Of a stretch of 64,000 nt of DNA, positions 1 through 64,000 are shown piece by piece (positions within the stretch are counted from its first letter, which is position 1; each line of letters begins with the position of its first letter). A model generated the notes under the pieces. That model ran no database searches. It saw nothing but the letters and a program-made list of their open reading frames with translations, and had not been told where the DNA came from. The position numbers and the translations under genes were made by a program. The stretch covers positions 45,611 to 109,610 of the forward strand of contig NZ_RKQN01000003.1 in NCBI RefSeq assembly GCF_003814555.1, read 5' to 3'. The stretch is from Vulcaniibacterium tengchongense. GTDB taxonomy: Bacteria; Pseudomonadota; Gammaproteobacteria; Xanthomonadales; Xanthomonadaceae.

Positions 1-2
1 TG

Positions 3-431
3 CGCATCATCCGCGGGCTCAGTCCGGCGCTTGCGGCCCTGGTGGCACGCTATCTGCTGGTCGAGGCACGCAGTTCGCAAGCCGAGTTCGTGATTCCCGA
101 CCACCTTGCGCATGCCGACCCGATAGTGGAGCGCTTCGAGTGCTGGGCCAGAAGTCGGCTCGCGAAGGGGTTCTCGCTGGCCGAGGCGGCGAGCGCCGCG
201 GGCACAAGCGAGCGCACCTTGGCGCGGCGGCTGCAAAGCGTTTTGGGTAAGACACCGCTGTCGTATTTCCAGGACCTGCGCGTGGAACATGCCGTCCATC
301 TCTTGCGCACCGGAAACGCCAGCGTCGACCAAGTCGCCGCGCAGGTCGGGTACTCGGATGGGGTGACCCTGCGGGCCCTGTTGCGCCGCAAGCTGGGCCG
401 GGGTGTCAGGGAGTTGCGACGCGGTGGATGA
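3..431 (+). CDS. GlxA-like AraC-family transcriptional regulator, 3' part only
   Basis: The reading frame is open to the left window edge, so only the C-terminal ~142 residues are present and the start lies outside. The visible part holds the two helix-turn-helix motifs of an AraC-type DNA-binding domain: SLAEAASAAGTSERTLARRL, then VDQVAAQVGYSDGVTLRALL. The segment before it (SPALAALVARYLLVEAR, then DPIVERFECWARSRL) is the linker typical of GlxA-type regulators, which carry a DJ-1/PfpI-like sensor domain at the N-terminus. That sensor domain cannot be seen here, so the GlxA subtype is inferred. An IS element lies 169 bp beyond the stop codon. The target genes are unknown. Confidence 0.75.
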   Translation, partial: RIIRGLSPALAALVARYLLVEARSSQAEFVIPDHLAHADPIVERFECWARSRLAKGFSLAEAASAAGTSERTLARRLQSVLGKTPLSYFQDLRVEHAVHLLRTGNASVDQVAAQVGYSDGVTLRALLRRKLGRGVRELRRGG

Positions 432-599
432 CCAGAGGCGTTTGGTGTATGTACAGCTGGAGACCGCCGGGAAACTGACGCAGGCCAAACGGCGCATTTG
501 GACCTGACAAAACTACTGCCCGCAACGGCACGCAAGCTCCAGTTTGACCCCGGACACCGTTTTGCTGGCAACGCCGTGGTTGAGCAACTCAATACCTTG
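432..599 (+). other. Lower-GC spacer between regulator and IS element
   Basis: This stretch is visibly less GC-rich than its surroundings. The frame of the upstream regulator stays open after its stop codon for 57 more codons and is closed by TGA at 603-605, inside the left inverted repeat of the IS. The translation contains KLQFDPGHRFAGN and is not recognised. No start codon or ribosome binding site supports it. It may be the tail of a gene interrupted by the IS or simply noncoding DNA. Confidence 0.3.
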
Positions 600-624
600 A
601 CCTGATTAGCCCCGACCCTCAGCC
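600..624 (+). repeat. Left terminal inverted repeat of the IS1595-family element
   Basis: 25-bp perfect reverse complement of 1649-1673, beginning ACCTGATTAGCCCC. The stop codon of the transposase (619-621 on the minus strand) lies inside it. Confidence 0.92.
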
Positions 625-1581
625 ATGAAAATTGCTCGCAGCGCGCAAGACCGGCTCGGGGCAAGGCTTGCAGCGCAGCATGGCGGTGGCCAGTCGCGGC
701 AGCATCTCATGCAGGCGGAAGCGACGGTTGAACCGGTAGGCGGCTTCGGCCAGGTAGCGCCGCGCGTACTTGGCCTGGCGGATGGCGTGGTAGGTGCCGT
801 TGATGGCGCGCTTGACGTTGCCCAGCAGCACGTTCACCCAACGCGCGCCCGGCGCCTCGGTGGCGGCACGGCCGCCGCCGGTGTCCAGCGTGGTGTGGGC
901 GTGGCCGGCGTCTTCGAGCCGGCGGAAGCAGGCCAGACCGTCGGTATAGGTCTCGCACCCGGGCGCCAGGCGCCGTGCGATCCAGTCCTCGAGCGAGACG
1001 TTGTCGAAGCTGCGCACCGGCTCGATCACGGCCAGGCTCGGCGCGGCGAAGCGGGCGTCGGTCTGCACCGCGATCACGAAGGGTTGCTTGCCCTCGGCAC
1101 CGCGCCCGCGCTTGCCGCCGTTGCGCTCGCCGCCGAGGTAGGCATCGTCGATCTGCACGAAGCCATTGAGCCGCCGGGGTTCCTCGCGCTCGGCCATGGC
1201 CTGCATGATCTTGTGCTTCATCCGCCAGGCGGTCTTGTAGTTGACTCCCAGGTGGCGCATCAGCTCCAGCGCGGCGAGATTGGTCTTGGTCGCGGTCAGC
1301 AGGTGCAGGGCCAGCAGCCAGGTGCGCAGCGGCAGCTTGGTGCCCTCGAACATCGTGCCGGCGGTCAGCGTGGTCTGGTGCCGGCAGGCGCGGCACTGGT
1401 AGTAGACCGTCGTCCCGCGCCGAAACCGCGAGCGGGCCCGTCCAGTGCAGGCCGGGCAGCGGAAGCCTTGCGGCCAACGCCACTGGTACAGGGCACGGTA
1501 GCACTTGGCCTCGGTGCCGTAGCGGGCGATGAACTCGGCCATGGACAGGCCAGCCTGGAACTGCACGGAATTGATGCTCAT
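619..1581 (-). CDS. IS1595-family transposase
   Basis: 320 residues, full length. An N-terminal zinc ribbon (CPAC at 42-45, CRAC at 63-66) is followed by an ISXO2-type DDE/DDNK catalytic domain. Likely catalytic residues are D145 or D146 in QIDDAYLGGE, D214 in TYTDGLACF and N250 in RWVNVLLGNVKRAI, with K257 following. The C-terminal block GTYHAIRQAKYARRYLAEAAYRFNRRF (split in the protein around residues 262-288) is conserved in ISXO2-like proteins. The frame is intact from the ATG at 1581 to a stop inside the terminal repeat, so the enzyme looks active. No passenger gene is present. Confidence 0.93.
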   Translation of the reverse strand: MSINSVQFQAGLSMAEFIARYGTEAKCYRALYQWRWPQGFRCPACTGRARSRFRRGTTVYYQCRACRHQTTLTAGTMFEGTKLPLRTWLLALHLLTATKTNLAALELMRHLGVNYKTAWRMKHKIMQAMAEREEPRRLNGFVQIDDAYLGGERNGGKRGRGAEGKQPFVIAVQTDARFAAPSLAVIEPVRSFDNVSLEDWIARRLAPGCETYTDGLACFRRLEDAGHAHTTLDTGGGRAATEAPGARWVNVLLGNVKRAINGTYHAIRQAKYARRYLAEAAYRFNRRFRLHEMLPRLATAMLRCKPCPEPVLRAASNFHG

Positions 1582-1648
1582 GACGCCACCTCGTCGCCTT
1601 CAGGTGGCCGTATGCTCGGCGGTGGGCGACGCACATCCTGCGACTGGC

Positions 1649-1673
1649 GGCTGAGGGTCGGGGCTAATCAGGT
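1649..1673 (-). repeat. Right terminal inverted repeat of the IS1595-family element
   Basis: Perfect 25-bp reverse complement of the left end. It lies about 68 bp upstream of the transposase start codon, so the transposase promoter must lie within or just inside it. Confidence 0.92.
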
Positions 1674-1757
1674 TCTCTGAAGCCCCACGGCTTGCGATCC
1701 TGTTCGGAATCCGGGTTGGACGTTGGTGAGGACTCCGCCACCACCGAATTCCAGCAG

Positions 1758-1790
1758 AACCCTCGGGCTCGTCGATCCCGAGGGTTTTTT
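1758..1790 (+). terminator. Strong rho-independent terminator without an obvious upstream gene
   Basis: Ten-bp perfect stem (AACCCTCGGG at 1758-1767, CCCGAGGGTT at 1777-1786), 9-nt loop, and a six-T run ending at 1790. It points rightward, yet the only thing upstream is the minus-strand IS. The transcript it once served may be an RNA or gene removed or displaced by the IS. The 75 bp before it end in CCGCCACCACCG, vaguely like a tRNA 3' end, but no T-arm can be folded. Confidence 0.75.
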
Positions 1791-2282
1791 GCATCTGCGC
1801 CGCGATGGCGGCCGCGGAGCGCCAGGTCGCCCTTCCCTCCTTGCTCGAGCGCCCGGGTCCGACACCCGGCATGGCCGCGCCATGCGTCGAAGGACCGTGC
1901 CCGGACGATACGACGGCCGGAACGGAGGTCGGCCGGCGAGGCCCGCCGCCAGGTCGCGGCCGAGGTCGATGCGTCGGCACCGGGCGCGCCACGGCGCCTC
2001 GACCCGGACGAGGCCGCAGGACTGCACGCCGCACCGCGTGGAGCAACTGCACGCCGGCTGCAGGCGCGCAGCACCCGATCGGCGCCGCGCGGGGCCGCCG
2101 CGGGCGCGACTTCCGCGGCGGCCGGGCCGCCGCTGCGCGGCCCCTGCGCCGCGCGAGCCCGCGCCCACGCCTGCATCACTGCACGGTACGGCCCTCGCCC
2201 GCGGGGCTCTGCGGCGCACCGCCGACGGCGCCTTGACCGGGGCGAGCTTAGGCTGCGAACCCTTCCGACGCAGCGAGGCGCC
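1791..2282. other. GC-rich intergenic region, no gene supported
   Basis: Nearly 500 bp before the Nramp-like gene. All reading frames here are GC-driven and lack start signals. A possible -10-like TAGGCT sits about 35 bp before the gene, but no convincing -35 box is spaced correctly. Otherwise I see nothing in it. Confidence 0.5.
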
Positions 2283-3605
2283 ATGTCCGGCACGAAGACG
2301 CGGTCCGCTCCGCACGAGCCGGACGAAGCACCTCGCAAACAGGGCCTCCTGCACAGCATCGGCAGCGGCGTGATCACCGGCGCCGCCGACGACGACCCGT
2401 CCGCGATCGGCACCTACGCCAGCGCCGGCGCGAAGTTCGGCTTCGCCTTCCTGTGGATAGCGCCGGTGCTGCTGCCGATGATGTACCTGGTGGTCTATCT
2501 GTCGGCCAAGCTCGGCCGGGTCTACGGCAAGGGCCTGTTCGCCGCGGTTCGCGACCGCTATCCGCGCTGGATCCTGTATCCGGCCATGCTCGCCGCGTTC
2601 GTCGGCAACATCATCGAGGCGGCGGCCAACCTCGGCGGCATCGGCGCCGCGCTCAACCTGCTGATCCCGCTGCCGGTGACCGCGCTGGTCGCGCTCGCCG
2701 CGCTGGCGGTCTTCGCGCTGCAGATGCTCGGTTCGTACCGCCTGCTGCGCAAGGTCTTCAAATGGCTGGCGTTGGCGTTGTTCGCGTACGTCGGCGCGGC
2801 GCTGCTGGCCAAGCCGGACCCCGCGGCGGTGCTGCGCGGCACGCTGGTGCCGAGCTTCCGCTTCGACGCCGAGTTCCTGACCATGGTCGTCGCCTGCATC
2901 GGCACGTCGCTGTCCGCCTACATCTTCACCTGGCAGTCGAACCAGGAAGTGGAGGAGCAGATCGCGCAAGGCCTGCGCAAGGCTTCGCAGCGGCGCGGCG
3001 CCACCCGCAAGGAGCTCGAGCGCACCCGGCGCGACGTGATCGTCGGCATGACCTTCTCGAACGTCATCCTCTACTTCATCCTGCTCTCCACCGGCGCCAC
3101 GTTGCACGCCTCCGGGCAGACCGGGGTCGAGACCGCCGCCCACGCGGCCGCCGCGCTCGAACCGCTGGCCGGCAAGGCGGCCGGCCTGCTGTTCGCGCTG
3201 GGCATCATCGGCGTGGGCTTCCTCGCGGTGCCGGTGATGACCATCGGCGCCGCGTACGACCTGGCCCAGGGGCTCGGCAAGAAGAGCACCCTGCACGCCA
3301 GCTTCGCCGAGGCCAAGTTCTTCTACGTCACGGTGGCGATCGTCACCGTCGTCGCGGTGCTGCTGAACTTCCTCGGCTTCAACCCGATGAAGGCGCTGGT
3401 GTGGTCCGGGATCGTGCAGGGGTTCTCGGTGCCGCCGTTGCTGCTGCTGATGCTGCTGATGACCAACGACCGGCGGATCATGGGGCCGCGCACCAACGGC
3501 CGCGTCACCAATTTCCTTGGCTGGACCACGGTGGCGGTCACCTTCGCCGCCGCCGCGTGCCTGGTGTACACGCTGGCCGCCGGCGCTGGCGCGCACGGCG
3601 GCTGA
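2283..3605 (+). CDS. Nramp/SLC11-like divalent-metal transporter, divergent TM1 motif
   Basis: 440 residues with about 11 hydrophobic segments, the size of an Nramp-family inner-membrane transporter. The first membrane segment carries ADDDPSAIGTYASAGAKFG (about residues 35-53), where canonical MntH proteins have the metal-binding DPGN motif. The sixth-segment region (GIIGVGFLAVPVMT, about 307-320) keeps the A-x-x-M type signature in altered form. The substitution of the DPGN asparagine suggests a substrate other than Mn(II), possibly Mg(II) or another cation; this is inference. The ATG at 2283 is chosen because it starts the homologous part (MSGTKTRSAPHEPDE) after a long GC-rich untranslated region. 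The gene stands alone, convergent with the next one. Confidence 0.8.
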   Translation: MSGTKTRSAPHEPDEAPRKQGLLHSIGSGVITGAADDDPSAIGTYASAGAKFGFAFLWIAPVLLPMMYLVVYLSAKLGRVYGKGLFAAVRDRYPRWILYPAMLAAFVGNIIEAAANLGGIGAALNLLIPLPVTALVALAALAVFALQMLGSYRLLRKVFKWLALALFAYVGAALLAKPDPAAVLRGTLVPSFRFDAEFLTMVVACIGTSLSAYIFTWQSNQEVEEQIAQGLRKASQRRGATRKELERTRRDVIVGMTFSNVILYFILLSTGATLHASGQTGVETAAHAAAALEPLAGKAAGLLFALGIIGVGFLAVPVMTIGAAYDLAQGLGKKSTLHASFAEAKFFYVTVAIVTVVAVLLNFLGFNPMKALVWSGIVQGFSVPPLLLLMLLMTNDRRIMGPRTNGRVTNFLGWTTVAVTFAAAACLVYTLAAGAGAHGG

Positions 3606-3619
3606 GCGCCCGGCACGGT

Positions 3620-6040
3620 TCAGAACGTGTAGCGGATCCGGGCGTAGTAGTACGCGCCGTTGCTGCCGATCGGCGACAGCACGTCGTACGGCAGGTTGCC
3701 GAAGTAGTAGATGTCCTCGTTCGACAGGTCCGGGTATTCGTCGGTCAGGTTGAGGCCGCCGAGCGCGACGCTCCAGTTCGGGCCGAAGCGGTACTCGACC
3801 TCGGCGTCGAGCTGCCACTCCGCGCCGTAGGTCTGCTCCGGCTCGTAGCCGCCGCCGAAATTGAACACGCGCTTGGCGCTGCCGTGGCGGCTGACCCGCC
3901 CCAGCAGCGTCCAGCGGTCGTCGCTCCAGTTCGCGCCCAGCGTCGCGCGGGTGCGCGGCGCCGCATCGGTGAGGGTGTTGCTCTCCTCCACGCCGAACAG
4001 CACGTAGCCGGGGTCGATGGCCAGCAGTTGCGCCGGGGTGGCCGCGACGCGCTCGATCTCGGTCTTGGCGTAGCTCCAGGTGCCGGTCAGCAGCAGTTGC
4101 CCGTCGCCCAGGCCCTGCCGCCAGTTGGCGACCAGCTCGCCGCCTTCGGTGCGGGTGTCGGCGGCGTTGACGAAGAAGCTGGCGCTCTGCACGCCCGGCA
4201 GGCCGAACCGTTCCAGCACGAACCGGGCCAGCGCGTCGCCGCTGATGCGTTCCGTCAGCGCGATGCGATCGTCGATGTCGATGCGGAACAGGTCGAAGGA
4301 CAGGTCGAAGTGCTCGCCGACGCGGCTGGTGAAGCCCAGGCTGAGGTTGACCGACTTCTCCGGCTCGAGATCCTGCGCGCCCAGCGCGCGCGCGATCGGG
4401 TTGTCGACCGAGAGCAGCCGCCCCTGCAGCAACTGGCCGGCGGCGTCGTAGCCGGTGGAGGTGGACTCGAAGCCGATCTGGCTGAGCGACGGCGCGCGGA
4501 AGTTGTTCGACAGCGAGCCGCGCAGGGCGAACGCGGGCGCGAACTCGTAGCGCGCGGCCAGCTTGCCGGTCAGTTCGCCGCCGAAGTCGTCGTAGCGCTC
4601 GTAGCGGGCGGCGACGTCGGTGAACAGCTTCTCGCCGAACCGGCTGCTGAGCGCGGCGTACACGCTGGCCACGTCGCGGCCGAGGTCGGCGGTGTCCTGC
4701 GGCGTGAGGCCGCCGCCGGCCTGGGCGCCGGTCGGGCGGTCGGTGTACGGGCCGGCCGCGTACGAGGCCGGGTCGCCGGCGCCGGTCTCGTAGTCCTCGC
4801 GGCGCAACTCCGCGCCCGCGGCCAGGGCATGCGCGCCGAGGACGCGGCTGAGGTCGAAGTTGAACAAGCCCTGCCGGAACGCGTAGTCGCCGCTCTTGAA
4901 GCGGGTCGGGCTTGCGGGCCCGAGCGAGGCGTTGAGCGAATCGCGCAGCCGGTAGGTGAAGTCGTTGCGGCCGTAGTTGAGGCTGGCGTCGTAGTCCCAT
5001 TCGCCCCATTGCCCGCGCAGGCCGGCCACCAGCGCCACGTCGCGGTTCTCGCCGATCGACACCGGGCGGTAGCCCTGCGGATGGACCTCCTTCCAGTTGG
5101 ACGCGCCGTCGGGGTAGCGGAAGTAGTTCGCGCCCTCGGTATCGCTCTGGTGGAAGGTGCCGAACGCGTACAGCTCGGCGGCGGCGCCGACCGGCAGCTC
5201 GCCGTTGAACCAGCCGTCGATGTCCTTGGCCTCGCCGTCGCCGAGCACGTAGTTGCGGCGCCCGGCCAGGGCGAGGTTGTCCGGCGTCTGCTCCTCGAAC
5301 ACCGGGATGCGGTCGAAGCCGGCGCGGTTGGTGCCGTTGCGCTGCCTGTACTCCAGGCCGAGGCGGAGGAAGCCGCCGTCGCCGCCCAGCGGGGTGCCGA
5401 CCTGCCCGGCGAAGTAGCCGGTCTGGCCGTCGGTGACGGTGCGGCCGATCGGCGCCACGCCGGTGTGGTGCGCGCCGTAGCTGAGCTCGAGCGAACCGCC
5501 TTCCGCCGCGTCGGCGAGGATCACGTTGATCACCCCGGCCACCGCATCGGAGCCGTACTGCGCGCCGGCGCCGTCGCGCAGCACCTCGATGCGCTCGATC
5601 GCGCTGAGCGGGATCGCGTTGAAGTCGACCGGCGTGTTGCCCTTGCCGATCTTGCTGTCGGTGTTGACCAGCGCGCTGGTGTGGCGGCGCTTGCCGTTGA
5701 CCAGCACCAGCACCTGGTTCGGGCTGAGCCCGCGCAGCTGCGCGGCGCGCACGTGGTCGGCGCCGCCGGAGTTGGACTGCCGCGGGAAGTTGAACGACGG
5801 CAGCAGCGCCTGCAGTGCGCTGCCCAGCTCGCCGCCCAGGCCGGCCTGGCGCAGGTCCTCGGCGGTGAGCACGTCCACCGGCGAGGTGGACTCCAGCACC
5901 GTGCGGTCGCGCGCACGGGTGCCGGTGACGATTACGGTGTCCAGCTCGGTGGCGTCGCCGGCGGCGTCCTGGGCGAAGGCCGGCACGGCGAGCGCGACGG
6001 CGATGGCGGCGACCAGCGGCGCCACGGTCGGACGGAACAT
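3620..6040 (-). CDS. TonB-dependent outer-membrane receptor
   Basis: 806 residues. A signal peptide (about 1-23, ending VPAFA) is followed by the TonB box ELDTVIVTG (about 32-40) and a plug domain with VDVLTAEDLRQAG, LRGLSPNQVLVLVNGKRR and IERIEVLRDGAGAQYGSDA. The rest is a 22-stranded-barrel-type region ending in YYYARIRYTF, the aromatic C-terminus needed for outer-membrane insertion. It takes up a ligand with energy from TonB-ExbBD. The ligand is not evident: no siderophore or sugar genes adjoin it, although the plug resembles receptors that lack an N-terminal signalling extension. The start at 6040 is preceded by AGGAG, ruling out the longer upstream frame. It is convergent with the Nramp-like gene, only 14 bp away. 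Confidence 0.93.
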   Translation of the reverse strand: MFRPTVAPLVAAIAVALAVPAFAQDAAGDATELDTVIVTGTRARDRTVLESTSPVDVLTAEDLRQAGLGGELGSALQALLPSFNFPRQSNSGGADHVRAAQLRGLSPNQVLVLVNGKRRHTSALVNTDSKIGKGNTPVDFNAIPLSAIERIEVLRDGAGAQYGSDAVAGVINVILADAAEGGSLELSYGAHHTGVAPIGRTVTDGQTGYFAGQVGTPLGGDGGFLRLGLEYRQRNGTNRAGFDRIPVFEEQTPDNLALAGRRNYVLGDGEAKDIDGWFNGELPVGAAAELYAFGTFHQSDTEGANYFRYPDGASNWKEVHPQGYRPVSIGENRDVALVAGLRGQWGEWDYDASLNYGRNDFTYRLRDSLNASLGPASPTRFKSGDYAFRQGLFNFDLSRVLGAHALAAGAELRREDYETGAGDPASYAAGPYTDRPTGAQAGGGLTPQDTADLGRDVASVYAALSSRFGEKLFTDVAARYERYDDFGGELTGKLAARYEFAPAFALRGSLSNNFRAPSLSQIGFESTSTGYDAAGQLLQGRLLSVDNPIARALGAQDLEPEKSVNLSLGFTSRVGEHFDLSFDLFRIDIDDRIALTERISGDALARFVLERFGLPGVQSASFFVNAADTRTEGGELVANWRQGLGDGQLLLTGTWSYAKTEIERVAATPAQLLAIDPGYVLFGVEESNTLTDAAPRTRATLGANWSDDRWTLLGRVSRHGSAKRVFNFGGGYEPEQTYGAEWQLDAEVEYRFGPNWSVALGGLNLTDEYPDLSNEDIYYFGNLPYDVLSPIGSNGAYYYARIRYTF

Positions 6041-6251
6041 GGGAACTCCTGTGCGATGGGGAGGGCGGACGGGCGCGCGGCGCACGGCCCGGGCCACGCC
6101 ACTCGCTATCGATCCGGATGGAGCGATATTATCGCCCGCCGGCCGCCGAACGCCGCGCCGGCATATGCCGTCTGCCCATCTGCATATGCCGAGGCCTCAT
6201 TTCGGGACGGCGCGGTCGGCACCGATCCTCTTCTCCCCTACGGAGCCGCCG

Positions 6252-6713
6252 ATGCGTACCGCCCTGCTCGCTTCCGCTCTCGCGCTGCTGCTGTCCGCCT
6301 GCGCCACCGCGCCGCCGGCGTCGTCCCCCGCGGCCGCCGCGACCTCGAGCCTGCAGGGCGACGCCGCCCGGCCCGCGCAGGCGCAGGGCTGGGTCCGCAG
6401 CGAGCTGTACTTCGGCGTCGGCACCGAAGGCGACGCCGCGTCGGCGATCAGCGAGGCGCAGTGGCGTGCCTTCCTCGACCGCGAGGTGACGCCCCGCTTC
6501 CCCGACGGCCTGACGGTGTTCGACGCCTACGGCCAGTGGCTGTTCCGCGGCCGGCAGGGGCCGGAGCGCCTGAACTCCAAGGTGCTGGTGATCCTGCACG
6601 AGGACACCCCGCAACGGCGCGGGGACATCGAAGCGATCCGCCTCGCCTGGAAGCGCGCGAGTGGGCACCAGTCGGTGCTGTGGGCGCGGCAGCCGGCCGA
6701 CGTCTCGTTCTGA
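6252..6713 (+). CDS. DUF3574 lipoprotein
   Basis: 153 residues. An N-terminal lipoprotein signal (LALLLSAC, cysteine at about 17) anchors it in the envelope. The conserved domain runs from WVRSELYFGVGTE to the end and contains EAQWRAFLDREVTPRFPDG and FDAYGQW, signatures of the DUF3574 family. The function of the family is unknown. The start is the ATG immediately before the signal peptide. It lies divergent from the TonB-dependent receptor with a 211-bp gap and is transcribed alone. Confidence 0.78.
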   Translation: MRTALLASALALLLSACATAPPASSPAAAATSSLQGDAARPAQAQGWVRSELYFGVGTEGDAASAISEAQWRAFLDREVTPRFPDGLTVFDAYGQWLFRGRQGPERLNSKVLVILHEDTPQRRGDIEAIRLAWKRASGHQSVLWARQPADVSF

Positions 6714-6782
6714 CCGGCCTCGGCCTGTCCGGCGCGCGCTCGACGCGCTCGTACGCACCCGGCTCGTGCCGAGCCGCGACCC

Positions 6783-7454
6783 TCAATACGGCGCCAGCCA
6801 GTCGGCCAGCGCCCGCTCGCCGGCTTCGGTCACCGACAGGGCGCGGGAGTCGCGCCGCTTGCGCAGCCAGCCTCGTGCCAGCAGCGCTTCGAGCAGGGAC
6901 GCGCCGAGCTGGCCGGCCAGGTGCGGGCGGCGTTCGCTCCAGTCCAGGCAAGGCCGTACCGGCGGCCGCCGCGCCGTCGCGTCGGGCAGCGCGATGCCCA
7001 GGCGCGCGAAGCCGCGCTGGCCTTTCCCGGTGAGCCGCCATGGGCCGTCGGCCGCGATCCACCCGTCGGCGCGCCAGCGCCCCGCCAGCTCGACCGCGAT
7101 CTCGCCGGCCAGGTGGTCGTAGCACGTCCTCGCGCGGCGCAACGCCAGCGCCGCAGGGCCGGCGCGCGGCGCCTTCGCCGGCGCCGAAAGCGCCATCAGG
7201 GTTTCCAGGGCGTGCGCCACTTCCTCGCCGCGCAGGCGGTGGTAGCGGTGCCGGCCCTGCTTCTCGATCGCCAGCAATCCGGCGTCGACCAGCTTGGCCA
7301 GATGCCCGCTCGCGGTCGGCGGCGCGATGCCGGCGGCGCGCGCCAGCTCCCCGGCGGTGCGGCTGCGGCCGTCCATCAGCACCGCCAGCATCAGCGCGCG
7401 CGCCGGATCGCCGATCAGGGCGGCGACGCGCGCCAGCGAAGGGCCTGCATCCAT
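6783..7454 (-). CDS. ArsR-family transcriptional regulator
   Basis: 223 residues. The N-terminal winged helix-turn-helix (about 8-80) contains IGDPARALMLAVLMDGRSRT, then AGIAPPTASGHLAKLVDAGL as the recognition helix region and QGRHRYHRL as the wing. No CxC metal-binding pair is seen in the helix regions, so it is probably not a classical metal sensor. The C-terminal ~130 residues belong to the larger ArsR subgroup with a second winged-helix-like part (WRLTGKGQRGFARLG). It is divergent from the hydrolase gene with a 73-bp gap that holds an inverted repeat, so it probably represses itself and that gene. Confidence 0.85.
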   Translation of the reverse strand: MDAGPSLARVAALIGDPARALMLAVLMDGRSRTAGELARAAGIAPPTASGHLAKLVDAGLLAIEKQGRHRYHRLRGEEVAHALETLMALSAPAKAPRAGPAALALRRARTCYDHLAGEIAVELAGRWRADGWIAADGPWRLTGKGQRGFARLGIALPDATARRPPVRPCLDWSERRPHLAGQLGASLLEALLARGWLRKRRDSRALSVTEAGERALADWLAPY

Positions 7455-7460
7455 AGTTCG

Positions 7461-7488
7461 GCTCCCACCGAAACATGAGCGTGGGAGC
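7461..7488. promoter_or_regulatory. Inverted repeat in the ArsR/hydrolase divergent promoter, putative operator
   Basis: GCTCCCAC (7461-7468) and GTGGGAGC (7481-7488) form a perfect 8-bp inverted repeat with a 12-bp spacer. It sits between the two divergent start codons (7454 and 7528), the position expected for the ArsR-family operator. Assignment to this regulator is inference from position. Confidence 0.5.
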
Positions 7489-7527
7489 GAGCCTAGCATC
7501 CCGCACGGTTTCCGCGCGGAGGCGGCG

Positions 7528-8541
7528 ATGAAGCGGCGAGACGTACTGAAGTGGCCGGCATGGGCCATCGCGGCGGGCGCATGGCCCTGGCAAGCCGGCG
7601 CGTCGGCCGCGGCGGACCTCCGTCGCGAACGGCTGCCCTGGCGCCACGACGGGGAGACCCTGCACCTGGCCGTGGTCCGTCGGCCCGGACCGGGGGACGC
7701 CGTGCTGTACGTGCATGGCGCCACGTTCCCGGCGGCGCTGTCGGTCGGCTGGCGCATGCAGGGCGTCTCCTGGCTCGACCGGCTGCAGGCCGCCGGCTTC
7801 GACGCCTGGGCCTTCGATTTCGCCGGCTATGGCGGCTCGGACCGGCCGCGGGCGTTCGCCGGCGACGCGTTCGCGCATCCGCCGTTCGGCCGTTGCGAAG
7901 CCGCGGCGGCACAGATCGCGACGGTACTGCGGCACATCCGCCAGGCGAGGCCGGGCGTGCCGATCCACCTGGTTGCGCATTCGTGGGGCACGCTGCCGGC
8001 GCAGCGCGCGGCGATCGCGCTCCCCGAATGGGTGGATCGGCTGGTGCTGTTCGGCCCGCCGGTGGTGCGCGAAGGCGAACGCGACCCCCAGCGCCAGCCG
8101 GCCTGGCGACTCGTCAGCGCGGCGCAACAGCGCCCGCGCCAGCGCACCGGCCTGCCGCCGGAGGCGCCTACGCCCGTCGACGATGCGGAGCTGGAACGCT
8201 GGTGCAGCGCCTATCTCGCTACCGATCCCGAGTCCGCGAGCCGCGCCCCGCACGCGGTGAAGATTCCCAACGGCCCGGCGGCCGATCTCGCCGAGCTGTG
8301 GGCGGGACAGCCGCTGGTCGACCCCGCGCGCATCCGCCAGCCGACCCTGATCGTGCGTGGCGAATGGGACCACGTCACCCGCGACGAGGACGCGCGGCGC
8401 CTGTTCGACCGGCTGACGGGCGTGCGCGACAAGCGCGACGTGAAGATCTCGGGCGGCAACCACTGGCTGCATCTGCAGCCGCGGCGCACCGCGCTGTGGG
8501 CGGAGACGCTTTCGTTCCTGCGCGAGGACGCAGTGCGATAA
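7528..8541 (+). CDS. Exported alpha/beta hydrolase with Tat-like signal
   Basis: 337 residues. The N-terminus MKRRDVLKWPAWAIAAGAW resembles a twin-arginine signal, followed by cleavage near AGASAA. The alpha/beta hydrolase fold shows an oxyanion-loop segment YVHGATFP (about 61-68) and the nucleophile elbow AHSWG with S152. The acid is likely in RGEWDHVT and the catalytic histidine in GGNHWLHL near the C-terminus. The substrate is unknown; esters or epoxide-like compounds are possible. The start is supported by GGAGGC nine bases upstream. It is divergent from an ArsR regulator that probably controls it. Confidence 0.83.
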   Translation: MKRRDVLKWPAWAIAAGAWPWQAGASAAADLRRERLPWRHDGETLHLAVVRRPGPGDAVLYVHGATFPAALSVGWRMQGVSWLDRLQAAGFDAWAFDFAGYGGSDRPRAFAGDAFAHPPFGRCEAAAAQIATVLRHIRQARPGVPIHLVAHSWGTLPAQRAAIALPEWVDRLVLFGPPVVREGERDPQRQPAWRLVSAAQQRPRQRTGLPPEAPTPVDDAELERWCSAYLATDPESASRAPHAVKIPNGPAADLAELWAGQPLVDPARIRQPTLIVRGEWDHVTRDEDARRLFDRLTGVRDKRDVKISGGNHWLHLQPRRTALWAETLSFLREDAVR

Positions 8542-8730
8542 CCGGTTGCCCGAGCCGCGGCGCCTTCGATCGCGAGCGGCCGCGTTCCATCGGCCGCTCC
8601 ACGGCGCCCGTCCTCCGCCCGCCATCGCAGGCCCGCAGGCAGCGCTCGCGTGCCGGATCGCCGCGGGCGATCCGCCCGCGACGCCGGCTGTAGTTGAATC
8701 GCGACGTCCCTCCCGGCCAAGGAGCCCGCC

Positions 8731-10926
8731 GTGCGCCGTTCGCTCGCCCGCCTGCTCGCGTTCGCCCTGCTGTGCCCGGCCATCGCGCCGGCACGCCCCC
8801 CGCCGACGACGGAGCTGCCGGTCTGGAGCACGACCCAGGCGCGGCAGGACCGCTACGTCGCCGCGCACGGGCTGCGCGCGTTCGCCGGTGGCTATTCCGA
8901 GGACGGGCTGGAGTTCTGGGCGCCGCCGCTGCAGATCGCCGACGGCTACCGGCTGGACTTCGCGCTGCCGCAGCGCGACGCGGTCGCGGGCATCGGGCTG
9001 CTCGCGGCGGTGGAGGTCGATCCGCTCGGCGTCACCCGCCTCTACCGCGGGCCGGGCTTCGAGGTGCGCGAGCGCATCGAGACCCGCGACGGGCGGCCCG
9101 GCGCGCGCGTGCGGCTGCGCGTGCAGGGGCCTGCCGACGTGCGCCTGGTGGCGCGCTTCCGCCCCTCGCTCGACCTGATGTGGCCGGCCGCGGTCGGCGG
9201 CCAGGAGATGGCCTGGGACGCGCGCGCCCACGGCTTCCTGCTGGGCGAGCCGAGCCGCCGCTTCCGCGCCTTGATCGCCTCGCCGCAGGCCACGGAACAC
9301 AGCCAGGCGCGCAACAACGATCGCCGCGGCGGCCCGTTCCGGCGGCCGTTGTTCCTGCGGCTCGCACCGCAGCCCTGCGGCGGCGACGCTCGCTGCGCCA
9401 CGCTGGTCTTCGCCGGCCAGAGCGAGGCGGACGAGGACGTGCACGCGACCGCCGACGCGCTGCTGCAGGCGGACGAGGCCCCCGCGGCCGAAGACCGGGC
9501 GCGCTTCGATTTCTCCCGCCGGCTGACGATCACGACGCCCGACGAGGAGGTCGACCGCGCACTGCGCTGGTCGCAGATCGCGCTGGAGCAGGCCTGGACC
9601 TGCAACGCGCGGCTCGGCTGCGGCCTGGTCGCCGGCCATGGCCCGTCGCGGGGCGCGCGCCGGCCCCAGTATGCGTGGTACTTCGCCGGCGACGGCCTGC
9701 TCGGCACGCGCGCGCTGATCGCGCAGGGCGAGTACGCCCGGGCGGCGCAGGAGCTCGACTTCATCCTGCGCTACCAGCATCCCGACGAGGGCACGATCTG
9801 GCACGAGATGTCGCACAGCGCGCCGTTCCTGGATTGGGCGCGCGACTACCCGTACATGTACGCGCACGTCGACATCACCTTCGATTTCCTGGGCGTGCTC
9901 GCCGAGTACGCGCGCGCCAGCGGCGATCGCGCGTTCCTCGCCCGGCACTGGCCGGCGGTGCTGCGCGCGTGGCGCTATTGCCTGTCGACCGTGGACCCGC
10001 GCGACGGCCTGCCGCGCATCCCGGCGGACAAGACGGGCGGCAACGAGCAGGACCCGCTCGGCGACGAGCTGACCCTGTCCGCGGCGTGGGTGGCAGCGGC
10101 CCGCGCGATGTCCGAACTGGCCGCGCGAATGGGCGACGAGGCGCTGAGCCGCCGGGCCCGCGCCGCGGGCGAGCGCGCGCGCGCCGCGCTGCGGCCGCGC
10201 TATCGCGACGAGCGCGAGCGGCGTTGGATCAGCGGCTACAGCCGAGCCGGCGCGCCGATGGAAAGCTATGCCAGCGCGGACCTGGCGGCGGTGACGTTGG
10301 GCGCAGCGACCGCGGAGGAAGCCGCACGGACGCTCGATCGGCTGCAGGAGCCGGCCTATCTCACCGCCTGGGGCCTGCGCAGCAAGCCCGCCGGCGACGC
10401 CGACTACGATCCCGACGCCTACGCCAAGGGCAGCGTCTGGAGCCACGGGACCGCGATCGCCGCCGGCCTGCTGTGGCGGCAGGGCCGCGCCGCGCAGGCG
10501 TGGGCGCTGTGGCGGCGGCTGGTGCCGTGGACCTTAGTGGATTCGCTCGGCCACTTCCACGAGGTGATGCAGGGCGACGCGTTCGAGCCGCAGCGCGAAT
10601 CGGTGCCGGAGCAGACCTGGTCCTCGGCCGCGTTCCTGAGCGCGGCGATCGAAGGCCTGCTCGGCCTTCGGAGCGAAGCGGACACGCGCACGCTGCACTT
10701 CGCCCCGCAGCTGCCGCCGGAGTGGCAGCGCGTCCGCATCGAGCACGTCCGCATCGGCGAGGACCGCGCCTCGCTGGAATGGCGCCGCGAGAACGGCGTG
10801 CCGACGCTGACCGTCGATAACGCCGGCCCCGCGTTCCGCCTGCTCTGGAGCGAAGGAGCGGACGCGGCGCGGCGGACCGTCGGACGCGAGGTTCCGCCCG
10901 GCCGCACGCGCCTGCAGTTCCGCTAG
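8731..10926 (+). CDS. Exported six-hairpin glycosidase (amylo-1,6-glucosidase-like)
   Basis: 731 residues starting at GTG 8731 behind AAGGAG. A signal peptide (about 1-22) sends it to the periplasm. The N-terminal ~270 residues are beta-rich. The C-terminal alpha/alpha barrel carries QYAWYFAGDGLLGTRALI (about 313-330) and GTIWHEMSHSAPF, the region where debranching-enzyme-type glucosidases carry a catalytic acid. It also has SVWSHGTAIAAGLLW and QTWSSAAFLSAAIEGLLGL. The pattern places it in the six-hairpin superfamily near glycogen-debranching C-terminal domains. The exact family and substrate cannot be told from sequence reading. No regulator adjoins it. Confidence 0.75.
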   Translation: MRRSLARLLAFALLCPAIAPARPPPTTELPVWSTTQARQDRYVAAHGLRAFAGGYSEDGLEFWAPPLQIADGYRLDFALPQRDAVAGIGLLAAVEVDPLGVTRLYRGPGFEVRERIETRDGRPGARVRLRVQGPADVRLVARFRPSLDLMWPAAVGGQEMAWDARAHGFLLGEPSRRFRALIASPQATEHSQARNNDRRGGPFRRPLFLRLAPQPCGGDARCATLVFAGQSEADEDVHATADALLQADEAPAAEDRARFDFSRRLTITTPDEEVDRALRWSQIALEQAWTCNARLGCGLVAGHGPSRGARRPQYAWYFAGDGLLGTRALIAQGEYARAAQELDFILRYQHPDEGTIWHEMSHSAPFLDWARDYPYMYAHVDITFDFLGVLAEYARASGDRAFLARHWPAVLRAWRYCLSTVDPRDGLPRIPADKTGGNEQDPLGDELTLSAAWVAAARAMSELAARMGDEALSRRARAAGERARAALRPRYRDERERRWISGYSRAGAPMESYASADLAAVTLGAATAEEAARTLDRLQEPAYLTAWGLRSKPAGDADYDPDAYAKGSVWSHGTAIAAGLLWRQGRAAQAWALWRRLVPWTLVDSLGHFHEVMQGDAFEPQRESVPEQTWSSAAFLSAAIEGLLGLRSEADTRTLHFAPQLPPEWQRVRIEHVRIGEDRASLEWRRENGVPTLTVDNAGPAFRLLWSEGADAARRTVGREVPPGRTRLQFR

Positions 10927-10993
10927 CCGCCGCGCCGCCGCCTGGCGCCCGCGCGGCCGGCGCCCGGCGGAAGCGGCCGTGGCCGGGCCCGGC

Positions 10994-11011
10994 TTTACGC
11001 ACAATTTATGC
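10994..11011 (+). promoter_or_regulatory. T-rich direct repeat upstream of the kdp region, putative KdpE site
   Basis: TTTACGC (10994-11000) and TTTATGC (11005-11011) are direct repeats spaced 11 bp start to start, one helical turn, in otherwise extremely GC-rich DNA. OmpR-class regulators such as KdpE bind T-rich tandem half-sites just upstream of kdpF operons. Here the repeat precedes the porin-like gene that leads into kdpF. Confidence 0.4.
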
Positions 11012-11098
11012 GCCGCGCCCGGGTTCGGAATGGAGGTTTTACGGCGGCGGTTTCGAGAATGGCGCCGTGGCCGATCCGGCCCCGTTCCGCCGCACGAC

Positions 11099-11809
11099 AT
11101 GCCCCCGTCTCCATCTCCTTTCCGCCCGCGCGCGCTGTCGCGCGCAGCATGCGCGCTGGCGCTGCTGTCCGCCGGCGCCTCGCACGCCGCCACCGTGAGC
11201 GGCAGTGCCGCCCTGACCAGCGATTACGTCTGGCGCGGCACCACCCAGACCGCGGGCGATCCGGCGCTGCAGGCCGGCTTTCGCTACGCCGGCGACAGCG
11301 GCGCGTACGTCTCCGCCTGGGGATCGAACGTCGAGTTCGCCCCCGGAACGCGGGCCAGCAGCGAATTCGACCTGGCGCTCGGCTGGTCCGGCGCGGTCGC
11401 GCCCGGCTGGTCGCTCGACCTCAACCTGCTGCGCTACCAGTATCCGTCGGCCACGATCGACCTGAACTGGAGCGAGCTCGCCGCCACGCTCGTCCACCGG
11501 GACGCGTACTGGCTCGCGCTCGCCTACTCGCCGGATGCGCTGGGCGGCGACGGGCGCGGCCTCTACGCGCAGATCGGCGCGAAGCTGCCGCTGGGCGCGC
11601 GATTCCGCCTCGAAGCCGCCGCCGCTCGCTACGACCTCGCCGCCTACGACGGCTCCTACCTGCATGGGCAGTTCAGCGGCGTGTGGACGCTGAAAGCGCC
11701 GCTGGAACTGCGCGTGACCGCGCACGCCACCGATTCCGCCGCCGAACGCATCTTCGGCGGCGACAACGCCGGCGGCCGCATCGAAGCGGCGCTGCAAGCG
11801 TCCTTCTGA
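11099..11809 (+). CDS. TIGR02001-type outer-membrane porin-like protein
   Basis: 236 residues. A signal peptide (MPPSPSPFRPRALSRAAC, then ALALLSAGASHA) is followed by SGSAALTSDYVWRGTTQT, the hallmark N-terminal strand of TIGR02001/Gcw_chp proteins. The body is an alternating beta-strand protein rich in Tyr and Trp that ends in a phenylalanine (LQASF), as in outer-membrane barrels. Function is unproven. It lies only 11 bp before kdpF on the same strand, so it is probably the first gene of the kdp transcript. An in-frame upstream ATG at 11030 exists, but 11099 begins the signal peptide. Confidence 0.7.
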   Translation: MPPSPSPFRPRALSRAACALALLSAGASHAATVSGSAALTSDYVWRGTTQTAGDPALQAGFRYAGDSGAYVSAWGSNVEFAPGTRASSEFDLALGWSGAVAPGWSLDLNLLRYQYPSATIDLNWSELAATLVHRDAYWLALAYSPDALGGDGRGLYAQIGAKLPLGARFRLEAAAARYDLAAYDGSYLHGQFSGVWTLKAPLELRVTAHATDSAAERIFGGDNAGGRIEAALQASF

Positions 11810-11820
11810 GGAGACCCGAA

Positions 11821-11913
11821 ATGTCCGCCTGGCTCGCCCTGGTCTGCGGCGTGGCGACGGTCGTCGCCGCCGCGTACCTGCTCTACGCGATCTTCCGCCC
11901 CGAAGACTTCTGA
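11821..11913 (+). CDS. kdpF: KdpF, small subunit of the potassium ATPase
   Basis: 30 residues: one hydrophobic helix (LALVCGVATVVAAAYLLYAI) followed by FRPEDF, the usual KdpF tail. It stabilises the KdpFABC complex in the inner membrane. The start is preceded by GAGGAG. It lies directly upstream of kdpA, the standard order. Confidence 0.92.
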   Translation: MSAWLALVCGVATVVAAAYLLYAIFRPEDF

Positions 11914-12004
11914 ACCCAGCGCGCCTGTACGGCGAAGCCCCGGCTCGGCGCGCTGCGCGCTTGCCCGCGCCGGCCCGCCGTGCGGCGCCGACGAGGAACT
12001 CCCG

Positions 12005-13732
12005 ATGACCGAAGCCCTGTTCGTTCTCCTGCTGGCCGTGGCCCTGGGCTGGCCGCTCGGCCGCCATCTGGCGCGGGTGCTGCGCGGCGAGCGCTCGCGC
12101 CTGGACCGCCTGTTCGGGCCGCTCGAGCGCGCGATCTACCGCGCGCTCGGCACCGATCCGCGGCGCGGCATGAGCTGGCGCGGCTACGCCAAGGCGTTCG
12201 CGTGGAGCAACCTGGCCGTGGGCGCGATCGTGTGGCTGCAGTTCATGGCCCAGGCCTGGCTGCCGCTCAACCCCGACGGCGTGCCCAACCTGCGCTGGGA
12301 CACGGCGCTGCACACGATGGTGTCGTTCCTCACCAACACCAATCAGCAGCACTACTCGGGCCAGGCGCAGCTGAGCTACCTCTCGCAGATGGTCGCGATC
12401 GTCGGCCTGCAGGTGGCCACGCCGATGATGGGGCTGGCGATCGCCGCGGCGACGCTGCGCGGCCTGTTCGGCGCCCGCCCGCGGGCGGCGGAGGCCGGCA
12501 CCGCCGCCGGTCGCGGCGCGACCGACGGCGGCGAGCGCGACCTCGGCAACTACTGGGCCGACGTGACCCGCGCCACGCTGCGCTTCATGCTGCCGCTGTG
12601 CCTGCTGTGGACCGTGCTGCTGGCCTGGCAGGGCGTGCCGGCGACACTGCGGGCCGGGCCCACGCTCGCGCCGCTGGATGCGAGCGCGGGGATGCAGGCG
12701 CAGAAGATCCCGCTCGGGCCGGTCGCGCCGATGGTCGCGGCCAAGCAACTGGGCACCAACGGCGGCGGCTGGTACGGCCCGAACAGTGCGATGCCGCTGG
12801 AGAACCCGACGCCGCTGTCGAACCTGCTGGAGACGCTGGCGCTGGTGCTGGTGCCGGTGGCCGTGGTGTTCATGATCGGCCCGTTCACCGGCCGGCGGCG
12901 GCTGACCGCGCTGGTGTTCGGCTGCATGCTGTCGATGTCGCTCGCCTCCGCCGGCCTGGCGATCGGGTCGGAGGGCCATTCCGCCACGGCCGCCGGCGCC
13001 GCGCTGATGGAAGGCAAGGAAACGCGCTTCGGCGCCGACGCCTCGGCGCTGTGGGCGGCCCTGACCACCCAGACCAGCAACGGCTCGGTCAACGCGATGC
13101 ACGATTCGCTGGCGCCGCTGACCGGCGCCGTCGCGATCGTCGACATGCTGATCAACGCGATCTGGGGCGGCATCGGCTGCGGCCTGCAGCAGTTCCTGGT
13201 GTATCTGCTGCTGGGCGTGTTCCTGGCGGGGCTGATGACCGGCCGCACGCCGGAACTGGGCGGGCGCAAGATCGAGGCGCCGGAAGTCCGCCTGCTGGCG
13301 CTGCTGGTCCTGCTGCAACCGGCGACGGTGCTGGGCCTGAGCGCGATCGCGGTGGCCTTTCCCGCGCTGGCCGGCAACTCCAACCCGGGCTTCCACGGCC
13401 TCGGCCAGGTGTTCTACGAGTATGCGTCGGCCTTCGCCAACAACGGCTCCGGCTTCGAAGGCCTGGGCGACGCGAGCCCCTGGTGGAACCTCAGCTGCGT
13501 CGTCGCGCTCGCGCTGGGCCGCTATCCCGCCCTGCTGGTGCCGCTGGCGGTGGCCGGGCGGATGGCGAAGAAGCGCGTCGCCCCGGAAGGCGCCGGCACC
13601 CTGCACGTGGAGACGCCGACCTTCGCGCTCACCCTGATCGCGGTGATCGCGATCCTGACCGTGCTGCAGTTCCTGCCGGCGCTGGTGCTGGGGCCGATCG
13701 CCGAACATCTGACCCTGGCGGCACGCGCCTGA
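12005..13732 (+). CDS. kdpA: Potassium-transporting ATPase, potassium-binding subunit KdpA
   Basis: 575 residues, normal family length. A polytopic membrane protein that holds the K+ channel-like pathway of the KdpFABC pump. Selectivity-filter-type loops are visible as SFLTNTNQQHYSGQ, LGTNGGGWYGPNSA, TTQTSNGSVNAMHDS and AFANNGSGFEGLG. The start has GAGGAA upstream. It is cotranscribed with kdpF, B and C and provides high-affinity K+ uptake under low K+ or osmotic stress. Confidence 0.97.
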   Translation: MTEALFVLLLAVALGWPLGRHLARVLRGERSRLDRLFGPLERAIYRALGTDPRRGMSWRGYAKAFAWSNLAVGAIVWLQFMAQAWLPLNPDGVPNLRWDTALHTMVSFLTNTNQQHYSGQAQLSYLSQMVAIVGLQVATPMMGLAIAAATLRGLFGARPRAAEAGTAAGRGATDGGERDLGNYWADVTRATLRFMLPLCLLWTVLLAWQGVPATLRAGPTLAPLDASAGMQAQKIPLGPVAPMVAAKQLGTNGGGWYGPNSAMPLENPTPLSNLLETLALVLVPVAVVFMIGPFTGRRRLTALVFGCMLSMSLASAGLAIGSEGHSATAAGAALMEGKETRFGADASALWAALTTQTSNGSVNAMHDSLAPLTGAVAIVDMLINAIWGGIGCGLQQFLVYLLLGVFLAGLMTGRTPELGGRKIEAPEVRLLALLVLLQPATVLGLSAIAVAFPALAGNSNPGFHGLGQVFYEYASAFANNGSGFEGLGDASPWWNLSCVVALALGRYPALLVPLAVAGRMAKKRVAPEGAGTLHVETPTFALTLIAVIAILTVLQFLPALVLGPIAEHLTLAARA

Positions 13733-13813
13733 GCGTCCGCCACCGAACGCAGTCCGCGGCCCCGCAACCGCGCGCCGCGGTTCCCGATCGACGAGCAACA
13801 TCGGAACGAAACG

Positions 13814-15874
13814 ATGAACCAAGCCACCGTCCCTTCCGACCCGCACCTGGGCGCGCGGCGCCGCCGCTCGCTCGCCGGCCTCGACGCGGCGGCGCTGCGC
13901 GCGGCGCTGGCCGATTCGGTGCGCAAGCTGGCGCCGCGGCGGGCATCGAAGAACCCGGTGATCGCCGTGGTGCTGCTCGGCACCGCGCTGGCGGCGCTGA
14001 TCACCGCGGCCACGCCCGGCCCGCGCGGCTTCGGCCTCGCGGTCACCGCGATCCTGCTGCTGACGGTGCTGTTCGCCAATTTCGCCGAAGCGGTGGCCGA
14101 GGCGCGCGGCCGCGGCCAGGCGGCCTCGCTGCGCGTGGCGCGGCGCGACCTGGTCGCGCGCAAGCTCGAAGGCGCGGGCCGCGAAACCCGCGTGCCGGCG
14201 GCAACGCTGCGCCCGGGCGATCGGGTGATCGTCTCCGCCGGCGAGTTCGTGCCCGCCGACGGCGAGATCGTCGAGGGCCTGGCCACGATCAACGAAGCCG
14301 CGGTCACCGGCGAGTCCGCGCCGGTGCTGCGCGAGGCCGGCACCGACCGCTCCGGCGTGATCGGCGGCACCCGGGTGCTGTCGGACGAGATCGTCGTGCG
14401 CGTCGGCGCCGAGCCGGGCCACGGCTTCCTCGACCGCATGATCGCCCTGGTCGAAGGCGCGAACCGGCAGAAGACCCCGAACGAGATCGCCCTGACCATG
14501 CTGCTGGCGGCGATGACCCTGAGCTTCCTGATCGTGGTCGCCACCCTGCCTGCGCTGGCGGGCTTCGTCGGTGCCCCGCTCGACCCGCTGCTGCTGATCG
14601 CGCTGCTGGTGTGCCTGATCCCGACCACGATCGGCGGCCTGCTGCCGGCGATCGGCATCGCCGGCATGAACCGGGCCTTGGCCGCGAACGTGCTGGCCAA
14701 GTCCGGCAAGGCGGTGGAAGTGGCCGGCGACGTCGACGTGCTGCTGCTGGACAAGACCGGCACGATCACCCACGGCGACCGCCAGGCGACCGCGTTCCAC
14801 CCGCTCGCCGGGGTCGATCCGGAACGGCTGCGCGACGCCGCGCTGCTGTCGTCGCTGGCCGACCCGACCCCCGAAGGCAAGTCGATCGTGCGCCTGGCGC
14901 GCGAACAGGGCAGCCCACCGGTCGAACCGGCGGCCGCGCGCTACGTGCAGTTCAGCGCCCAGACCCGCATGTCCGGCGTCGATCTCGACGGCGGCGCGCG
15001 GATCGTGCGCAAGGGCGCGGGCGACGCGATCGCCGCCCACGTGCGCGCGCTCGGCGGCGAGGTGCCGGCGGAACTGGCCGCGCGCGTCGAGCAGGTCGCG
15101 CGGGCCGGCGCCACGCCGCTGGTGGTGGCCGAGGGCCGGCACGCCCTGGGCGTGGTCGAGCTGTCCGACGTGGTTAAGCACGGCGTCCGGGAGCGCTTCG
15201 CCCGGTTGCGCGCGATGGGCGTCAGGACCGTGATGATCACCGGCGACAACCCGCTGACCGCCGCCGCGATCGCCGCCGAGGCCGGGGTCGACGACTTCGT
15301 CGCCGAAGCCCGGCCCGAGGACAAGCTGGCCCGCATCCGCGCCGAACAGGCGGCGGGGCGGCTGGTGGCGATGGTCGGCGACGGCACCAACGACGCGCCC
15401 GCGCTGGCCCAGGCCGACGTCGGCCTGGCGATGAACTCGGGCACCCAGGCGGCCAAGGAAGCCGGCAACATGGTCGACCTGGACAGCGACCCGGCCAAGC
15501 TCCTGGCGGTGGTCGAGGTCGGCAAGCAGCAACTGATCACCCGCGGCGCGCTGACCACGTTCTCGCTGGCCAACGACGTGTCCAAGTACTTCGCGATCCT
15601 GCCGGCGCTGTTCGCCGCCGCGGTCCCGTCGATCGCCGCGCTCGACGTCATGCACCTGTCCGGTCCGCGCAACGCGGTGCTCGCGGCGCTGATCTTCAAC
15701 GCGCTGATCATCCCGGCGCTGATCCCGCTGGCGCTGGCCGGCGTGCGCTTGCGTCCCGCCGGCGCCACCGCGCTGCTGCGCCGGAACATGCTGCTCTACG
15801 GCGTCGGCGGCGTGCTGCTGCCGTTCGCCGCGATCAAGCTGATCGACCTGGCCCTGGTCGCGCTGGGCCTGTGA
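13814..15874 (+). CDS. kdpB: Potassium-transporting P-type ATPase, catalytic subunit KdpB
   Basis: 686 residues. The phosphorylation motif is DKTGT with D313. The actuator-domain motif appears as [10 protein letters not shown], the nucleotide domain carries [11 protein letters not shown] and KGAGDAI, and the hinge is [18 protein letters not shown]. It hydrolyses ATP to energise K+ movement through KdpA. All key motifs are intact. An 81-bp gap separates it from kdpA. Confidence 0.97.
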
Positions 15875-15914
15875 ACGGCTCGATCCGATCCCTCTTTCCC
15901 GAAAGGCGATCCCC

Positions 15915-16532
15915 ATGAACGTCCACGACGGTTCCCCGCTCCCGGCTGCCGTGCCGCTCGACGACCGCGTGCCGCTGCGCGCGCCGGTCCTGTTCGCCAC
16001 GCTGGTCCTGCTCGGCTGCGGCCTGCTCTACTCGCTCGCCGGCACCGCGCTCGGCCGCCTGCTGTTCCCGCACCAGGCCACCGGCAGCCTGGTCTTCGTC
16101 GACGGCCGTGCGCGCGGCTCGGCGCTGGTCGCGCAACCGTTCGCCGATTCCCGCTACTTCCGCCCACGCCCCTCCGCGGCCGGCTACGACCCGATGGCCG
16201 CCGCCGGCAGCAACCTGGCGCGCAGCAACCCGGCGCTGCACGAACGCATCGCCGCGCTCACCGCGGAGGTCGCCGCGCGCGAGGGCGTCGCGCCGGCGCA
16301 GGTGCCGCCCGAGCTGGTCACCCGGTCCGGCAGCGGCCTCGATCCGCACCTCTCGCCGGAGGCCGCGCGGGTGCAGGTGGCGCGCGTCGCCCGCGCGCGC
16401 GGGCTCGCTCCCGCGCAAGTCGCGGCCCTGGTGGCCGAGCACACCGAGGAGCCGGCGCTCGGCCTGTTCGGCCGGCCGCGGGTCAACGTGCTGGAGCTCA
16501 ACCTGGCGCTGGACCGCAGGGAAGCGCGCTGA
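15915..16532 (+). CDS. kdpC: Potassium-transporting ATPase subunit KdpC
   Basis: 205 residues: a single N-terminal membrane helix (about 23-45) and a periplasmic domain. Family motifs present are GSALVAQPFADSRYFRPRPSA in the middle and SGSGLDPHLSPEAA and VNVLELNLALD towards the end. It is the stabilising subunit of the pump. The next gene, kdpD, begins 130 bp later, so the sensor pair may have its own weak promoter. Confidence 0.96.
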   Translation: MNVHDGSPLPAAVPLDDRVPLRAPVLFATLVLLGCGLLYSLAGTALGRLLFPHQATGSLVFVDGRARGSALVAQPFADSRYFRPRPSAAGYDPMAAAGSNLARSNPALHERIAALTAEVAAREGVAPAQVPPELVTRSGSGLDPHLSPEAARVQVARVARARGLAPAQVAALVAEHTEEPALGLFGRPRVNVLELNLALDRREAR

Positions 16533-16662
16533 TGCCGCGGCCGGTATTCGCCGCATCGCCGATAAGCCCCGCCTGGGCCCCCCGCCCACGCTGCCGCGGA
16601 CGCGAGCGCCTGCGCCGGCCGCGCTCCGCCCGCGCGCGGGGAAATGACGCGAGAATGCGCGC

Positions 16663-19332
16663 ATGAGCGACGCCCGCGACGTCCAGGCCGATGCCCTGAT
16701 CGGCGAACTGCAGCGCCAGGGCGCCGGCCGCCTCACCGTGTTCCTCGGCGCCGCGCCCGGGGTGGGCAAGACCTACGCGATGCTGGGCCGCGCGCGCGAG
16801 CTGCGCCGGCGTGGGGTCGACGCGGTCGTCGGCGTGGCCGAGACCCACGGCCGCGGCGAGACCGCCGCGCTGCTGGACGGGCTGGAGGTGTTGCCGCGCA
16901 AGCGGGTCGAATACCGCGGCCACGCGCTCGAGGAAATGGACCTCGACGCATTGCTGGCGCGCCGCCCGCAGGTCGCCGTGGTCGACGAGCTGGCGCATCG
17001 CAACGCGCCCGGCAGCCGCCACGAACGCCGCTGGCAGGACGTGATGGAACTGCTCGACGCCGGCATCGACGTCCATACCGCCGTCAACATCCAGCACCTG
17101 GAAAGCCTCAACGACGTGGTCCACCGCATCACCGGGGTGCGCGTCGCCGAAACGGTGCCGGACGCGGTGTTCGACCGGCTGCGCGACATCGTCCTGGTCG
17201 ACCTGCCGCCGCGGGAGCTGATCGAGCGCCTGCAGCAGGGCAAGGTCTACGTGCCCGAGCAGGCCGCGCACGCGCTGCAGGCGTTCTTCTCGCCGAGCAA
17301 CCTCGCCGCCCTGCGCGAACTGGCGATGCAGACCGCCGCCGACCGCGTCGACAGCGACCTGCGCGAGGCGCAGCTCGCGCGCGGCCTGCCCGGCGTGCCG
17401 CTGCGGCGGCGGGTGCTGGTGGCGATCGACGGCCGCGGCCAGTCCGAGTACCTGGTCCGGGTCGGGCGCCGCCTCGCCGAGCGCCGCGACGCGCCCTGGA
17501 CCGCGGTGACCGTGCAGACCGGCGCCGGCACCGACCCCGCGCGCCAGCAGGAACTCGACCGCGCCTTCGCGCTGGCCCGCCGCCTCGGCGGCGAGGTCGC
17601 GACGCTGCACGGCGACGGCATCGTCGACACCCTGCTCGGCTACGCCGCGCAGGCCGGCGCCAGCGCGATCGTGCTCGGCCGCACCCGCGAACGCCCGTTC
17701 GCGCGCATGTTCAACCGCACCCTGACCCAGCAGCTGCTGCAGCGCGGCGCGCACTACGAGCTGACCATCGTCGGCACGCCCGAGGCGCGCGCCCGCGCGC
17801 GCCGCGCGCTGCGCCCGCTGCAGGGGCTGCTCAACCGCAGCGACGCGGCGCTCGCGGTGGCCGCGGCGGTGCTCGCGACCGCGCTCGGCTGGGCCACCGA
17901 GCGCTGGATCGGGCTGGACGATCTGTCGATGGTGTACATCGTCGCGGTGGTGCTGGTGGCGGCGCGCACGCGCATGGCCGCGGCGGTGCTGGCGGCGGCG
18001 CTGTGCTTCCTCGCCTACAACTTCTTCTTCATCGATCCGCGCTACACCTTCTTCATCGGCGCCCGCCAGGGCGTGGTCACGGTGCTGCTGTTCCTGATCG
18101 CGGCGCTGGTCGCCGGCCGGCTGGCCTCGAGGCTGCGCATGCAGGTGCTGGCGTTGCGCGCGGCCAACGCGCATGCCTCCGCGCTGCAGACGCTCGGCCG
18201 GCGACTGGCCGCGGCCGCCAACCTGGGCCAGGTGCTGCAGGCCGGGCGCGACGCGCTGCGGCGCTCGCTCGGCGCCGAGGTGGCGATCCGCATCGGCGCC
18301 GGCGATTGGCACGGCGACGGCCCGCCGACGCAGGAGAAGGACCGCGCCGCCGCCGACTGGGCGCTGCGCCATCGCCAGCCCGCCGGCCGCTACACCGACA
18401 CCCTCGCCGGCGCGGAATGGTGGTTCCTGCCGCTGCCCTTGGACGGCGCGGACGGCGTGGCCGGCCTGCGTTTTCCGCCGGAACGGCACCGGCTCGGCCC
18501 GGAGCAGCGCCGCCTGGCCGAGGCCATGGCCGAGGACATCGCCCAGGCCGCGGTGCGCACGCGCCTGGTGGCCGACCTGGAGGACGCCCGCGTGAGCGGC
18601 GAGACCGAACGGCTGCGTTCGGCGCTGCTGTCGTCGGTGTCGCACGACCTGCGCTCGCCGCTGGCGGCGATCATCGGCGCGGCCAGCAGCCTGGACAGCT
18701 ACGCCGGGGCGATGAGCGAGGAGGACCGCCACGGCCTGCTCGACACCATCCGGGTCGAGGGCGAGCGCCTCGACCGCTACATCCAGAACCTGCTCGACAT
18801 GACCCGCCTCGGCCACGGCGGACTGACCCTCAACCGCGACTGGATCGGAGTGGCCGAACTGATCGGCTCGGCGGCCGCGCGCCTGCAGCGGTACACGCCG
18901 CAGGCGCGCTTCGAGATCGCGGTGCCGCCGGACCTGGCGCCGCTGTGGGTGCATCCGGCGCTGATCGAGCAGGCGCTGTTCAACGTGCTCGAGAACGCGG
19001 TCAAGTTCTCGCCTCCGGGCGCCACGGTGGCGATCGACGCGCGCGAGCACGCCGGCGCGCTGCGCATCGACGTGCGCGACCGCGGCCCGGGCATCCCGGA
19101 AGAAGAGCGCAAGCGCGTCTTCGACATGTTCTACAGCGTGGAGCGCGGCGACCGCGGCCGCCAGGGCACCGGCCTGGGCCTGGCGATCTGCCGCGGCATG
19201 GTCGGCGCCCACGGCGGCAGCGTCGAAGCCCTGCCCGGCCCCGACGGCCGCGGCACGATCGTGCGCATCGTCCTGCCGCGCATCGAGCCGGAGCGGCGCG
19301 GAGCGGGGCCCGGGGCGCGGGGCCCGGCGTAG
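16663..19332 (+). CDS. kdpD: Potassium/osmosensing histidine kinase KdpD
   Basis: 889 residues. The N-terminal KdpD domain has Walker A GAAPGVGKT (29-37) and AVVDELAHRNAPGSRH. A universal-stress-like domain (about 245-375) follows, then four membrane helices (about 395-490), a GAF-like linker and the kinase core. The phosphoacceptor is H661 in SVSHDLRSPL. ATP-binding boxes are LFNVLENAVKFSP, DRGPGIPEEE and GTGLGLAICRGMV. It phosphorylates KdpE when K+ is limiting and acts in the inner membrane. All domains are present and intact. Confidence 0.96.
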   Translation: MSDARDVQADALIGELQRQGAGRLTVFLGAAPGVGKTYAMLGRARELRRRGVDAVVGVAETHGRGETAALLDGLEVLPRKRVEYRGHALEEMDLDALLARRPQVAVVDELAHRNAPGSRHERRWQDVMELLDAGIDVHTAVNIQHLESLNDVVHRITGVRVAETVPDAVFDRLRDIVLVDLPPRELIERLQQGKVYVPEQAAHALQAFFSPSNLAALRELAMQTAADRVDSDLREAQLARGLPGVPLRRRVLVAIDGRGQSEYLVRVGRRLAERRDAPWTAVTVQTGAGTDPARQQELDRAFALARRLGGEVATLHGDGIVDTLLGYAAQAGASAIVLGRTRERPFARMFNRTLTQQLLQRGAHYELTIVGTPEARARARRALRPLQGLLNRSDAALAVAAAVLATALGWATERWIGLDDLSMVYIVAVVLVAARTRMAAAVLAAALCFLAYNFFFIDPRYTFFIGARQGVVTVLLFLIAALVAGRLASRLRMQVLALRAANAHASALQTLGRRLAAAANLGQVLQAGRDALRRSLGAEVAIRIGAGDWHGDGPPTQEKDRAAADWALRHRQPAGRYTDTLAGAEWWFLPLPLDGADGVAGLRFPPERHRLGPEQRRLAEAMAEDIAQAAVRTRLVADLEDARVSGETERLRSALLSSVSHDLRSPLAAIIGAASSLDSYAGAMSEEDRHGLLDTIRVEGERLDRYIQNLLDMTRLGHGGLTLNRDWIGVAELIGSAAARLQRYTPQARFEIAVPPDLAPLWVHPALIEQALFNVLENAVKFSPPGATVAIDAREHAGALRIDVRDRGPGIPEEERKRVFDMFYSVERGDRGRQGTGLGLAICRGMVGAHGGSVEALPGPDGRGTIVRIVLPRIEPERRGAGPGARGPA

Positions 19333-19425
19333 CGACGCCACGCGTGCGGGGACGCAAGCGCAGGCCGCCGCCGCGCTCGCGCGGGCACGCGTGACACGGT
19401 CCCCGCAACCCCGGAAACTCAATGC

Positions 19426-20136
19426 ATGAGCGAACCGAGCAAGCCCGCCGCTCCGCCGCCGCGGATCCTGGTGATCGACGACGAGCCGCAGATCCGTCGC
19501 TTCCTCGACATCAGCCTGCGCGCGCAGGGCTACGCGGTCCGGCTGGCCACCGGCGGCCAGGCCGGACTCGAGGCGCTGGCCGTGCACGGCGCGGACCTGG
19601 TGATCCTCGACCTCGGCCTGCCCGACCGCGACGGCCGGGAGGTGCTGGCCGAACTGCGGCAATGGTCGTCGGTGCCGGTGATCCTGCTGACGGTGCGCTC
19701 GGACGAAGGCGAAAAGGTGCGCGGCCTGGATGCCGGCGCCAACGACTACGTGACCAAGCCGTTCGGCGTGCAGGAGCTGATGGCGCGGGTGCGCGCGCTG
19801 CTGCGCTCGCACGCCGCGCCCGCGGAGGCGCCGCCGGTGTACGACGACGGCCGCTTGCACGTCGACCTCGCCCGCCGCGAGGTGCGGGTGGACGGCGCGA
19901 CGGTGGCGCTGAGCCGCAAGGAATACGCCCTGCTGGCGCTGCTGGTGCGCAACGCCGGGCGCGTGGTCACCCAACCGCAGTTGCTGCGCGAACTGTGGGG
20001 GCCGACGCACGAGCACGACACCCACTACCTGCGCATCCTGGTCGGCAAGCTGCGGCAGAAGCTCGGCGACGACCCGGCCGCGCCGCGCTGGATCGCGACC
20101 GAGCCGGGCGTCGGCCTGCGTTTCCTCGGCGGTTGA
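19426..20136 (+). CDS. kdpE: KDP operon response regulator KdpE
   Basis: 236 residues. The receiver domain has acidic pocket DDE at 18-20, the phosphorylated D62 in LVILDLGLPD, and the conserved K in VTKPFG. An OmpR/PhoB-type winged helix follows, with LSRKEYALLALLVRNAG, HDTHYLRILVGKLRQKLGDD and TEPGVGLRF. It activates the kdp promoter when phosphorylated by KdpD. The ATG at 19426 overlaps an out-of-frame ATG at 19422. Upstream the Shine-Dalgarno is weak, suggesting coupling to kdpD translation is not strict (93-bp gap). Confidence 0.95.
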   Translation: MSEPSKPAAPPPRILVIDDEPQIRRFLDISLRAQGYAVRLATGGQAGLEALAVHGADLVILDLGLPDRDGREVLAELRQWSSVPVILLTVRSDEGEKVRGLDAGANDYVTKPFGVQELMARVRALLRSHAAPAEAPPVYDDGRLHVDLARREVRVDGATVALSRKEYALLALLVRNAGRVVTQPQLLRELWGPTHEHDTHYLRILVGKLRQKLGDDPAAPRWIATEPGVGLRFLGG

Positions 20137-20244
20137 GGGCCATCGGCATCGCCGCGCCGGCCCGGACGAGCCGCCTCGCAGGCGCGCCGCGTTCCGCGCC
20201 GGGCGCGTGCCGCCGCAAGCGGCGTTGCGGGCGCGCCGGACAGC

Positions 20245-21921
20245 TCACCGCGCCTGCGCCGCCGCGGGTTCGCGCCGGGGCGCCGCGGTCCGCTCGATCA
20301 GCTCGCGCAGCTTCAGGTAGACGCCGTTGCTCCAGCCGAACCCGACGACGTTCTCGCTGTAGCCGACGCTGACCTCGACGTCGGCATCGCCGCTGTCCAT
20401 GTTGTATTTCTCGCGGATGGTGCCATCGTGCGCAAGCGCGCGGTCGATGGTCGCGGTGAACTTCTCCGCCAGGCGCCGGGCGTCGTCGCGGAAGCCGTAC
20501 GCCTCCAGGCCGGAGATCGCGAGCCAGTGGTTCGGCGCCCAGCCGAACGGCGCGTCCCACTGCGCCCCGCTCTCCTCGCCGCTCATCGCCAGGCCGCCCC
20601 TGCGCTCGAACAGCGCGAGCTTGCCGCGCAGCGCTTCGGCCTGCGCCGGCGAGGCCAGCCCGGCCCACAACGGGTAGAAGGTGGTCACGTACGGCGCGGG
20701 ATTCGGCTTGCCGCGGACGAAGTCGTAGTCCAGGTACATGCCCGCCTCGGCGTTCCACAGGTAGCGCTCGATCGCCGCCTTGCGCGCCCCGGCGAAGCCG
20801 TCGTAGCGCCGCGCCTCCGCGGCCTTGCCCAGGCGCCGGGCGAACGCACCCAGCGTCCGCTCGTAGCGGTACAGCAGGCTGTTGAGGCAGACCGGCGCAT
20901 GGTGGTGGGTCAGCCCGGCGAACGGGCCGAAGTGGAAGTTCACGTCGAAGCCGGATTCGCGCATCGCGCGGTCGCCGAGGTAGAAATCGGCGCTGAGCCG
21001 GCGCCCCTGCGACCAGGCCTGCGCGCACACCTGCGAAGCCCGCACGTCGCAGCTGCGCGTCTTCAGCCGTTCCGCCTCCGCGTCGTCCGGGTGCTCCGAG
21101 GCCTCGACCAGGAAACCGGGATCGCGCTGCGGATGCGCGACCAGCCAGTCGATCACCCGGCGCAGGTAGCCCGCGTCGCGGAACTCCAGCACCGGCCCGG
21201 CGCCGTAGTCGAAGTAGCGCGCCAGGCCGGTGCCGCCGGCGCGGTGCTCGGCGCGCAACCAGGTGGCGTGGTCGCGCACGAGCTGCGGCCAGGCGCGCGC
21301 CAGCCAGGCGTCGGCCTGCTTGCGGTCGGGGAAGCTCGCCGGGTCGTCGAGCACCGCGCGCACCATCTCGGCCAAAAACGGCGGCTGCGCCCGGGTCAGG
21401 TAGTAGCTGCGGTTGGCGTTGAGCATGCCGCCGTAGTGCTCGACCTCGAACAGCGCGTTGTCGACCATGTCCCGCGCCAGCGCCTCGCGGTCGTCGGCGA
21501 GCAGGCCGAGCACGATGAAGTAGCTGTCCCAGCCGTACATCTCGTTGAAGAAGCCGCCCGGCACCACGTAGGGCTTGGGCACGTACAGCAGGCCCTGCCG
21601 CGGCAGCTTGCCCGGGTCGACGTCGCCGACGCGCTCGATCCGGCGCGGCAGTTCGCGCACGTCCACGCCGCATCGCCGCGCGATCGCATCGATGCGCGCG
21701 TCGCGCGGATAGCCGGCCGGCAGGTACAGCACCGGGCGATGGTCCATCTTCTCGTCGCCGAACGAGGAGCAATCGTCCATCGACCGCGTCAGCGTGGCCC
21801 AGCCGCGCTCGATGTAGGCGCGGGTCTGCGCGGGATCCGGCTGCGCCGGCTCGCGCGCCTGGGCCGGAAGGGCCAACGCGAGCGGCAGCGCAAGTCGGGC
21901 GATGAACGGAGTCCAGGTCAT
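20245..21921 (-). CDS. Periplasmic trehalase-family enzyme (GH37)
   Basis: 558 residues with a signal peptide (about 1-22). The two GH37 signatures are visible: PGGFFNEMYGWDSYF (121-135) and, nearer the C-terminus, QWDAPFGWAP. At the position where canonical trehalases read ESGWDFS, followed by an SRW-type motif, this protein reads ESGFDVNFHFGPF. The catalytic-acid aspartate is kept but the surrounding residues differ. It may hydrolyse trehalose or a related alpha-glucoside; treA/treF identity is therefore not assigned. It is divergent from a TonB-dependent receptor with two palindromic operator-like sites between, suggesting a sugar-induced pair. Confidence 0.85.
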   Translation of the reverse strand: MTWTPFIARLALPLALALPAQAREPAQPDPAQTRAYIERGWATLTRSMDDCSSFGDEKMDHRPVLYLPAGYPRDARIDAIARRCGVDVRELPRRIERVGDVDPGKLPRQGLLYVPKPYVVPGGFFNEMYGWDSYFIVLGLLADDREALARDMVDNALFEVEHYGGMLNANRSYYLTRAQPPFLAEMVRAVLDDPASFPDRKQADAWLARAWPQLVRDHATWLRAEHRAGGTGLARYFDYGAGPVLEFRDAGYLRRVIDWLVAHPQRDPGFLVEASEHPDDAEAERLKTRSCDVRASQVCAQAWSQGRRLSADFYLGDRAMRESGFDVNFHFGPFAGLTHHHAPVCLNSLLYRYERTLGAFARRLGKAAEARRYDGFAGARKAAIERYLWNAEAGMYLDYDFVRGKPNPAPYVTTFYPLWAGLASPAQAEALRGKLALFERRGGLAMSGEESGAQWDAPFGWAPNHWLAISGLEAYGFRDDARRLAEKFTATIDRALAHDGTIREKYNMDSGDADVEVSVGYSENVVGFGWSNGVYLKLRELIERTAAPRREPAAAQAR

Positions 21922-22010
21922 GCTGCGTCACCTCGCAAAGTGAAGGGCCGGGCGCAATGGCGCGGCCGATCGTTCCGCATTTGCCGCAGCGGCGCCAGGC
22001 CGGCGCGGGC

Positions 22011-22022
22011 GATAGCGCTAAC
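22011..22022. promoter_or_regulatory. LacI-type operator-like palindrome, trehalase side
   Basis: GATAGCGCTAAC, with the 8-bp palindrome TAGCGCTA at 22013-22020. It lies about 90 bp upstream of the trehalase start codon. It shares the AGCGCT core with the stronger site at 22166. The core is typical of LacI-family operators, but no LacI-family gene is in the window. Confidence 0.5.
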
Positions 22023-22165
22023 ACCGCGCGCTCCCGCCGCGATCACCGCCGCGGCCTATACGGAGCGTTCACCCCGGCTGGTGCTTTTTTGCACCGCAGC
22101 GTGCCAGACGACCGCCCCCAGCGCCTATGCTCTTGCGCCGGCTGCCCGCGGCCGCGATTACACAA

Positions 22166-22179
22166 TGACAGCGCTGTCA
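22166..22179. promoter_or_regulatory. Perfect 14-bp palindrome, LacI-type operator
   Basis: TGACAGCGCTGTCA reads identically on both strands and lies about 40 bp before the receptor start codon, a typical repressor position. Similar palindromes with an AGCGCT core control TonB-dependent receptor and glycosidase genes through LacI-family repressors in Xanthomonas and Caulobacter. Identity of the repressor is unknown. Confidence 0.65.
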
Positions 22180-22219
22180 GTTTTTTCGACGTCATCACAA
22201 TCTTCGGAGAGGGGAGATC

Positions 22220-24745
22220 ATGTGCAGACTGAACACGAACCGTTACGCGCTCTCGGTGGCCATCGCCATCGCCCTGTCGCCGTGGTGCGCGCAGGCGCAG
22301 ACGCCGCCCACGGAACCGCCCGCCGCCGCCGCCCAGGGCGCGACCGCGCCGGCCGCTGACGAGCGCGGCGCGCGCACCACGCTCGACACCGTGGTGGTGA
22401 CCGGTACCGCCACCTCCGGCGGGGTGAAGAAGCTCGAAGCCAGCTTCAACATCGTCACCGCGAACGAGGAGGAGATCCGCCAGGCCAATCCCAAGAGCAC
22501 CGCCGACCTGCTGAAGATCTCGCCGGGCATGTGGCCGGAATCCACCGGCGGCCAGACCGGCGCCAACATCGAGATCGCCGGCTTCCCCGGCGGCGGCGAC
22601 GCGCCCTACTTCTCCACCCTGCTGATGGGCTCGCCGCTGTACGGCATGCCGACCCTGTCGTTCTTCGAGACCACCTCGATGTTCCGCCTCGACGACACCG
22701 TCGCCTCGGTCGAGATCCTGCAGGGCGGCCCCTCGGTGGTGTTCGCCGACGGCCAGATGGGCGCCACCGCGAACTTCTTCCTCAAGACCGGCTCGGAGAC
22801 GCCCAGCGGCAGCGTCGGCATGACCTATGGCGACGAGGGCCTGTGGCGGCTCGACGCGTTCTCCGGCTTCAAGATCGCCGAGGGCTGGTACGGCAGCGTC
22901 GGCGGCTTCTGGCGCGAGTCCGACGGCGTGCGCGACCCGCAGTTCAAGGCCGACAAGGGCGGGCAGATCACCGCCACGCTGTCGCACGAGTTCGACGGCG
23001 GCAACTTCGTCCTCTACGCCCGTTACCTCAACGACAAGAACCAGTTCATCACGCCGATCCCGCTGATCCAGGAAGGCCGCGACGAGTTCCACCCCTACCC
23101 CGGCTTCGACCCGCTGACCGGCACCTACAACAGCAAGCACCTGCAGCACGTGTTCCTGCCGACCTACCCCGGCGGCGGCAAGCAGGTCGATCTCGCCGAC
23201 GGCCGCGGCGCCGACATGTTCTTCTTCGGCGGCAACTTCGACCTCGACCTGGGCAACGGCTGGACGATCAGCGACAAGTTCCTGTACGACGAGGGCGACA
23301 TGGACACCAACGCCCTGTTCTCCAGCTTCAACCCGGTGACGCTGGCGGAGATGCTGTACGGGGTGGACACGCCGGGCGGGTTCGAGCTGCCGGCCGGCTC
23401 GGCCACCGCGACCTACGTCGGCGGCGGCACCGTGCCGCTGGACCGCAGCGTGATCGCCCAGGGCTGGTGGCACATCCACAAGTACCTGAAGAGCTTCAAC
23501 AACGACCTGCGCCTGAGCAAGGAGCTGTTCGAGGGCAACACCCTCACGATGGGCTTCTACATCAACAGCTACCGGATGAACGACAAGTGGTCGCTGGGCA
23601 ACACCATGCTCATGACCAACGAGCCCAACGCGCGCCCGATCACGGTCAGCTACGTCGGCGAGGACGGCGTAGTGCGCTACCGCACCGACCCGCAGGGCTT
23701 CTCCGACTTCGGCGGCTTCCACATCCACCAGTACGGCCGCGCCACCAACATGGCGATCTACCTGTCCGACACGTGGCGGATCGGCAAGTGGCTGCTGGAC
23801 CTGTCCGGGCGCCTCGAGAACCAGGACGCGACCAACAACGTCTGCAACCTGCGCAACGTCGACCTGGACGGCGACCCGAACACGCTGTACGACAACGCCA
23901 CCCCGGTCTGCGACGGCACCTATACCCGCAACCACTACAAGAAGTCGCATCCGTCCTGGACCGCCGGCGCGAACTATGCGTTCACCGACCGCATGTCCGC
24001 CTACGGCCGCGTCAACACCGGCGGCCACTTCCCGGACTTCGACAACGGCATCCGCAGCGCCGGCGGCGCGGTGCCGCTGCAGCGCATCCGCAACTACGAG
24101 ATCGGCTTCAAGTACCAGTCCGACTGGCTGTACGCCGACATCAGCGCCTACCGGCGCAAGTTCACCGGCCTGCAGTACCAGCCGACCGACGGCGAGGGCA
24201 CGCCGGTCGGCTCGCCGCGCTTCTACGGCTCCGATTCCAAGGGCGTGAACTTCATCGGCGCGCTGACCCCGACCGACGCGCTGCGCATCCAGCTGGTGGC
24301 GAACTACCTGGACGGCGAGTACACCGACTACGACGCCTGCCTGCCCTACGTCGACATCAACGGCGGGGAAAACTGCGCGCCGATCGAGGGCCAGCAGCTG
24401 CAGCGCCAGCCCAAGCTGCGCTACATGATCACGCCGAGCTACCGCTTCGACCTGCCCTGGGGCGACATCACCCCGTACGTGACCTACACCCACGTCGGCG
24501 ACCATACCCAGGACCAGTCGGGCCTGCAGCAGCTGGGTTCGTACCACACCGTGGACTTCGGCGTGACCGCGAACATCGGCTACAACTGGCAGATCAACCT
24601 GCGCGGCACCAACATGACCGACGAGCTCGGCCTGACCGAGAGCAACTCGCGCATCTTCGGCGCCGCGACCACCAGCAACAACGTGCTGCTGGCGCGCCCG
24701 CTGGAGGGCCGCGAGGTCAACCTGCAGGTCAAGTACCTGTGGTGA
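22220..24745 (+). CDS. TonB-dependent receptor, probably for an oligosaccharide
   Basis: 841 residues. Signal peptide about 1-26 (ending WCAQA), TonB box TLDTVVVTG, then a plug with LLKISPGMWPESTGG, ASVEILQGGPSVVFADGQMG and ATANFFLKTGSE. The barrel ends with EVNLQVKYLW. The plug differs from siderophore receptors and resembles the carbohydrate-receptor group of Xanthomonads. Its neighbours are a trehalase (divergent) and a glycosidase lipoprotein (168 bp downstream, same strand), so import of an alpha-glucan or trehalose-type sugar is likely. GGAGAGGGGAGA precedes the ATG. A LacI-type operator lies in its promoter. Confidence 0.92.
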   Translation: MCRLNTNRYALSVAIAIALSPWCAQAQTPPTEPPAAAAQGATAPAADERGARTTLDTVVVTGTATSGGVKKLEASFNIVTANEEEIRQANPKSTADLLKISPGMWPESTGGQTGANIEIAGFPGGGDAPYFSTLLMGSPLYGMPTLSFFETTSMFRLDDTVASVEILQGGPSVVFADGQMGATANFFLKTGSETPSGSVGMTYGDEGLWRLDAFSGFKIAEGWYGSVGGFWRESDGVRDPQFKADKGGQITATLSHEFDGGNFVLYARYLNDKNQFITPIPLIQEGRDEFHPYPGFDPLTGTYNSKHLQHVFLPTYPGGGKQVDLADGRGADMFFFGGNFDLDLGNGWTISDKFLYDEGDMDTNALFSSFNPVTLAEMLYGVDTPGGFELPAGSATATYVGGGTVPLDRSVIAQGWWHIHKYLKSFNNDLRLSKELFEGNTLTMGFYINSYRMNDKWSLGNTMLMTNEPNARPITVSYVGEDGVVRYRTDPQGFSDFGGFHIHQYGRATNMAIYLSDTWRIGKWLLDLSGRLENQDATNNVCNLRNVDLDGDPNTLYDNATPVCDGTYTRNHYKKSHPSWTAGANYAFTDRMSAYGRVNTGGHFPDFDNGIRSAGGAVPLQRIRNYEIGFKYQSDWLYADISAYRRKFTGLQYQPTDGEGTPVGSPRFYGSDSKGVNFIGALTPTDALRIQLVANYLDGEYTDYDACLPYVDINGGENCAPIEGQQLQRQPKLRYMITPSYRFDLPWGDITPYVTYTHVGDHTQDQSGLQQLGSYHTVDFGVTANIGYNWQINLRGTNMTDELGLTESNSRIFGAATTSNNVLLARPLEGREVNLQVKYLW

Positions 24746-24912
24746 TCGCAACGCCGGGCCGGGCGCTTCCTCCGCCGGAGCGCCCGGCCTGGCCCGCACC
24801 CGGGCCGGGCGCCGCGGCCCGCGACCCGCGCAGGACGGCGCGCGCCGTCGCGGCCGCACGGCGGGCCCGCCCCGATGCCGCGGCGCCGGCGACTCCGTCA
24901 CGAGGTTCCTCG

Positions 24913-27090
24913 ATGCCCGAAACGTTGCCACGTCCGCCCCGCTGCGCCTGGCTGCTGCTCGGCGCGCTGCTGGCCCTGCCCGCCTGCCGCCACGACCCGC
25001 CTCCCGCATCCGCGGCGGCGCCGCGGGAAACCGCCGCCGGACGCCCCGCCGACGCCCTGCAGTTCCGCATCGCCGAGGGCCAGGTCGAGAACGCGTTCCA
25101 CCAGGAAGGCCCGGTCGCCGCGCACCTGCTGCTCACCTCGGGTCCGCGGCCGCGCGTGCTGGTCGCATTCCCCGCCGGCAACAGCGGCGTCGGCGTCTGG
25201 TTCGAGGAAGCCGCGGTGCCGGTGCGCTGGACCCTGGGCGCGGTCCGCGGCGCGCGCGCGGAGGTGGAGGGGCGCGCCTGGCACGGGATCGAAGCCAGCG
25301 CCACCCTTGAGGGCGGCGCGCTGACGGTGAAGGACGCGGTGCTCGGCAGCGTGCGGGTGCTGCGTGACTACCAGCTCGGCCTGCCCTACCCGCCGGGAAC
25401 CGCGGCGGCGCCCGAGGTGGCCGGGCGCACCGTCTCCTGGCGGCGCATGCGCCTGGACGGCGCGCCCGGGTATTCGGTCGCGCTGGCGGCGGAGAACGGC
25501 CGCTTCGTCCGCGCCGGCGGACGCCTGCGCCTGCAGCCGGATCGCCCCGGCGAGGCGCTGCGCCTGCGCATCGTCGCGCTGACCGGCGAGCCGCCGCTGA
25601 CGCCGATTCCCGCCGGCGACCTGTTGACCGGGCGCGCCGCGCTCGACGAGCGCAGCCGCAACGCCCTGCGCTTCCTCAGCTATCGCGAGAAGTTCCTCGC
25701 CGGATCCTGGCGCTTCGACACCTATTTCGGCCGCGACACGCTGATGTCGCTGCGCCTGCTGATGCCGGCGCTGCAGCCGCAGGCGGTGGAGGCCGGCCTC
25801 GCCTCGGTGCTGGCGCGGCTGTCGCCGCGGGGCGAGGTCGCGCACGAGGAGGACATCGGCGAGTTCGCGGTGCTGCGGCACCTGGAGGAGAGCGGCCGGC
25901 CCGGTTCCGCGCCGATCTACGACTACAAGATGGTCGACGACGACTACATGCTGGCGCCGGTGGCGGCGGCGTGGCTGCTCGAGGATCCGCGTGGGCGTGC
26001 CCGTGCGGCCGCATTCCTGGCGGCCCGCGACGGCGGCGAGGCGCGCGGCGCGGCGTTGCTGCGCAACCTGCGGTTCGTCGCCGAGGCCAGCGCGGCTTTC
26101 GCGCGGGCGCCGACCCACGCCCACCTGATCGGGCTCAAGCCGGGCGTGCCGGTCGGCCAGTGGCGCGACAGCAACGAGGGCCTCGGCCGCGGCCGCTATC
26201 CCTGGGACGTCAACGCGGTCTGGGTGCCGGCGGCGCTGCGCGCGATCGGCGCCTTCGTCGACAGCGGCCTGCTCGCGCCGTACGCCGACGCCGAGGAGCT
26301 GCGCCGCCTGCGCGAGGCCGCGGCGCGCGCGGACGCATGGGAGCGGCGGGCCAAGGCGCTGTTCGCTGTGCGCATGGACAATGCGGAGGCACGGCGGCGC
26401 GTTCGCGAATACGCGGCGCACGCCGGCGTCGATCCGGCGGCGGCGCTGGCGGCGCTGGGCGACGCCGACCTGCAGTTCGCCGCGATCGCCCTCGACGCGC
26501 GCGGGCGTCCGGTGCCGGTGCTGCATTCCGACGTCGGCTTCGAACTTCTGTTCGGCAGGCCCGACGCGGCGACGCTGCAGCGCGACCTCGAAGCGGTGGT
26601 GCGCCCGTTCCCGGCCGGGCTGCTCACCGACGTCGGCCTGCTGGTGGCCAACCCGGCCTATGCCGCGCGCGACGCCTGGCCGCGGTTGGGGCGCGACGCC
26701 TACCACGGCACCGTGGTGTGGGCGTGGCAGCAGGCGCTGCTGGCCGCCGGGCTGCAGCGGCAGTTGCAGCGCGACGACCTGCCGGCGCCGACGCGTGCAC
26801 GCCTGGCCGGGGCGCAGGCCAGGCTTTGGCGCGCGATCGACGCCGCCGATGCGGTGCGCACCTCGGAACTGTGGTCGTGGTCCTACGCCGACGGCCGCTA
26901 CCGCATCGAGCCGTTCGGCGCGCAGGGCTCGCACGAGGACGAATCCAACGCCGCGCAGCTGTGGAGCACCGTGCGGCTGGCGATTCCGCGCCCGGCGCCC
27001 GCCGCCGGGGGGCGCAACGGAACGGAACGGCGCCCCGCCGCCGAGGCGCGGGCGCCGCAGCGGCGCGCCACCGCGGACGCAACGCGATGA
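24913..27090 (+). CDS. Six-hairpin glycosidase lipoprotein (amylo-1,6-glucosidase-like)
   Basis: 725 residues. Lipoprotein signal with lipobox LLALPAC near residue 26. An N-terminal beta-rich part is followed by an alpha/alpha barrel with FLAGSWRFDTYFGRDTLMSL (residues about 262-281), matching the FGRDTL motif of debranching-enzyme glucosidases. Other barrel motifs are EDIGEFAVLRHLEE, GQWRDSNEGLGRGRYPWDVN and AYHGTVVWAWQQAL. It probably trims oligosaccharides in the periplasm after uptake by the receptor encoded just upstream. The start ATG at 24913 begins the lipoprotein signal; the Shine-Dalgarno is weak. The last ~30 residues are Arg/Ala-rich and poorly conserved in appearance. Confidence 0.75.
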   Translation: MPETLPRPPRCAWLLLGALLALPACRHDPPPASAAAPRETAAGRPADALQFRIAEGQVENAFHQEGPVAAHLLLTSGPRPRVLVAFPAGNSGVGVWFEEAAVPVRWTLGAVRGARAEVEGRAWHGIEASATLEGGALTVKDAVLGSVRVLRDYQLGLPYPPGTAAAPEVAGRTVSWRRMRLDGAPGYSVALAAENGRFVRAGGRLRLQPDRPGEALRLRIVALTGEPPLTPIPAGDLLTGRAALDERSRNALRFLSYREKFLAGSWRFDTYFGRDTLMSLRLLMPALQPQAVEAGLASVLARLSPRGEVAHEEDIGEFAVLRHLEESGRPGSAPIYDYKMVDDDYMLAPVAAAWLLEDPRGRARAAAFLAARDGGEARGAALLRNLRFVAEASAAFARAPTHAHLIGLKPGVPVGQWRDSNEGLGRGRYPWDVNAVWVPAALRAIGAFVDSGLLAPYADAEELRRLREAAARADAWERRAKALFAVRMDNAEARRRVREYAAHAGVDPAAALAALGDADLQFAAIALDARGRPVPVLHSDVGFELLFGRPDAATLQRDLEAVVRPFPAGLLTDVGLLVANPAYAARDAWPRLGRDAYHGTVVWAWQQALLAAGLQRQLQRDDLPAPTRARLAGAQARLWRAIDAADAVRTSELWSWSYADGRYRIEPFGAQGSHEDESNAAQLWSTVRLAIPRPAPAAGGRNGTERRPAAEARAPQRRATADATR

Positions 27091-27288
27091 CCTGACGCGT
27101 CCGCCCCGCCGCGGCGTCCCACGCGCGCCACCCGGTCGCGCGTGCGTCGCACCGCGCCGGGCCCGCGTTGCCGCGGCGAACGCGAGGCAGCTCGCGCATG
27201 CGCCCTCGACGGCCGCCGCTCGTCGGCGCGCGGTGAACGGACATTGACGCGCCGCGGGTTACGGTGCGACGAGCCGCGGAGGACGCCA

Positions 27289-28965
27289 ATGAACGAGCAC
27301 ATCAGAGGTCTCGCACGCACCGGGCAGATCCTGCGATTCCTGATCAAGTACCGCAATGCCGGCGTGTTCACCGGTCTCGACCTGGACGCCGCGCTGCTCG
27401 ATCCGCCCGAGACCCTGCTCGAGGACGAGGCGCGCCCGGAGCGCTTCGTCGACGACCTGGAGGCGCTGGGCCCCACCTTCATCAAGGTCGGGCAGTCGCT
27501 GTCGACCCGCCCGGACATGGTGCCGCCGGCCTACGTCGCCGCGCTGCAGCGGATCCAGAACGAAGTCAAGCCGATGCCGTTCGGGCTGATCCGGCCGCAG
27601 ATCGAGGAAGCCCTGGGGGGGCCGGTGACCGAGTTCTTCGCCGAACTGGACGAAACGCCGCTGGGCTCGGCCTCGCTGGCGCAGGTGCACCGCGGGCGGC
27701 TGCACGACGGCCGCCCGGTCGCGGTGAAGGTGCAGCGCCCCGGCGTGGTGGAGCAGATCCGCACCGACCTGGGCATCCTCGGCACGGTGGCCGCGCGCGT
27801 CGACCGCGCCACCCAGGTGGGGCAGCGCCTGCGCTTCGCCGACTGGGTGCACGAATTCCGCAAGACCCTGCTGGCCGAACTCGATTACTGCCTCGAGGCC
27901 GGCAACCTCGAACGCTTCGCCGTGCACCTGCAGCGCTACCCGCGGCTGTGGGTGCCGCTGCCGATATGGGAACTGACCCGCACCCGGGTGCTGACCATGG
28001 AGCTGGTGGAAGGCCTGCCGATCGAGGCGGCCACGCAGCGCTACGCGCGCCGCGACCTGCGCGCGCTGGCGGTGTCGCTGCTGCAGGGCTATCTCGACCA
28101 GACCTTCATCCACGGCGAGATCCACGCCGACCCGCACCCGGGCAACCTGATGATCACCCCGGACGCGCGCCTGGCGATCTTCGACCTGGGCATGGTCGCG
28201 CACGTGCCGCCGAAGCAGCGCCGGCGCCTGCTCAAGCTGCTGTTCTGGGCGATCGACGGGCGCGGCGAGGAGGTCGCCGACGAGGCGATCGCGCTCGGCA
28301 CCCGGCTGGAGGACTTCGACGAGGAGCGCTACCTGCGCGACATCGGCCAGATGGTCGCGCGCTATGCCGCCTCCGCGGGCCTGCAGGGCGGCTCCGAGGG
28401 CCGGCTGATGGTGGACCTGACCCGCACCGGCACCGCCTGCGGCCTGCGCATGCCGCCCGAGCTCGGCCTGCTCGGCAAGACCCTGCTGCACCTGGAGAGC
28501 GTGTGCCGCCAGCTCGACCCCGAGCTCAGCGCCAAGGACGTGGTCGAGGACCATCTCGACTACATCCTGCGCGCGCAGCTGCGCGATGCGTTCTCGATGA
28601 CCGCGGTCGCCGGCGAGGCGATGGAGCTGCAGAGCCTGCTGCAGGAGGCGCCGCGCAAGGTCTCGACCTTCCTGTCGCTGCTGTCGGAGAACCGGCTGCA
28701 GGTGCGGATCACCGGGTTGCAGGAATCGCCGCTGATGGAAAGCCTGCAGAAGATCGCCAACCGGATCAGCATCGGCCTGATCGTCGCCGCCCTGATCCTG
28801 GCCTCGGCGCTGCTGATGCGCATACCCGGCGGAAGCGGCGGTTACCGGATCCTGGCGCTGGCGCTGTTCCTGCTGGCCACCGCGCTGGGCCTGGGCATCG
28901 TGGTCAGCGTCCTGCTCAGCGACCGCCGCGCCAAGCCGCAGGAAGAACGCGGGCCGCGGGGCTGA
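27289..28965 (+). CDS. ABC1/UbiB-family kinase-like protein
   Basis: 558 residues. The KxGQ-type motif is FIKVGQSLSTRPDMVP, the Ala-rich loop is GSASLAQVHRG, the ATP-lysine is in VAVKVQRPG, the catalytic-loop region is HGEIHADPHPGN, and the metal-binding motif is FDLGM. Two C-terminal membrane helices follow (SIGLIVAALILASALLM and LALALFLLATALGLGIVVSV). The family supports ubiquinone biosynthesis or lipid homeostasis. No ubi genes adjoin it, so it is probably a paralogue rather than UbiB itself. It lies 24 bp upstream of a trehalose-synthase-type enzyme and is probably cotranscribed with it. Confidence 0.87.
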   Translation: MNEHIRGLARTGQILRFLIKYRNAGVFTGLDLDAALLDPPETLLEDEARPERFVDDLEALGPTFIKVGQSLSTRPDMVPPAYVAALQRIQNEVKPMPFGLIRPQIEEALGGPVTEFFAELDETPLGSASLAQVHRGRLHDGRPVAVKVQRPGVVEQIRTDLGILGTVAARVDRATQVGQRLRFADWVHEFRKTLLAELDYCLEAGNLERFAVHLQRYPRLWVPLPIWELTRTRVLTMELVEGLPIEAATQRYARRDLRALAVSLLQGYLDQTFIHGEIHADPHPGNLMITPDARLAIFDLGMVAHVPPKQRRRLLKLLFWAIDGRGEEVADEAIALGTRLEDFDEERYLRDIGQMVARYAASAGLQGGSEGRLMVDLTRTGTACGLRMPPELGLLGKTLLHLESVCRQLDPELSAKDVVEDHLDYILRAQLRDAFSMTAVAGEAMELQSLLQEAPRKVSTFLSLLSENRLQVRITGLQESPLMESLQKIANRISIGLIVAALILASALLMRIPGGSGGYRILALALFLLATALGLGIVVSVLLSDRRAKPQEERGPRG

Positions 28966-28989
28966 CCCGCAAAGGAGCGAACCGGTCCC

Positions 28990-30606
28990 ATGTGGTATCA
29001 CGACACGGCGATCTACCAGATCGATCCTTCGCTGTTCGCCGACGGCGACGGCGACGGCTGCGGCGACCTGCGCGGCATCACCGACCGCCTCGAATACGTG
29101 CGCTCGCTCGGCTTCAGCACGATCTGGCTGCTGCCGTTCTACCGCTCGCCGTTCCGCGACGGCGGCTACGACGTCAGCGACCACCTGTCGGTCGATCCGC
29201 GCTTCGGCGACATCGCCGACTTCGCCGCGCTGGTGGAACGCGCCGAGGCGCTGGGCCTGCGCGTGCTGGTCGAGCTGGTGATGCAGCACACCTCCGACCG
29301 GCACCCGTGGTTCCAGCGCGCGCGTTCGGACCGCCACTCGCCGTACCGCGACTACTACGTCTGGGCCGACGAGCCCGTCGACGACGGCCTCAAGCCGATC
29401 TTCCCCGGCGTCGAGGACAGCATCTGGACCTGGGACGAGGCCGCCGGCCAGTACTACCGGCACCTGTTCTACCGGCACGAACCCGACCTCAACCTGGCCA
29501 ACCCGGCGGTGCGCGAGGAGATGTACCGGACCATGGCGTACTGGCTGCGGCTGGGCGTGGCCGGGTTCCGCGTGGACGCGGTGCCGTACATGATCGAGCG
29601 GGCGCGCCAGGCGGATCCGCGCGACGACGGCCTGTGGCTGCTCGACGACCTCCACGCCTACGCCTGGCAGCGCGCGCCCGGCGCGGTGCTGCTGGGCGAG
29701 GCGGACGTCCAGGTCGACCAGTACCGCGCCTATCTCGGCGACGAGGACCGGCTCAGCCACGTGCTCGACTTCTGGGTCAACAACCACATCTTCCTCGCCC
29801 TGGCCCGCAGGCGGGCGCGGCCGCTGTACGAGGCGCTGGAGCGCAACCGCCCGCCGCCGCCGCGCTCGCGCCGCGCGGTGTGGCTGCGCAATCACGACGA
29901 GCTCGACCTGGAGCAGCTCAGCCCGGAGGACCGCGAGGAGGTGATGCGCCAGTTCGCGCCCGATCCGGACATGCGCATCTACGGCCGCGGCATCCGCCGG
30001 CGCGTGGCGCCGATGCTCGACGGCGACCCGGCGCGCGTGGCGATGGCGCACGCGCTGCTGTTCTCGCTGCCCGGCATTCCGGTGCTGCGCTACGGCGACG
30101 AGATCGGCATGGGCGAGGACCTGAGCCGGCCGGAGCGCAACGCGGTGCGGATCCCGATGCAATGGCACGACGGGAAGAACGGCGGCTTCTCCACCGCACC
30201 CGAGGACCGGCTGGTGGTGCGGCCGGTCGCCGAGGGGCCGTTCGGCTATCGCCGGACCAACGTGGAAGCGCAGCAGTGGCGTCCCGGTTCGCTATGGGCG
30301 CGCACCCGCGACCTGGCGCGCACGCGCGCGGCGCTGCGCGAGATGCGCGGCGACGGGCGCCCGGCCAAGTTCGAGTGCGCGAGCGTGTTCGGCCTGCGCT
30401 ACGACGACCCGGTCGGCGGCGACAGCCTGGTCGCCCTGGTCAACCTCGCGCCCGAGCCGGTCGAGTTCGAGCTGCGCGAGGACGACCTGGACGCGCTGGT
30501 GGACGTGGTCGCCGACGCCGGCTACGACGGCGCGCCGCCACCGCCCCGCATCCGCCTGAACGGCTACGGCTACCGCTGGTTGCGCCGCCGCCGCGGCAGC
30601 TACTGA
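28990..30606 (+). CDS. GH13 alpha-amylase-family enzyme, trehalose-synthase type
   Basis: 538 residues. Conserved GH13 regions are visible: GYDVSDHLSVDPRFG, GFRVDAVPYM (nucleophile Asp), LLGEADVQVDQY (acid/base Glu) and WLRNHDELDLEQL (third Asp). The N-terminus WYHDTAIYQIDPSLFADGDG and PMQWHDGKNGGFS are close to trehalose synthases (TreS, maltose to trehalose). No signal peptide, so it is cytoplasmic. It could instead be a maltosyl- or sucrose-acting GH13 relative. No maltokinase is fused or adjacent. AAGGAG precedes the ATG. Confidence 0.85.
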   Translation: MWYHDTAIYQIDPSLFADGDGDGCGDLRGITDRLEYVRSLGFSTIWLLPFYRSPFRDGGYDVSDHLSVDPRFGDIADFAALVERAEALGLRVLVELVMQHTSDRHPWFQRARSDRHSPYRDYYVWADEPVDDGLKPIFPGVEDSIWTWDEAAGQYYRHLFYRHEPDLNLANPAVREEMYRTMAYWLRLGVAGFRVDAVPYMIERARQADPRDDGLWLLDDLHAYAWQRAPGAVLLGEADVQVDQYRAYLGDEDRLSHVLDFWVNNHIFLALARRRARPLYEALERNRPPPPRSRRAVWLRNHDELDLEQLSPEDREEVMRQFAPDPDMRIYGRGIRRRVAPMLDGDPARVAMAHALLFSLPGIPVLRYGDEIGMGEDLSRPERNAVRIPMQWHDGKNGGFSTAPEDRLVVRPVAEGPFGYRRTNVEAQQWRPGSLWARTRDLARTRAALREMRGDGRPAKFECASVFGLRYDDPVGGDSLVALVNLAPEPVEFELREDDLDALVDVVADAGYDGAPPPPRIRLNGYGYRWLRRRRGSY

Positions 30607-30708
30607 GGCCGGGCGGACCGAGGGTTCGGCGCCGCGCGGTGCCGCGCCGCCTTCGTGGGCGCCCGATCGCGCGCATGGCGCCCGCCGGCGTTCGAAGCTC
30701 CTGCGCGG

Positions 30709-31671
30709 TCAGCGCAGCTCCGGCAGCACCCGCTCGCCGAACGCCTCGACGAACTCGCGCTGGGCGCGGTTCACGTTGTGCAGGTAGAGGTGGTCGAAGC
30801 CGAGCGCCAGGTCGTCCTGCAGCCAGCCCAGGTGCCGTCCCGGATCGGCGGAGACGCGCACGAAGCGGTACATGTCCTGCGGCTGCACCTCGCGCGCCAA
30901 CGCCTCGTACTGCGCCGGCGTGCGCAGGTCCTCGGAGATCTCGCCCGGGAAGACGTTGGTCCGCCACTGCTCGTACGCGCCTTGCAGGGCCTCGGCCTCC
31001 TCGCGCGCGTAGGACAGCTTGACCTGCAGGTGCATCGGCTTGCCCTCGCCGCCGCCTTCGCGGAACGCGTCGACCAGCTTGCGCAGCTTGTCGCGCGGCT
31101 GGCTGATGGTGATCAGGCCGTCGGCCCACTGCGCGCCCCAGCGCGCGGTTTCCGGCGTCAGCGCCGCCACCAGCACCGGCGGCGGCGCCGGCGGCAACGT
31201 GTACAGCCGCGCCTGCTCGACCGCGAAGCTGCCATGGTGGTTCACCTCTTCGCCGCGCCACAGCGCGCGCATCGTCTCCACCGCCTCGCGCAGGCGCTCG
31301 TTGCGCGCCGGCTTCGGCGGCCACGGCGCGCCGACGACGGCCTCGTTGAGCGCCTCGCCGGTGCCTGCCGCCATCCAGAAGCGCTGCGGGAACATCCGCG
31401 CCAGCGTCGCCGCCGCCTGCGCCAGCACCGCGGGGTGATAGCGGCCCCCGGCCGGAGCGGTGACCACGCCGAACGGCAACGCCGTCGACGCCAGCGCGGC
31501 GCCGAGCCAGCACCAGGCATGCCCGCTGTGGCCCTGCACGCGGCTCCACGGGTGGAAATGATCGGAGCACATCGCCGCGCGGAAGCCCGCCGCCTCGGCG
31601 TGCCGGGCCAATTCCAGCAGCTCCTCGGGCGCGAACTGCTCGTGCGATGCGTGGTAGCCGATCTTCGCCAT
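30709..31671 (-). CDS. LLM-class flavin-dependent oxidoreductase (TIGR03885-like)
   Basis: 320 residues, single luciferase-like TIM-barrel domain starting MAKIGYHASHEQFAPEELL. Motifs include CSDHFHPWSRVQGHSGHAW, FGVVTAPAGGRYHPAV, FWMAAGTGEALNE and ADGLITISQP. These match the probable non-F420 flavin oxidoreductases of the TIGR03885/TIGR03557 group. The substrate is unknown. It is divergent from the ASRT-like gene with a 105-bp gap; I find no clear sigma-54 site for it. Confidence 0.82.
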   Translation of the reverse strand: MAKIGYHASHEQFAPEELLELARHAEAAGFRAAMCSDHFHPWSRVQGHSGHAWCWLGAALASTALPFGVVTAPAGGRYHPAVLAQAAATLARMFPQRFWMAAGTGEALNEAVVGAPWPPKPARNERLREAVETMRALWRGEEVNHHGSFAVEQARLYTLPPAPPPVLVAALTPETARWGAQWADGLITISQPRDKLRKLVDAFREGGGEGKPMHLQVKLSYAREEAEALQGAYEQWRTNVFPGEISEDLRTPAQYEALAREVQPQDMYRFVRVSADPGRHLGWLQDDLALGFDHLYLHNVNRAQREFVEAFGERVLPELR

Positions 31672-31776
31672 GCGCGTCCTCGCCGTGTCGCCGCGGGCGC
31701 AGCATACGCAGCGGCCGTGAACGCGCCGCGATCCGCCATGACGCGGCCTTGGCGCGGCGCATGCTCTGATCGCGCC

Positions 31777-32154
31777 ATGGACCAGGCCATCGGACGCAAA
31801 CGCTGGGCGATCGCGGAGGGCTACATCCCGGGCTGGAGCCACGGCCCCGCGCCCGAGCTGGAAAGCCACGAAACCTGCTGCATCCTCAACGCCGGCGACG
31901 CGCCGGCGCAGGTGCGCATCACCGTCTACTTCGAGGACCGCGAGCCCGCCGGCCCGTACCGGGTCGAGGTGCCGCCGCGCCGCACCCTGCACCTGCGCTT
32001 CAACGAACTGCGCGACCCCGAGCCGATCCCGAAGGAAACGCCGTACGCGAGCGTGATCGAGTCCGACGTGCCGATCGTCGTCCAGCACACCCGGCTGGAT
32101 TCGCGCCAGGCCGAGAACGCGCTGATGTCGACGATCGCCTATCCCTGCGAATGA
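31777..32154 (+). CDS. ASRT-fold protein (sensory rhodopsin transducer family)
   Basis: 125 residues, nearly colinear with the Anabaena sensory rhodopsin transducer family (pfam07100). Visible signatures are RWAIAEGYIP, SHETCCILNAGD, FEDREPAGPYRVEVPPRRT and VVQHTRLDSRQAENALMS. The family forms small soluble beta-sandwich oligomers. No rhodopsin gene is in the window, so the photosensory name need not describe its role. It is 7 bp upstream of a sugar-lactone oxidase gene, which is followed in turn by a second family member, suggesting a carbohydrate-related function. Confidence 0.87.
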   Translation: MDQAIGRKRWAIAEGYIPGWSHGPAPELESHETCCILNAGDAPAQVRITVYFEDREPAGPYRVEVPPRRTLHLRFNELRDPEPIPKETPYASVIESDVPIVVQHTRLDSRQAENALMSTIAYPCE

Positions 32155-32161
32155 GCGCGCC

Positions 32162-33358
32162 ATGGCGCAGGCGTGGCGCAACTGGTCCGGCAGCGTCGAG
32201 GCGCGGCCGCGGCGCATCGAGCGGCCGCGTTGCGAGGAGGAACTGGCGGCCATCGTGAAAGCCGCGGCCGAGCGCGGGGAGCGCGTGCGCGCGGTCGGCG
32301 CCGGGCATTCCTCCAGCGACATCGTCCGCAGCGAGGACGTGCTCGTGTCGATGGGCGGGCTGTCCGGCGTGGTCCGCGCCGACCGCGCCGCCTGCGAGGC
32401 CACCGTGCGCGCCGGCACCGCGCTCGAGGCGCTGGGCAAGGCGCTGTACGAGCACGACCTCGCCCTGCCCAACTACGGCGACGTGGCCGACCAGACCATC
32501 GGCGGCGCCATCGGCACCGGCACCCACGGCAGCGGCCGCGACCAGCCCAACCTGTCGGCGCTGCTGCTGGGCGCGCGCCTGGTCGGCTCCGACGGCCGCG
32601 TCCGCCGGATCGAGCGCACCGACCTGCACCGGTTGCGCGCGGCGCGCGTGGCGCTGGGCACCCTGGGCGTGTTCACCGAACTGGACCTGAAGCTGGTGCC
32701 CGCCTTCGACGTGGAGCGGCGCGAGTACGCGCTCGGCACCGATGCCGCCTGCGCGCTGCTGCCGGCCTTGGTCGAGCGGAACCGCAGCTTCGATTTCTAC
32801 TGGTACCCGCGCCGCGACGACGTCAAGCTGCGCCTGGTCAACCCGGTCGGCGGCGGCAGCGCGGCGCCGGAGGGCGGGCGCCTGCTGGAGAAGCGCGAGG
32901 GCTACGGCCACCAGGTGATCCCCACCCACAGCGGGCTGCCGCACCGCTTCGAGGAATGCGAATACGCGTTGCCGGCGGACCAGGGCCTGGACTGCTTCCA
33001 GGAAGTGCGCGCGCGGATCAAGGCGCGCTGGCGGCGGATCGTCGCCTGGCGGGTGCTGTTCCGCACCGTCGCCGCCGACGATGCCTATCTCAGCCCGGCG
33101 CACGGCCGTGCCACGGCGACGATCTCGCTGCACCAGAACCATGCCCTGCCCTGGCGCGGGTTCTTCGCCGACATCGAGCCGGTGTTCCGCGCCTACGGCG
33201 GCCGCCCGCACTGGGGCAAGAAGCACACGCTGGAGGCCGGCGCGCTGCGCCCGCTCTACCCGCACTGGGACGACTTCCTTGCCGTGCGCGCGCAGTTCGA
33301 TCCGGCCGGCGTGTTCCTCACGCCGGCGCTGCGCCGGCTGCTCGGAGTACCGGCATGA
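32162..33358 (+). CDS. FAD-dependent sugar-1,4-lactone oxidase (ALO family)
   Basis: 398 residues. The N-terminal FAD-binding domain contains VGAGHSSSDI, where H49 is in the position of the histidine that covalently links FAD in this family, and GGAIGTGTHGSG. The C-terminal ALO domain ends with the conserved HWGKKHT (350-356). Such enzymes oxidise aldonolactones (arabinono-, gulono-, galactono-lactone) or alditols with oxygen as acceptor. It is sandwiched between two ASRT-fold genes; the downstream one overlaps by 4 bp, so translation is coupled. Confidence 0.88.
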   Translation: MAQAWRNWSGSVEARPRRIERPRCEEELAAIVKAAAERGERVRAVGAGHSSSDIVRSEDVLVSMGGLSGVVRADRAACEATVRAGTALEALGKALYEHDLALPNYGDVADQTIGGAIGTGTHGSGRDQPNLSALLLGARLVGSDGRVRRIERTDLHRLRAARVALGTLGVFTELDLKLVPAFDVERREYALGTDAACALLPALVERNRSFDFYWYPRRDDVKLRLVNPVGGGSAAPEGGRLLEKREGYGHQVIPTHSGLPHRFEECEYALPADQGLDCFQEVRARIKARWRRIVAWRVLFRTVAADDAYLSPAHGRATATISLHQNHALPWRGFFADIEPVFRAYGGRPHWGKKHTLEAGALRPLYPHWDDFLAVRAQFDPAGVFLTPALRRLLGVPA

Positions 33359-33726
33359 ACGGGATCGGCGCGCGACGCTGGGCGTTCGCCGCCGGCCGCG
33401 TGCCGCTCCAGTCCCGCGGGCCGGAGCCGCTGTTCACCAGCCGCGACGAGTTCGCGCTGCTCAACACCGGCGACGCCCTGGCCAATGTCCGCCTGACCGT
33501 GCTGTACGCGCGACGCGAACCCGTGGGGCCTTACCGCGTCGGCGTGGCGCCGCGCCGGCTGCGGCGGTTGCGGGTGAACGACCTGATCTTTCCCGAGGCG
33601 GTGCGCCTCGGCGAGCCCTACGCGCTGCTGTTCGAGAGCGACCGCCCGGTGGTGGTGCAGTGCGCGCGCCAGGACACGCGCCGGCGCGAGAACGCCGGCT
33701 TCTGCGCGAACGCCTGGGGAGAGTGA
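33355..33726 (+). CDS. Second, diverged ASRT-fold protein
   Basis: 123 residues. It aligns by eye with the protein at 31777: RRWAFAAGRVP for RWAIAEGYIP, FALLNTGDALANVRLTVLY for CILNAGD and following, REPVGPYRVGVAPRR, and VVQCARQDTRRRENA for VVQHTRLDSRQAENA. It has lost several residues that are strongly conserved in the first copy, for example the His in VVQHTR. It overlaps the oxidase gene by 4 bp (ATGA). It is probably a paralogue that forms hetero-oligomers with, or has a separate ligand from, the first copy. Confidence 0.8.
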   Translation: MNGIGARRWAFAAGRVPLQSRGPEPLFTSRDEFALLNTGDALANVRLTVLYARREPVGPYRVGVAPRRLRRLRVNDLIFPEAVRLGEPYALLFESDRPVVVQCARQDTRRRENAGFCANAWGE

Positions 33727-33834
33727 CGCCAAGTGTTTCGCCGCCCTATGCGCGCGCTTCACGACGATTGAATCCCGCTTGTGGGACGCTGCGCAATCTG
33801 ACCGAACGCCCCGCGCCAAACAGGGAGAAACGCC

Positions 33835-34263
33835 ATGAAAGTCAGCGAAATCATGACCCGCGACGTCTGCCTTGCGAAGCCGGACGAACCGATCCGCCGC
33901 GCCGCGGAGATGATGGAGAAGATGGACGTCGGCAGCCTGCCGGTGACCGACGGCGACCGCCTGGTCGGCATCGTCACCGACCGCGACATCGTGGTGCGCG
34001 GCCTGGCCCACGGCCTGGACGCCGAAAGCCCGGTGCGCGAGGTGATGACCAAGGACATCAAGTACTGCTACGAGGACGACGACGTCGACGACGTGGCGCG
34101 CAACATGGCCGACCTGGAAGTGCGCCGCCTGCCGGTGGTGAACCGCGACAAGCGCCTGGTCGGCTTCGTCTCGCTCGCCAATTTCGCGCACAGCAACGAG
34201 CAGGATGCCTCCGAGCGGCTGCTCAAGGGCGTCGCCCGGCCGCACGACTCCATGCGCCACTGA
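33835..34263 (+). CDS. Tandem CBS-domain protein
   Basis: 142 residues consisting of two CBS repeats: about 7-60 (IMTRDVCLAKPDEPIRRAA, SLPVTDGDRLVGIVTDRDIV) and about 70-128 (VMTKDIKYCYEDDDVDDVA, RLPVVNRDKRLVGFVSLANF). Such stand-alone pairs bind adenine nucleotides and sense energy state. The partner is unknown. AGGGAGAAA precedes the ATG. It stands alone, 108 bp after the ASRT cluster. Confidence 0.9.
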   Translation: MKVSEIMTRDVCLAKPDEPIRRAAEMMEKMDVGSLPVTDGDRLVGIVTDRDIVVRGLAHGLDAESPVREVMTKDIKYCYEDDDVDDVARNMADLEVRRLPVVNRDKRLVGFVSLANFAHSNEQDASERLLKGVARPHDSMRH

Positions 34264-34287
34264 ATCCAGGATCGCCGCATGCGCGCA

Positions 34288-34310
34288 TGCGGGAGCCGTC
34301 GGCTCCCGCA
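34288..34310 (+). terminator. Hairpin after the CBS gene
   Basis: Ten-bp perfect stem TGCGGGAGCC (34288-34297) and GGCTCCCGCA (34301-34310) with a 3-nt loop, 25 bp after the CBS stop codon. There is no T run, so termination strength is uncertain. Confidence 0.5.
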
Positions 34311-34632
34311 GCGTCGCCCGGCGATACCGCTCTCGGGACCGCGCCGAGCGGCCGCGTGTCATCGCGGCCGATCCAGCGGACGCGCGGCGATTAATGCCTG
34401 AAACGGTTCCCGCCCCGGGGAATCCGGCCTTCGCATCCGCGGCTCGCCCGGTCCGCCGCCTGGCCACCGGATGCCGCGACGCACGTACGTCCCGTCCATC
34501 GAGGCCGCGATCCCGATCGCGGCGTTGCCGCCTTGCGTGCGCGCCGCCGCCGGAGCGGCCGGCCAGCGCGCCCGGGTGCGCCAGGGCGGCCGCCATCCGC
34601 TGCTACTCCATCTCGTACAGCGCGCGGCTCAT
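34311..34632. other. Intergenic region between CBS gene and ferritin-like gene
   Basis: About 320 bp between convergent genes. Reading frames here have no start signals or recognisable products. I see nothing else in it. Confidence 0.5.
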
Positions 34633-35379
34633 TCATTGCCGCGTCGCCGCCGTCTCCGCCGACTGCGCCAGCATCGCTTCCAGCCAGCCGCGCACCCGCT
34701 CCAGGTGGCGGTTCTCCGAGGCGAGCGCGGTGCGGAAGCGGGCGGTCAGCTCGTCCAGGCCGAAGCCGTCGCTGAGGTCGATCAGCAGCTCCCACGAGGC
34801 CACGTCGACCAGTTCCGCGGCCAGCAGCGTCTGCAGCGCCTGCGCTGGCGTGGTGCGCGGGTCGGCCATCACCTGCAGCAGGCCCATCGACTGCACGGCG
34901 ACCACGTCCGCGCACGGCGTCTGCGAGGTCGCGTCGCCGCCGAGCTGCTCGATCGCCTCGCTCAGCAGCTCGAAATGCGAAGCCTCGTCGTCGTGGATCT
35001 CCTGCAGCGCCGACAGGCTCATCCCTCGCGGCAGCTCGGCCTGGTCGACCTGGGCCAGCTTCAGCAGCGCGGCCTCGTACAGGCGGGTCCCCGAACGCTC
35101 GTAGGCGGCGCGCTCGCCGAGCTTGTCCAGCAACACCGAAAGCCGGTTGCCGGACAAGGCCTGCATCGCGGCGCCGAACACGCCCTTGATCGTGGCCGGC
35201 GGCGGCATCGAGCCCACCGCGTCCGCCTCGCTCAGGTAACCGGCGCGGATCGCGTCCGCGCCGAGCTCCGGCGCCGGCACCTCCTGCTGCATTTCCAGGC
35301 TCTCGAGCAGTTCGCCCGAGTCGATCGGCGAGGCCTTCATGCCGGTGCGGTTCTTGCCGGTGGTGATCTGGGTCTGCAT
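34633..35379 (-). CDS. Ferritin-like-domain protein, small
   Basis: 248 residues, all-helical in appearance. Possible metal ligands follow a ferritin-like pattern: E94 in AYERSGTRLYEAAL, then E132 and H135 in EIHDDEASHFELL (ExxH), and glutamates in LLAAELVDVASWELLI. The first ~65 residues are low-complexity. It follows the larger ferritin-like gene by only 25 bp on the same strand, so both share the sigma-54-type promoter at 36616. A role in iron or redox stress is inferred; the subfamily is not recognised. Confidence 0.65.
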   Translation of the reverse strand: MQTQITTGKNRTGMKASPIDSGELLESLEMQQEVPAPELGADAIRAGYLSEADAVGSMPPPATIKGVFGAAMQALSGNRLSVLLDKLGERAAYERSGTRLYEAALLKLAQVDQAELPRGMSLSALQEIHDDEASHFELLSEAIEQLGGDATSQTPCADVVAVQSMGLLQVMADPRTTPAQALQTLLAAELVDVASWELLIDLSDGFGLDELTARFRTALASENRHLERVRGWLEAMLAQSAETAATRQ

Positions 35380-35404
35380 GGCGTGTCTCCGTGTCGTGGC
35401 GCGT

Positions 35405-36571
35405 TCAGGCGGCGCGCAGGTGGCTGAGTTCGGTGCCCGGCTGCCAGCGGTAGCCGGCGGCCACCGCTTCGGACGGCGAGCCCTGCGAATTCATGTACTC
35501 GCGGTACGCGCGCGAGGCCTCGCTCTCCTCCTCCAGCGGCACGTACTGCTCGCCGTCGGCGCGCAGGTCGACCTCCTCGAGCAGGGTCTGGCGGACGAAA
35601 TCGCGCTGGCTGGCGAACGGGATCGGGTCGGGCAGCCGGTCCGGCAGCAGTTCCAGCGGGTCCCGCCGCATCTGCGTCTTGAACAGTTCCATCACGTAGG
35701 CGAGCTGGCCCAGCTCGTAGTCGAGGAAGCGCTCCCAGAGCGCCTTGATCCGCGGGTTGGTCTCCTGCTCGACGCAGCCGTGGTAGTTGTAGACCTCCAT
35801 CAACTCGTGCATCAGCCACTGCTCCATCCAGCTCTGGTCCGGGTCGATGATCGACTCGTACTGGGTGACGTGCTGCTGCTCGATCGAGGCGATCTCCGCG
35901 TACAGCAGGCGCGCCACGGGGTCGGTGAACAGCGGGCCGATGTTCATGTAGTAGTTGTGGGTCTGCTGCTCGCCGGCCATGATCGTCAGCGCGTGCAGCT
36001 TGGACAGCGGGTGCGCGGTGCGCGCGTCGAACGGCGTGCGCAGGTCGTCCTCGGGCGCGCGGTGCTCGACCACCGTCGGCCGGCCGGCCAGGATGTCGGT
36101 GTAGCACTGCAGGATGTTGTTCGCGTCCTTGCCTTCGAGGCGGTCGAGCATCGCCGAGTAGCGGTACAGATGGTCGAAGTCCTCGAGCAGGCCGAAGCGG
36201 TAGGTCTGCGCCAGGTACGGGTCCGGCTCGCGCTGCGCCACCGCCGCGGTCACCTCGATCGCGACCTGCTCGTAGGCGATGGTGGTCTCCAGCGGCGAAT
36301 GGTCGGCGCCCAGCAGCCAGTTCACCGCGGTGGCCTGGTGGTGTTCGATGCGCCGCACCTTGGCCAGCGGCAGCCGCAGGTCGCGGTTCATCCGCGCCGC
36401 GGCGTGCTGGAAACGGAAGGCCTCGTTCTCGACGCCGTTCATCAGGATCACGCGGACGCGGGTGAACGCGTCGTCGTCGAGCTTGCTGATCGGCTTCTGT
36501 ACCAGCTCGCTCCAGGTGAAGCGCTGCTTCTCGATCGGACATCCTTTGATGTCGCTCAGGCTCAGGGACAT
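35405..36571 (-). CDS. Ferritin-like diiron-type protein, large
   Basis: 388 residues, helical. Candidate diiron ligands occur in repeated helices: E76 with H77/H78 in RRIEHHQATAVNWLL, E101 in AYEQVAIEV, E130 and H134 in LLEDFDHLYRY, E201/H205 in GEQQTHNYYMN, E231/H234 in EQQHVTQYESI, and E259 in MEVYNYHGC. This looks like two four-helix ferritin-like units. Function is unknown. The start at 36571 is set by GGAGGAG upstream. A sigma-54-type promoter lies 45 bp before the start and an A/T-rich activator site lies about 80 bp further. It is the first gene of a two-gene operon. Confidence 0.68.
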   Translation of the reverse strand: MSLSLSDIKGCPIEKQRFTWSELVQKPISKLDDDAFTRVRVILMNGVENEAFRFQHAAARMNRDLRLPLAKVRRIEHHQATAVNWLLGADHSPLETTIAYEQVAIEVTAAVAQREPDPYLAQTYRFGLLEDFDHLYRYSAMLDRLEGKDANNILQCYTDILAGRPTVVEHRAPEDDLRTPFDARTAHPLSKLHALTIMAGEQQTHNYYMNIGPLFTDPVARLLYAEIASIEQQHVTQYESIIDPDQSWMEQWLMHELMEVYNYHGCVEQETNPRIKALWERFLDYELGQLAYVMELFKTQMRRDPLELLPDRLPDPIPFASQRDFVRQTLLEEVDLRADGEQYVPLEEESEASRAYREYMNSQGSPSEAVAAGYRWQPGTELSHLRAA

Positions 36572-36615
36572 GGGGTTTCTCCTCCGCGGCCGATGCGTGC
36601 CGCTCGAAGGAGGCA

Positions 36616-36631
36616 CGCAACGGCCGTGCCA
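36616..36631 (-). promoter_or_regulatory. Sigma-54 promoter of the ferritin-like operon
   Basis: TGGCACGGCCGTTGCG on the minus strand, GG and GC separated by exactly 10 nt. It matches the consensus TGGCAC-N5-TTGC at every defined position. Predicted transcription start near 36605, giving a leader of about 35 nt to the ATG at 36571. Confidence 0.75.
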
Positions 36632-36693
36632 CCGCCGCCGCGCCGCGCGTTCGCCCCGCCGCGCACGCACGCGCAAGAGTTGCCGGGCGGCGG

Positions 36694-36705
36694 GCAAGCT
36701 TTTCC
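36694..36705. promoter_or_regulatory. A/T-rich upstream activator site, ferritin-like operon
   Basis: GCAAGCTTTTCC on the plus strand, isolated in very GC-rich DNA, about 80 bp upstream of the sigma-54 -12 element. Closely similar sites lie at the same distance from four other sigma-54-type promoters in this region (44253, 47422, 50025, 51324). Confidence 0.55.
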
Positions 36706-36854
36706 GCGCCGGCGCTGCGCGCCGCCCCGGTCGCCCTCGCCTTCACGGCCCGAGCGCCGGGCTTGGCTTAGCTTGGCGACGCTCCGTTCCGCGCCGGCGC
36801 CGCGCGGCGTCCGGTGCGGCGGGCGCCCTATCGAACCCTGTGAGGAGCAACGCC

Positions 36855-37499
36855 ATGAAAACCCGCACCCTTCTGGTTCCCGCGCTCGTGCTCGCGCTCG
36901 GCGCCCTGCCGGCCTGCAACCGCGACCGCGACGGCGTCAACGACATGGAAGGCAGGCCGCAGACCGACGTGACCCCGCCGAACGCCGACGCCCCCGCCGC
37001 CAACACCGGCAGCGCGCCGGCGCCGACGATGGATCAGGGGCAGGCCGCCGCTGCCGACCCGCAGGGCGAATCGCTGGGACTGGTGCAGGCGGTGGACGAG
37101 CATGAGATCGCCGCCGCCGAGCAGGCCCGGACCAAGAACCCGAGCCAGCCGGTGCTCGAGTACGCCAACATGCTGCACGGCGAGCACAGCAAGCACCTGC
37201 AGGCCGGGCGCGACCTCGCGCGCCAGATCTCGGTCGATCCTGCGACCACGCCCGCGGTCGCCGCGCAGCGCGACAAGGGCCAGGCCGAACTGCGCCGCCT
37301 GGCGGATCTGAACGGCAAGGCGTACGAGGACGCCTACGTCGACGCGATGGTCAAGGGCCATACCGAGGCGCTGGCGATGCTCGATGCGAAGCTGCCGACC
37401 GTCACCGATGACCGCCTGAAGCAGTTCCTTACCGAGACGCGCGCCGCGATCGCCAAGCACCTCGACCACGGCAAGCAGTTGCAGGGCTCGCGCCGGTAG
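36855..37499 (+). CDS. DUF4142 lipoprotein
   Basis: 214 residues. Lipoprotein signal with lipobox LGALPAC (Cys about 21). A Pro/Ala-rich linker runs to about residue 75. The DUF4142 domain follows, with VDEHEIAAAEQAR, VLEYANMLHGEHSKHL and ADLNGKAYEDAYVDAMVKGHTEAL split over its helices. The family is a periplasmic ferritin-like helical bundle of unknown function (DUF305-like His/Glu pattern). GAGGAG precedes the ATG. TAGCTT at 36769-36774 may be a -10 box. It is divergent from the ferritin-like operon. Confidence 0.82.
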   Translation: MKTRTLLVPALVLALGALPACNRDRDGVNDMEGRPQTDVTPPNADAPAANTGSAPAPTMDQGQAAAADPQGESLGLVQAVDEHEIAAAEQARTKNPSQPVLEYANMLHGEHSKHLQAGRDLARQISVDPATTPAVAAQRDKGQAELRRLADLNGKAYEDAYVDAMVKGHTEALAMLDAKLPTVTDDRLKQFLTETRAAIAKHLDHGKQLQGSRR

Positions 37500-37509
37500 G
37501 CGCGCGGCG

Positions 37510-38103
37510 CTACGGCGCCCGCGCCTGCCGCCGCGCGCCGGCGTTCGACGCCGCGGCGGGCCGGTGCGGCCCCGGCGCCCGGACCCGCGACCGCAGCGCG
37601 GCGGCCAGCGTCAACCCCAGGGCGAAGGCGGCGTAGGTCGCGGCCATCGCGGGCCCGCCCAGATGGCGCTCGAACCCCGGGGTGAGGCGCCGCGGCACCA
37701 CATGGTAGTCGACCAGATAGGCCGCCGCGCTCACCGCCAGAGCGGGCGGCCACGCGCGCGAGCGCGGGCGGCGCTCGCGCCAGGCCTCGTAGAAGAGCGC
37801 CCAGAAGAACGAGCTGGCATGGTGGATCGCGTAGCCGGCGACGGTATGGCGCACGTCGACGCGGTGCACGCGCCGCGCGCGTTCGCCCCACAGCCAGTGG
37901 CTGGTGGCGTTGGTGGCGCTCGCCGCCGAGCCGGTGGCCTTGCGCCCGGCCAGCGAGACCACCCAGGTCGACAGCACGCTGGCGCAGGTCGCCGAGGCGA
38001 GTGCGCGCAGCGCCACTTGCGACGCCTGCCGCATGCGCGCGGCGGAAACGCGAGCGCGCGCGGCGGGCGCGCCGAGGTTTCGTTTCGGGGTATGAGGATG
38101 CAT
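37510..38103 (-). CDS. Hypothetical membrane protein
   Basis: 197 residues, not recognised with confidence. Hydrophobic segments lie around ALRALASATCASVLSTWVVSL, YAIHHASSFFWALFY, ALAVSAAAYLVDYHVV and ATYAAFALGLTLAAAL, suggesting four membrane helices. Conserved-looking polar residues include HHAS and DYHVVPRRLTPGFE. AAGGTGG precedes the ATG at 38103. It is convergent with the DUF4142 gene (10-bp gap) and divergent from the response regulator. Confidence 0.6.
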   Translation of the reverse strand: MHPHTPKRNLGAPAARARVSAARMRQASQVALRALASATCASVLSTWVVSLAGRKATGSAASATNATSHWLWGERARRVHRVDVRHTVAGYAIHHASSFFWALFYEAWRERRPRSRAWPPALAVSAAAYLVDYHVVPRRLTPGFERHLGGPAMAATYAAFALGLTLAAALRSRVRAPGPHRPAAASNAGARRQARAP

Positions 38104-38257
38104 GTCCACCTTCCGCGTCGCCTGCTGCACGTAATGCCGGCATCGGCGTGTCGCGGCCGTGAACCGGTGCGCAGACACCTTGGTGAACCGTAGTCGACGG
38201 TGCATTAACCGCAGCTTCGCTACGCTGACTCCGGGTCTGGCAGGGAAAGAGGGCGAC

Positions 38258-39588
<1,331 letters not shown>

Positions 39589-39589
<1 letters not shown>

Positions 39590-39804
39590 TGGATCCCTCC
39601 GCCCGGGCCGATGGCGAGTTCCGGCAATGGATGCATCGGCTCCGCAACGAGCTGAACGGGGTGGCCATGGCCACCGCCGCCGCCGCCGCGCTGCTCGACG
39701 CCGGGGCCCCGCCCGAACAGGTCGCGCGCAACCTGGGCCGCGCCCAGGACGCATGCCGCCGCTGCCGCGACCTGCTGCAGGACGTCCCCGAGCCCGGCCC
39801 ATGA
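39589..39804 (+). CDS. Small protein resembling a stand-alone histidine phosphoacceptor helix
   Basis: 71 residues. Its start overlaps the regulator stop (TGATG) and its stop overlaps the kinase start (ATGA), so all three are translationally coupled. Residues 11-24 (FRQWMHRLRNELNG) resemble an H-box, with H16 followed by RLRN as in HELRN and HDLRN motifs of histidine kinases. A second predicted helix (EQVARNLGRAQDACRRCRDLL) could complete a DHp-like hairpin. No ATP-binding domain is present. It may be a phosphotransfer intermediate or decoy between kinase and regulator; this is inference from the motif and position. Confidence 0.6.
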
Positions 39805-41675
39805 TCCGGCGGTCGCCGCTGCTGCTGCGGCTGCGCGATCTCGCGCTGGCCCTGCCGCTGGCCTATGCGGCGCTGGCGCTGCACGCGCACTACGGGCGCG
39901 CCGGCGCCTTGCCCACCAGCGCCGGCTATCTCGCGGTGATCGCCGCCAGCCTGCTGCTCGGCCTGCGCGCGGGCCTGCTCACCGTGGCGGCGCTGTCGCT
40001 CGGCGCGATGCTGCGCGCGCCGCACCCCGGGCCCAGCGAGCTCGCCCTGTTCGCGCTGCTCGGCGCCGCCCTGGCCTGGCTGGTCGCCGACGTCGGCGAA
40101 CGCCGGCGCAGCGAGAAGCGCCGCCGCGCCGACCTGATCGAGCAGCGGCTGCGGGCCGAGACCGAGCAGCGCGCGCTGCTCGACCACCTGCCGAAGATGG
40201 TCTGGATCGCCGAGCCGGACGGTTCGATCCGCTACCACAACCGCTTCTGGTACGAGTACACCGGCCTGAGCGGGCGCGAGGACTGGCGCGCGATCGTCCA
40301 CCCCGACGACCTGCAGCGCGGCCTGTCGGCCTGGAAGCAGGCGATGGAGCGCGCCGAGCCGCTGAACGTGGAACTGCGCTTCCGCCGCGGCGCCGACGAC
40401 GCCTACCGCTGGCACGTGGTGAAGGGCGTGCCGATCGCCGACGAGACCGGCCGCGTGCGCTGCTGGTACGGCGCCAGCACCGACATCGAGGACCAGAAGC
40501 GCGCGCTGGAGACCCTGGCGGCGGCGAACGAACGCATCAGCCGCTTCCTCGCCGTGCTCAGCCACGAACTGCGCAATCCGCTGGCCGGCATCGCCAGCGC
40601 CTGCGCGCTGATGAACCGCGCCGACGCCGACCAGACGCAGCGGCGCCAGGCGTTGGCCACCATCGCCCGCCAGGGGCAGCACCTGCGGCGGATGGTCGAC
40701 GACCTGCTCGACATCTCCCGGGTGACCCAGGGCAAGGTGGAGCTGCGCCGCGGCCCGGTCGAACTGGTGCGGCTGCTGGCCGAGGTGTTGCAGGACAACC
40801 GCGCCGCCGCCGGCCACGCCGGCGTGCGCCTGGAGCCGCTGCCGGCGCTGCCGCCGTGCTGGGTCGACGGCGACCGCGCGCGGCTGCGGCAAGTGTTCGA
40901 CAACCTGGTGTCCAACGCGATCAAGGCCGGCGGCGCCGGCCAGCGCGTGCGGGTCGAGCTGGCGCGCGACGGCAACGAAGCCGTGGTCTGGGTGATCGAC
41001 CAGGGCCAGGGCTTCGACGACGACCAGCGCCGGCGCATCTTCGAGCCGTTCGTGCAATCGGCCGGCTGGCAGTCGCGCGGGCTCGGGCTGGGCCTGAGCA
41101 TCGTGCAGAGCATCGTCGAGCTGCACCGCGGCCGCGTGTCGGCGCACAGCGACGGGCCCGGCAAGGGCGCGCGCTTCGCCGTGCGCCTGCCGCTGGCGCT
41201 GGCGCCGCCCGCCCCGCACGAGGCCGACGGGCCTCTGCGCCGCGCGACGCGCTCGGCCAGCGTGCTGATCGTCGAGGACGAGGCCGACATCGCCGAGTCG
41301 TTGCGCACGCTGCTGGCGCTGGAAGGCTACGACGTGGCGGTCGCCGAGGACGCGGACGCCGCGCTCTCGGCCAGCCGCGCGCGGCCGTTCGACGTGGTGC
41401 TGTGCGACCTGGAGCTGCACGAATCGCAGCCCGGCCAGCGCTCGGGCTACCTGGTCGCCAGCGCGCTGCAGGAGCTGGTACGGCCGCCGTACCTGATCGC
41501 CTACAGCGGCTACGGCCAGGCCGCCGACCGCGAGCAGTCGGCGCTGGCCGGGTTCCAGGCGCACCTGGTGAAGCCGGCGACGCTCGAGGAGATCGTCGCC
41601 GCGATCGAGGAAGGGTTGCAGCAGCGCCGCCGGCCGGTCGACGCGCGCCAGGGCGCGCCACTGGCCGCCGGCTAG
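39801..41675 (+). CDS. Hybrid sensor histidine kinase with PAS and receiver domains
   Basis: 624 residues. About three or four N-terminal membrane helices (about 8-95), a coiled linker, and a PAS domain (about 118-235: LPKMVWIAEPDGSIRYHNRF, YTGLSG, WYGASTDIEDQ). HisKA has H255 in VLSHELRNPLAG. HATPase follows with VFDNLVSNAIKAG, DQGQGFDDDQ and GLGLGLSIVQSI. A C-terminal receiver (about 490-605) has VLIVEDEADIAE, VVLCDLELHES and LVKPAT. The operon order (sigma-54 regulator, small phosphoacceptor-like protein, hybrid kinase) suggests a branched phosphorelay. The signal is unknown. Confidence 0.92.
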   Translation: MIRRSPLLLRLRDLALALPLAYAALALHAHYGRAGALPTSAGYLAVIAASLLLGLRAGLLTVAALSLGAMLRAPHPGPSELALFALLGAALAWLVADVGERRRSEKRRRADLIEQRLRAETEQRALLDHLPKMVWIAEPDGSIRYHNRFWYEYTGLSGREDWRAIVHPDDLQRGLSAWKQAMERAEPLNVELRFRRGADDAYRWHVVKGVPIADETGRVRCWYGASTDIEDQKRALETLAAANERISRFLAVLSHELRNPLAGIASACALMNRADADQTQRRQALATIARQGQHLRRMVDDLLDISRVTQGKVELRRGPVELVRLLAEVLQDNRAAAGHAGVRLEPLPALPPCWVDGDRARLRQVFDNLVSNAIKAGGAGQRVRVELARDGNEAVVWVIDQGQGFDDDQRRRIFEPFVQSAGWQSRGLGLGLSIVQSIVELHRGRVSAHSDGPGKGARFAVRLPLALAPPAPHEADGPLRRATRSASVLIVEDEADIAESLRTLLALEGYDVAVAEDADAALSASRARPFDVVLCDLELHESQPGQRSGYLVASALQELVRPPYLIAYSGYGQAADREQSALAGFQAHLVKPATLEEIVAAIEEGLQQRRRPVDARQGAPLAAG

Positions 41676-41838
41676 AAGACGCGCATCGCCAGCCTGCGTT
41701 GGCGGGCAAGGCGAGAACGGGCGCCCGGATCGGCCCAATGGGCGATCGTTCGCCCGCGCCGCGCCGTGCTGCATCCGGGACGGCGCGTGGCCGAGGACGG
41801 ATTCACCGGGATCGGCCCGTCGACGATTCCTGGATACG

Positions 41839-41869
41839 CGACGCCCCGCCCGTCGCGGGCGGGGCGTCG
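41839..41869. terminator. Bidirectional hairpin terminator
   Basis: 14-bp perfect stem (CGACGCCCCGCCCG and CGGGCGGGGCGTCG) with a 3-nt loop, between the convergent kinase and BON-domain genes. No T run on either strand. Confidence 0.55.
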
Positions 41870-41893
41870 TGCGGCGCATCGCCGCTACCGGGC

Positions 41894-43138
41894 CTACGAG
41901 CTCTTCGGCTGCGAGGCCGAACCGCCGTTGTCCAGCGAGCTGCGCCCCGGGGTGGCGCCGCTCAGGGTGCCGCCGGAGGTCGAGCCCGCGGTCGAGCCGG
42001 TCGTCGCGTCGCCGCTCGTGCCCATGCTGCCGCCACTGCGGCCGCCGGCCTGCTGGCCCATGCCGCTCTCGCCGCCCTGCTGCTGCCAGCGCGGCTTGAC
42101 CTGGATCCGGTTCTCGACCTGCTTGACCCCGGTGCAGGCGTCGGCGATGTCCTCGGCGCGATGCTTCATCCAGCGCTCGTCGACGCTGCCCTCGAGGGTG
42201 ACCGTGCCGCCCGAGCAGCGCACGGTGATGTCGCTGGCGTCGATGTACTCGTCGTCGGTCAGCCGCTCGTTGATGTCCTCGACGATGCGCTCGTCGGACC
42301 GGGTGTACTGGCGCGGGCCGCGGCCGCGGTAGTTCGTCTGCCGCCCGCTCTCGCCGCCCTGCATCCCGCCGCCCTGGGCGCCGCCTCCGCCGTAGCCTTG
42401 GCCGTACTGGCCGCGGCCGGAGCCCTGGCCGCGCCTGCCGCCTTCGCCGTAGCCGCCCTGCGCCTGCGAGGACCCGTAGCCCTGCGCGCCGTACCCCTGC
42501 GACTGCGAACCGTAGCCGCCCTGCCGGCCGTAGTCCTGGCTGCCGGCGTAGCCCTGGTTGTGCGCGCCGTAGCCGCGGAACTCGCTTTCGCCGTAGCCCT
42601 GCCAGCCGCGGCCCTCGCCATAGCCCTGGGCGCCGCGTTCCTCGCCGCGCGAACGGTCGGCGCCGCCGCCGTAGTATTCGCCGCCCGCGCCGCGGCCCAG
42701 GCCGCCGCCCATGCCGCTCATCCGCTCGGACCCGCGGCCGCGCTCGCCGGCGTAGTCCTGGCCCTGCCAGCCGCGTTCCTGTTCGCCGTAGCCGCTGCGG
42801 CTCCCCGCGTGGCTGCCGGCGCCGCTCCAGCGTCCGCCGCGGCCGCCTTCCCAGCCGCGCTCGTCGGCCTCGTCGTCGGAACGGCCGTAGGAGCCGGGCT
42901 GGCCGGAACGCCGCGATTGCCCGCGCATGCCGCCCTCGTCCCAGTCGTGCGCGCCGTACTCGCCGGAGCGCTCGCGGCCGCTGCCGTAGCGTGGCGTGCC
43001 GCTCTCGTCCCAGTCGCGCCGGGATTCGTCGTCGTCGCGCTGGTACGCGCCGCCGCGGCTGCCCTGCCAGCGCTGTTGCGTGCCGTAGCCGCGTTCGCGG
43101 CCCTGGCCTTCGTTACGCCATGTCTCTCGCTCGTTCAT
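41894..43138 (-). CDS. BON-domain protein with long Gly/Tyr/Arg-rich N-terminus
   Basis: 414 residues. The first ~280 residues are low-complexity, dominated by G, Y, R, Q and S in irregular repeats such as YGSQSQGYGAQGYGSS and GRGQYGQGYGGGG. One BON domain follows (about 281-349: DERIVEDINERLTDDEYIDA, GTVTLEGSVDERWMKH, VKQVENRIQV). A Ser/Gly/Thr-rich tail completes it. No signal peptide. The Gly/Tyr/Arg composition resembles phase-separating or nucleic-acid-associated proteins; that is inference. GGAGAG precedes the ATG at 43138. Similar BON proteins are common in stress loci of Xanthomonadaceae. Confidence 0.8.
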   Translation of the reverse strand: MNERETWRNEGQGRERGYGTQQRWQGSRGGAYQRDDDESRRDWDESGTPRYGSGRERSGEYGAHDWDEGGMRGQSRRSGQPGSYGRSDDEADERGWEGGRGGRWSGAGSHAGSRSGYGEQERGWQGQDYAGERGRGSERMSGMGGGLGRGAGGEYYGGGADRSRGEERGAQGYGEGRGWQGYGESEFRGYGAHNQGYAGSQDYGRQGGYGSQSQGYGAQGYGSSQAQGGYGEGGRRGQGSGRGQYGQGYGGGGAQGGGMQGGESGRQTNYRGRGPRQYTRSDERIVEDINERLTDDEYIDASDITVRCSGGTVTLEGSVDERWMKHRAEDIADACTGVKQVENRIQVKPRWQQQGGESGMGQQAGGRSGGSMGTSGDATTGSTAGSTSGGTLSGATPGRSSLDNGGSASQPKSS

Positions 43139-43271
43139 CTGTTCTCTCCTTCCAGTCAGCATCGCCCACCCGGCCTCGAGGCACCGCGCGCCCAGGCGCA
43201 GGGCCTCGGCCGCGGCGGCCTTGAGTTCTCCGGTTCCGGTTCGTTCCGCGCGCCCGTCGCGCGCCGTTTCG

Positions 43272-44135
43272 TCACGCACTGATGTGTCCTCCGCCGTTGA
43301 TGTGGATGGTCTGGCCGGTGACGAACGAGGCGTCCTGCGAGGCCAGGTACACGTAGGCCGGCGCGATCTCCGACGGCTGGCCGGCGCGGCCGAGCAGGGT
43401 GTCGCGGCCGAACTGCCCGACCTGCTCGGCGGAAAAGCTGGCCGGGATCAGCGGCGTCCACACCGGCCCGGGCGCGACCGCGTTCACGCGGATGCCGCGT
43501 TCGGCCACCGCCTTGGCCAGGGAGAAGGTGAATGCGTGGATCGCGCCCTTGGTGGCGGCGTAGTCGATCAGCCGGTCGTGGCCGCGCACGCCGGTGACCG
43601 AGCCGGTGTTGATGATCGCCGCGCCCTCGGCCATATGCGGCAGCGCGGCCTTCACCAGGAAGATGTAGGCGAAGATGTTGGTGCGGAAGGTGCGCTCGAC
43701 CTGCGCCTCGTTCAGCGCTTCCGGCGCGGACACCGCGTGCTGCTCGGCGGCGTTGTTGACCAGCACGTCGATGCGGCCGAACTCGCTCACCACCCTGCGC
43801 ACCAGCTCGGCGCAGGTTCCGGCGTCGCCGAGGTCGCCCCGGAACAGCAGGCAGCGCGCGCCCTCCTCGCGCACCAGGCGCTCGCACTCGCGCGCATCCG
43901 CCTCCTCCTCGAGGTAGGCGATCGCGACGTCGGCGCCCTCGCGGGCGAAATGCAGCGCCACCGCCCGCCCGATGCCGCTGTCGCCGCCGGTCACCAGCGC
44001 GACCTTGCCGCGCAGGCGGTCGGCGCCGCGGTAGCCCTCGCGGATGCTTTCCGGCGGCGGCACCATCCGGTCCTGCCGGCCGGGCTGGCGCGGCTGCGAT
44101 TGCGGCGGCTGCGGGGGCGTCTGGCGGTTCTGCAT
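43272..44135 (-). CDS. Short-chain dehydrogenase/reductase (glucose-dehydrogenase-like)
   Basis: 287 residues. A Pro/Gln-rich N-terminus (about 1-30) precedes the Rossmann fold with TGGDSGIGRAVA for NAD(P), NNAA, catalytic Ser in NTGSVTG, and Tyr/Lys in DYAATKGA. The ending VTGQTIHINGGGHISA is typical. The extended N-terminus and MVPPPESIREGYRGADRL are seen in stress-induced YhdF/YgcG-like SDRs. The substrate is unknown. A near-consensus sigma-54 promoter lies 51 bp before the start and an A/T-rich site about 70 bp beyond it. Confidence 0.9.
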   Translation of the reverse strand: MQNRQTPPQPPQSQPRQPGRQDRMVPPPESIREGYRGADRLRGKVALVTGGDSGIGRAVALHFAREGADVAIAYLEEEADARECERLVREEGARCLLFRGDLGDAGTCAELVRRVVSEFGRIDVLVNNAAEQHAVSAPEALNEAQVERTFRTNIFAYIFLVKAALPHMAEGAAIINTGSVTGVRGHDRLIDYAATKGAIHAFTFSLAKAVAERGIRVNAVAPGPVWTPLIPASFSAEQVGQFGRDTLLGRAGQPSEIAPAYVYLASQDASFVTGQTIHINGGGHISA

Positions 44136-44185
44136 CGGCGTGCGTCTGGCTCTGCCACGGTCGCGCTTTCGATCGCCTACGGGCC

Positions 44186-44201
44186 CGCAATTCCTGTGCC
44201 A
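44186..44201 (-). promoter_or_regulatory. Sigma-54 promoter of the SDR gene
   Basis: TGGCACAGGAATTGCG on the minus strand with GG-N10-GC spacing and a perfect TTGC -12 box. Predicted start near 44174, about 39 nt before the ATG at 44135. Confidence 0.78.
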
Positions 44202-44252
44202 GCGCGGCGTGCGCCGTGCACGCGGCCGCGCCGCGGGCGCCGGCGGCGGCGC

Positions 44253-44264
44253 GCAAATATTTCC
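44253..44264. promoter_or_regulatory. A/T-rich upstream activator site between SDR and lipoprotein-RES genes
   Basis: GCAAATATTTCC (nearly palindromic AAATATTT core), about 70 bp upstream of the SDR sigma-54 -12 element. It lies a similar distance from a weak sigma-54-like sequence on the plus strand at 44329, so one site could serve both divergent units. Confidence 0.55.
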
Positions 44265-44328
44265 TGTCCGCGCGCAGCCGCTGCGCTCGCCGCCGCATGC
44301 GCCTTTTGCGCGCCGTGCACGCGGCGGA

Positions 44329-44344
44329 TGGCATGAAGACGGCG
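44329..44344 (+). promoter_or_regulatory. Weak sigma-54-like sequence before the lipoprotein-RES genes
   Basis: TGGCATGAAGACGGCG keeps the TGGCAT -24 box and GG-N10-GC spacing but has CGGC instead of TTGC at -12. It is tentative, reported because it faces the activator site at 44253 at a suitable distance. Confidence 0.25.
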
Positions 44345-44377
44345 TCGCATGTGCGACGCCCGACACGGGAACCGCCG

Positions 44378-44752
44378 ATGAAACCCATGCTCGCATTCGT
44401 CGCGCTCGGCCTCTTGCTCGGCGCTGCCGGTTGCGACCGGCGCGACCAGCAGCCGGTGACGCCCTCTTCCACGAACGACACCACCGCCCCGCCCGGTGCG
44501 CCCGGCACCGCCGCCAGCAGCGGGTCGGAAACCAGCGCCGGCGCGGCCACCGCCGCCGGCACCGCCGCCGGCACGGACACCGCGGGCGCCACGACCTGCG
44601 CGGGCATGAGCGGGCAGGACCTGCTCGATTGCCGGGCGCGCGCCAGCGCCAGCGGCCAGCAGCCCCCGCCGGCGCAGCAGCCGAGCCAGATCCAGAGCGA
44701 GCAGAACGAACGGCAGGGCGGCGAGGGCCGCGACGGAACGCCGCAACCATGA
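44378..44752 (+). CDS. Small Ala/Thr/Gln-rich lipoprotein
   Basis: 124 residues. Lipoprotein signal ending LLLGAAGC. The mature part is low-complexity (Ala, Thr, Gly, then Gln/Pro) with one short cysteine-containing segment, TTCAGMSGQDLLDCRAR. Function is unknown. Its stop overlaps the start of the RES-domain gene by 4 bp. A 20-bp near-palindrome (44341-44360, arms GGCGTCGCA and TGCGACGCC) lies just before the gene and could be an operator or an RNA hairpin. Confidence 0.62.
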   Translation: MKPMLAFVALGLLLGAAGCDRRDQQPVTPSSTNDTTAPPGAPGTAASSGSETSAGAATAAGTAAGTDTAGATTCAGMSGQDLLDCRARASASGQQPPPAQQPSQIQSEQNERQGGEGRDGTPQP

Positions 44753-45351
44753 ACCGTCCATCGAAGAAGCCCGGACCGGGCGCAGTGCAACGCGACGGCG
44801 ACCTGGACGAGCAGCTCGCCGACACCTTCCCGGCCAGCGACCCGTCCTCGGCCACCGCGCCCGGCTCGACCCGGGCCGTGCCCGAGCCGGCGCCGCACGC
44901 GCTGGTCTACCGCATCGTCCTCGAGCGCGCGGCGCCGACCGCGTTCTCGCCCGAAGGCGCCTCCCCGCGCGCGGGACGCTGGTCCAGCGCGTCCACCAGC
45001 GCGATCTACGCCTCGCTGTCGCCGGCCTGCGCGCTGCTCGAGTTCCTCGCCCACCTCGAGGACCGCCCCGGCCAGGACCTGCGCCTGGTGGTGGCTTCGC
45101 TGCCGCTGGAGTGCGTGCACGCCGTCGATGCGCCGCCGCCGCACTGGCGCGAGCGCCCCTACCGCCCCGAGGTCCAGCGGGTGGGCGACGAATGGGTACG
45201 CGAGCGCCGGTCGCTGGCGCTGAAGGTGCCCAGCGCGCTGATGCCGCGCGAGCACAACGTACTGATCAACCCGCACCATCCCGACGCGGACAGGCTCGCG
45301 CTGCTGTCCAGCGATCCGGTGACGGTGGATTCGCGGCTGTACCTGGGGTGA
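44749..45351 (+). CDS. RES-domain protein (possible NAD-degrading toxin) with TFPASDP motif
   Basis: 200 residues. The C-terminal RES domain (about 52-200) shows LVYRIVLERAAPTAFSPEGA, the GRW block AGRWSSASTSAIYASLSPA and LLEFLAHLE, then VDSRLYLG at the end. RES proteins (ParT, MbcT and NatT are examples) act on NAD+. No Xre-type antitoxin gene is adjacent, which is unusual. The N-terminus contains DLDEQLADTFPASDPSS (about 17-33), a motif widespread in small bacterial proteins of unknown role. Start coupled to the upstream lipoprotein gene by a 4-bp overlap. Confidence 0.75.
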   Translation: MNRPSKKPGPGAVQRDGDLDEQLADTFPASDPSSATAPGSTRAVPEPAPHALVYRIVLERAAPTAFSPEGASPRAGRWSSASTSAIYASLSPACALLEFLAHLEDRPGQDLRLVVASLPLECVHAVDAPPPHWRERPYRPEVQRVGDEWVRERRSLALKVPSALMPREHNVLINPHHPDADRLALLSSDPVTVDSRLYLG

Positions 45352-45459
45352 GCGAGGGCAACGAAGCGGAACGGGGCGTGCGCGGCGCCGTGCGGCGAAC
45401 GAACCGGCGCGGGCGACCGCCCGTTCCCGGTTCCCCTCCCGCCCGTTCCCCGGGCCCGC

Positions 45460-46356
45460 TCACGCCGGCGCGCTGCCGCGCCCGAAGATGCGTCCGCTCT
45501 CGCTGGGCCGGTACAGGATGCCTTCCGGCTGGATCGGCGGCACCTCGCGCTGCTGCCGGCCCTCCTGCAGCGCCTCCATGCGGTCCGCCAGGTGCGGCAT
45601 CAGCGCGGACATGGTGGTATGCACCTTGGACAGGGCGCCGACCTTGACGTCGCGGCCGCCCTCCTCGGCCGCCTTCAGGATCGCCTCCGCCACTTTCGGC
45701 GGCTCGATCATCGGCCTCGGCAGCTTGGGCTCGCGCGCCATGTAGTTGCGCGCGTGCTCCGGATACGGCGTGTCCACCGCGGTCGGCTGGATCAGGGTGA
45801 TCGACACCGGCGCCTTGTCGACGCGCTCGACTTCCACCCGCAACGCGTCGGTGAAGCCCTTCACCGCGTGCTTGGACGCGGCGTACATGCCCTGCAGCGG
45901 GATCACCGCCTCGGACGCCTCGCTGCCGACGTTGATCAGCGCACCGCCCTGGCGCTTCAGGTGCGGCAGCGCGGCCAGCGAGCCGTACACCACGCCCCAG
46001 AAGTTGGTGTCGAACAGGCGGCGGTTGTCCTCGTCGCTGACTTCGCTCAGGCGGCCGTAGATCGCCACCCCGGCGTTGTTCACCCAGGTGTCGATGCGGC
46101 CGTAGCGCAGCACCGCCATCTCCGCCGCCTCGAGCATGTCCTGGCGCTTGCCGACGTCCGCGGGCACGGCGATCGCCTCGCCGCCGACGTCGCGGATATG
46201 GCTGGCCAGCTCCTGCAGCGTGTGCGCGCTGCGCGCGATCAGCACCAGCCGCGCGCCGCGCTCGGCGGCCCGCAATGCGGTGCACAGGCCGATGCCGCTC
46301 GAGGCGCCGGTGATCACCATGACTTGGTCTTCGATCGGCTTCAGCGGAATCTTCAT
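45460..46356 (-). CDS. Short-chain dehydrogenase/reductase
   Basis: 298 residues. NAD(P)-binding motif TGASSGIG (about 16-23), NNAG, catalytic Ser in NVGSEAS and Tyr/Lys in YAASKHAVKG. The C-terminal extension (MPHLADRMEALQEGRQQRE and beyond) is longer than classical SDRs. The substrate is unknown. Its start overlaps the stop of the metallo-hydrolase gene by 4 bp, so the two form an operon under the sigma-54-type promoter at 47345. GGAGGAA precedes the ATG. Confidence 0.87.
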   Translation of the reverse strand: MKIPLKPIEDQVMVITGASSGIGLCTALRAAERGARLVLIARSAHTLQELASHIRDVGGEAIAVPADVGKRQDMLEAAEMAVLRYGRIDTWVNNAGVAIYGRLSEVSDEDNRRLFDTNFWGVVYGSLAALPHLKRQGGALINVGSEASEAVIPLQGMYAASKHAVKGFTDALRVEVERVDKAPVSITLIQPTAVDTPYPEHARNYMAREPKLPRPMIEPPKVAEAILKAAEEGGRDVKVGALSKVHTTMSALMPHLADRMEALQEGRQQREVPPIQPEGILYRPSESGRIFGRGSAPA

Positions 46357-47321
46357 CCCCGGGTTCCTCCAGTGCGTGCGTGGTTCATGCGTTCGCCGGA
46401 ACGCGGATCGGCCGCGGCCCGCGCCGCGAGCGCCGGCCCGCGCGCGTCCGGTCCGGTTGCCCTGCCGCGCGCGAGGCCGTCCTCGCGCTGCGCCTGCTCC
46501 CATTCGAGCCGGTCGTGCGAGCACATGATCCGCACCTCGCGCCCGGACCCGTAGGCGAGCTGGCGCAGCCGCTCCTGGTTGATCAGGCGGCTGCGCCGGT
46601 CGGCCTCCATCAACCGCTGGTACAGGCGCAGCCCCGGCGGGCACCGGGCCGACGGGAAGCCGCGCGCCTCGGTGGGGATCTCGTCGCGATGGAAGTAGGC
46701 GTCGCCGGCCAGCAGCAGCCACTGCCGGCCGTCGTGCACCGCGACGCCGCAGTGGCCGCGGGTATGGCCCACCAGCGGCACCATCAGGATCTCCGGCGGC
46801 AGCCCGGTCAGCTGGCGCACGCAACGGAAGCCGAACCAGGGCTCGCCCTGCGCGGTGTAGGTCTTCCACTGCACCGCGCGCTGCCACTGCGGCGGCCGGT
46901 ACCGGCGCCGCGCCACCCATCCGCGCGGATGGGTGGCGGCGTTCAGTTCCTCGGCGTAGACGTGGACCCGCGCGTACGGGAAGTCGCAGATGCCGCCGGC
47001 GTGGTCGAAGTCCAGATGGGTCAGGACGATGTCGCGCACGTCGGTGGCCGAGTAGCCCAGCGCCTCGACCTGCGCCAGCGCGGTCTCGCTCATGCGGTAG
47101 CGCGGCCGCAACAGGCCGGTCAGGGCGCGGCTCAGGCGCGGATGCGGATGATTGACGTCGTCGCGCCCGAGCCCGGTGTCGACCAGCACCAGGCCGCTGC
47201 CGGTCTCGATCAGCAGGCAGTGGCAGACCAGTTGCGCCGGCGCGAGCCAGCCGCTGCGGCCGTCGACCAGGCGGCCGCCGAACGGGCACAGGCTGCCGCA
47301 ATTGAGATGATGCACGCGCAT
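46353..47321 (-). CDS. Metallo-beta-lactamase-fold hydrolase
   Basis: 322 residues. The metal motif is THLDFDHAGG with H102, D104, D106 and H107; the second His of the usual HxHxDH is an Asp. Further ligands are in VGHTRGHCGV, LLLAGDAYF and CSHDRLEWE. The fold resembles N-acyl-homoserine lactonases and related lactonases, but lactonase activity is not shown and the Asp substitution points to a distinct subgroup. The C-terminal ~40 residues are low-complexity. A sigma-54-like promoter lies close to the start codon. Confidence 0.82.
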   Translation of the reverse strand: MRVHHLNCGSLCPFGGRLVDGRSGWLAPAQLVCHCLLIETGSGLVLVDTGLGRDDVNHPHPRLSRALTGLLRPRYRMSETALAQVEALGYSATDVRDIVLTHLDFDHAGGICDFPYARVHVYAEELNAATHPRGWVARRRYRPPQWQRAVQWKTYTAQGEPWFGFRCVRQLTGLPPEILMVPLVGHTRGHCGVAVHDGRQWLLLAGDAYFHRDEIPTEARGFPSARCPPGLRLYQRLMEADRRSRLINQERLRQLAYGSGREVRIMCSHDRLEWEQAQREDGLARGRATGPDARGPALAARAAADPRSGERMNHARTGGTRG

Positions 47322-47344
47322 GGACGTTTCCTCGCCTGGGGAAA

Positions 47345-47360
47345 CGCCAGAAGCGTGCCA
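47345..47360 (-). promoter_or_regulatory. Sigma-54-like promoter of the metallo-hydrolase-SDR operon
   Basis: TGGCACGCTTCTGGCG on the minus strand with correct GG-N10-GC spacing. The -24 box is perfect; the -12 box is TGGC instead of TTGC. The predicted start leaves only about 13 nt before the ATG at 47321, just enough for GAGGAA. Confidence 0.6.
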
Positions 47361-47421
47361 ACCCGAAACGCCGGTACGCCGCCGACCGCGGCCGATGCGG
47401 ATGTCGATCTTTCCGGGGGCC

Positions 47422-47433
47422 GCAAGATTTTCC
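47422..47433. promoter_or_regulatory. A/T-rich upstream activator site, metallo-hydrolase operon
   Basis: GCAAGATTTTCC, about 80 bp upstream of the -12 element of the promoter at 47345. It differs from the site at 36694 at only one position. Confidence 0.55.
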
Positions 47434-47445
47434 TCGCTATCGCGC

Positions 47446-47685
47446 TCACCCGCCGCCGCCCTCGCGTTCGCGCGTTCGCTCGGCGCGGTCCGGCGGCGAA
47501 CGCGGCGACTCGCGGCGCGGCTCGCGGACGGGATCGCGGCGCAGGTCGCGCATGCGGCCGTCGTCGGGCGGCGCGACGCCGGCGCCCTGGCCGGGCTGGT
47601 CGCCGCGGTCCATCGGCTTGCGCAACTCGCCCTGGCCGGTATGCACTTCGTCGGCGTCGGGGCGGTCGCCTCGTCGCTTGCTCAT
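47446..47685 (-). CDS. Small hydrophilic hypothetical protein
   Basis: 79 residues, rich in Arg, Asp, Gly and Pro (SKRRGDRPDADEVHTG, then RDPVREPRRESPRSPPDRAE). AGGAGCG lies seven bases before the ATG at 47685, which is the main support. No recognisable family; probably disordered. CTTAGCT on the minus strand, about 55 bp before the start, may be part of a -10 element. Confidence 0.5.
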   Translation of the reverse strand: MSKRRGDRPDADEVHTGQGELRKPMDRGDQPGQGAGVAPPDDGRMRDLRRDPVREPRRESPRSPPDRAERTREREGGGG

Positions 47686-47764
47686 GGTCGCTCCTGTCGG
47701 CGGTTCTTCCGCACGCAGCTAAGCACCGCGCGCGCGGATGCGCAGTGAAGCGGCGCCGACGCAT

Positions 47765-49702
47765 TCAGCGGGTCCACTCGTCCAGCCAGGCCGTCAGGCG
47801 CCGGTGGTAATCGGCGCGGTGGCCGGGCTTGCCGCTGGAGGCGAGGGAATGGCTGCCGCCGGGGTACACCACCATCCGCGCCGGCGCCTGCGAACACCGG
47901 ATCAGGTGCGCGAACAGTTCCTCGCTTTGCCCCAGCGGGCAGCGCTGGTCGTCCTCGCCCTGCAGCAGCAGCACCGCCGCCTGGACATCGATGCAGTACT
48001 CCACCGGGGACAGGGCCTGGTAGCGCCCGCGCCGCTGCCCGATCTCCCCGCCCATCGCGTAGGGCGTGACGTAGTACCCGGTGTCGGACGTGCCGGCATG
48101 GGATTCGACGTTCGCCACCGGCGCCGAGACCACCGCCGCCTTGAAGCGGTCGCTGCGGCCGATCGCCCAGGCGCCGAGGAAACCGCCGTAGGACTTGCCG
48201 GCGCAGGCGATCCGCTCGTCGGCCACGCCCTCGCGCTGCAAGGTGTCGACGATCGCCAGGTGCTGCGGCAGGTCGAGCTCGCCCCAGTGCCCGCGCAGGC
48301 GCTCGGCGAACTTGGCGCCGTAGCTGCCCGAGCCGACCGCGTTCGGCGCGACGATGGCCCACCCACGCGAACACAGCAGGTACCAGTACAGGTGCTGGCT
48401 GAAGTCGATCAGGGCCACGCTCTGCGGTCCGCCGTGCATGTCCACCAGCAGCGGGAAGGGCCCGTCCCCCTGGCGCGGCCGCAGCAGCCATGCGTCGATC
48501 TTTTCCAGGCCGCCGCGGCCGTCCGGCACTTCGAAGCGGCGCTTGACCACCCGCGGCCGCCGCCGGTTCCCGAACCAGCGGCGGTTCAGCGCGGTCAGGC
48601 GCCGCGGGTCGTCGCCGTCCCAGCGCACCGAGTACAGTTCGCACGCCTGGCGCAGGCTTTCGGCGGCGAACGCCAGGCGGTCCCGGCTGCGGCCCAGGCC
48701 CAGCACGTGGCGCAGCCCGCCATGCAGCGGCCGCAGCGTGCCGCGGTCGAGGTCGGCGACGACGATCTCGTGCAGGCCGCGGCGCGCGGCGATCAGCGCC
48801 AGCCGGCGCCCGTCCGCGTGCCAGACGAAATCGCTGCCTTCCACCTCCAGTGCGTCGCCGAACGGGCAGTCGAGCGCGCCCGTCCCGACATCGAGCAGCC
48901 ACAGCGCGCTGCGCGAGTCGCCCTCGGTGCGCGAGCCGCCGAAGGCGAGCCGGCGCCCGTCCGGGGACCAGGCGAGGCCCTGCACCGACGCCAGGTCGTC
49001 GGTCATGCGGCGCGCGTTCCCGCCGTCGGCGTCGGCCAGCCACAGGTCCTCGCGATGGCGCTGCCGGCCGCCGCGCCCGCGGATGTACGCCAGGCGCCGA
49101 CCGTCGGGCGAATAGCGCGCGCAGACCAGGTCGAAATCACCGCCGACCAGGATCCGCTCCTCGCCGCTGGCGACGTCGATCCGCAACAGTTGCGTGCGTT
49201 CGCCGACCCGCGAGCCGCCGCCATCGCTCTTGTAGGGCAGGAAATTCACCACGCGCGGCCGCGCCTTGCCCGGGCGCCTGGGATCGTCGTCCGCGTCCTC
49301 CGCCCAGGCGATGCCGGCGGCGACCAGGAGCGCGCCGCCGTCGGGCGACCAATCCTGGATCGAGCTCGGCGTGTGCGCGCTGCGGCCGAGCTGGCGCGCC
49401 TCGCCGCCGGTGAGGGACAGCAGGTGCACCTGGGCGCCGTCGCCGCGGCGCGAGAGGAACGCCACCGTCTCTCCGTCGGGCGCCAGGCGCGGCGAGCGTA
49501 CGTTGAACTGCGGCAAGGTCAGCGCCTGCGGCGCCGGTTCGCCATCGGCCGCGTCCAGGCGCCACAGCACCGACTCGTAGCGGTCGGCCTGGCGCAAGGC
49601 GCGGCTGACCACGAACAGCAGCCTCTCGCCGCCGGCCGCGCCTTCGATGGCGGCGATGGAGCGATAGCGGTACAGGTCCTGTTCCGTAAACGGCTTCTTC
49701 AT
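47765..49702 (-). CDS. S9-family prolyl-oligopeptidase-type serine peptidase
   Basis: 645 residues, no signal peptide. The N-terminal ~380 residues form a WD40-like beta-propeller with repeats such as YSPDGRRLAYIRG and WSPDGRRLAFGGS. The C-terminal alpha/beta hydrolase domain has the nucleophile in GKSYGGFLGA, Asp in GEDDQRCPLGQ and His in GGSHSLASSG. HGGPQS supplies the oxyanion region. It should cleave peptides, acting like an acylaminoacyl peptidase or dipeptidyl peptidase in the cytoplasm. AGGAGCG precedes the ATG at 49702. Confidence 0.92.
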   Translation of the reverse strand: MKKPFTEQDLYRYRSIAAIEGAAGGERLLFVVSRALRQADRYESVLWRLDAADGEPAPQALTLPQFNVRSPRLAPDGETVAFLSRRGDGAQVHLLSLTGGEARQLGRSAHTPSSIQDWSPDGGALLVAAGIAWAEDADDDPRRPGKARPRVVNFLPYKSDGGGSRVGERTQLLRIDVASGEERILVGGDFDLVCARYSPDGRRLAYIRGRGGRQRHREDLWLADADGGNARRMTDDLASVQGLAWSPDGRRLAFGGSRTEGDSRSALWLLDVGTGALDCPFGDALEVEGSDFVWHADGRRLALIAARRGLHEIVVADLDRGTLRPLHGGLRHVLGLGRSRDRLAFAAESLRQACELYSVRWDGDDPRRLTALNRRWFGNRRRPRVVKRRFEVPDGRGGLEKIDAWLLRPRQGDGPFPLLVDMHGGPQSVALIDFSQHLYWYLLCSRGWAIVAPNAVGSGSYGAKFAERLRGHWGELDLPQHLAIVDTLQREGVADERIACAGKSYGGFLGAWAIGRSDRFKAAVVSAPVANVESHAGTSDTGYYVTPYAMGGEIGQRRGRYQALSPVEYCIDVQAAVLLLQGEDDQRCPLGQSEELFAHLIRCSQAPARMVVYPGGSHSLASSGKPGHRADYHRRLTAWLDEWTR

Positions 49703-49721
49703 GGTCCGCTCCTGGGGATAC

Positions 49722-49752
49722 GAAAACGCCCCGGGGCGCGGCCCCGGGGCGT
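49722..49752 (-). terminator. Rho-independent terminator after the 34-residue gene
   Basis: 12-bp perfect stem (ACGCCCCGGGGC at 49726-49737, GCCCCGGGGCGT at 49741-49752) with a 3-nt loop. On the minus strand it is followed by TTTTCG. It ends the short sigma-54 transcript that starts near 49941, giving an RNA of about 215-220 nt. Confidence 0.7.
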
Positions 49753-49797
49753 CGCTGGGTCGGAGAGCGGGATCCGCGGACTGCGGGCTCATGGCGA

Positions 49798-49902
49798 TCA
49801 ACGGTTGCCGCCGCGGCCTTCCGGGCGGTTGTCGTCCTGGCCGCGCCCCTCCCGGCGTTCGCGCTGGCCGCCCTGCTCTTCGTGGTTGCGCTGCGTGGTC
49901 AC
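49798..49902 (-). CDS. 34-residue hydrophilic peptide in its own sigma-54 transcription unit
   Basis: GTG start at 49902 with GGAGG five bases upstream. The product is Gln/Arg/Gly-rich: TTQRNHEEQGGQRERREG, then RGQDDNRPEGRGGNR. It looks like the very hydrophilic, glycine-rich small stress proteins seen in desiccation or general-stress sets, but no family can be named. A perfect sigma-54 promoter lies 50 bp before it and a terminator lies about 46 bp after it, so it is a self-contained unit. The RNA itself could also be regulatory. Confidence 0.58.
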   Translation of the reverse strand: MTTQRNHEEQGGQRERREGRGQDDNRPEGRGGNR

Positions 49903-49951
49903 GCCTGCCTCCGTTCGCCCGCTTGCCGGCACATGCCGGCGCTCCTGGTCG

Positions 49952-49967
49952 CGCAAGATGCGTGCCA
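49952..49967 (-). promoter_or_regulatory. Sigma-54 promoter of the 34-residue gene
   Basis: TGGCACGCATCTTGCG on the minus strand; full match to TGGCAC-N5-TTGC with GG-N10-GC. Predicted start near 49941, about 39 nt before the GTG at 49902. Confidence 0.78.
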
Positions 49968-50024
49968 CGGCGCGGCGCCGCTGCGCGCACCCGCGGCGCC
50001 GGCCGACGCGCTCGTTGCAGGCGC

Positions 50025-50040
50025 GCAGAAAAACTTTCGC
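50025..50040. promoter_or_regulatory. A/T-rich upstream activator site, 34-residue gene
   Basis: GCAGAAAAACTTTCGC, about 80 bp upstream of the -12 element. In the reverse orientation it reads GCGAAAGTTTTTCTGC, sharing AAGTTTTTC with the site at 51324. It is a looser match than the sites at 36694, 44253 and 47422. Confidence 0.45.
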
Positions 50041-50043
50041 GCC

Positions 50044-51216
50044 TCACGCGGCCTGCGGCCGCAGCACCACCTTGCGGCAATCCTCCTTGCGCCGGTCGAA
50101 CACGTCGTAGCCGCGCGCCGCCTCGCTCAGCGGCAACCGGTGGGTGATGATCTCCTCCGGGCGCAGCACGCCCTCCGCCACCAGCTCCAGCAGTTCAGGA
50201 AGATATTTCTGCACGTGGGTCTGGCCCAGGCGGAAGCTCAGGCCCTTGTCGAACGCATCGCCGACCAGGAAGCCGTGGATGAAGCCGGCGTACACGCCGG
50301 GCACGCTGATCGTGCCGCCGCGGCGGACGCAGGCGATCGCCTGGCGCAGCACCTTGCCGCTGGCGCCCTCCAGCTTGACCTGGGTGAGCGCGGTCTCCAG
50401 CGCGCTGCCCTTGGCTTCGAAGCCGACCGCGTCGACCACCGCGTCCACCCCGCGCCCGGCGGTGGCCTCGATGATCGCCGCGGCCGGATCGTCGACCTCG
50501 TCGAAGTCGACGACCTCCGCGCCGTAGGCCTCGCGGGCGAAGCGCAGCCGGTACGGATGATGGTCGACCACGAACAGGCGTTCGACCCCGACCAGGCGCG
50601 CGCAGGCGGCGGTCATGCAGCCCACCGGCCCGGCGCCGAAGACCGCCAGGCTCGACCCGGCGCCCACGCCGGCATTGAGCACCGCCTGGTAGCCGGTCGG
50701 CAGGATGTCGGACAGGAACAGCACCCGCTCGTCGGCCAACCCGTCGGGCACCCGCAGCGGTCCCACGTCGGCGTGCGGCACGCGCACGTACTCGGCCTGG
50801 CCGCCGGCATAACCGCCGTACAGATGGGTGTAGCCGAACATCCCCGCGCCCGGCGGGATGCCCTTCTTGTTGAGGATCGCGCCGCGGTTCGGGTTGGTGT
50901 TCTCGCAGGCGGCGTAGAGCTTGCGCTCGCAGAAGAAGCAATCGCCGCAGGAAATCGTGAACGGCACCACAACGCGGTCGCCGCGGCGCAGCCGGCGCAC
51001 GCCGGCGCCGGCGTCCACCACCTCGCCCATGAATTCGTGGCCGAGGATGTCGCCATCGCGCATGCCGGGCACCTTGCCCCGGTACAGGTGCAGGTCCGAG
51101 CCGCAGATGGCAGTGGCGGTGACGCGCAGGACCACGTCGTGCTCGTCCTGGATCCGCGGGTCGGGGACGCGCTCGACGCGCACGTCGCGGGTGCCATGGA
51201 AGATGAGAGCCTGCAT
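50044..51216 (-). CDS. Zinc-dependent alcohol dehydrogenase (MDR family)
   Basis: 390 residues. Catalytic-zinc ligands lie in [12 protein letters not shown] and GHEFMGEV. The structural-zinc cluster is [15 protein letters not shown]. The NAD(P)-binding fold contains GAGPVGCM. It belongs to the medium-chain dehydrogenases close to formaldehyde-dehydrogenase-like or threonine-dehydrogenase-like enzymes; the alcohol or aldehyde substrate is not evident. A near-perfect sigma-54 promoter lies about 37 bp before the ATG at 51216. Confidence 0.92.
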
Positions 51217-51252
51217 CGCGGGTTCCCGTCGAAGAACGCCTGCCTGCAGCGA

Positions 51253-51268
51253 CGCAACTCCTGTGCCA
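51253..51268 (-). promoter_or_regulatory. Sigma-54 promoter of the alcohol dehydrogenase gene
   Basis: TGGCACAGGAGTTGCG on the minus strand with GG-N10-GC spacing. It differs from the SDR promoter at 44186 by a single base. Predicted start near 51241, about 25 nt before the ATG. Confidence 0.78.
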
Positions 51269-51323
51269 CGGCCGCTTTCGTCGCCCGGCGCGCCCGGCCG
51301 CTTCCCGGCGCGTCCGGCGAGGG

Positions 51324-51337
51324 TGAAAAACTTGCCG
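51324..51337. promoter_or_regulatory. A/T-rich upstream activator site, alcohol dehydrogenase gene
   Basis: TGAAAAACTTGCCG on the plus strand; its complement reads GGCAAGTTTTTCA, matching the GCAAGNTTTTC consensus in reverse orientation. It lies about 77 bp upstream of the -12 element. Confidence 0.5.
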
Positions 51338-51410
51338 TACGGGCCATCACCGCGCATAGACCCGAGCGCATGCGAAGGTTGCCGCGCTGCAGGCATCGCG
51401 ACGACGAGGC

Positions 51411-52175
51411 ATGGCATCGCTCCGCGTATTGACCGCCAACATCCACAAGGGCTTCAGCATGAGCAGCCGGCGCTTCGTGCTGCCCGAGCTGCGCGAAGCG
51501 ATCCGCGCCGAGCGCGCCGATCTGGTGTTCCTGCAGGAAGTGCTCGGCGAGCACAGCGGCCATTCCCGGCGCCACCCGGCCTGGCCCGCGGTGCCCCACT
51601 ACGAATACCTGGCCGACACCCTCTGGCCGCAGTTCGCCTACGGCAAGAACGCGGCCTATCCGGCGGGCCACCACGGCAACGCGCTGCTGTCGCGCCATCC
51701 GATCCTCCAGCAGGTCAACCGCGACGTCTCGATCGCCGGGCACGAGTCGCGCGGGGTGCTGCATTGCACGCTGGCGCTGCCGGACGGGCGCGAGCTGCAC
51801 ACGCTGTGCGTGCACCTGGGCCTGCGCGAGGCGCACCGCCGGCGGCAGCTCGACCTGCTGTGCCGGATCGTGCACGAGGAGGTCCCGGCCGACGCGCCGC
51901 TGATCGTCGCCGGCGACTTCAACGACTGGCGCCGCCGCGGCCACGCCCGGGTCGAAGCCTGCGGCCTGCACGAGGTGTTCGAGCGCAGTTCGGGCCGGCT
52001 GGCCGCCACCTTTCCCGCGCGCTGGCCGGTGTTGCCGCTGGACCGCATCTACCTGCGCCACGCCTGGGCCAGCCAGGCGCGCGTGCTCGCCGACCGGCCG
52101 TGGTCGCGGCTGTCCGACCACGCCACCCTGTTCGCCTGCGTCGAACTCGACCCGCCCGCGGGAGGCGCGGCATGA
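51411..52175 (+). CDS. ybhP: Endonuclease/exonuclease/phosphatase-family protein (YbhP-like)
   Basis: 254 residues. EEP-fold motifs in order: [19 protein letters not shown] (metal Glu), [33 protein letters not shown] and LSDHATLFA (catalytic Asp-His). It is the first gene of an operon with a cardiolipin synthase and a YbhN-like protein, the same order as E. coli ybhP-clsB-ybhN. A phospholipid- or inositol-phosphate-like substrate is possible. No signal peptide. The stop overlaps the next start by 4 bp. Confidence 0.85.
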
Positions 52176-53389
52176 AGGCGCTCGACGCCGCCGGCTGGCA
52201 TGCCGGCAACCGGGTGCGGTTGCTGGAGAACGGCGAGCAGTTCTTCGCCCGCGCGTTCGAGGCGATCCGGCACGCGCGCGAGGAAGTGCTGCTGGAGACC
52301 TTCATCCTGTTCGAGGACAAGGTCGGCCTGGAACTGCACCGGCACCTGGTCGACGCCGGCAAGCGCGGCGTGCGCGTGGAGGTCACCGTCGACGGCTACG
52401 GCTCGCCGCGCTTCTCGCCGGGGTTCCTCGAGGCCCTGGCCGAGGCCGGCGTGCGCTTCCGCGTGTTCGACCCCAAGCCGACCCTGTTCGGCCTGCGCCT
52501 GAACGTGTTCCGGCGGATGCATCGCAAGCTGCTGGTGGTCGACCGCCGGCTCGCCTTCGTCGGCGGCATCAACTACTCGGCCGATCACCTCAGCGACTTC
52601 GGCCCTGCCGCCAAGCGCGACTACGCGGTCGAGCTGGAAGGCCCGGCGGTCGGCGAGATCCGCGGGTTCCTGCTGGCCACGCTGCAACCGCCGCAACGGC
52701 GGGAGTGGCGGCCGCGCCGTGCCGCGACCGCGACCGCGCCGGCCGGCGACGCCGGCGGCGCGCGGGTGCTGTTCGAGTACCGCGACAACGCCGGCCGCTC
52801 GGCCGCGATCGAACGCCGCTACCGCGACGCCTTCGCCGCCGCCGAGCGGCGCATCGTGATCGCCAACGCCTACTTCTTCCCCAGCCATGGCTTCCTGCGC
52901 GACCTGCGCCGCGCGGCGCGGCGCTCGGTGGAGGTGGCGCTGATCGTGCAGGGCGAGCCGGACGTGCCGCTGGCGCTGTCCGCCGCGCGCGTGCTGTACC
53001 GCGAGCTGATGCAAGCCGGGGTGAGGATCTACGAATACTGCGAGCGGCCGTTCCACGGCAAGGTCGCGCTGATCGACGACGACTGGGCCACGGTCGGCTC
53101 CAGCAACCTCGACCCGCTCAGCCTGTCGCTGAACCTGGAGGCCAACGTCTTCATCCGCGACCGCGGGTTCAACCGCGAACTCGGCGCGCGCCTGGACGCG
53201 CTGATCCGCGACCATTGCCGGCTGGTCGAGGCGCAGGCGCTGCCGCCGCCGAACCCGCTGCGCAACCTCGTGGTGTCGGTGTTCTACCACGTGCTGCGCC
53301 ACTTCCCTTCCTGGGCCGGGCTGCTGCCGGCGCACACGCCCGACCTGGTGCTGGTGACCGCGCCGGACCCCGCGCGCCCGGAGGGCTGA
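52172..53389 (+). CDS. clsB: Cardiolipin synthase B
   Basis: 405 residues with two phospholipase-D-type HKD motifs: HRKLLVVDRRLAFVGGIN (H117) and HGKVALIDDDWATVGSSN (H295). No N-terminal membrane helices, as in ClsB and unlike ClsA. It makes cardiolipin from phosphatidylglycerol, and in E. coli ClsB can also make phosphatidylglycerol. The start overlaps ybhP and GGAGGC lies upstream. Confidence 0.92.
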   Translation: MKALDAAGWHAGNRVRLLENGEQFFARAFEAIRHAREEVLLETFILFEDKVGLELHRHLVDAGKRGVRVEVTVDGYGSPRFSPGFLEALAEAGVRFRVFDPKPTLFGLRLNVFRRMHRKLLVVDRRLAFVGGINYSADHLSDFGPAAKRDYAVELEGPAVGEIRGFLLATLQPPQRREWRPRRAATATAPAGDAGGARVLFEYRDNAGRSAAIERRYRDAFAAAERRIVIANAYFFPSHGFLRDLRRAARRSVEVALIVQGEPDVPLALSAARVLYRELMQAGVRIYEYCERPFHGKVALIDDDWATVGSSNLDPLSLSLNLEANVFIRDRGFNRELGARLDALIRDHCRLVEAQALPPPNPLRNLVVSVFYHVLRHFPSWAGLLPAHTPDLVLVTAPDPARPEG

Positions 53390-53390
53390 G

Positions 53391-54431
53391 ATGCTGCGCG
53401 GACACCGGCGCAGGCGCGTATTGCTGCGGATCGCCGCGCTGGCGTTCCTGGCCGGGGTGGGCGCGCTGATCGCCCGCCAAGCCGCCGCCATCGACTGGCC
53501 GGCCGTGGCCGATGCGGTCGCGCGCTATCGCCCGGGCCGGCTGGCCGCGGCCGCGGCGCTGGTCGCGCTCAGCTACCTGCTGTACTGCGGCTACGAGGTG
53601 GCGGCGCGGCGCTACGCCGGCCACGCCGTGCCGCTGCGCCTGACCGCGGCGGCCGGCTTCGTCGGCTACGCGTTCAACCTGAGCCTGGGCGCGCTGATCG
53701 GCGGCGGCGGCGTGCGCTACCGGCTGTATTCGCGCGCCGGGCTGCGCCTGGAGACGGTGCTGCGCATCGCCGCGTTCGCGGTGACCTGCAACTGGCTCGG
53801 CTGGCTGGTGCTGGCCGGCGGCGTGCTGCTGTGGCGCCCGCTGCTGCTGCCGGAGCGGCTGGGCGCCGGCGTCGGCGCGCTGCCAGGCGGCGCGCAGCGC
53901 GCGATCGCGCTGGCGCTGCTGTGCGTCGCCGCCGGCTACCTGCTGGCCTGCGCCCGCTGGCACGGCCACGCCTGGAGCCTGCGCGGGCGACGCCTGCAGC
54001 TGCCGACGCTGCCGGCCGCGGCGCTGCAGCTGGCGCTGTCGACGGCGAACTGGCTGGTGCTGGCCGCGCTGATCCACGTGCTGCTGCAGCAGCGCGTCGC
54101 CTACCCCGAGGTGCTGACGGTGATGCTGGTCGCGGCGGTGGCGGCGGCGATGGTGCACGTGCCGGCGGGCCTGGGCGCGCTCGAGGCGGTGTTCCTGGCG
54201 ATGCTGTCGCGGCGCGCGCCGCAGGCGGATCTGCTCGCGGCGCTGGCGGTGTACCGCGCGCTCTACCACGTCGCGCCGCTGCTGCTGGCCACGCTCGCGT
54301 ACTGGCCGCTGGAGCGCCGCCTGCGCGCGCTGCGCCATGCGCCGGCGCCGCGGCGCGGCGCGCACGAGCACGGCGGGCTTTCACGCGGGTTGGATCGCCG
54401 CCGTGCGACGGTGGCGCCGCGCGATTGCTGA
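53391..54431 (+). CDS. ybhN: YbhN/UPF0104-family membrane protein
   Basis: 346 residues with about eight hydrophobic helices, family of lysylphosphatidylglycerol-synthetase-like integral proteins lacking the catalytic domain. Signatures are YAFNLSLGALIGGGGVRYRLYSRAGL, spread over the third and fourth helices, and VPAGLGALEAVFLAML. It starts one base after clsB stops. In E. coli the homologue is linked to lipid transport or homeostasis; the role here follows from context. Confidence 0.87.
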   Translation: MLRGHRRRRVLLRIAALAFLAGVGALIARQAAAIDWPAVADAVARYRPGRLAAAAALVALSYLLYCGYEVAARRYAGHAVPLRLTAAAGFVGYAFNLSLGALIGGGGVRYRLYSRAGLRLETVLRIAAFAVTCNWLGWLVLAGGVLLWRPLLLPERLGAGVGALPGGAQRAIALALLCVAAGYLLACARWHGHAWSLRGRRLQLPTLPAAALQLALSTANWLVLAALIHVLLQQRVAYPEVLTVMLVAAVAAAMVHVPAGLGALEAVFLAMLSRRAPQADLLAALAVYRALYHVAPLLLATLAYWPLERRLRALRHAPAPRRGAHEHGGLSRGLDRRRATVAPRDC

Positions 54432-54483
54432 CCGCCCAACCCCGCGCGCCGCAGGCACGGCGCGCCCCGGCCTGGAGGTCCCC

Positions 54484-54717
54484 ATGGCGAAATGCGACGT
54501 CTGCGGCAACGACTACGACAAGGCCTTCACCATCCGCCAGGGCGACCGCGGCGGCACCTTCGATTCGTTCGAATGCGCGATCCACGCGCTGGCCCCGCGC
54601 TGCGCGCACTGCGGCTGCGCGGTGATCGGGCACGGCGCCGAGCACGACGGCCGCGTCTTCTGCTGCGCGCATTGCGCGCGCAGTTCCGGGGTCAAGGGCC
54701 TCGAAGACCGGATGTGA
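54484..54717 (+). CDS. Small cysteine-rich zinc-ribbon protein
   Basis: 77 residues. Likely zinc ligands are C4 and C7, then C31 and H34, C40, C43 and C45, and C60, C61 and C64, which looks like two linked treble-clef or ribbon units. Sequence around CDVCGNDYDKAF and FDSFECAIHALAPRC recurs in Xanthomonad and soil-bacterial small proteins, often annotated as metallothionein-like. CTGGAGG precedes the ATG. The role is unknown; metal buffering or regulation is possible. Confidence 0.75.
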   Translation: MAKCDVCGNDYDKAFTIRQGDRGGTFDSFECAIHALAPRCAHCGCAVIGHGAEHDGRVFCCAHCARSSGVKGLEDRM

Positions 54718-54722
54718 GGCGC

Positions 54723-55331
54723 TCAGCGCGCCTGCCGCGCGGGCCGCTCCGCGCGCCCGGCCTCGCGGCCCGGCTGCGGCGACGCGTCCGGCAGCGGCTG
54801 GCCGTCGAGCCCGAGCAGCGACCACCGGCCCCACTGATCGCGCACGCCGTGACCGGAGGTGCGCCCGGTGCCGCCGTCGCCGGAGTAGCGGTACAGCGGC
54901 TGGCCGCCGTAGGTCGCCTGCAAGGTGCCGTCGGCGCGCGGGACCACGCCGAGCCTGCCGCCGTCGATGCCCACGCCCGCCTGCGGCCGCTGGGTGCGCG
55001 CGATCACCGGCGGCCACACCTCCTCGCAGCGCGGGTCGCACTTGTTGCCGTCGCGATTGCCCTCCAGCGCGTAGACGGCGGCGCCGGAATTGTCGACCAC
55101 GTGGCCCGGCGCGGTGCGCGACATCGCCAGTTGCAGCGGCGCCTCGCCGGAGGCGGCCTCCATCGACGTGCCCTCGACGGGATCGCCGGAAGGCGCGGGC
55201 CGCGTGCTCGGCCCGGCCTCGCGCTGCGCCCGGGTGTCGTCGACGGCGCGGCGTTCCTGGCAGGCCACGAGCAACAGGACCGCCGAGGCCAAGGCGACCG
55301 CGCGCAGCGGAAGCTGGGTGATCATGGGCAT
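54723..55331 (-). CDS. COG4315-type lipoprotein
   Basis: 202 residues, or 200 if the second ATG at 55325 is used; both give the same lipobox (LLLVAC). The body has two repeat units of the secreted-repeat family: GHVVDNSGAAVYALEGNRDG, then CDPRCEEVWPPVIA, and VPRADGTLQATYGGQPLYRYS. The family is found in periplasmic or surface lipoproteins of unknown function. It is convergent with the zinc-ribbon gene (5-bp gap). No clear promoter was found. Confidence 0.78.
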   Translation of the reverse strand: MPMITQLPLRAVALASAVLLLVACQERRAVDDTRAQREAGPSTRPAPSGDPVEGTSMEAASGEAPLQLAMSRTAPGHVVDNSGAAVYALEGNRDGNKCDPRCEEVWPPVIARTQRPQAGVGIDGGRLGVVPRADGTLQATYGGQPLYRYSGDGGTGRTSGHGVRDQWGRWSLLGLDGQPLPDASPQPGREAGRAERPARQAR

Positions 55332-55464
55332 CGAATCGGTGGAAGTTCGCGGGGAACGTTACGCGCGCGCGCGTCCGATCGCCGTGAACGCGTCGTTGCC
55401 CCGGCCACGGCGGCGGCGTGCCGCTCGAGCGAGCGGCACGCGAAAGCCCCGCGCCCGCGCCGCG

Positions 55465-57159
55465 CTACGCCAGCGCCGCCTCGTGCACGCCGGCCACCGC
55501 GCGTCCGGACGGGTCGGCCATCTTCGCGAATGCCGCGTCCCAGGCGATCGCCGCCGGCGAGGAGCAGGCGATCGACTTGCCGCCCGGCACCGTCGCCGCG
55601 CAGGCCGGGCCCGGGTAGAACTGCTCGAAGATGTGCCGGTACAGATAGGCCTCCTTGGTCTGCGGCGGATTCACCGGGAACCGGCTGGCCGCGGCGGCGA
55701 ACACGCGGTCGCTGATCTGCGCCTCGGCGTGGGCCTTCAGGCCGTCGATCCAGCCGTAGCCGACGCCGTCGCTGAACTGCTCCTTCTGCCGCCACAGGAT
55801 CGAGTCGGGCAGGCAGCCGGCGAAGGCTTCGCGCAGGATCGCCTTCTCCATCCGCCGCCTTCCGTCCGGTCCGGTGCGCACCATCTTGTGCTTCGCGTCC
55901 ATGCGCATGGCCACGTCGAGGAACTCCACGTCCAGGAACGGCACCCGCGGCTCCACGCCCCAGGCCATCATCGACTTGTTGGCGCGCAGGCAGTCGTAGT
56001 GGTGCAGCGCGTCGAGCTTGCGCACGGTCTCGGCGTGGAACTCGCGCGCGTCCGGCGCTTTGTGGAAATACAGGTAGCCGCCGAACACCTCGTCGCTGCC
56101 CTCGCCGGACAGCACCATCTTCACGCCCATCGCCTTGATCCGCCGCGCCAGCAGGAACATCGGCGTGGACGCGCGCACCGTGGTCACGTCGTAGGTCTCG
56201 ATGTGGCGGATCACCTCCGGCAGCGCGTCCAGGCCTTCCTCGAAGGTGTAGGTGAAGCCGTGGTGCACGGTGCCCAGCGCCTTCGCGGCGACTTCCGCGG
56301 CGGCAAGATCGGGCGAGCCTTCCAGGCCGATCGCGAACGAATGCAGCCGCGGCCACCAGGCCTCGCTGGCGTCGTCGTCCTCGACGCGGCGGCGGGCGTA
56401 GCGCGCCGCGACCGCCGCCACCAGCGAGGAATCCAGCCCGCCGGAGAGCAGCACCCCGTAGGGCACGTCGGTCATCAGCTGGCGGTGCACGGCGCGCTCG
56501 AACGCCTCGCGCAGTTCCTGCAGCGGCACCTCCACGCCCTCGGTGGCGGCGTAATCGCGCCAGGGCCGCCGGTAGTAGCGCACCGGCGCGCCGCGGTCGC
56601 TGTCGTAGTAGTGGCCGGGCGGGAACGGCGCCACGTCGGCGCAGACGTCGGCCAGCGCCTTCATCTCCGAGGCCACGCACAGCCGGCCCTCGGCGTCGCG
56701 GCCCCAGTACAGCGGGCATACGCCGATCGGGTCGCGCGCGACCAGCACGCGGCCGCGCGCGCGGTCCCACAGGGCGAAGGCGAAGATGCCGTTGAGTTCG
56801 TCCAACCAGGCGCCGACGTCTTCGCGCTCGCGGTAGAGCGCGTTGATCACCTCGCAATCGGAGCCGGTCCGGAACGCGTACGGCCGCGCCAGGCGCTGCT
56901 TCAGCTCGCGGTGGTTGTAGATCTCGCCGTTCACCGCCAGCACCAGCGCGCCGTCGGCCGAGCGCAACGGCTGCGCGCCGCCGGCCGGGTCGACGATGGC
57001 GAGGCGTTCGTGGACGAGGATCGCGCCGTCGTCGGCGTGCACGCCGCTCCAGTCCGGGCCGCGGTGGCGCTGGCGCTGCGAGAGCTGCAGCGCGCGCTGA
57101 CGCAGCCGGGGAAGGTCGTCGCCGGCCTGCAGGCCGAAGATGCCGAGGATCGAACACAT
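55465..57159 (-). CDS. asnB: Glutamine-hydrolysing asparagine synthetase
   Basis: 564 residues. Cys2 after the initiator Met is the glutaminase nucleophile, as required. Glutaminase-domain motifs are RHRGPDWSG, RLAIVDP, LAVNGEIYNH and FRTGSDCEV. The synthetase domain has the PP-loop SGGLDSS (239-245) and LSGEGSDEVFGGY. It makes asparagine from aspartate, glutamine and ATP. The start at 57159, after a longer upstream frame, is fixed by Cys2 and by AGGAG nine bases before. Expression is probably controlled by the leader-peptide attenuator 50-230 bp upstream. Confidence 0.97.
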   Translation of the reverse strand: MCSILGIFGLQAGDDLPRLRQRALQLSQRQRHRGPDWSGVHADDGAILVHERLAIVDPAGGAQPLRSADGALVLAVNGEIYNHRELKQRLARPYAFRTGSDCEVINALYREREDVGAWLDELNGIFAFALWDRARGRVLVARDPIGVCPLYWGRDAEGRLCVASEMKALADVCADVAPFPPGHYYDSDRGAPVRYYRRPWRDYAATEGVEVPLQELREAFERAVHRQLMTDVPYGVLLSGGLDSSLVAAVAARYARRRVEDDDASEAWWPRLHSFAIGLEGSPDLAAAEVAAKALGTVHHGFTYTFEEGLDALPEVIRHIETYDVTTVRASTPMFLLARRIKAMGVKMVLSGEGSDEVFGGYLYFHKAPDAREFHAETVRKLDALHHYDCLRANKSMMAWGVEPRVPFLDVEFLDVAMRMDAKHKMVRTGPDGRRRMEKAILREAFAGCLPDSILWRQKEQFSDGVGYGWIDGLKAHAEAQISDRVFAAAASRFPVNPPQTKEAYLYRHIFEQFYPGPACAATVPGGKSIACSSPAAIAWDAAFAKMADPSGRAVAGVHEAALA

Positions 57160-57206
57160 GCGGAAGGACTCCTGAGGTGGGCTTGGGTTTTTTCGGAGGG
57201 CGAAAA

Positions 57207-57237
57207 GCACGAAGCCCGCGCTGGCGGCGCGGGCTTC
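57207..57237 (-). terminator. Attenuator terminator before asnB
   Basis: 10-bp perfect stem (GAAGCCCGCG and CGCGGGCTTC on the transcript, 57237-57228 and 57220-57211) with a 7-nt loop, followed by GTGCTTTT. It lies between the leader peptide and asnB. The GCCCGCG of its 5' arm can alternatively pair with CGCGGGC at 57282-57276, inside the leader coding region, which would form an antiterminator. Confidence 0.78.
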
Positions 57238-57265
57238 GAAGGCGGATCAGCGTTACAGACGCGCG

Positions 57266-57385
57266 CTAATCGCCGGCCCGCGGGAGGCTGGCGTTATTGC
57301 GGTTGTTGTTGCCCAGGCCGGCCACGGGCAGGCCGCCGCGGTGTGCGGCACGGGCGGCGCGGGCGTGGGCCTGGACGGAGGTCAT
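57266..57385 (-). CDS. Asparagine-rich leader peptide of asnB
   Basis: 39 residues, ending LPVAGLGNNNRNNASLPRAGD. Five Asn codons lie within six positions (26-28, 30 and 31; 57310-57293), exactly as regulatory amino-acid codons cluster in the his, trp and leu leader peptides. The ATG at 57385 has GGATC about nine bases before it, inside a small hairpin (57388-57410, 8-bp stem). A ribosome stalled at the first Asn codons would leave CGCGGGC (57282-57276) free to block the terminator. A ribosome reaching the stop codon would cover it. Attenuation by charged tRNA-Asn is therefore inferred. Confidence 0.75.
   Translation of the reverse strand: MTSVQAHARAARAAHRGGLPVAGLGNNNRNNASLPRAGD
57276..57282 (-). 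promoter_or_regulatory. Antiterminator strand within the asnB leader
   Basis: CGCGGGC on the transcript, about ten nucleotides after the last Asn codon. It is perfectly complementary to GCCCGCG (57234-57228) of the terminator 5' arm. The competing upstream hairpin that would sequester it during translation has not been resolved by eye. Confidence 0.6.
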
Positions 57386-57557
57386 GGCCCGATCCTGCTT
57401 GAGGATCGGGCGGAACGCAAGCGCCCGCGCGATCGGGGAGCGAGGGATGAGGAACGAGCGGCGCCCCGCCCGATCCCCGTTCGTTTCCCGTTCCTCCCCC
57501 ACGGTGGCCCCGGCGCGCCGGCAGCGCCTAAGCTTGGGCGACGGGGAGGACGAGCTC

Positions 57558-59888
57558 ATGGCGAAGTGGATCCGGCGCGGCCTGGTCGCGGTTCTGTCGG
57601 TGGCGTTGCTGGTGGCGCTGGCCGCGCTCGTCTTGCTGCGCGGCAGCCTGCCGGAGCTGGACGGCGAGGCGGCGCTGCCCGGCCTGGCGGCGCCGGTGCG
57701 GATCCAGCGCGACGCGCTCGGGGTCGCGACGATCGACGCCGCGGGCGAAGCCGACGCGATGCGCGCGCTCGGCTACCTGCATGCGCAGGAGCGCTACTTC
57801 GAGATGGACCTGATGCGGCGCACCGCCGCCGGCGAGCTCGCCGCGCTGTTCGGCCCGGTCGCGCTCGACGCGGACAGGCGCCACCGCATGCACCGCCTGC
57901 GCGCGCGGATCCAGGCCGACCCGGACGCGTTCCTCGGCGACAGGCGCGACGTCGCGCGCGCCTACGCCGAAGGCGTCAACGCCGGCCTGGCCGCGCTGGA
58001 GGTCCGGCCCTGGCCGTACCTGCTGCTGCGCGCGCGGCCCGAGCCGTGGCGGGTCGAGGACTCGCTCCTGGTCGGCTACACCATGTACTTCGACCTGCAG
58101 GACGAGGCCAACGCGCGCGAACTGGCGCTGTGGCGCATGCGCCCGCACCTGCCGCCGGCGCTGTTCGCCCTGCTCGCCCACGACGGCACGAGCTGGGATG
58201 CGCCGTTGATCGGCGGCGCCCGCGGCGACGCGGTCCTGCCGGGCGCGGCCGCGGTCGACCTGCGCCGGCTCCCCGCGCCGGCGTCGCCGCGGGCGGCCGC
58301 CCCGCGCCCGACGGAGGTCGGCAGCAACAACTTCGCCGTGTCCGGCGCGCTCACCGCCGACGGCCGCGCGATCGTCGCCGATGACATGCACCTGGGCCTG
58401 CGCGCGCCCAACCTCTGGTTCCGCGCGCGGCTGCGCTACGCCGATGCGCAGGCGGCGGGCGGCCGGGTGGACGCCGCCGGCTTCACCCTGCCCGGGCTGC
58501 CGGCGCTGGTGGTCGGCAGCAACGGCCACGTTGCCTGGGGGTTCACCAACAGCTACGGCGACTGGCTGGACTGGCGCCGCGAGCCGCCGTGCGCCGCGCG
58601 TTGCCCCGGCAGCGCGCGCCACGTCGAACGCATCCGCGTCGCCGGCGGCGACGCGGTCGCGCTGGAGATCGAGGAAACCGCCTGGGGCCCGGTGCTGCAC
58701 CGCGAGCGCGACGGCTCGCGCCTGGCGCTGCGCTGGAGCGCGCACCTGCCCGGCTCGCTGAACCTCGGCCTGGCCGACCTGGTCCGCGCCGGCGACCTCG
58801 ACCAGGCCCTGCGGCTCGCCGACCGCGCGGCGATCCCGGCGCAGAACCTGCTGATCGGCGACCGCAACGGCCGCATCGCCTGGAAGCTGCTCGGGCCGGT
58901 GCCGCGGCGCGCGCCGGGCTGCGGCGGCGCCGAGGTCGCGCCGGCGGACTGCGCGCCGTGGCCGCTGGCCGGCGCGTCCGGCCTGGCGCTGTCGGACCTG
59001 ACCCGCGCCTGGACCGCCAACAACCGCGTCGTCGACGGCGCGCTGCTGGCGCGCATCGGCGACGGCGGCTACGCCAACGGCGCCCGCGCCCGGCAGATCC
59101 GCGACGCGCTGTTCGCCAAGCCGCGTTTCGCCGAGCGCGACCTGCTCGCGATCCAGCTCGACGACCGGGCGGTGTTCCTGGAGCGCTGGTGGCGCCTGCT
59201 CGGCGAGCGCGCCCGCGCCGGCGGCACGCCCGCGTTGCGCGAGCTGGCCGACGCGGCCGCGCACTGGAGTGGCCGCGCCGACGTCGGCTCGACCGGCTAC
59301 CGGATCGTGCGTGCCTGGCGCCTGGCCGTGCACGAGCGCCTGCTCGACGGCCTGGCGGCGCCGGCGCGCGCGGCGCTCGGCGACGGTTTCGCCCTGCCCG
59401 ACCCGCCGCAGTTCGAGGGCGTGGCCTGGCCGCTGGTGGCGCGGCGCCCGCCGCACCTGCTGCCGCGGCGCTTCCCCAGCTGGGAGGCGCTGTTCGAGGA
59501 CGCCGCGCGCGAGGTGCGCGACGAACTGCGCGCACGCGGCCCGCTGGCGCAGCGCACCTGGGGCGAGCGCAACACCGCGGCGATCTGCCATCCGCTCGCC
59601 GCGGCGCTGCCCGGCTTCGCCCGCGGCCTGCTGTGCATGCCGGCTGAGCCGCTGCCCGGCGATACGCACATGCCGCGGGTGCAGCGCCCGGATTTCGGCG
59701 CCTCCGAACGCATGGTGGTGGCGCCCGGCCACGAAGCCGACGGCATCGTGCACATGCCCGGCGGCCAGAGCGGGCATCCGCTGTCGCCGTTCTGGGGCGC
59801 CGGGCACCGGGACTGGGCGCAGGGCCGGCCGACGCCGTTCCTGCCGGGGCAGCCCCGACACGAGTTGCGCCTGCGCCCGGCCCGCTGA
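57558..59888 (+). CDS. Penicillin-acylase-family amidase (Ntn hydrolase)
   Basis: 776 residues. A long N-terminal hydrophobic segment (LVAVLSVALLVALAALVLL) serves as signal or anchor. The alpha-subunit region contains RDALGVATIDA and GYLHAQERYFEMDLMRR. The autoprocessing site is VGSNNFAVSG with the catalytic N-terminal Ser at S256 of the precursor. The beta-subunit region includes DDMHLGLRAPNLWFRARL and GFTNSYGDW. The enzyme cleaves amides, perhaps acyl-homoserine lactones (PvdQ/QuiP type) or beta-lactam side chains; the substrate is not determined. GGGGAGGA precedes the ATG at 57558. TAAGCT about 25 bp upstream may be a -10 box. Confidence 0.9.
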   Translation: MAKWIRRGLVAVLSVALLVALAALVLLRGSLPELDGEAALPGLAAPVRIQRDALGVATIDAAGEADAMRALGYLHAQERYFEMDLMRRTAAGELAALFGPVALDADRRHRMHRLRARIQADPDAFLGDRRDVARAYAEGVNAGLAALEVRPWPYLLLRARPEPWRVEDSLLVGYTMYFDLQDEANARELALWRMRPHLPPALFALLAHDGTSWDAPLIGGARGDAVLPGAAAVDLRRLPAPASPRAAAPRPTEVGSNNFAVSGALTADGRAIVADDMHLGLRAPNLWFRARLRYADAQAAGGRVDAAGFTLPGLPALVVGSNGHVAWGFTNSYGDWLDWRREPPCAARCPGSARHVERIRVAGGDAVALEIEETAWGPVLHRERDGSRLALRWSAHLPGSLNLGLADLVRAGDLDQALRLADRAAIPAQNLLIGDRNGRIAWKLLGPVPRRAPGCGGAEVAPADCAPWPLAGASGLALSDLTRAWTANNRVVDGALLARIGDGGYANGARARQIRDALFAKPRFAERDLLAIQLDDRAVFLERWWRLLGERARAGGTPALRELADAAAHWSGRADVGSTGYRIVRAWRLAVHERLLDGLAAPARAALGDGFALPDPPQFEGVAWPLVARRPPHLLPRRFPSWEALFEDAAREVRDELRARGPLAQRTWGERNTAAICHPLAAALPGFARGLLCMPAEPLPGDTHMPRVQRPDFGASERMVVAPGHEADGIVHMPGGQSGHPLSPFWGAGHRDWAQGRPTPFLPGQPRHELRLRPAR

Positions 59889-60033
59889 GGGCGACCGTGG
59901 CCCTCCGCCCTGCCCTTTCTCACGCAAGCGGGCGAGGGATTCCCCGGGCGCCGCGGCCGGCAATGCGCGACGACGCGGCCCCAAGCCCCGCCTCGGGTCT
60001 CGCGGTCGGCGCCGATGCGGCGACGAGTCCAAA

Positions 60034-60068
60034 GCCCCGCAAGCGGGAGAGGGGTTGGGGCGAGGGCG
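60034..60068. repeat. REP-like extragenic element
   Basis: CCCCGCAAGCGGGAGAGGGG followed by TTGGGGCGAGGGC, between the amidase and dapE. A related degenerate copy lies at about 59920-59945 (TCACGCAAGCGGGCGAGGGA). CGCTTGCGGG-type hairpins of this kind are dispersed in Xanthomonadaceae genomes, usually between convergent genes. Confidence 0.5.
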
Positions 60069-61199
60069 CTAGCCCAGCAAACGCGCGATCAACGCCAGAT
60101 ACAGTTCCGGCAGCGCCTCCAGGTCGGCCACGCGCACGTGCTCGTCGACCTTGTGGATGCTGGCGTTGACCGGGCCGATCTCCACGCATTGCGCGCCCAG
60201 CGGCGCGATGAAGCGGGCGTCGGAGGTGCCGCCGCCGGTGCTCTCCTCCGGCGCGGCCCCGGCGAAACGCGCCAGCACCTCGCGCGCGGCCACGCGCAGC
60301 GGGCCCTCCGGGGTGTAGAACGGCTCGCCGCTGCGGTGCCAGGCGACCGCGTAATCGAGGCCATGCGCGCGCAGGACGGCCTCGCATTCGCGCTCCAGCC
60401 GCGCCGCCGTCCAGTGCGGGTTGTAGCGCAGGTTGAACAGCACCTGCAGCTCGCCCGGGATCACGTTGTTGGCGCCGGTGCCGGCGTGCACGTTGCTGAC
60501 CTGCAGGCTGGTGGGCGGGAAGCTCTCGTACCCTTCGTCCCAACGCCGCGCGGCCAGTTCGGCCAGCGCCGGCAGCGCCTGGTGCACCGGGTTGCGCGCC
60601 TTTTCCGGGTAGGCGACGTGGCCCTGCACGCCGCGCACGCGCAACGTCGCCGAGAGGCTGCCGCGGCGCCCGACGCGCAGCAGGTCGCCGAGGACCTGCT
60701 TCGACGAGGGTTCGCCGGTGACGCACCAGTCGAGGCGCTCCCCGCGTGCGCGGAAGGTCTCCGCGACCCTGCGCACGCCGTCGATCGCATCGCCTTCCTC
60801 GTCCGAGGTCAGCAGGATCGCGAGCCGGCCGGCGTGCCCGGGGCGCGCCCGCACGAAGCGCTCGGCGGCGACCACGAACGCCGCCACGCTGCCCTTCATG
60901 TCCGCCGCGCCGCGGCCGTACAGCACGCCGTCGCGGACCTGCGGCGCGAACGGATCGCTGGCCCAGGCCTCGCGCGGGCCGGGCGGCACCACGTCGGTAT
61001 GGCCGAGCAGCACCAGCGTCGGCGCGCCGGCCTCGCCATGCGTCGCCCACAGGTTGTCGACCGCGCCGAAGCGCAGGCGCTCGCAACGGAAGCCGGCCGC
61101 TTCCAGCCGCCGCGCGAGCAGCGCCTGGCAGCCGGCGTCGTCCGGCGTCACCGAGGGGCGCGCGATCAGGTCGCAGGCCAGGTCGAGGACGTCGCTCAT
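60069..61199 (-). CDS. dapE: Succinyl-diaminopimelate desuccinylase
   Basis: 376 residues. M20-family metal ligands and catalytic residues are visible: H67 in [10 protein letters not shown]100 in [11 protein letters not shown]134/E135 in TSDEEGDA, and the second metal region in [20 protein letters not shown] and [10 protein letters not shown] close the fold. It hydrolyses N-succinyl-LL-diaminopimelate in lysine and peptidoglycan synthesis. The order dapE, ArsC-like, dapD, glnD is typical of Xanthomonadaceae. Confidence 0.96.
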
Positions 61200-61330
61200 C
61201 GCCTGCCCCCGGGACGGGCAACGCGGTGAAGAGGAACGGGGAACGAGAGCCGGTCGCGGCGCTTGCGCTGCCCGTCCCCGGCGTTCCCCGTACGCCTTCC
61301 GTCGATCTCCATGCCTTCCTCCGCTGCGTT

Positions 61331-61681
61331 TCAGCCGAAACGCCGCTTGAAGCCGTTGTCGCTGAAGCCCTGGCTGACCTCGCCGTCATCGGTGACCACC
61401 ACCGGCCGGCGGATCAGCTGCGGGTACTCCTTCAGCAGCAGCTTCCACTCGGCGTCCGAACCGGGGGTCTTGCGGTTCGGCGGCAGGTTGCGCCAGGTGG
61501 TCGAGGACTTGTTGATCATCGCGTCCCAGCCGCCGAGCTTGTCCTTCCACTCGGCCAGCGTCTCCGGCGACTGGCGGTGGTCGCGATAGTCGACGAAGGT
61601 GTGGGCGACGCCGAAGCGGTCGAGCCACTTCCGCGCTTTCTTGCAGGTGTCGCAGTTGTCCAGTCCGTACAGCGTCGTCAT
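61331..61681 (-). CDS. ArsC/Spx-family protein (YffB-like)
   Basis: 116 residues. The CxxC motif is [12 protein letters not shown] (C10, C13); [10 protein letters not shown] and [11 protein letters not shown] are conserved in the YffB/ArsC-like branch. It is not a true arsenate reductase, as no ars genes adjoin and it lies between dapE and dapD. A role in thiol-redox or glutathione-linked chemistry is suggested for the family but not established. The ATG at 61681 opens directly on the conserved [10 protein letters not shown] start. Confidence 0.87.
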
Positions 61682-61784
61682 GTTCCGCTCTCGATCGGGC
61701 GATGCGTGTAACGCGGGAAACGTGATGCCGTCGTCCCGCGAAGCACCGCGCGGCTTCGCTCCTAGCAGACGTACCGGTGGCCGG

Positions 61785-61804
61785 ATCCCCGCCTTCGCGG
61801 GGAT
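61785..61804. repeat. Palindromic extragenic element after dapD
   Basis: ATCCCCGC-CTTC-GCGGGGAT, an 8-bp perfect stem with a 4-nt loop, nine bp beyond the dapD stop codon. This is a common dispersed Xanthomonadaceae repeat and may also act as a transcript end. Confidence 0.5.
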
Positions 61805-61812
61805 GCGCCCCG

Positions 61813-62718
61813 CTACTCCGCCAGCCCGCGCAGCAGCTCGTTGATGCTGGTCTTGCTGCGCGTCTTCGCGTCGACCTGCTTGACGATCACCGCGCAGTAC
61901 AGCGAGTGCGAGCCGTCCTTGGCCGGCAGCTGGCCGGAGACGACCACGCTGTACGGCGGCACGTAGCCGTACGTGATCTCGCCGGTCATGCGGTTGTAGA
62001 TGCGGGTGCTCTGGCCGAGGAACACGCCCATGCCGATCACGCTGTGGTGGCCGACGACCACGCCTTCCACCACCTCCGAGCGCGCGCCGATGAAGCAGTG
62101 GTCCTCGATGATCGTCGGGCTGGCCTGCAGCGGCTCCAGCACGCCGCCGATGCCGGCGCCGCCGGACAGGTGGCAGTGCTTGCCGACCTGGGCGCAGGAA
62201 CCGACCGTGGCCCAGGTGTCGACCATCGTGCCTTCGCCGACGTGGGCGCCGATGTTGACGAAGCTGGGCATCAGCACCACATCCTTGCCGATGTAGCTGC
62301 CGCGGCGGGCGATCGCGCCGGGCACCACGCGCGCGCCGAGCTTGCGGAAGCCGGCCTCGTCGTAGCCGACGAAGCGCGCGGGCACCTTGTCCCAGAACGG
62401 CGCGGGCGCGGCCTCGACCAGCTGCATGTCGTTGACGCGGAAGTACAGCAGCACCGCCTTCTTGAGCCACTCGTTGACCTTCCAGCCGCCCTGCCCGTCC
62501 GGCTCGGCGACGCGGAACTCGCCGCTTTCCAGGCCGGCGATCACGCGCTCCACGGTCGGCCGGGTCGAGCCTTCGATCTCGTCCAGGGTCAGCATGGTGC
62601 GGCGCTCGAAGGCGCTGTCGACCATGAACTTCAGCTCGTCCGGGCCCGGCCCTTTCGGCGGCGCCTTCTTGCGCGCGGCGGTCTTGCGGGAGCTCTTGGC
62701 GGGCTTGGCGGGACTCAT
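61813..62718 (-). CDS. dapD: Tetrahydrodipicolinate N-succinyltransferase
   Basis: 301 residues, including a Lys/Ala-rich N-terminus (about 1-25). The hexapeptide-repeat left-handed beta-helix is visible from [18 protein letters not shown] to [16 protein letters not shown]. It transfers succinyl from succinyl-CoA in the succinylase branch of diaminopimelate synthesis. The start overlaps the end of glnD by 4 bp (ATGA), so the two are translationally coupled. Confidence 0.95.
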
Positions 62719-64000
62719 GCGGCTTCTCCGTCGAGGCAGGCGAGCAGCGCGTCGCGCAGCGCCTGTTGTTGGCTTTCGTCGAGGGCGCGGTCGCGCCCGT
62801 CGGTGATCTGGAACACGTCCTCGGCGCGCTCGCCGAAGGTGGCGATGCGCGCGTCGTGCACGCGCAGGGCCTGGTCGCGGATGACCTGGGCCACGTCGGC
62901 CAACAGGCCGGGCCGGTCGGTGCAGACCAGGCTGAGCAGGGTGCGGCCGTTGGCGGTGGCGTCGAAACCCACCTGCGGCGCGATGCGGAAGTGGCGCAGG
63001 TGCCGCGGCAGCGCGCGCCGCGCCGGGCGGATGCGGTCGAGCGGCCCGGCCAGGGCGCCCTCCAGGCCGCGTTCGACCTCCTGCGGCGCGGGCGGGCAGC
63101 GCGGGTCCACCGGCACCACCTCGAAGGTGTCGAAGATCGTGCCCCGCGGCCCGTCCAGCACCCGCGCCTGCTGGATCGCCAAGCCAAGGCGGTCGAGCGT
63201 GGCCACGATCGCCGCGAACAGGCCGTCGCGGTCCGGCGAATGCACGAACACCTCGAGCGCACCCGCGTGCGCGCCGCCCTGCCCGCCGAGCGCGCGCACC
63301 CGCACCCGGGTCTCGCCGGGCGCGACGTCGCGCAGCGAAGCCGCCTGCCAGGCCACTTGGTCCGGCCGCCCGCGCTCGAACCCGGTCTCGGGCATGCGCG
63401 CGTACAGCGCGTCGATTTCATCGTCCGCCACGCCGAGCGCGCGCAGCATCGCGCGCGCGGTGTCGCGGGTCTCGGCGGCGCGCTCGGCCGCCGCGACCGG
63501 ATGCTCCAGGCCGCGCCGCAAGGCTAGGCGCGTGGCGGTGTACAGGTCGGCCAGCAGCCGGTCCTTCCAGGCGTTCCACAGCTTCGGCGAGGTGCCGGCG
63601 ATGTCGGCGCAGGTCAGCAGGTAGAGGTGATCGAGGCGCTCGCGGTCGGCGACGCGGGCGGCGAAGCGGTGGATCACCTCCGGATCGGCGATGTCCTGCT
63701 TCTGCGCGGTCACCGACATCAGCAGGTGGTGCCGCACCAGCCACTCGACCAGCGCCGCGTCGGCCTGCGACAGGCCGAGCGTGCCGCAGAAGATGCGCGC
63801 GTCCTCGGCGCCGAGCTCGGAATGGTCGCCGCCGCGGCCCTTGGCGATGTCGTGGAAAAGCCCAGCCAGCAGCAGCAGCTCGGGCTTGCGCAGGCGCGGC
63901 CAGACCTCGTGGGCGATGCTGAAGCGCTCGTCGGCCACGCCCGAGGCGAAGCGCGCCAGGTTGCGCAGCACCGCCAGCGTGTGCTGGTCGACGGTGTAGA
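62715..64000 (-). CDS. glnD: Bifunctional uridylyltransferase/uridylyl-removing enzyme GlnD, C-terminal part
   Basis: The reading frame runs off the right edge; only the last ~428 residues are present. The visible part begins [14 protein letters not shown] and includes the HD-type uridylyl-removing domain ([20 protein letters not shown]). Two C-terminal ACT domains follow, around [17 protein letters not shown] and [15 protein letters not shown]. GlnD modifies PII proteins in response to glutamine. The nucleotidyltransferase half lies outside the window. Confidence 0.93.

Follow-up and report, generated by a model that had tools for sequence, protein, structure and literature searches.

Upstream of asnB, the asparagine synthetase gene of Vulcaniibacterium tengchongense, we found a short leader ORF with a cluster of asparagine codons near its end, followed by a terminator that competes with an antiterminator. 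It is highly probable that this leader is a ribosome-mediated attenuator that senses charged tRNA-Asn, its leader peptide probably being leaderless, and asparagine synthetase would very probably be made only during asparagine shortage. As judged from the comparison of many related loci, an asnB attenuator that would work like those of the thr, his, and ilv type, with a new amino acid, is well supported, and its leaderless design is probable.

Anatomy of the asnB leader

The window analysed here is the whole stretch of 64,000 nucleotides that contains the locus. All attenuator elements lie on its minus strand, at the positions where the initial annotation had placed them. That annotation had described a 39-codon ORF with NNNRNN near its end, followed by a terminator, and both were recovered, at 57385-57266 and 57238-57210, respectively. 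From the promoter to the regulated gene, the elements are:

57415..57420, minus strand: -35 element TTGCGT (TTGC.. in relatives), a conserved box before the leaders
57392..57397, minus strand: -10 element CAGGAT, 17 nt after the -35 element and 6 nt before the leader ATG
57266..57385, minus strand: leader peptide ORF, translation MTSVQAHARAARAAHRGGLPVAGLGNNNRNNASLPRAGD, 39 codons plus TAG
57293..57310, minus strand: regulatory codons N-N-N-R-N-N (AAC AAC AAC CGC AAT AAC), leader codons 26-31
57272..57292, minus strand: possible 1:2 (protector or pause) hairpin GCC.GCCT / GGGC.GGC, directly after the Asn codons
57276..57282, minus strand: region 2, antiterminator 5' strand CGCGGGC, within the last leader codons
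57228..57234, minus strand: region 3 GCCCGCG, part of the terminator 5' arm, common to antiterminator and terminator
57210..57238, minus strand: intrinsic terminator hairpin (3:4), from stem-loop prediction and covariation
57200..57209, minus strand: T-rich terminator tail TGCTTTTCGC, from the sequence
57169..57173, minus strand: asnB Shine-Dalgarno AGGAG, from the sequence
55465..57159, minus strand: asnB, glutamine-hydrolysing asparagine synthetase, the regulated gene, from NCBIfam and Pfam matches

Region 2 starts in the fourth codon after the last Asn codon, and the pairing proposed earlier between its CGCGGGC and the GCCCGCG of the terminator 5' arm is borne out by full complementarity (57282-57276 with 57234-57228). 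The terminator-like stem at 57238-57210 has 12 pairs, 10 of them G-C. A scan of 521 nt gave two terminator-like sites, this stem among them, where shuffles would lead one to expect 0.4, and the leader RNA folds better than all of 200 dinucleotide shuffles (z -3.34). The product of the downstream gene is asparagine synthase B (NCBIfam NF006949, 858.7 bits versus a cut-off of 499) and contains the Pfam domains Asn_synthase and glutamine amidotransferase. The upstream neighbour (57558-59888, plus strand), which belongs to the penicillin amidase family, is divergent. The layout had been likened to his, trp, and leu attenuation, and the 1:2 hairpin aside, the sequence features that define such attenuators are all present: a short ORF between the promoter, as located by conserved sequence, and the first structural gene, a cluster of codons for the product amino acid, a terminator kept by compensatory changes, and a competing antiterminator. 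The leader peptide matched no NCBIfam or Pfam family. At gathering thresholds, Rfam gave no match anywhere in the 64-kb window, T-box included, and seven relatives likewise gave no Rfam match.

Three features extend the initial annotation, namely a conserved promoter near the ATG, a frequent choice of AAT to encode Asn, and an equivalent leader of ilvC in relatives. Asn is encoded by AAT in 314 of 711 cases within the last 26 codons of the leaders versus 79 of 559 in the asnB genes (65 loci); either slower decoding or RNA folding could be sufficient to account for this excess. AsnS was found above cut-off in 58 of 60 family genomes, so that asparagine supply should set the charging of tRNA-Asn. 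The genome to which the window belongs has no match to AsnA; besides asnB, it contains another AsnB-like gene, which is distant, with piecewise identities of 39 and 44%. A search of the same genome for His runs, as signs of another attenuator, gave one match, which had no leader.

Distribution of the leader among relatives

Homologues of AsnB were taken from named genomes (80 loci) and from family genomes, 222 of 247 of which encode AsnB at E 1e-100 and which supplied 30 loci and then 60 further upstream stretches; some genomes are present twice, once per collection. The strict test asked of each upstream region that an in-frame ORF have 4 or more Asn within 8 residues and that a terminator start no more than 45 nt from its stop. 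Among the close asnB homologues, which by record title or family are nearly all Lysobacterales, 111 of 128 upstream regions passed; the count leaves out L030, which has 6 nt of upstream sequence only, and L044, L061, L071, and L074, which are titled as other phyla, have at most 2 Asn in 8, and would make it 111 of 132 if included. In fifteen of the 17 failing close loci, an ORF of this kind is present in which the Asn codons are less densely clustered. Also among the 17 are L144, which has no start codon within the stretch used, and L164, whose leader lies beyond the stretch used (model match G067:C58:32946-33063, asnB start near 32590). Chance or codon bias as the source of the leader is ruled out by two controls: of 3000 segments of 453 nt drawn at random from the same loci, real leaders excluded, none passed (ORF alone, 2), and neither did any of 2560 block-shuffled upstream regions (ORF alone, 1).

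All 111 passing leaders have a terminator-like hairpin scoring at least 18. Counted from the first base of the leader stop, this GC-rich hairpin with its T-run begins 23 to 41 nt downstream in most close homologues, and the distance from the leader stop to asnB varies among loci from 78 to over 300 nt. The N-terminus of the leader drifts among relatives, while the Asn cluster and the last codons are kept. Recurring leader ends include NNNNRNNASLPRAGD in class a, the type found in the window, NNRNNLRANNRARPMRVCD in class b (Xanthomonas, Stenotrophomonas, and others), and NNNRANNNANRWRARA in class c (Rhodanobacter).

The Asn leader spans Xanthomonas, Stenotrophomonas, Lysobacter, Rhodanobacter, and their relatives. 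On the sequences compared, the device belongs to a core around Xanthomonadaceae and Rhodanobacteraceae and not to the whole order, because one of the 37 more distant asnB loci (L076-L112) passes the strict test and three of 15 order loci have an Asn-rich ORF. The passing distant locus is L079; the 36 that fail include L096 and L111, which are titled Lysobacterales or Coralloluteibacterium. The 15 order loci come from 30 order genomes, mostly of other families. An ORF with 4 Asn in 8 residues was found at L229, L230, and L238, the last of which differs from the core group in its promoter layout, and the remaining 12 have at most 2 Asn in 8. A close asnB occurs in 4 of 185 class genomes, and the close asnB of genome G610 (L228) has no notable terminator and at most 3 Asn in 8 upstream. 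A tally with the RNA model R1, which gave 258 of 299 order genomes at E 0.001, was discarded as a census because the next matches in the window's own genome (E 1e-7 and 6e-7) resemble gene-end terminators.

Some loci outside the core deserve separate mention. L238, from a genome of another family of the order (G317), has a differently built Asn leader before asnB, MFAIYNTINTTNNRLLRSAGSF and a stop codon, with the terminator GCCCGCTT/AAGCGGGC; its promoter-like TTGACA is further from the ATG, so that a 5' UTR may exist. L079 stems from a MAG titled Rubrivirga; there, an ORF containing LTNANRNP and a strong terminator precede asnB and may form an independent Asn attenuator. In the records titled Holophagales (L044), Rhodococcus (L061), and Deltaproteobacteria (L071), asnB is 75-83% identical to that of the window and has no Asn leader, which could reflect transfer or mislabelled contigs.

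Competing helices and the fold test

Readable upstream regions were available for 171 loci, and 121 distinct ones had both a leader and a terminator. Folding and alignment used 117 of these; L095, L107, and L079, which are of another kind, were left out, as was L161 with its weak antiterminator (-5.7 kcal/mol). The omission of L161 from the alignment slightly favours the antiterminator; the locus was kept in the promoter count (118). A redundancy filter retained 100 of the 117 sequences in alignment A1. In these, 94.3% of the terminator cells are paired and 8 of 11 pairs have changes on both sides. Terminator covariation is 0.388 versus 0.212 in shuffled alignments, a value reached by none of 500 shuffles; of the five measures, four lie above every one of the 500 shuffles and one above 499 of them. 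For the antiterminator, 81.6% of cells are paired versus 74.6% in shuffles (reached by 0 of 500), covariation is 0.190 versus 0.100 (0 of 500), and 60 cells versus 28 carry a double change, more than in all 500 shuffles. Two of the five antiterminator measures are not above the shuffles, since 398 of 500 are as high in the number of pairs with a double change and 441 of 500 in the number of pair types. One slid control also exceeds the antiterminator in double-change pairs, with 5 versus 4.

An unguided mutual-information scan of columns that are more than 70% filled places the antiterminator pair 58-123 sixth among all column pairs. Ranked above it are the terminator pairs 126-138, 119-145, and 120-144 and the pairs 127-136 and 63-136, which belong to no helix. 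Of the 100 sequences, 88 have G-C and 11 have A-U at pair 58-123. The 12 sequences with A at column 58 all have Gln (CAG) where class a mostly has Arg (CGG), and 11 of them have T at column 123; the twelfth (L156) is column-shifted in the terminator. In the 11 A-U sequences, the corresponding terminator pair is U-G in 10 and restored to U-A in one (L144). The exchange of G-C for A-U at 58-123, as it appears in the alignment, thus fits the antiterminator and is unexplained by the terminator alone. On a quick tree, which covered 57 AsnB proteins out of the 100 rows, column 58 changed at least five times. Column 123 changed with it in four of four independent pairs, which amounts to p 0.125 at best, compared with none of four for the control column 120. 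The other antiterminator pairs show little or no joint change on this tree (61-120, 1.5 of 4; 62-119, 0.3 of 2; 55-126, 0.1 of 1). Taken together, the comparison among relatives that the initial annotation had called for came out in its favour: the Asn run, the terminator, and the antiterminator pairing are conserved in close relatives, and both helices covary.

In class b, the loop GGCC in the terminators of L140 and other loci lengthens the stretch that is complementary to the leader, so that the antiterminator can exceed the terminator stem in length. The sequence GGCCGATGCGGGT occurs twice in class-b loci of the L140 type, once at the leader end and once as the loop plus 3' arm.

The fold test was applied to the 117 leaders. 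A ribosome footprint was assumed that ends 12 nt past the first base of the A-site codon, the RNA up to there was masked, and the rest was folded; a leader was counted as a switch if upstream pairing of the terminator 5' arm was above 0.4 with the ribosome stalled and below 0.1 with the ribosome at the stop codon. As long as the 3' arm is still lacking, upstream pairing of the 5' arm averages 0.74 with the ribosome on a middle Asn codon and 0.66 with it on the last one. With the ribosome at the stop codon, upstream pairing falls to 0.00 and the terminator reaches 0.97. All 117 leaders behave as switches by this measure, and region 2 is hidden at the stop and free at the regulatory codons. This agrees with the asparagine attenuator reading put forward earlier, in which stalling frees the antiterminator and completion of the peptide covers region 2. 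When the full RNA is folded to equilibrium with a stalled ribosome, the terminator has a median of 0.92 versus 0.05 for the antiterminator, and in the leader of the window 0.98 versus less than 0.01. As the terminator wins at equilibrium despite the stall, the switch must be kinetic, with the antiterminator forming first. In the same test, E. coli thrL gives 1.0 before the 3' arm, and its terminator 0.95 on the full RNA.

Classical attenuators have a pause hairpin that keeps ribosome and RNA polymerase in step. The 1:2 hairpin at 57272..57292 is a possible protector or pause element. In 31 class-a sequences, 92.6% of its cells are paired and no measure is clearly above the shuffles. A further hairpin of class b, with the codons AAT AAT in its loop, is 78.4% paired, and its covariation was reached by 1 of 500 shuffles. 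Folding of the 117 leaders without a ribosome gave no protection by the 1:2 hairpin: before the 3' arm is made the antiterminator is favoured (mean 0.65), which leaves a 1:2 protector that silences untranslated RNA unsupported. A protector was therefore not retained as an established element, given pairing that does not exceed shuffles and the outcome of ribosome-free folding.

Promoter position, proposed mechanism, and known attenuators

The promoter shared by the relatives consists of TTGC.., a spacer of 17-18 nt, and a -10-like hexamer, and is followed after 6-7 nt by the leader ATG. The hexamer is CAGGAT in class a, TAGCGT, TACGGT, or similar in class b, and often TCTAGT in class c. Under a strict rule, a promoter box precedes an in-frame start of the leader in 100 of 118 loci; a loose rule, framed after inspection of the sequences, raises this to 112 of 118. 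Among 23553 control ATG/GTG positions of the same loci, 9 (strict) and 21 (loose) have the box, with the proviso that leaders could offer several in-frame starts and each control position one. A simple sigma-70 scan of the window found no promoter. Shine-Dalgarno cores are scarce at the leader starts outside class a (4 of 78). In class a they are found in 28 of 34, where the Shine-Dalgarno AGGA is part of the -10 box CAGGAT. The asnB starts of the same loci have a core in 107 of 112. From the distance between the -10 element and the ATG, transcription is predicted to start at the leader ATG. With the promoter adjoining the ATG and few Shine-Dalgarno sequences outside class a, the leader mRNA is probably leaderless.

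In the window, the -10 region lies inside a perfect inverted repeat, GCCCGATCCT-CAAGC-AGGATCGGGC (57387-57411). A hairpin over the -10 region as a control of the leader start was considered and dropped, for among 31 loci a clear likeness was seen in L069 only.

We propose that RNA polymerase would start at or beside the leader ATG and that a ribosome would load on the 5' AUG as it emerges, without the aid of a Shine-Dalgarno sequence. If Asn-tRNA is ample, the ribosome would proceed to the stop codon and cover region 2, the terminator 3:4 would form, and transcription would end before asnB. If asparagine is scarce, the ribosome would stall in the Asn cluster and leave region 2 free, which could then pair with the terminator 5' arm ahead of synthesis of the 3' arm; transcription would continue into asnB. 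The start site, the stalling, the read-through, and the sign of the response are parts that we infer.

Other readings of the same leader have to be weighed. The C-terminal residues are conserved within classes (ASLPRAGD, RARPMRVCD), as could be expected if the nascent chain were an arrest peptide whose own sequence sensed asparagine or some other ligand, independently of tRNA charging at the Asn codons. However, one of these conserved residues varies in step with the RNA pairing: 11 of the 12 sequences with Gln have T at column 123, and this joint change points to an RNA constraint. The class ends are also unlike one another (AGD, VCD, ARA), and the order and spacing of the Asn cluster vary, so we consider an arrest peptide unlikely. 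Alternatively, the leader might control asnB at translation or by Rho instead of the intrinsic terminator. Both the variable distance between the leader stop and asnB and the Shine-Dalgarno core that most asnB genes have of their own would be in line with this possibility, which nevertheless is very improbable in view of the T-rich tail of a terminator maintained by compensatory changes and of the high-scoring hairpins of all 111 passing leaders. We give next to no weight to the idea that the Asn-rich ORF stands by coincidence before a terminator hairpin unrelated to it. Although hairpins with GCCCGC/GCGGGC stems are common, and the two next model matches in the window's own genome resemble gene-end terminators, the combination of ORF and terminator was absent from the 3000 random segments, the upstream neighbour is divergent, and the antiterminator covaries. 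Attenuation through charged tRNA-Asn remains the preferred reading.

The known ribosome-mediated attenuators belong to his, trp, thr, leu/ilv, phe, and a few further systems, and the Rfam library includes none for asparagine. A close parallel is E. coli thrL (RF00506, Thr_leader), which also has its regulatory codons near the end of the ORF, shows the same behaviour in the fold test, has 26 nt between stop codon and terminator stem, and forms nearly the same stem (AGCCCGCAC/GTGCGGGCT). It differs in its Thr and Ile codons and in regulating thrA. With the Thr_leader model, E. coli thrL scores 122.1 bits, whereas the leader of the window stays below the gathering threshold (18.5 of 55 bits), as it does with Leu_leader (16.8 of 50 bits). 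In Firmicutes, the charging of tRNA-Asn is coupled to transcription by an Asn T-box before asn genes; this element differs in binding the tRNA directly, and the window contains no Rfam T-box match.

Within the family, the RNA model that detects the asnB leader also found a branched-chain leader of ilvC (LVLVLITSPTGAGRTGV and a stop codon) in 13 relatives inspected (L205-L217), for example L205 on the complement of 2001-2115, where the downstream protein is ketol-acid reductoisomerase. This leader resembles that of asnB in stop, spacing, and terminator and has TTGACA at a similar distance before the ATG, but it contains Leu, Val, and Ile codons and regulates ilvC. Because of the similar distance of TTGACA, a promoter-abutting leader may be a general design in the Xanthomonadaceae. 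We consider it reasonably likely that attenuators of the Lysobacterales are 5'-AUG devices, in which the promoter abuts the leader ATG and the ribosome loads on a leaderless message, on a plan common to asnB and ilvC.

An attenuator leader RNA that begins with the ATG of a small ORF is reported for trpL of Sinorhizobium meliloti (PMC7298713); it differs from the asnB leader in that it is from an Alphaproteobacterium, concerns tryptophan, and is reported from experiments. Proposed attenuators also exist for cysteine, another amino acid that is not among the classical ones, namely the Cys-rich uORFC-8-2 before cysS of Rhodobacterales (PMC8632094) and Cys-rich upstream ORFs of mycobacteria (PMC4633059); these belong to other classes or phyla. 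No asparagine attenuator appeared among the papers listed in the literature searches, as judged by titles and abstract openings; the comparative study of attenuators by Lopatovskaya et al. (2010) may list asnB. None appears in the term counts or passages of PMC2965389, PMC8632094, PMC1262725, PMC1183508, and PMC4833913.

If our reading is true, the asnB leader would be the first asparagine attenuator and a leaderless attenuator design in Gammaproteobacteria. It would add a new amino acid to the ribosome-mediated attenuators. The relatives would offer a natural series of more than 100 variants in which region 2, the terminator, and the end of the peptide change together, and the probable leaderless layout would allow one to test how a ribosome loaded on a 5' AUG manages to keep up with RNA polymerase.
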